Assembly: GCA_027492035.1 (NCBI GenBank)
Contig: JAOZFT010000017.1
Location: forward strand, 1 to 7,491
From: Thermoproteota archaeon
GTDB lineage: Archaea > Korarchaeota > JAOZGF01 > JAOZFZ01
Length of the DNA stretch: 7,491 bases
Direction of reading: 5' to 3'
Under the pieces are notes generated by a model. The model was not told where the DNA came from. It worked only from the letters and a program-made list of their open reading frames with translations, and made no database searches. The position numbers and the translations under genes were made by a program. The stretch's first letter is position 1. Every line of letters begins with the position of its first letter. Positions 1 to 7,491 of the stretch are shown piece by piece.

Positions 1-731
1 TCGTATACGCCTGGAGGGAAACACGGAGTTGACACGTTATCCTCTCCATCATAAATAGTTCTTACGTTGCTTCCATTAGTATCCATTACTTCCAGAACAA
101 AATGAGGCTTAGAAATATTCAAAGAAATGAATAAAATATGTTTGCCGTCATTAGACCAGGCAGGATCACTTTCATACACCTCTTCTGTGTAAGTGAGTCT
201 AGTGAGCCCTGTTCCATCTCTCCTAATTTTATAAATGTCGCTTTGGCGGCTTTTTGAAAGCTTCATCTGGAAAACCACCCATTCTCCACTGGGTGAGAAA
301 CTGTCTCCTTCTGCATTGTTTCCAGGTTTAGTTAGTCTCTTCTCTTCCCCGGTTTCTAAATCAAGTATCCAAAGAGATTTTTCCCCCTTATCAACTCTAG
401 TAACTACTAAATACTTTCTTGAGTTATCAATTCCGAAAATAAAGTGCTGCTGATTTGTAAATGTTATACGGGTAACATATCCCCCTTCGGCATCCATTGA
501 ATATATTTCACGTTTGTCTCTTTCCACGCCTCGATTTGAAACAAAGAGAATTTCTGCTGATGGAGGTAAGGAGTGGACTCTTTTGGTTATGATTGTTTGC
601 GGTAGGTTCACTGTAGGCTTTGCTGTAGGTGCTTCTTTATATGTGCATCCATTTAAAACAAGAAAACTAAGTAGTGTTAACATTAAAAGTAAAGTTTTGT
701 TTTTCCATAAACCTTTACATATAACAGACAT
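1..731 (-). CDS. Predicted lipoprotein with TolB/PD40-type beta-propeller (partial, C-terminus beyond left edge)
   Basis: This open frame runs from an ATG at 731 to the left edge without a stop (243 whole codons). The N-terminus has basic residues (K6, K10, K12), a hydrophobic core of about residues 13-26 and a lipobox-like LNGC with Cys29 as the candidate lipidated residue. A short Pro/Thr-rich linker follows. From about residue 60 there are repeated blade-like units of the PD40/TolB kind, for example ILFVSNRG...REIYSMDAEG, SLWILDLETGEEKRLT, FSPSGEWVVFQ...DIYKIRRDGTGLTRLT and WSNDGKHILFIS. Such surface propellers usually bind proteins or peptides; no catalytic residues are seen in the visible part. 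The gene starts 22 bases after the nfeD-like stop, with a GAGGAAG site about 10 bases upstream, so the two are probably co-transcribed. The lipobox has Asn at -2, which is not the commonest choice. The exact function is unknown, and it could also be the N-terminal part of a longer propeller peptidase. Confidence 0.85.
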   Translation of the reverse strand, partial: MSVICKGLWKNKTLLLMLTLLSFLVLNGCTYKEAPTAKPTVNLPQTIITKRVHSLPPSAEILFVSNRGVERDKREIYSMDAEGGYVTRITFTNQQHFIFGIDNSRKYLVVTRVDKGEKSLWILDLETGEEKRLTKPGNNAEGDSFSPSGEWVVFQMKLSKSRQSDIYKIRRDGTGLTRLTYTEEVYESDPAWSNDGKHILFISLNISKPHFVLEVMDTNGSNVRTIYDGEDNVSTPCFPPGVY

Positions 732-753
732 TTATTCTTTCTTCCTCTTTAAC

Positions 754-2046
754 CTAATTTTTCTGAGGGTTCTCACGTTTATCCTCCCTCTTAACCCTTT
801 CAACATGTAACGTTAACCCTTCTATTTCAGTAACCTTTACTTCCTCACCTTTCTTTATTTTTTGTTTCGACTTAGCTGTCCATAGATCTGAATCAACAAA
901 CACTACTCCCGGCTTCAAAGGCCCTATTTCTTTCCTAACTATTCCTCTTTTACCTATTAACTTTCTTAAGTCGTGATATTTGGTTTTATATTTTAACACT
1001 TGCCTTATTTTATGTAGGTAGAGCCCTATTAAGCCTGAAATCGTTAAGGTTAAAACAGCTAAACCTGAAGTGTAGGTTCCTTTTCCCTCCCTCCACAAAA
1101 AGTATTCATGCTGGTACATTAGAAACACTCCTACAAGCATTATACCTACCCCTAAGACAGCAAATGCCCCATGCCCTATTTTTAACTCAAAAAACATGGT
1201 TGCTGCCCCTAACAGGAAAAGAATTGCAGCTAACAAATTTATTCCTATGTACCCTAACCCTGACAAAGCCAGTATTACAAGTATAGCTGCTACTATTTCT
1301 TCAATGATTGTTGGGTGGCTTAAACCAACCAAAATAAGTAGAACAGCTGTTGAAAACATTAAACCTATGATCACAGGGTCTGAAATTAAAGAAATGAATT
1401 TTTCCCTGAACCCCTTCTTTAAAACAACTATTTCTTTCCCTGTGAAATTGTACAATTTCAAGAATTCACTGTAGTTCTTCACTTCATGGTCAATTAATCC
1501 TTTGCTGTAGGCTTCTTTAGCTGTTAAATCTAAGTTTTCCGTTACAAATTTTTCAGCTAAGCTTTCGTTTCTTCCTCTTTTTTCAGCTATTGAACGGATC
1601 CAGCCTGCCATTGCATTAATTACTTTTGGATCCTTTGCTCCGGTTATGTCTCTGGGTTGAGCTGAACCTATAACTGTGCCTTCCTCCATGACTATTTCCT
1701 TAGCTGCTAAAGCAATGTAGGTTCCTGCAGAAAAAGCAGTTGCTCCTGAAGGACCCACGTAGGCAATTACTTCTATAGGTGAATTCAGGATAAGGTTAAC
1801 TATCTCTTCCGTTGATGCAAGATACCCCCCGTTGGTGTTTATTTCTATAATTAAGAATTCACTTCCAAATTTTTGTGTTAACTTTAAAGCTTTATTTACT
1901 AACTCAACTGTTCCTGAATTTATTTCTCCCTTAAGTTCAACCTGAACAATTTTTTCTTCAGGAAATGAGGAACAAACAATAAAGTTGTGGAAGGTTAAAG
2001 CTATAACTAATAACATTAAAAAAATGAAAACATTTTTCATGCCCAA
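754..2046 (-). CDS. NfeD-family membrane-bound serine protease (ClpP-class protease domain, membrane domain, OB fold)
   Basis: The 430-residue product has the full long-NfeD layout. There is a signal peptide or anchor (about residues 4-25), then a ClpP/crotonase-like protease domain (about 32-205), five predicted membrane helices (about 221-243, 247-267, 269-288, 293-311, 327-345) and a C-terminal NfeD OB-fold domain (about 357-418, ending EGLTLHVERV). The protease domain shows the oxyanion GG motif at TNGGYL (71-76), the nucleophile Ser106 in FSAGTYIAL, and Lys141 in DPKVIN, which aligns with the catalytic Lys of the Pyrococcus horikoshii PH1510 Ser-Lys dyad. That family cleaves hydrophobic stretches of stomatin. 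The likely role is envelope or membrane protein quality control with the protease domain outside the cytoplasm. The usual stomatin (slipin) neighbour is not seen; a propeller lipoprotein follows instead. The start is either TTG at 2046, at 6 bases from GGAGG, or ATG at 2040, at 12 bases; the spacing favours TTG. A TATA-like box lies upstream. Confidence 0.93.
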   Translation of the reverse strand: MGMKNVFIFLMLLVIALTFHNFIVCSSFPEEKIVQVELKGEINSGTVELVNKALKLTQKFGSEFLIIEINTNGGYLASTEEIVNLILNSPIEVIAYVGPSGATAFSAGTYIALAAKEIVMEEGTVIGSAQPRDITGAKDPKVINAMAGWIRSIAEKRGRNESLAEKFVTENLDLTAKEAYSKGLIDHEVKNYSEFLKLYNFTGKEIVVLKKGFREKFISLISDPVIIGLMFSTAVLLILVGLSHPTIIEEIVAAILVILALSGLGYIGINLLAAILFLLGAATMFFELKIGHGAFAVLGVGIMLVGVFLMYQHEYFLWREGKGTYTSGLAVLTLTISGLIGLYLHKIRQVLKYKTKYHDLRKLIGKRGIVRKEIGPLKPGVVFVDSDLWTAKSKQKIKKGEEVKVTEIEGLTLHVERVKREDKRENPQKN

Positions 2047-2051
2047 AAAGA

Positions 2052-2058
2052 ACCTCCT
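2052..2058 (-). promoter_or_regulatory. Strong ribosome binding site of the NfeD-like gene
   Basis: Read on the minus strand this is AGGAGGT. GGAGG lies 6 bases before TTG at 2046 and 12 bases before ATG at 2040, so it argues for the TTG start. A second GAGGTT copy sits 11 bases further upstream. Confidence 0.7.
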
Positions 2059-2121
2059 CTTAACCTCTGCACTAAAATGAACTGTTCTCTTTTTTCCTTA
2101 ACTTTAAAGGTAGCATCCCCC

Positions 2122-2133
2122 TATATATAAAAA
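2122..2133 (-). promoter_or_regulatory. TATA-like promoter element of the leftward unit
   Basis: The minus strand reads TTTTATATATA here, a close match to an archaeal TATA box. Transcription would start near 2100, giving a leader of about 55 bases before the TTG start. The bases just upstream are pyrimidine-rich rather than the purine-rich BRE expected of a strong archaeal promoter, so this rests on the TATA match and its position only. Confidence 0.5.
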
Positions 2134-2216
2134 AAGAGATAAATAAGATTTAAATCCATTCCCAAATAATTGAAGTCTACTTTTCCTTTTTGAAAGGGAA
2201 ACTTATTCGCTTAAAA

Positions 2217-2236
2217 TCCAGAAAAGCTTTACTGGA
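2217..2236. repeat. 20-base near-perfect palindrome, candidate operator
   Basis: TCCAG at 2217-2221 and CTGGA at 2232-2236 are reverse complements and flank the self-complementary AAAGCTTT at 2223-2230. Only the pair 2222/2231 (A opposite A) breaks the symmetry, so 9 of 10 pairs match. It lies roughly 90 bases from each candidate TATA element. The shape suits a dimeric DNA-binding regulator; that it binds one is inference. Confidence 0.5.
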
Positions 2237-2305
2237 AAAAGTTTGGCTCCAGGCTTCTTCCTTATTTCCAAATTTTCTTTTGAAGTTTTTTCTTTAAAAT
2301 CAATA

Positions 2306-2318
2306 GAAAAATTTTTAT
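2306..2318 (+). promoter_or_regulatory. Candidate BRE/TATA promoter of the hdr operon
   Basis: GAAAAA (2306-2311) followed by TTTTTAT (2312-2318) resembles an archaeal purine-rich BRE followed by a TATA box. It would start RNA near 2340 and give a leader of about 145 bases. A competing, weaker candidate is TTTAAAAAAA at 2413-2422, which would give a leader near 45 bases but has no BRE-like upstream sequence. In so A+T-rich a gap, either could be chance. Confidence 0.3.
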
Positions 2319-2319
2319 G

Positions 2320-2373
2320 TAAACCTGTTTCCCTTTCTCCTCTAACAAAAACCTTACCTCTTAAACAGGTTTA
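2320..2373. repeat. 11-base perfect inverted repeat next to the hdr promoter candidate
   Basis: The left arm TAAACCTGTTT (2320-2330) and right arm AAACAGGTTTA (2363-2373) are exact reverse complements with 32 bases between them. The left arm directly follows the candidate TATA element and the right arm would lie in the transcribed leader. It could be a paired operator bound by a looping or tetrameric repressor, or the stem of an RNA hairpin if transcription starts further upstream. The 32-base spacing is close to three helical turns. Confidence 0.5.
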
Positions 2374-2476
2374 TTTTGGAGTTTAGTAAAGTTTTTTCTA
2401 CACCCTTTTCTGTTTAAAAAAATTGAAGTTTTTTGTCCACTTCCTAAAAAAATCCTTGATTCTCTTTTATAGGAAA

Positions 2477-2482
2477 GGTGGG
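2477..2482 (+). promoter_or_regulatory. Ribosome binding site deciding the hdrC start
   Basis: GGTGGG lies here, with the GGTG core ending 6 bases before ATG at 2487. An in-frame GTG at 2478 falls inside this site and has no proper site of its own, so ATG is preferred. Confidence 0.65.
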
Positions 2483-2486
2483 TTTC

Positions 2487-2897
2487 ATGAAAGGCAGTCT
2501 TATACTTAAGAAAGTTAACAGTGAATTTATTCGAAAAATTGTTGAAGTTTCTGGGGTAAATGTTTTTGCTTGTTATCAGTGTGGTAGATGCTCTGCTTCT
2601 TGTCCTTTAGTTGAAGAAATGGATATTCTTCCAAACCAAATGGTAAGGCTTGTCCAGTTAGGTAATGAAGAAGTGTTGAACACAGCTACACCATGGATAT
2701 GTGCAACTTGTTTCAGCTGTACAGCCCGCTGCCCCTTAGGGATAGATATTGCTAAGTTAGCTGAGGCTTTAAGATCTATTTCTTTGAGAAAAAACATTGA
2801 CAAGGTAAAAATTAACCAAATAAGCTTCGGTGAATTGATGAAACTACCTCAAATAGCTTTAGTTTCAAATTTTAGAAAGAACACTTCTGTAAGTTAA
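2487..2897 (+). CDS. hdrC: Heterodisulfide reductase subunit C (HdrC-type, two [4Fe-4S])
   Basis: The 136-residue product is a small cytoplasmic iron-sulfur protein that carries electrons from HdrA to HdrB. Two classical cluster motifs are seen: CYQCGRCSASCP (Cys29, 32, 35, 39) and CATCFSCTARCP (Cys72, 75, 78, 82), set in the alpha-helical context typical of HdrC, with FACYQCGRCSASCP a family hallmark. It opens the operon, 24 bases ahead of hdrB. Methanogen HdrC is usually about 180-190 residues, so this one is short by some 50 residues, all missing from the C-terminal helical part after the second cluster. There is no room for a longer reading frame before hdrB, and no frameshift is evident. 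ATG at 2487 is chosen over GTG at 2478 because of the ribosome site spacing. The family call is firm, but which disulfide or thiol substrate the complex serves is not known. Confidence 0.92.
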   Translation: MKGSLILKKVNSEFIRKIVEVSGVNVFACYQCGRCSASCPLVEEMDILPNQMVRLVQLGNEEVLNTATPWICATCFSCTARCPLGIDIAKLAEALRSISLRKNIDKVKINQISFGELMKLPQIALVSNFRKNTSVS

Positions 2898-2906
2898 ATT
2901 TAAATT

Positions 2907-2913
2907 GGCGGTG
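2907..2913 (+). promoter_or_regulatory. Ribosome binding site of hdrB
   Basis: GGCGGTG lies 8 bases before ATG at 2922 and shares the GGTG core seen before the neighbouring genes. GGGG immediately before the ATG is too close to serve. Confidence 0.55.
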
Positions 2914-2921
2914 TATAGGGG

Positions 2922-3797
2922 ATGAGGGTTCCTTACTTCCCTGGTTGTTCCTTAAAGGATTTTGCTGACAATTTTGAAAAGTCAGCTTTTGCTTCAGCTT
3001 CAGTTTTAGGGGTTGAACTTGTTGAATTGCCTGAATGGTACTGCTGCGGAGTAGTTGCCCCTTTGGAGGAAGATGAGTTAATAAGGAAAGTCGCTCCTGC
3101 TAGAAACTTTTTGAGAACGAAGGAATTAGGCGGAAATAAACTTGTTACCCTTTGCTCAATGTGCTACAACACATTGAAACTTACAAACCTTTACATGAAA
3201 AAAAACCCTGACAAACTTGAAAGAATAAACAGTTTCATGGATGAGGAGGAGAACTATGATGGAACAGTTGAAGTCATCCATTTTCTTGAACTTTTGAGGG
3301 ATATTGTTGGTTTTGAAAAAATGAGGGAGAAAGTTAAAAAACCGTTAAAGGGGTTGAAGGTTGCTCCTTATTATGGATGTTTACTTTTAAGGCCTAAAGA
3401 AGTGGCTATTGATTCGCTTGAAAAACCAACAGTGATGGAGGATCTCTTAAAATCTTTAGGAGCTGAAATAGTAAATTCTCCCTTAAAAAAAACATGTTGC
3501 GGTTCCTACCAAGTAATAAACAATAAAGAAGTTGCTTCAAAACTTGTCTACAAAATAATTACTGCCGTAACAAAGAGGGGAGGGGAGGCAGTAGTTACTT
3601 CTTGTCCTCTCTGCCATTACAACCTTGACAGTTTACAAAAAGATTTAAGCGACAAATATCCTGGATACAAGGAAGTACCTGTTTTCTATTTCACTCAGTT
3701 AATGGCTTTAGCTTTCGGTTTAGAGGAAGAAGTTCTAGGTTTGGAGAAACACGAAGTAAATCCTTTAAACCTTTTGAAAAGTAAGGGATTGATTTAG
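2922..3797 (+). CDS. hdrB: Heterodisulfide reductase subunit B (HdrB, two CCG domains)
   Basis: The 291-residue product has the length and layout of HdrB, the catalytic subunit that reduces the CoM-S-S-CoB heterodisulfide in methanogens, or other disulfides in related complexes. Both CCG domains are complete. The first has Cys9 (FPGCSL), Cys41-Cys42 (WYCCG) and Cys78/Cys81 (LCSMC). The second has Cys153 (YYGCLL), Cys192-Cys193 (KTCCGS) and Cys228/Cys231 (SCPLC). Spacings are 31 and 35 residues in the first and 38 and 34 in the second, matching the family pattern CX31-39CCX35-36CXXC within one residue. In the solved methanogen complex each domain binds a noncubane [4Fe-4S] cluster, so both active clusters should form here. 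It lies between hdrC and hdrA with gaps of 24 and 12 bases. The ribosome site supports the ATG start. The true substrate is uncertain because the window gives no evidence of methanogenesis genes. Confidence 0.95.
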   Translation: MRVPYFPGCSLKDFADNFEKSAFASASVLGVELVELPEWYCCGVVAPLEEDELIRKVAPARNFLRTKELGGNKLVTLCSMCYNTLKLTNLYMKKNPDKLERINSFMDEEENYDGTVEVIHFLELLRDIVGFEKMREKVKKPLKGLKVAPYYGCLLLRPKEVAIDSLEKPTVMEDLLKSLGAEIVNSPLKKTCCGSYQVINNKEVASKLVYKIITAVTKRGGEAVVTSCPLCHYNLDSLQKDLSDKYPGYKEVPVFYFTQLMALAFGLEEEVLGLEKHEVNPLNLLKSKGLI

Positions 3798-3803
3798 GGG
3801 GTG
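3797..3803 (+). promoter_or_regulatory. Ribosome binding site deciding the hdrA start
   Basis: GGGGGTG overlaps the last base of the hdrB stop and ends 6 bases before ATG at 3810. The in-frame GTG at 3801 lies within it and would have no spacing at all. Confidence 0.6.
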
Positions 3804-3809
3804 GAGTCA

Positions 3810-5765
3810 ATGCGAGTTGGGGTTTTTGTTTGTCATTGTGGAAGAAACATAGCCGGAACCCTAAATATTGAAAAAATAAAGGAGGAAGTGGCTAAACATT
3901 CTGGAGTTGTTCATGTGGAAGATTACATTTTCATGTGTTCCGATCCAGGTCAAAAACTTATAAGAGATCGAATAAAAGAGAAAAACCTTGACGCAGTCGT
4001 TGTTTCAGCCTGCTCCCCCTCTTTACATGAAAAAACATTCAGAAACAATGCTGCATCTGTAGGATTAAACCCTTACAAAGTTGAAATAGCGAACATAAGG
4101 GAATGGGCTTCTTGGCCTCATGAAGGAAAACCTGAAGAAGCTACTGAGAAAGCAATAAAAATAATAAAGGCCACAGTTGAAAAAGTTAAAAGTAATATTC
4201 CTCTCGAACCTCTCTCTGTCCCTGTGACAAGGAAAGTTCTTGTTATTGGGGGAGGAATAGCAGGTATTCAGGCTTCACTTGACATAGCGAACGCAGGTCT
4301 TGAAGTTTATCTTGTAGAAAAGAAACCAAGCATAGGGGGGAAAATGGCTCAATTTTCGGAAACGTTTCCTACACTAGACTGTCCCCAATGTATTGAAACC
4401 CCTAAAATGACTGAAGTGGCTAACCACCCAAACATTCACTTATATGCTTACTCTGAGGTTGTGGATGTTTCAGGTTTTGTTGGAAACTTTAAAGTTAAAG
4501 TTAAAAGAAAAGCAACTTACGTGGACTGGAATAAATGTACAGGGTGCAGTGAATGCGCAAAAGTTTGTCCTGTTAAAGTTTCTTCAGAATATGACGTAGG
4601 AGTGTCTCAGAGAAAAGCTATTTACATAATGTTTCCTCAAGCTGTACCTAACAAAGCAACAATAGACCCTGAACATTGCTTAAGACTGGTTTACGGTAAA
4701 GGATGCGGCTTATGCGCGAAAACATGTCCAGCTGGAGCAATAAATTTTGAACAAAAAGAAAAAATTGAGGAGATAGATGTTGGGGCAATAATTGTAGCCA
4801 CAGGATTTGATGTAATGGATCCAAGTCTCTTGACTGAGTATGGGGGAGGGAAATATAAAGACGTTATTTCAGCCTTACAGTTCGAAAGGATACTTGCACC
4901 TTCAGGCCCCACAGGGGGCAAAGTAGTTAGGCCTTCAGATGGTAAAGAACCGAAAACCGTGGTTTTTGTTCAATGTGCAGGTTCAAGGGATCCTGAGCAT
5001 TACATGCCTTATTGTTCAAAGGTTTGTTGTATGTACACAGCTAAACAAGCCCTACTTTATAAACATGCAGTTCCTAATGGGCATGCTTATGTTTTCTATA
5101 TTGACGTGAGAACTGACGGTAAGGGATATGAAGAATTTTATGAAAGGGTTTTAAGGGAAGCTGAGGCAACTTATTTAAGAGGGAAGGTTGCGGAAATATA
5201 TAAGGAAGATGGTAAGTTAAAAGTTTTAGGCGTGGACACTTTAACAGGTAAAGGAGTAGAAATTAATGCTGACTTAGTGGTTTTAGCAACCGCTGCAGTT
5301 CCAAGTGAAGGCATTAAGGAATTAGCTAAAGTATTGAGGATTCAAACAGATGAATACGGTTGGCTTAAGGAAGCTCATTTAAAGCTGAGGCCGTTAGAAA
5401 CAGCCACAAGTGGAATATTTATTGCAGGTGCTGCTCAATTTATTAGAGACATAACAGATACTGTTTCACACGCCAGCGGCGCAGCAGCTAAGGCGTTATC
5501 CCTTCTTTCCAGGAACCGAATTGAGAGGGAACCTCTAGTGGCTGAAGTTAATGAAGAAATATGTTCAGGGTGTGGAAACTGTGTCGAAGCATGTACTTAC
5601 CAAGCCATAAAAATAGACCCTGAAACAAACATTGCAAAGATAAACACTGCTCTTTGTGAAGGATGCGGTGCCTGTCAGGCTTCATGTCCATCTGCAGCCA
5701 TCCAGTTGACAAACAGTTACAAAAAACAACTTTTTGAAATGATTTCTATCTTAGCTAAGGAATAA
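3810..5765 (+). CDS. hdrA: Heterodisulfide reductase subunit A (HdrA, electron-bifurcating FAD protein)
   Basis: The 651-residue product matches the usual HdrA length of about 650. Its FAD splits or merges electron pairs between a high- and a low-potential path. In order it shows: an N-terminal domain with CHC (Cys8, Cys10), Cys43 and Cys68; an FAD Rossmann motif VLVIGGGIAG (143-152); the HdrA signature FPTLDCPQC (Cys191, Cys194); an inserted ferredoxin part with CTGCSECAKVCP (Cys243-253) and C290 plus CGLCAKTCP (Cys299-306); the thioredoxin-reductase-like remainder with QCAGSRD and YCSKVCCMYTAK (Cys402, 406, 407); and a C-terminal two-cluster ferredoxin (Cys585-595 and Cys616-626). All expected cluster ligands appear to be Cys, with no in-frame TGA that would suggest selenocysteine. 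ATG at 3810 is preferred to GTG at 3801 on ribosome-site spacing. It sits between hdrB and mvhD in the operon. Confidence 0.96.
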   Translation: MRVGVFVCHCGRNIAGTLNIEKIKEEVAKHSGVVHVEDYIFMCSDPGQKLIRDRIKEKNLDAVVVSACSPSLHEKTFRNNAASVGLNPYKVEIANIREWASWPHEGKPEEATEKAIKIIKATVEKVKSNIPLEPLSVPVTRKVLVIGGGIAGIQASLDIANAGLEVYLVEKKPSIGGKMAQFSETFPTLDCPQCIETPKMTEVANHPNIHLYAYSEVVDVSGFVGNFKVKVKRKATYVDWNKCTGCSECAKVCPVKVSSEYDVGVSQRKAIYIMFPQAVPNKATIDPEHCLRLVYGKGCGLCAKTCPAGAINFEQKEKIEEIDVGAIIVATGFDVMDPSLLTEYGGGKYKDVISALQFERILAPSGPTGGKVVRPSDGKEPKTVVFVQCAGSRDPEHYMPYCSKVCCMYTAKQALLYKHAVPNGHAYVFYIDVRTDGKGYEEFYERVLREAEATYLRGKVAEIYKEDGKLKVLGVDTLTGKGVEINADLVVLATAAVPSEGIKELAKVLRIQTDEYGWLKEAHLKLRPLETATSGIFIAGAAQFIRDITDTVSHASGAAAKALSLLSRNRIEREPLVAEVNEEICSGCGNCVEACTYQAIKIDPETNIAKINTALCEGCGACQASCPSAAIQLTNSYKKQLFEMISILAKE

Positions 5766-5775
5766 ACCCTTTATT

Positions 5776-5780
5776 GGTGG
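5776..5780 (+). promoter_or_regulatory. Ribosome binding site deciding the mvhD start
   Basis: GGTGG ends 5 bases before ATG at 5786. The in-frame TTG at 5774 and GTG at 5777 overlap this site and are therefore unlikely starts. Confidence 0.6.
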
Positions 5781-5785
5781 AAAAA

Positions 5786-6235
5786 ATGGCTGAAAAATCA
5801 GTTGAGGAAGGAAAAGAAAAATTCGAACCTGTAATAGTTGGGTTCTTTTGTAGATGGTGTACATCCGAAGCTGCAGACTTAGCTGGAACAATTAGGTTGC
5901 AGTATCCGCCAAACATAAGACCCATAAGGGTTATGTGCAGTGGTTTCATTGACCCCATATATGTTCTAAAAGCTTTTTTGGAAGGGGCAGATGGAGTACT
6001 CATAGGAGGCTGCCACTTAGGTGAATGCCACTATATTAACGGCAACTATAAGGCCCAAACAAGGGTAAAGGTAATCAAGGAAGTAATGAAATCCCTGGGG
6101 TTGGAAGAGGAAAGATTAAGGTTGGAATGGATTAGCACCTCTGAAGGCTTAAAATTCGCGGAAGTAGCTAATGAATTCACTGAACAAATAAGACGGATGG
6201 GTCCAAACCCCTTGAAGAAGCTGAAAAGGGAGTGA
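5786..6235 (+). CDS. mvhD: MvhD/HdrA-docking [2Fe-2S] subunit
   Basis: The 149-residue product belongs to the MvhD family (methyl-viologen-reducing hydrogenase delta subunit), which docks on HdrA and passes electrons into it from a hydrogenase, formate dehydrogenase or other donor. The conserved cysteines are all seen: Cys22 and Cys25 in GFFCRWC, Cys51 in RVMCSG, and Cys76 and Cys81 in GGCHLGECHY, followed by the family's INGNYKAQ. The length is normal for a stand-alone MvhD. It starts 20 bases after hdrA and ends 7 bases before the FdhB-like frame, so its partner is probably the FdhB-like protein. The first dozen residues are charged (Glu/Lys-rich) and outside the conserved fold. Family assignment is firm; the donor it serves is inferred from the neighbour. 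Confidence 0.95.
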   Translation: MAEKSVEEGKEKFEPVIVGFFCRWCTSEAADLAGTIRLQYPPNIRPIRVMCSGFIDPIYVLKAFLEGADGVLIGGCHLGECHYINGNYKAQTRVKVIKEVMKSLGLEEERLRLEWISTSEGLKFAEVANEFTEQIRRMGPNPLKKLKRE

Positions 6236-6242
6236 ATAGGAG

Positions 6243-7382
6243 TTGGAAGGAGCATTTCTTGAAAGTAATCCTGAAAATAAAGGCAACATCAAAAAAATTA
6301 AGGAGTCAGTGAATAGATTTCTTCAACAATTACTGGAGAAAAAGGTAGTTGAGTGGGTGTTAACTCCCTACATCAACCCAGAAAACCCCCTCCCTGAAAG
6401 AAGAATAATAACTAAACCTGAAGAAGCAATTAAAGCTGACCCCTTAACCCCTGTAATACCTGGATTCCCGATGTCAACGTTTGTTTCAGAAATAACCCGT
6501 GAAAAACCAATCAGTAAACCTTTAGCTGTTTTACTTAAGCCATGTGAGGCTGCAAGCTTAGTAGAACTTGTCAAATTTAGGCAAGCAAATTTAGATAACC
6601 TATTGACCATAGGAGTAGATTGCTATGGCTCCTACCATGTTTTAGACTTCAAAAAAATGGTTGAGGAAGGGGAGAAACCATTTGAAAGAATGATTAATGC
6701 ATTAAAAAACAATAAAGGGGATGAACTTTTCAGAACAGCATGTAAAACATGTTTAAAACCTGTAGCAGAAAACACCGACTTAAACGTAGGGATAATAGGA
6801 GTCAATAATTTGTTTATTCAGGCAAACACAAGCAAAGGAACTGAAACACTTAAAAAGATAGGGTTAAAAATCGTTGAAAACAAAGAAAGAGACCAAAAAA
6901 TAAAGGAGTTAATTGAAGAAAGAGGTGAAAAAAGGAAGGGGATGTTTAAAGAATTCCTTAAAGAACTCCATGGGCTCCACAAACTAAACAAGTTTTTTGA
7001 AGACTGCATAAACTGCCACAACTGCATGGAAGTTTGTCCCATCTGTTTCTGTAAAGAATGCTTTTTCGAATCAGAACTCCACCCCTACGTCTACGAAAAA
7101 TACATAAAATTCACAATTGAGGAAGGAACCATCCAGGAGCTAGAAGGCAAGCTTCAGTTCCATTTAGGAAGACTAATTCATATGAGTACCTCCTGTGTTT
7201 CATGTGGACTTTGTGAGCAAGCATGTCCACAAGAAATAAAACTGTTTAAATTGTGCGGTCCAGTTTCTGAAAATGTGCAGAAAAGCTTCAATTACCGAGC
7301 TGGTGAAAAACTGGAAGAGACGCCTCCAATAACAACCTTCTATGAAGAAGATTTAGGGTTAACTGAAAAACAAGCCGAATAA
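6243..7382 (+). CDS. FdhB/FrhB-like iron-sulfur flavoprotein, putative electron-donor subunit for Hdr-MvhD
   Basis: The 379-residue product resembles FdhB, the beta subunit of F420-linked formate dehydrogenase (about 400 residues in methanogens), with an FrhB-type domain followed by a two-cluster ferredoxin part. LLKPCEAASLVELVKFRQANLDNLLTIGVDC is split by family landmarks KPCEA (Cys101) and GVDC (Cys127); with CKTC (Cys167, Cys170) these four could ligate one cluster. A charged helical linker (about 200-245) leads to CINCHNCMEVCP (Cys255-265), then CFCKECFF (Cys268, 270, 273), and CVSCGLCEQACP (Cys318-328), all with FdhB counterparts. The N-terminal part lacks the CGG...TAL segment of FdhB, so flavin or F420 binding is uncertain. 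It starts 7 bases after mvhD. The start is unclear: TTG at 6243 directly abuts TAGGAG, while GTG at 6309 has AGGAG 3 bases ahead and would begin MNRFLQQLLEKK. No FdhA is seen in the window. Confidence 0.85.
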   Translation: MEGAFLESNPENKGNIKKIKESVNRFLQQLLEKKVVEWVLTPYINPENPLPERRIITKPEEAIKADPLTPVIPGFPMSTFVSEITREKPISKPLAVLLKPCEAASLVELVKFRQANLDNLLTIGVDCYGSYHVLDFKKMVEEGEKPFERMINALKNNKGDELFRTACKTCLKPVAENTDLNVGIIGVNNLFIQANTSKGTETLKKIGLKIVENKERDQKIKELIEERGEKRKGMFKEFLKELHGLHKLNKFFEDCINCHNCMEVCPICFCKECFFESELHPYVYEKYIKFTIEEGTIQELEGKLQFHLGRLIHMSTSCVSCGLCEQACPQEIKLFKLCGPVSENVQKSFNYRAGEKLEETPPITTFYEEDLGLTEKQAE

Positions 7383-7410
7383 ATTTTTTGTAAGTTTTGT
7401 TGAAGGTTAT

Positions 7411-7416
7411 GAGGAG
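7411..7416 (+). promoter_or_regulatory. Ribosome binding site of the right-edge gene
   Basis: GAGGAG ends 6 bases before ATG at 7423, an ordinary spacing that supports a real start at the right edge. Confidence 0.6.
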
Positions 7417-7422
7417 AAGAGA

Positions 7423-7491
7423 ATGGAAACTCTAACCAAAAGATTAATTAAAATATCACCTGAAGAAATTCCACAAGATATAGTGGATGAA
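7423..7491 (+). CDS. Start of a further operon gene (partial, possibly a second HdrC-like protein)
   Basis: Only the first 23 codons are in the window, open to the right edge. The peptide starts METLTKRLIKISPEEIPQ and is Lys/Glu/Ile-rich, with no motif of its own. It has a good ribosome site and begins 40 bases after the FdhB-like stop, so it is probably part of the same operon. HdrC proteins often begin with a short stretch of this type (a beta-like LIKI, then an acidic helix) ahead of the first cluster, which would lie just outside the window; the hdrC in this window has a comparable SLILKKVNSEFIRKIVEV. That resemblance is weak, and any other redox subunit is possible. Gene presence is fairly likely, its identity is a guess. 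Confidence 0.55.
   Translation, partial: METLTKRLIKISPEEIPQDIVDE

Follow-up and report, generated by a model that had tools for sequence, protein, structure and literature searches.

A heterodisulfide reductase operon of a korarchaeote that continues into fumarate-reductase-type genes: a possible Hdr-linked soluble fumarate reductase

Where do the electrons go in an HdrCBA-MvhD module that is followed by an FdhB-like protein and, within the sequence at hand, by no catalytic subunit? The question is raised by a 7,491-nucleotide stretch of DNA (here called the window) from a Thermoproteota archaeon of the Korarchaeota (assembly GCA_027492035.1, contig JAOZFT010000017.1). A first-pass annotation described five tightly spaced plus-strand genes with an intact HdrCBA-MvhD module, the last gene being FdhB-like (hereafter FB), and this description holds. 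ORF calling gives five close-packed plus-strand frames with intergenic gaps of 24, 3, 8, and 7 bases (Table 1); domain searches find HdrC, HdrB with two CCG domains, and MvhD/FlpD; and HdrA retains 5odc residues C197, E356, and K409 at positions 197, 362, and 415. Judged by its flavin, cluster, and CCG residues, the HdrABC-MvhD core is intact and predicted to be flavin-bifurcating. For hdrC, the ATG at 2487 is favored over a GTG at 2478 because the latter sits inside the likely ribosome-binding site. The reported lack of a catalytic subunit is true of the window and not of the operon: the window is an entire assembly contig, ending at 7491, 109 bases past the FB stop codon, and the subunit is out of view because the contig stops there.

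Table 1. Features of the window and of its continuation on contig G000:C6 (locus L122).
Feature	Position	Strand	Description
hdrC	2487..2897	+	two [4Fe-4S] ferredoxin-like subunit; Fer4_8 E 3e-10; TIGR03290 HdrC E 7e-19, under its cut-off
hdrB	2922..3797	+	two CCG (cysteine-rich) domains; CCG E 4e-22; TIGR03288 HdrB E 9e-52, under its cut-off
hdrA	3801..5765	+	predicted bifurcating flavin subunit, 654 aa; end-to-end match to 5odc_A, E 5e-209
mvhD	5774..6235	+	[2Fe-2S] connector; FlpD (PF02662) E 8e-53
FB	6243..7382	+	FdhB/ElpB homologue; FrhB-type domain, then C-terminal ferredoxin domain; 15 invariant Cys
HdrD-like gene (sixth), start	7423..7491	+	rest on contig G000:C6, L122:59-1291
overlap with contig G000:C6	7365..7491	.	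127 bases, exact, equal to the first 127 bases of C6
frdB	L122:1266-2033		on contig G000:C6
frdA	L122:2274-3941		on contig G000:C6

The operon carries on, with HdrD-like, FrdB-like, and FrdA-like genes, in contig C6 of this genome, whose first 127 bases match the window's last 127 exactly. In full it has eight genes, hdrC-hdrB-hdrA-mvhD-FB-hdrD-frdB-frdA, of which the window has the first five. The earlier suspicion that the next genes might supply a catalytic subunit was thus borne out, the subunit being of fumarate-reductase type; neither fdhA nor mvhAG follows to the right, here or in the related locus L093. That locus, on a single contig (G001:C144) of a genome from the same family, has the complete eight-gene order, which is partly seen in other genomes of the phylum: MvhD-FB-HdrD-FrdB-FrdA is present in G002 (L095) and G023 (L096), both truncated on the 5' side, and in G024 (L097) the same genes occur, but with 324-aa and 195-aa ORFs between hdrD and frdB. 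More widely, FrdB and/or FrdA lie close to FB in 16 of 68 FB loci, among them loci from Aerophobetes, Atribacteria, Thermodesulfobacteriota, TA06, and Thermoplasmata, and FlxA/FlxB are absent from all 16. Many other loci have FB relatives and no FrdBA, which counts against the linked reductase proposed below. FB without FrdBA does occur in the window's own genome, at a second locus (C9, L091) with the order HdrA-MvhD-FB-HdrD. HdrC/HdrD genes directly adjoin FB in many loci, which suggests contact between the proteins. A literature search, with most subscription journals outside its coverage, found no archaeal Hdr-FdhB-FrdBA operon.

What might such an operon do? About an even chance can be given to a soluble fumarate reductase coupled to flavin bifurcation at HdrA, with FB mainly an iron-sulfur bridge. 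The HdrA flavin would receive electrons in mid-potential pairs, supplied by F420H2 or a comparable carrier either directly or via another partner, and split them: one branch would reduce ferredoxin, and the other would run through the Hdr iron-sulfur and CCG clusters to the HdrD-FrdB pair and on to FrdA, where fumarate would be reduced to succinate. FB would chiefly link the HdrD/FrdB module to MvhD-HdrA and would not be a flavin-bearing carrier oxidase. Both the electron donor and the physical complex are putative in this scheme, and the archaeal operon has neither FlxAB nor any other evident module for electron donation, a point against it. With such a coupling, the operon probably lets the cell conserve energy during the conversion of fumarate to succinate.

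A broader version, for which the balance is somewhat unfavorable, is that these loci represent a new lineage of soluble fumarate reductases that bifurcate electrons, common to uncultured archaea and to several phyla of bacteria. In this lineage an FdhB-type protein would have lost its flavin site and become an iron-sulfur wire from HdrA-MvhD to a split thiol:fumarate reductase, and reducing fumarate would yield low-potential ferredoxin without a membrane. If so, these archaea would have a cytoplasmic route for storing the energy released by reducing fumarate, in the form of reduced ferredoxin that might power steps of the reductive TCA cycle or the Wood-Ljungdahl pathway, and Hdr-linked fumarate reduction, a proposal based until now on gene clusters of bacteria, would extend to archaea.

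The catalytic end of the operon is the better defined. FrdA retains all of the E. coli FrdA catalytic residues (H232, T234, E245, R287, H355, R390) in 17 of 17 relatives; by this measure it is a fumarate-reductase-type subunit with a predicted intact dicarboxylate active site. Membrane quinol:fumarate reductases differ in having a covalent-FAD histidine and an anchor: here the corresponding His44 is replaced by Asn throughout the 17, and no anchor gene adjoins the complete operon in L093. FrdB has its 12 cluster cysteines in 16 of 16 sequences, both C-terminal clusters being of the CxxCxxCxxxC type. In the FrdA tree the set forms one group (100/100 support), and the SdhA/TfrA-type protein of the host falls outside it. 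Contig C4 has an SdhA/TfrB-type pair distinct from the operon that could also carry out fumarate chemistry, a point against the reading favored here.

The closest relatives of this module raise another possibility, which is on the whole unlikely: HdrD-FrdB-FrdA may form a thiol:fumarate reductase on its own, with TfrB divided between two genes, the HdrABC-MvhD-FB part reducing a diffusible disulfide and the split enzyme reoxidizing the thiols with fumarate, as a pathway and not a single complex. FrdA's nearest NCBIfam model is TfrA (E 1e-98; 330.8 bits, below the cut-off of 718), and the HdrD-like protein and FrdB match the C-terminal (E 2e-49) and N-terminal (E 4e-10) parts of TfrB, respectively. 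HdrA-MvhD-FB cores without FrdBA, on C9 and in the related genome on G001:C38, also fit two independent units. The methanogen enzyme differs, however, in that TfrB is a single protein and CoM-SH/CoB-SH the donor, and the scores here fall under curated cut-offs. CoM-S-S-CoB is not expected, because mcrA was not found in the host genome or two relatives; the same lack of a match in three genomes speaks against a role in methanogenesis, in keeping with the setting first suggested for the locus. The direct adjacency of FB to HdrC/HdrD genes also counts against two separate units.

For the bifurcating fumarate reductase, much depends on what FB does. FB is a full-length FdhB homologue, as first described: its domains are FrhB_FdhB_C (E 5e-6) and Fer4, profile comparisons with FdhB/ElpB chains of the solved Fdh-Hdr and Elp-Hdr complexes give E 3e-66 to 6e-53, and superposition of its predicted model (pLDDT 91) gives Z 34.3 over 354 residues (rmsd 3.4) with FdhB 7bkb_E and Z 31.9 over 342 residues (rmsd 3.4) with ElpB 8rvu_E. 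Its 15 invariant cysteines have FdhB counterparts. The CPxCxC motif at first suggested a HydB/AsrA/FlxB protein, but profile and fold scores favor FdhB/ElpB (Z 34 for FdhB; the P. furiosus SHI beta subunit reaches 17).

Could FB be an ElpB-like protein that binds FAD, oxidizes F420H2, and feeds MvhD-HdrA, with FrdBA and HdrD as the high-potential acceptor side? The two superpositions and the shared cysteines are consistent with this, F420H2 is already shown to feed Hdr through an FdhB homologue in methanogens (Elp-Hdr of Methanothermobacter marburgensis; PMC12350162), and the host genome has an F420-dependent Mtd above its curated cut-off and two CofE matches. The reading is nevertheless doubtful. 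The helix 1 Gly-Gly motif GG[AIV][VSA][TS] of FAD/F420-binding FrhB/FdhB/ElpB proteins, which presumably binds flavin given its conservation in solved members, occurs in 0 of 78 FB family members; the C127-C167 segment, a hairpin preceding the second Cys pair, has a median spacing of 38, some 20 residues below the 54-62 of seven solved members; CofE, the F420 ligase, has no match in 19 of 20 other FB host genomes; and no ElpA/FdhA homologue is present in the operon. The first three of these points weaken the idea that FB draws electrons from a soluble carrier, and the further idea that it alone feeds MvhD-HdrA is not supported now that a catalytic module is seen to come next. In these features FB resembles an iron-sulfur relay more than a carrier oxidase, and it could still serve a different carrier. 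Absence of F420 from the host itself is not supported, as Mtd and CofE are there; CofD was not found, which counts against the ElpB-like reading. If FB is indeed a relay, an FdhB-like gene next to hdrA need not imply F420 or formate.

Another possibility is that the complex runs in reverse, oxidizing succinate with reduced ferredoxin as second donor (confurcation). Fumarate has a standard potential of +30 mV. With F420 at -380 mV and ferredoxin at about -520 mV (quoted in PMC5296606), standard potentials give about +52 kJ/mol for making two F420H2 from succinate and reduced ferredoxin, against about -52 for the reductive direction. Enzymes of the fumarate reductase superfamily can be reversible, and a Culexarchaeia SdhA-Hdr-hydrogenase cluster has been discussed for succinate oxidation (PMC9723716), but given these energetics the reverse reading is improbable. 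An ordinary Fdh-Hdr or Mvh-Hdr complex with its catalytic subunit just past the window, as FB and MvhD, connector subunits of such complexes, might have suggested, has practically no chance: HdrD, FrdB, and FrdA come next on C6 and in the complete operon of L093, which refutes it for this operon, the genome's only molybdopterin-family match is FwdB-like, and the one clear NiFe hydrogenase it has, a HysAB-type enzyme, is encoded on contig C38, away from the operon.

The proposed Hdr-linked fumarate reductase shares parts with several known systems. Elp-Hdr (ElpABC-HdrABC; PDB 8rvu) has the HdrABC core, an MvhD-type ElpC, and in ElpB one of the two solved folds closest to FB, but it also has ElpA (a non-catalytic FdhA homologue without the molybdopterin domain), FAD in ElpB, and F420H2 as donor, and it lacks FrdBA and HdrD, both present here beside an FB without the Gly-Gly motif; no ElpA gene was found in the window, C6, or L093. 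Fdh-Hdr-Fmd of Methanospirillum hungatei (PDB 7bkb) provides the closest solved fold, FdhB, and shares MvhD and HdrABC, but its donor is the FdhA formate dehydrogenase, whereas the present operon lacks fdhA and has FrdBA. HdrA, MvhD, and FdhB homologues occur together in ANME clusters (PMC9012536; PMC12054007), some (ANME-1) without FdhA; these belong to methane/alkane metabolizers, often with a molybdopterin-family protein, and the available parts of these sources do not mention FrdBA. Until now, coupling of Hdr to fumarate reductase has been no more than a proposal, made for a few bacteria in which Flx-Hdr is combined with FrdAB or TfrAB: HdrABC-FlxABCD accompanies FrdAB in a “succinate operon” in Pseudoclostridium thermosuccinogenes (PMC7282089), and korABCD-tfrAB-flxABCD-hdrABC clusters are found in Thioflavicoccus and tubeworm symbionts (PMC6315080). 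The likeness lies in the clustering of fumarate reductase genes beside HdrABC; these bacterial clusters have NADH input through Flx, whereas the operon here has no FlxA/FlxB, an additional HdrD-like subunit, and an FdhB-type bridge. Short FB relatives elsewhere occupy the FlxC position. In the host genome, formylmethanofuran-pathway genes are on contig C38, and on contig C20 a set of genes for a 2-oxoacid:ferredoxin oxidoreductase adjoins a further Hdr set.

The five tightly spaced plus-strand genes that the first-pass annotation had described in the window, an Hdr-MvhD core ending in an FdhB-like gene (FB), are confirmed as ORFs lying 3 to 24 bases apart, with assignments of the core backed by Pfam and NCBIfam and an end-to-end alignment of the window HdrA with the solved HdrA chain 5odc_A (E 5e-209). 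The NCBIfam scores are below the curated cut-offs, so the Hdr and MvhD proteins are to be taken as relatives of the methanogen proteins rather than certified orthologues. HdrA retains the equivalents of C197, E356 and K409 (5odc numbering), whose roles are described in PMC9012536 (Cys197) and PMC12054007 (E356 and K409). The accompanying interpretation, that FB alone might feed MvhD-HdrA from a soluble carrier, is supported only in part: the core is intact, but the operon continues on contig C6 of the same genome (G000) with hdrD, frdB and frdA, which encode a putative catalytic module.

The window is the complete 7491-base contig C13, and a sixth ORF opens at 7423, past the FB stop codon. The last 127 bases of the window match exactly the first 127 of C6 (3944 bases), and such an overlap is the usual mark of adjoining contigs in a k=127 assembly graph. 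Three proteins are encoded on C6 before it ends: one HdrD-like, one FrdB-like (255 aa) and a FrdA-like flavoprotein (555 aa). The full order hdrC-hdrB-hdrA-mvhD-FB-hdrD-frdB-frdA is found on a single contig (C144, locus L093) of G001, a genome of the same family, with no membrane anchor gene next to it. In the related genomes G002 (L095) and G023 (L096), whose loci are truncated on the 5' side, the remaining genes keep this order; G024 (L097) also follows it, except that two ORFs, of 324 and 195 aa, separate hdrD from frdB. Of 68 FB loci taken from genome_contigs and the related genomes, 16 have FrdB and/or FrdA near FB, a rough proportion, the 68 not all coming from independent genomes and many loci, the window included, being truncated. 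FlxA or FlxB accompanies none of these 16, among which are records from Aerophobetes, Atribacteria, Thermodesulfobacteriota, TA06 and Thermoplasmata; the HdrA of the bacterial loci often has at least 1000 aa and two flavin-type domains.

Coordinates of features in the window, elsewhere in G000 and at one comparison locus
Feature	Location	Strand	Remark
Lipoprotein-like protein	window 3-731	-	partial; PD40 beta-propeller repeats; upstream of operon
NfeD1b-type membrane protease homologue	window 754-2046	-	opposite strand, upstream of operon
hdrC	window 2487-2897	+	ORF
hdrB	window 2922-3797	+	ORF
hdrA	window 3801-5765	+	ORF
mvhD	window 5774-6235	+	ORF
FB	window 6243-7382	+	ORF
HdrA-MvhD-FB-HdrD, second locus	C9, L091:9329-14095	-	no FrdBA or other dehydrogenase adjoining
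2-oxoacid:ferredoxin oxidoreductase, then HdrA2 (MvhD fused), HdrC, HdrB	C20, L092:3867-10628		
SdhA/TfrB-type pair and adjoining genes	C4, L123:3590-9328		
FrhB-type F420 oxidoreductase	C4, L123:11008-12069		NGGAVT
HysAB-type NiFe hydrogenase	C38, L142:5690-8437		beside putative hydrogenase maturation factors; no Hdr gene linked
Short FB relative, FlxB-like, FlxA-like	L043:15082-18149		

The operon is best explained as encoding a soluble Hdr-linked fumarate reductase. Counterparts of the E. coli FrdA active-site residues H232, T234, E245, R287, H355 and R390 are all retained in 17 of 17 FrdA sequences; the covalent-FAD histidine is replaced by asparagine in every one. All 16 FrdB sequences have the 12 cluster cysteines, both C-terminal cluster motifs being CxxCxxCxxxC. 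In a tree with few outgroup rows, where long branches meet, the FrdA sequences group together with 100/100 support, separate from the SdhA/TfrA-type protein of G000. FrdA is nearest TfrA, and one half of TfrB resembles the HdrD-like protein and the other FrdB, hence a description as a split thiol:fumarate reductase.

Because fumarate (standard potential +30 mV) is too oxidising for a mid-potential donor couple, FrdBA is expected on the acceptor side. With F420 at -380 mV and ferredoxin at about -520 mV (PMC5296606), fumarate and ferredoxin reduction by 2 F420H2 comes from standard potentials to about -52 kJ/mol, making bifurcation feasible and its reverse infeasible under standard conditions. 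Donor electrons could enter at HdrA itself, which in HdrA2B2C2 can react directly with F420H2 (PMC5296606), at FB, or at an unlinked partner.

Entry at FB would make the complex Elp-like: FB might take up donor electrons by binding FAD and oxidising F420H2, as in the F420H2-dependent Elp-Hdr complex known from purification and cryo-EM (PMC12350162). A profile of 78 FB family members matches, over their full length, the FdhB and ElpB chains in Hdr complexes of known structure (E 3e-66 to 6e-53), and the AlphaFold2 model of FB (pLDDT 91, pTM 0.91) superimposes on FdhB 7bkb_E (Z 34.3, 354 residues, rmsd 3.4) and ElpB 8rvu_E (Z 31.9, 342 residues, rmsd 3.4), the next-best match scoring Z 17. Fifteen cysteines are invariant in the family. 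The GG[AIV][VSA][TS] motif of solved FrhB, FdhB and ElpB proteins, by its conservation a putative flavin-site marker, occurs in none of the 78 members; the C127-C167 stretch has a median of 38 residues, against 54-62 in reference sequences. The FrhB-type protein of G000 retains the motif.

A search for F420 genes, suggested by the first-pass annotation, was partly positive: F420-dependent Mtd (with FwdB) scores above the curated cut-off and there are two CofE matches in G000, but CofD was found in G001 and not in G000. CofE matches are absent from 19 of 20 other FB-bearing genomes, of ungiven completeness, so that single absences are weak; the pattern argues against F420 as a general partner of FB. 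The suggested setting outside methanogenesis agrees with the lack of an mcrA match in G000 or two relatives. The sole molybdopterin-family match in G000 is the FwdB-like protein, and its NiFe hydrogenase is distant from the operon.

The second FB locus, on C9, is where the FB-only idea applies; G001 has the same arrangement (C38, L094). The C20 genes recall kor-hdr clusters (PMC6315080), and those beside the SdhA/TfrB-type pair, as read from sequence, probably encode succinyl-CoA synthetase. Proposals of Hdr-linked fumarate reduction exist for gammaproteobacterial rTCA clusters (PMC6315080) and for P. thermosuccinogenes (PMC7282089, citing a 2019 preprint); HdrA-FdhB clusters without FdhA are known from ANME-1 (PMC9012536). 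A literature search thin on subscription journals found no published account of an archaeal Hdr-FdhB-FrdBA combination.

Short FB relatives (315-350 aa) are followed by FlxB-like and FlxA-like genes at L043, L063 and L089 (at L043 with Fer4_22, and NAD_binding_1 plus DHODB Fe-S, respectively), so FlxC appears to be an FB family member. Tandem FB pairs (MvhD-HdrA-HdrA-FB-FB-MvhD) occur in Aminicenantes, WOR-3 and others (L047, L057, L058, L062, L063, L069, L073, L079, L082); upstream are an ORF of 74-85 aa, TusA-like in looks, and often one of 117 aa, DsrE-like in looks, and these loci are possibly sulfur-linked.
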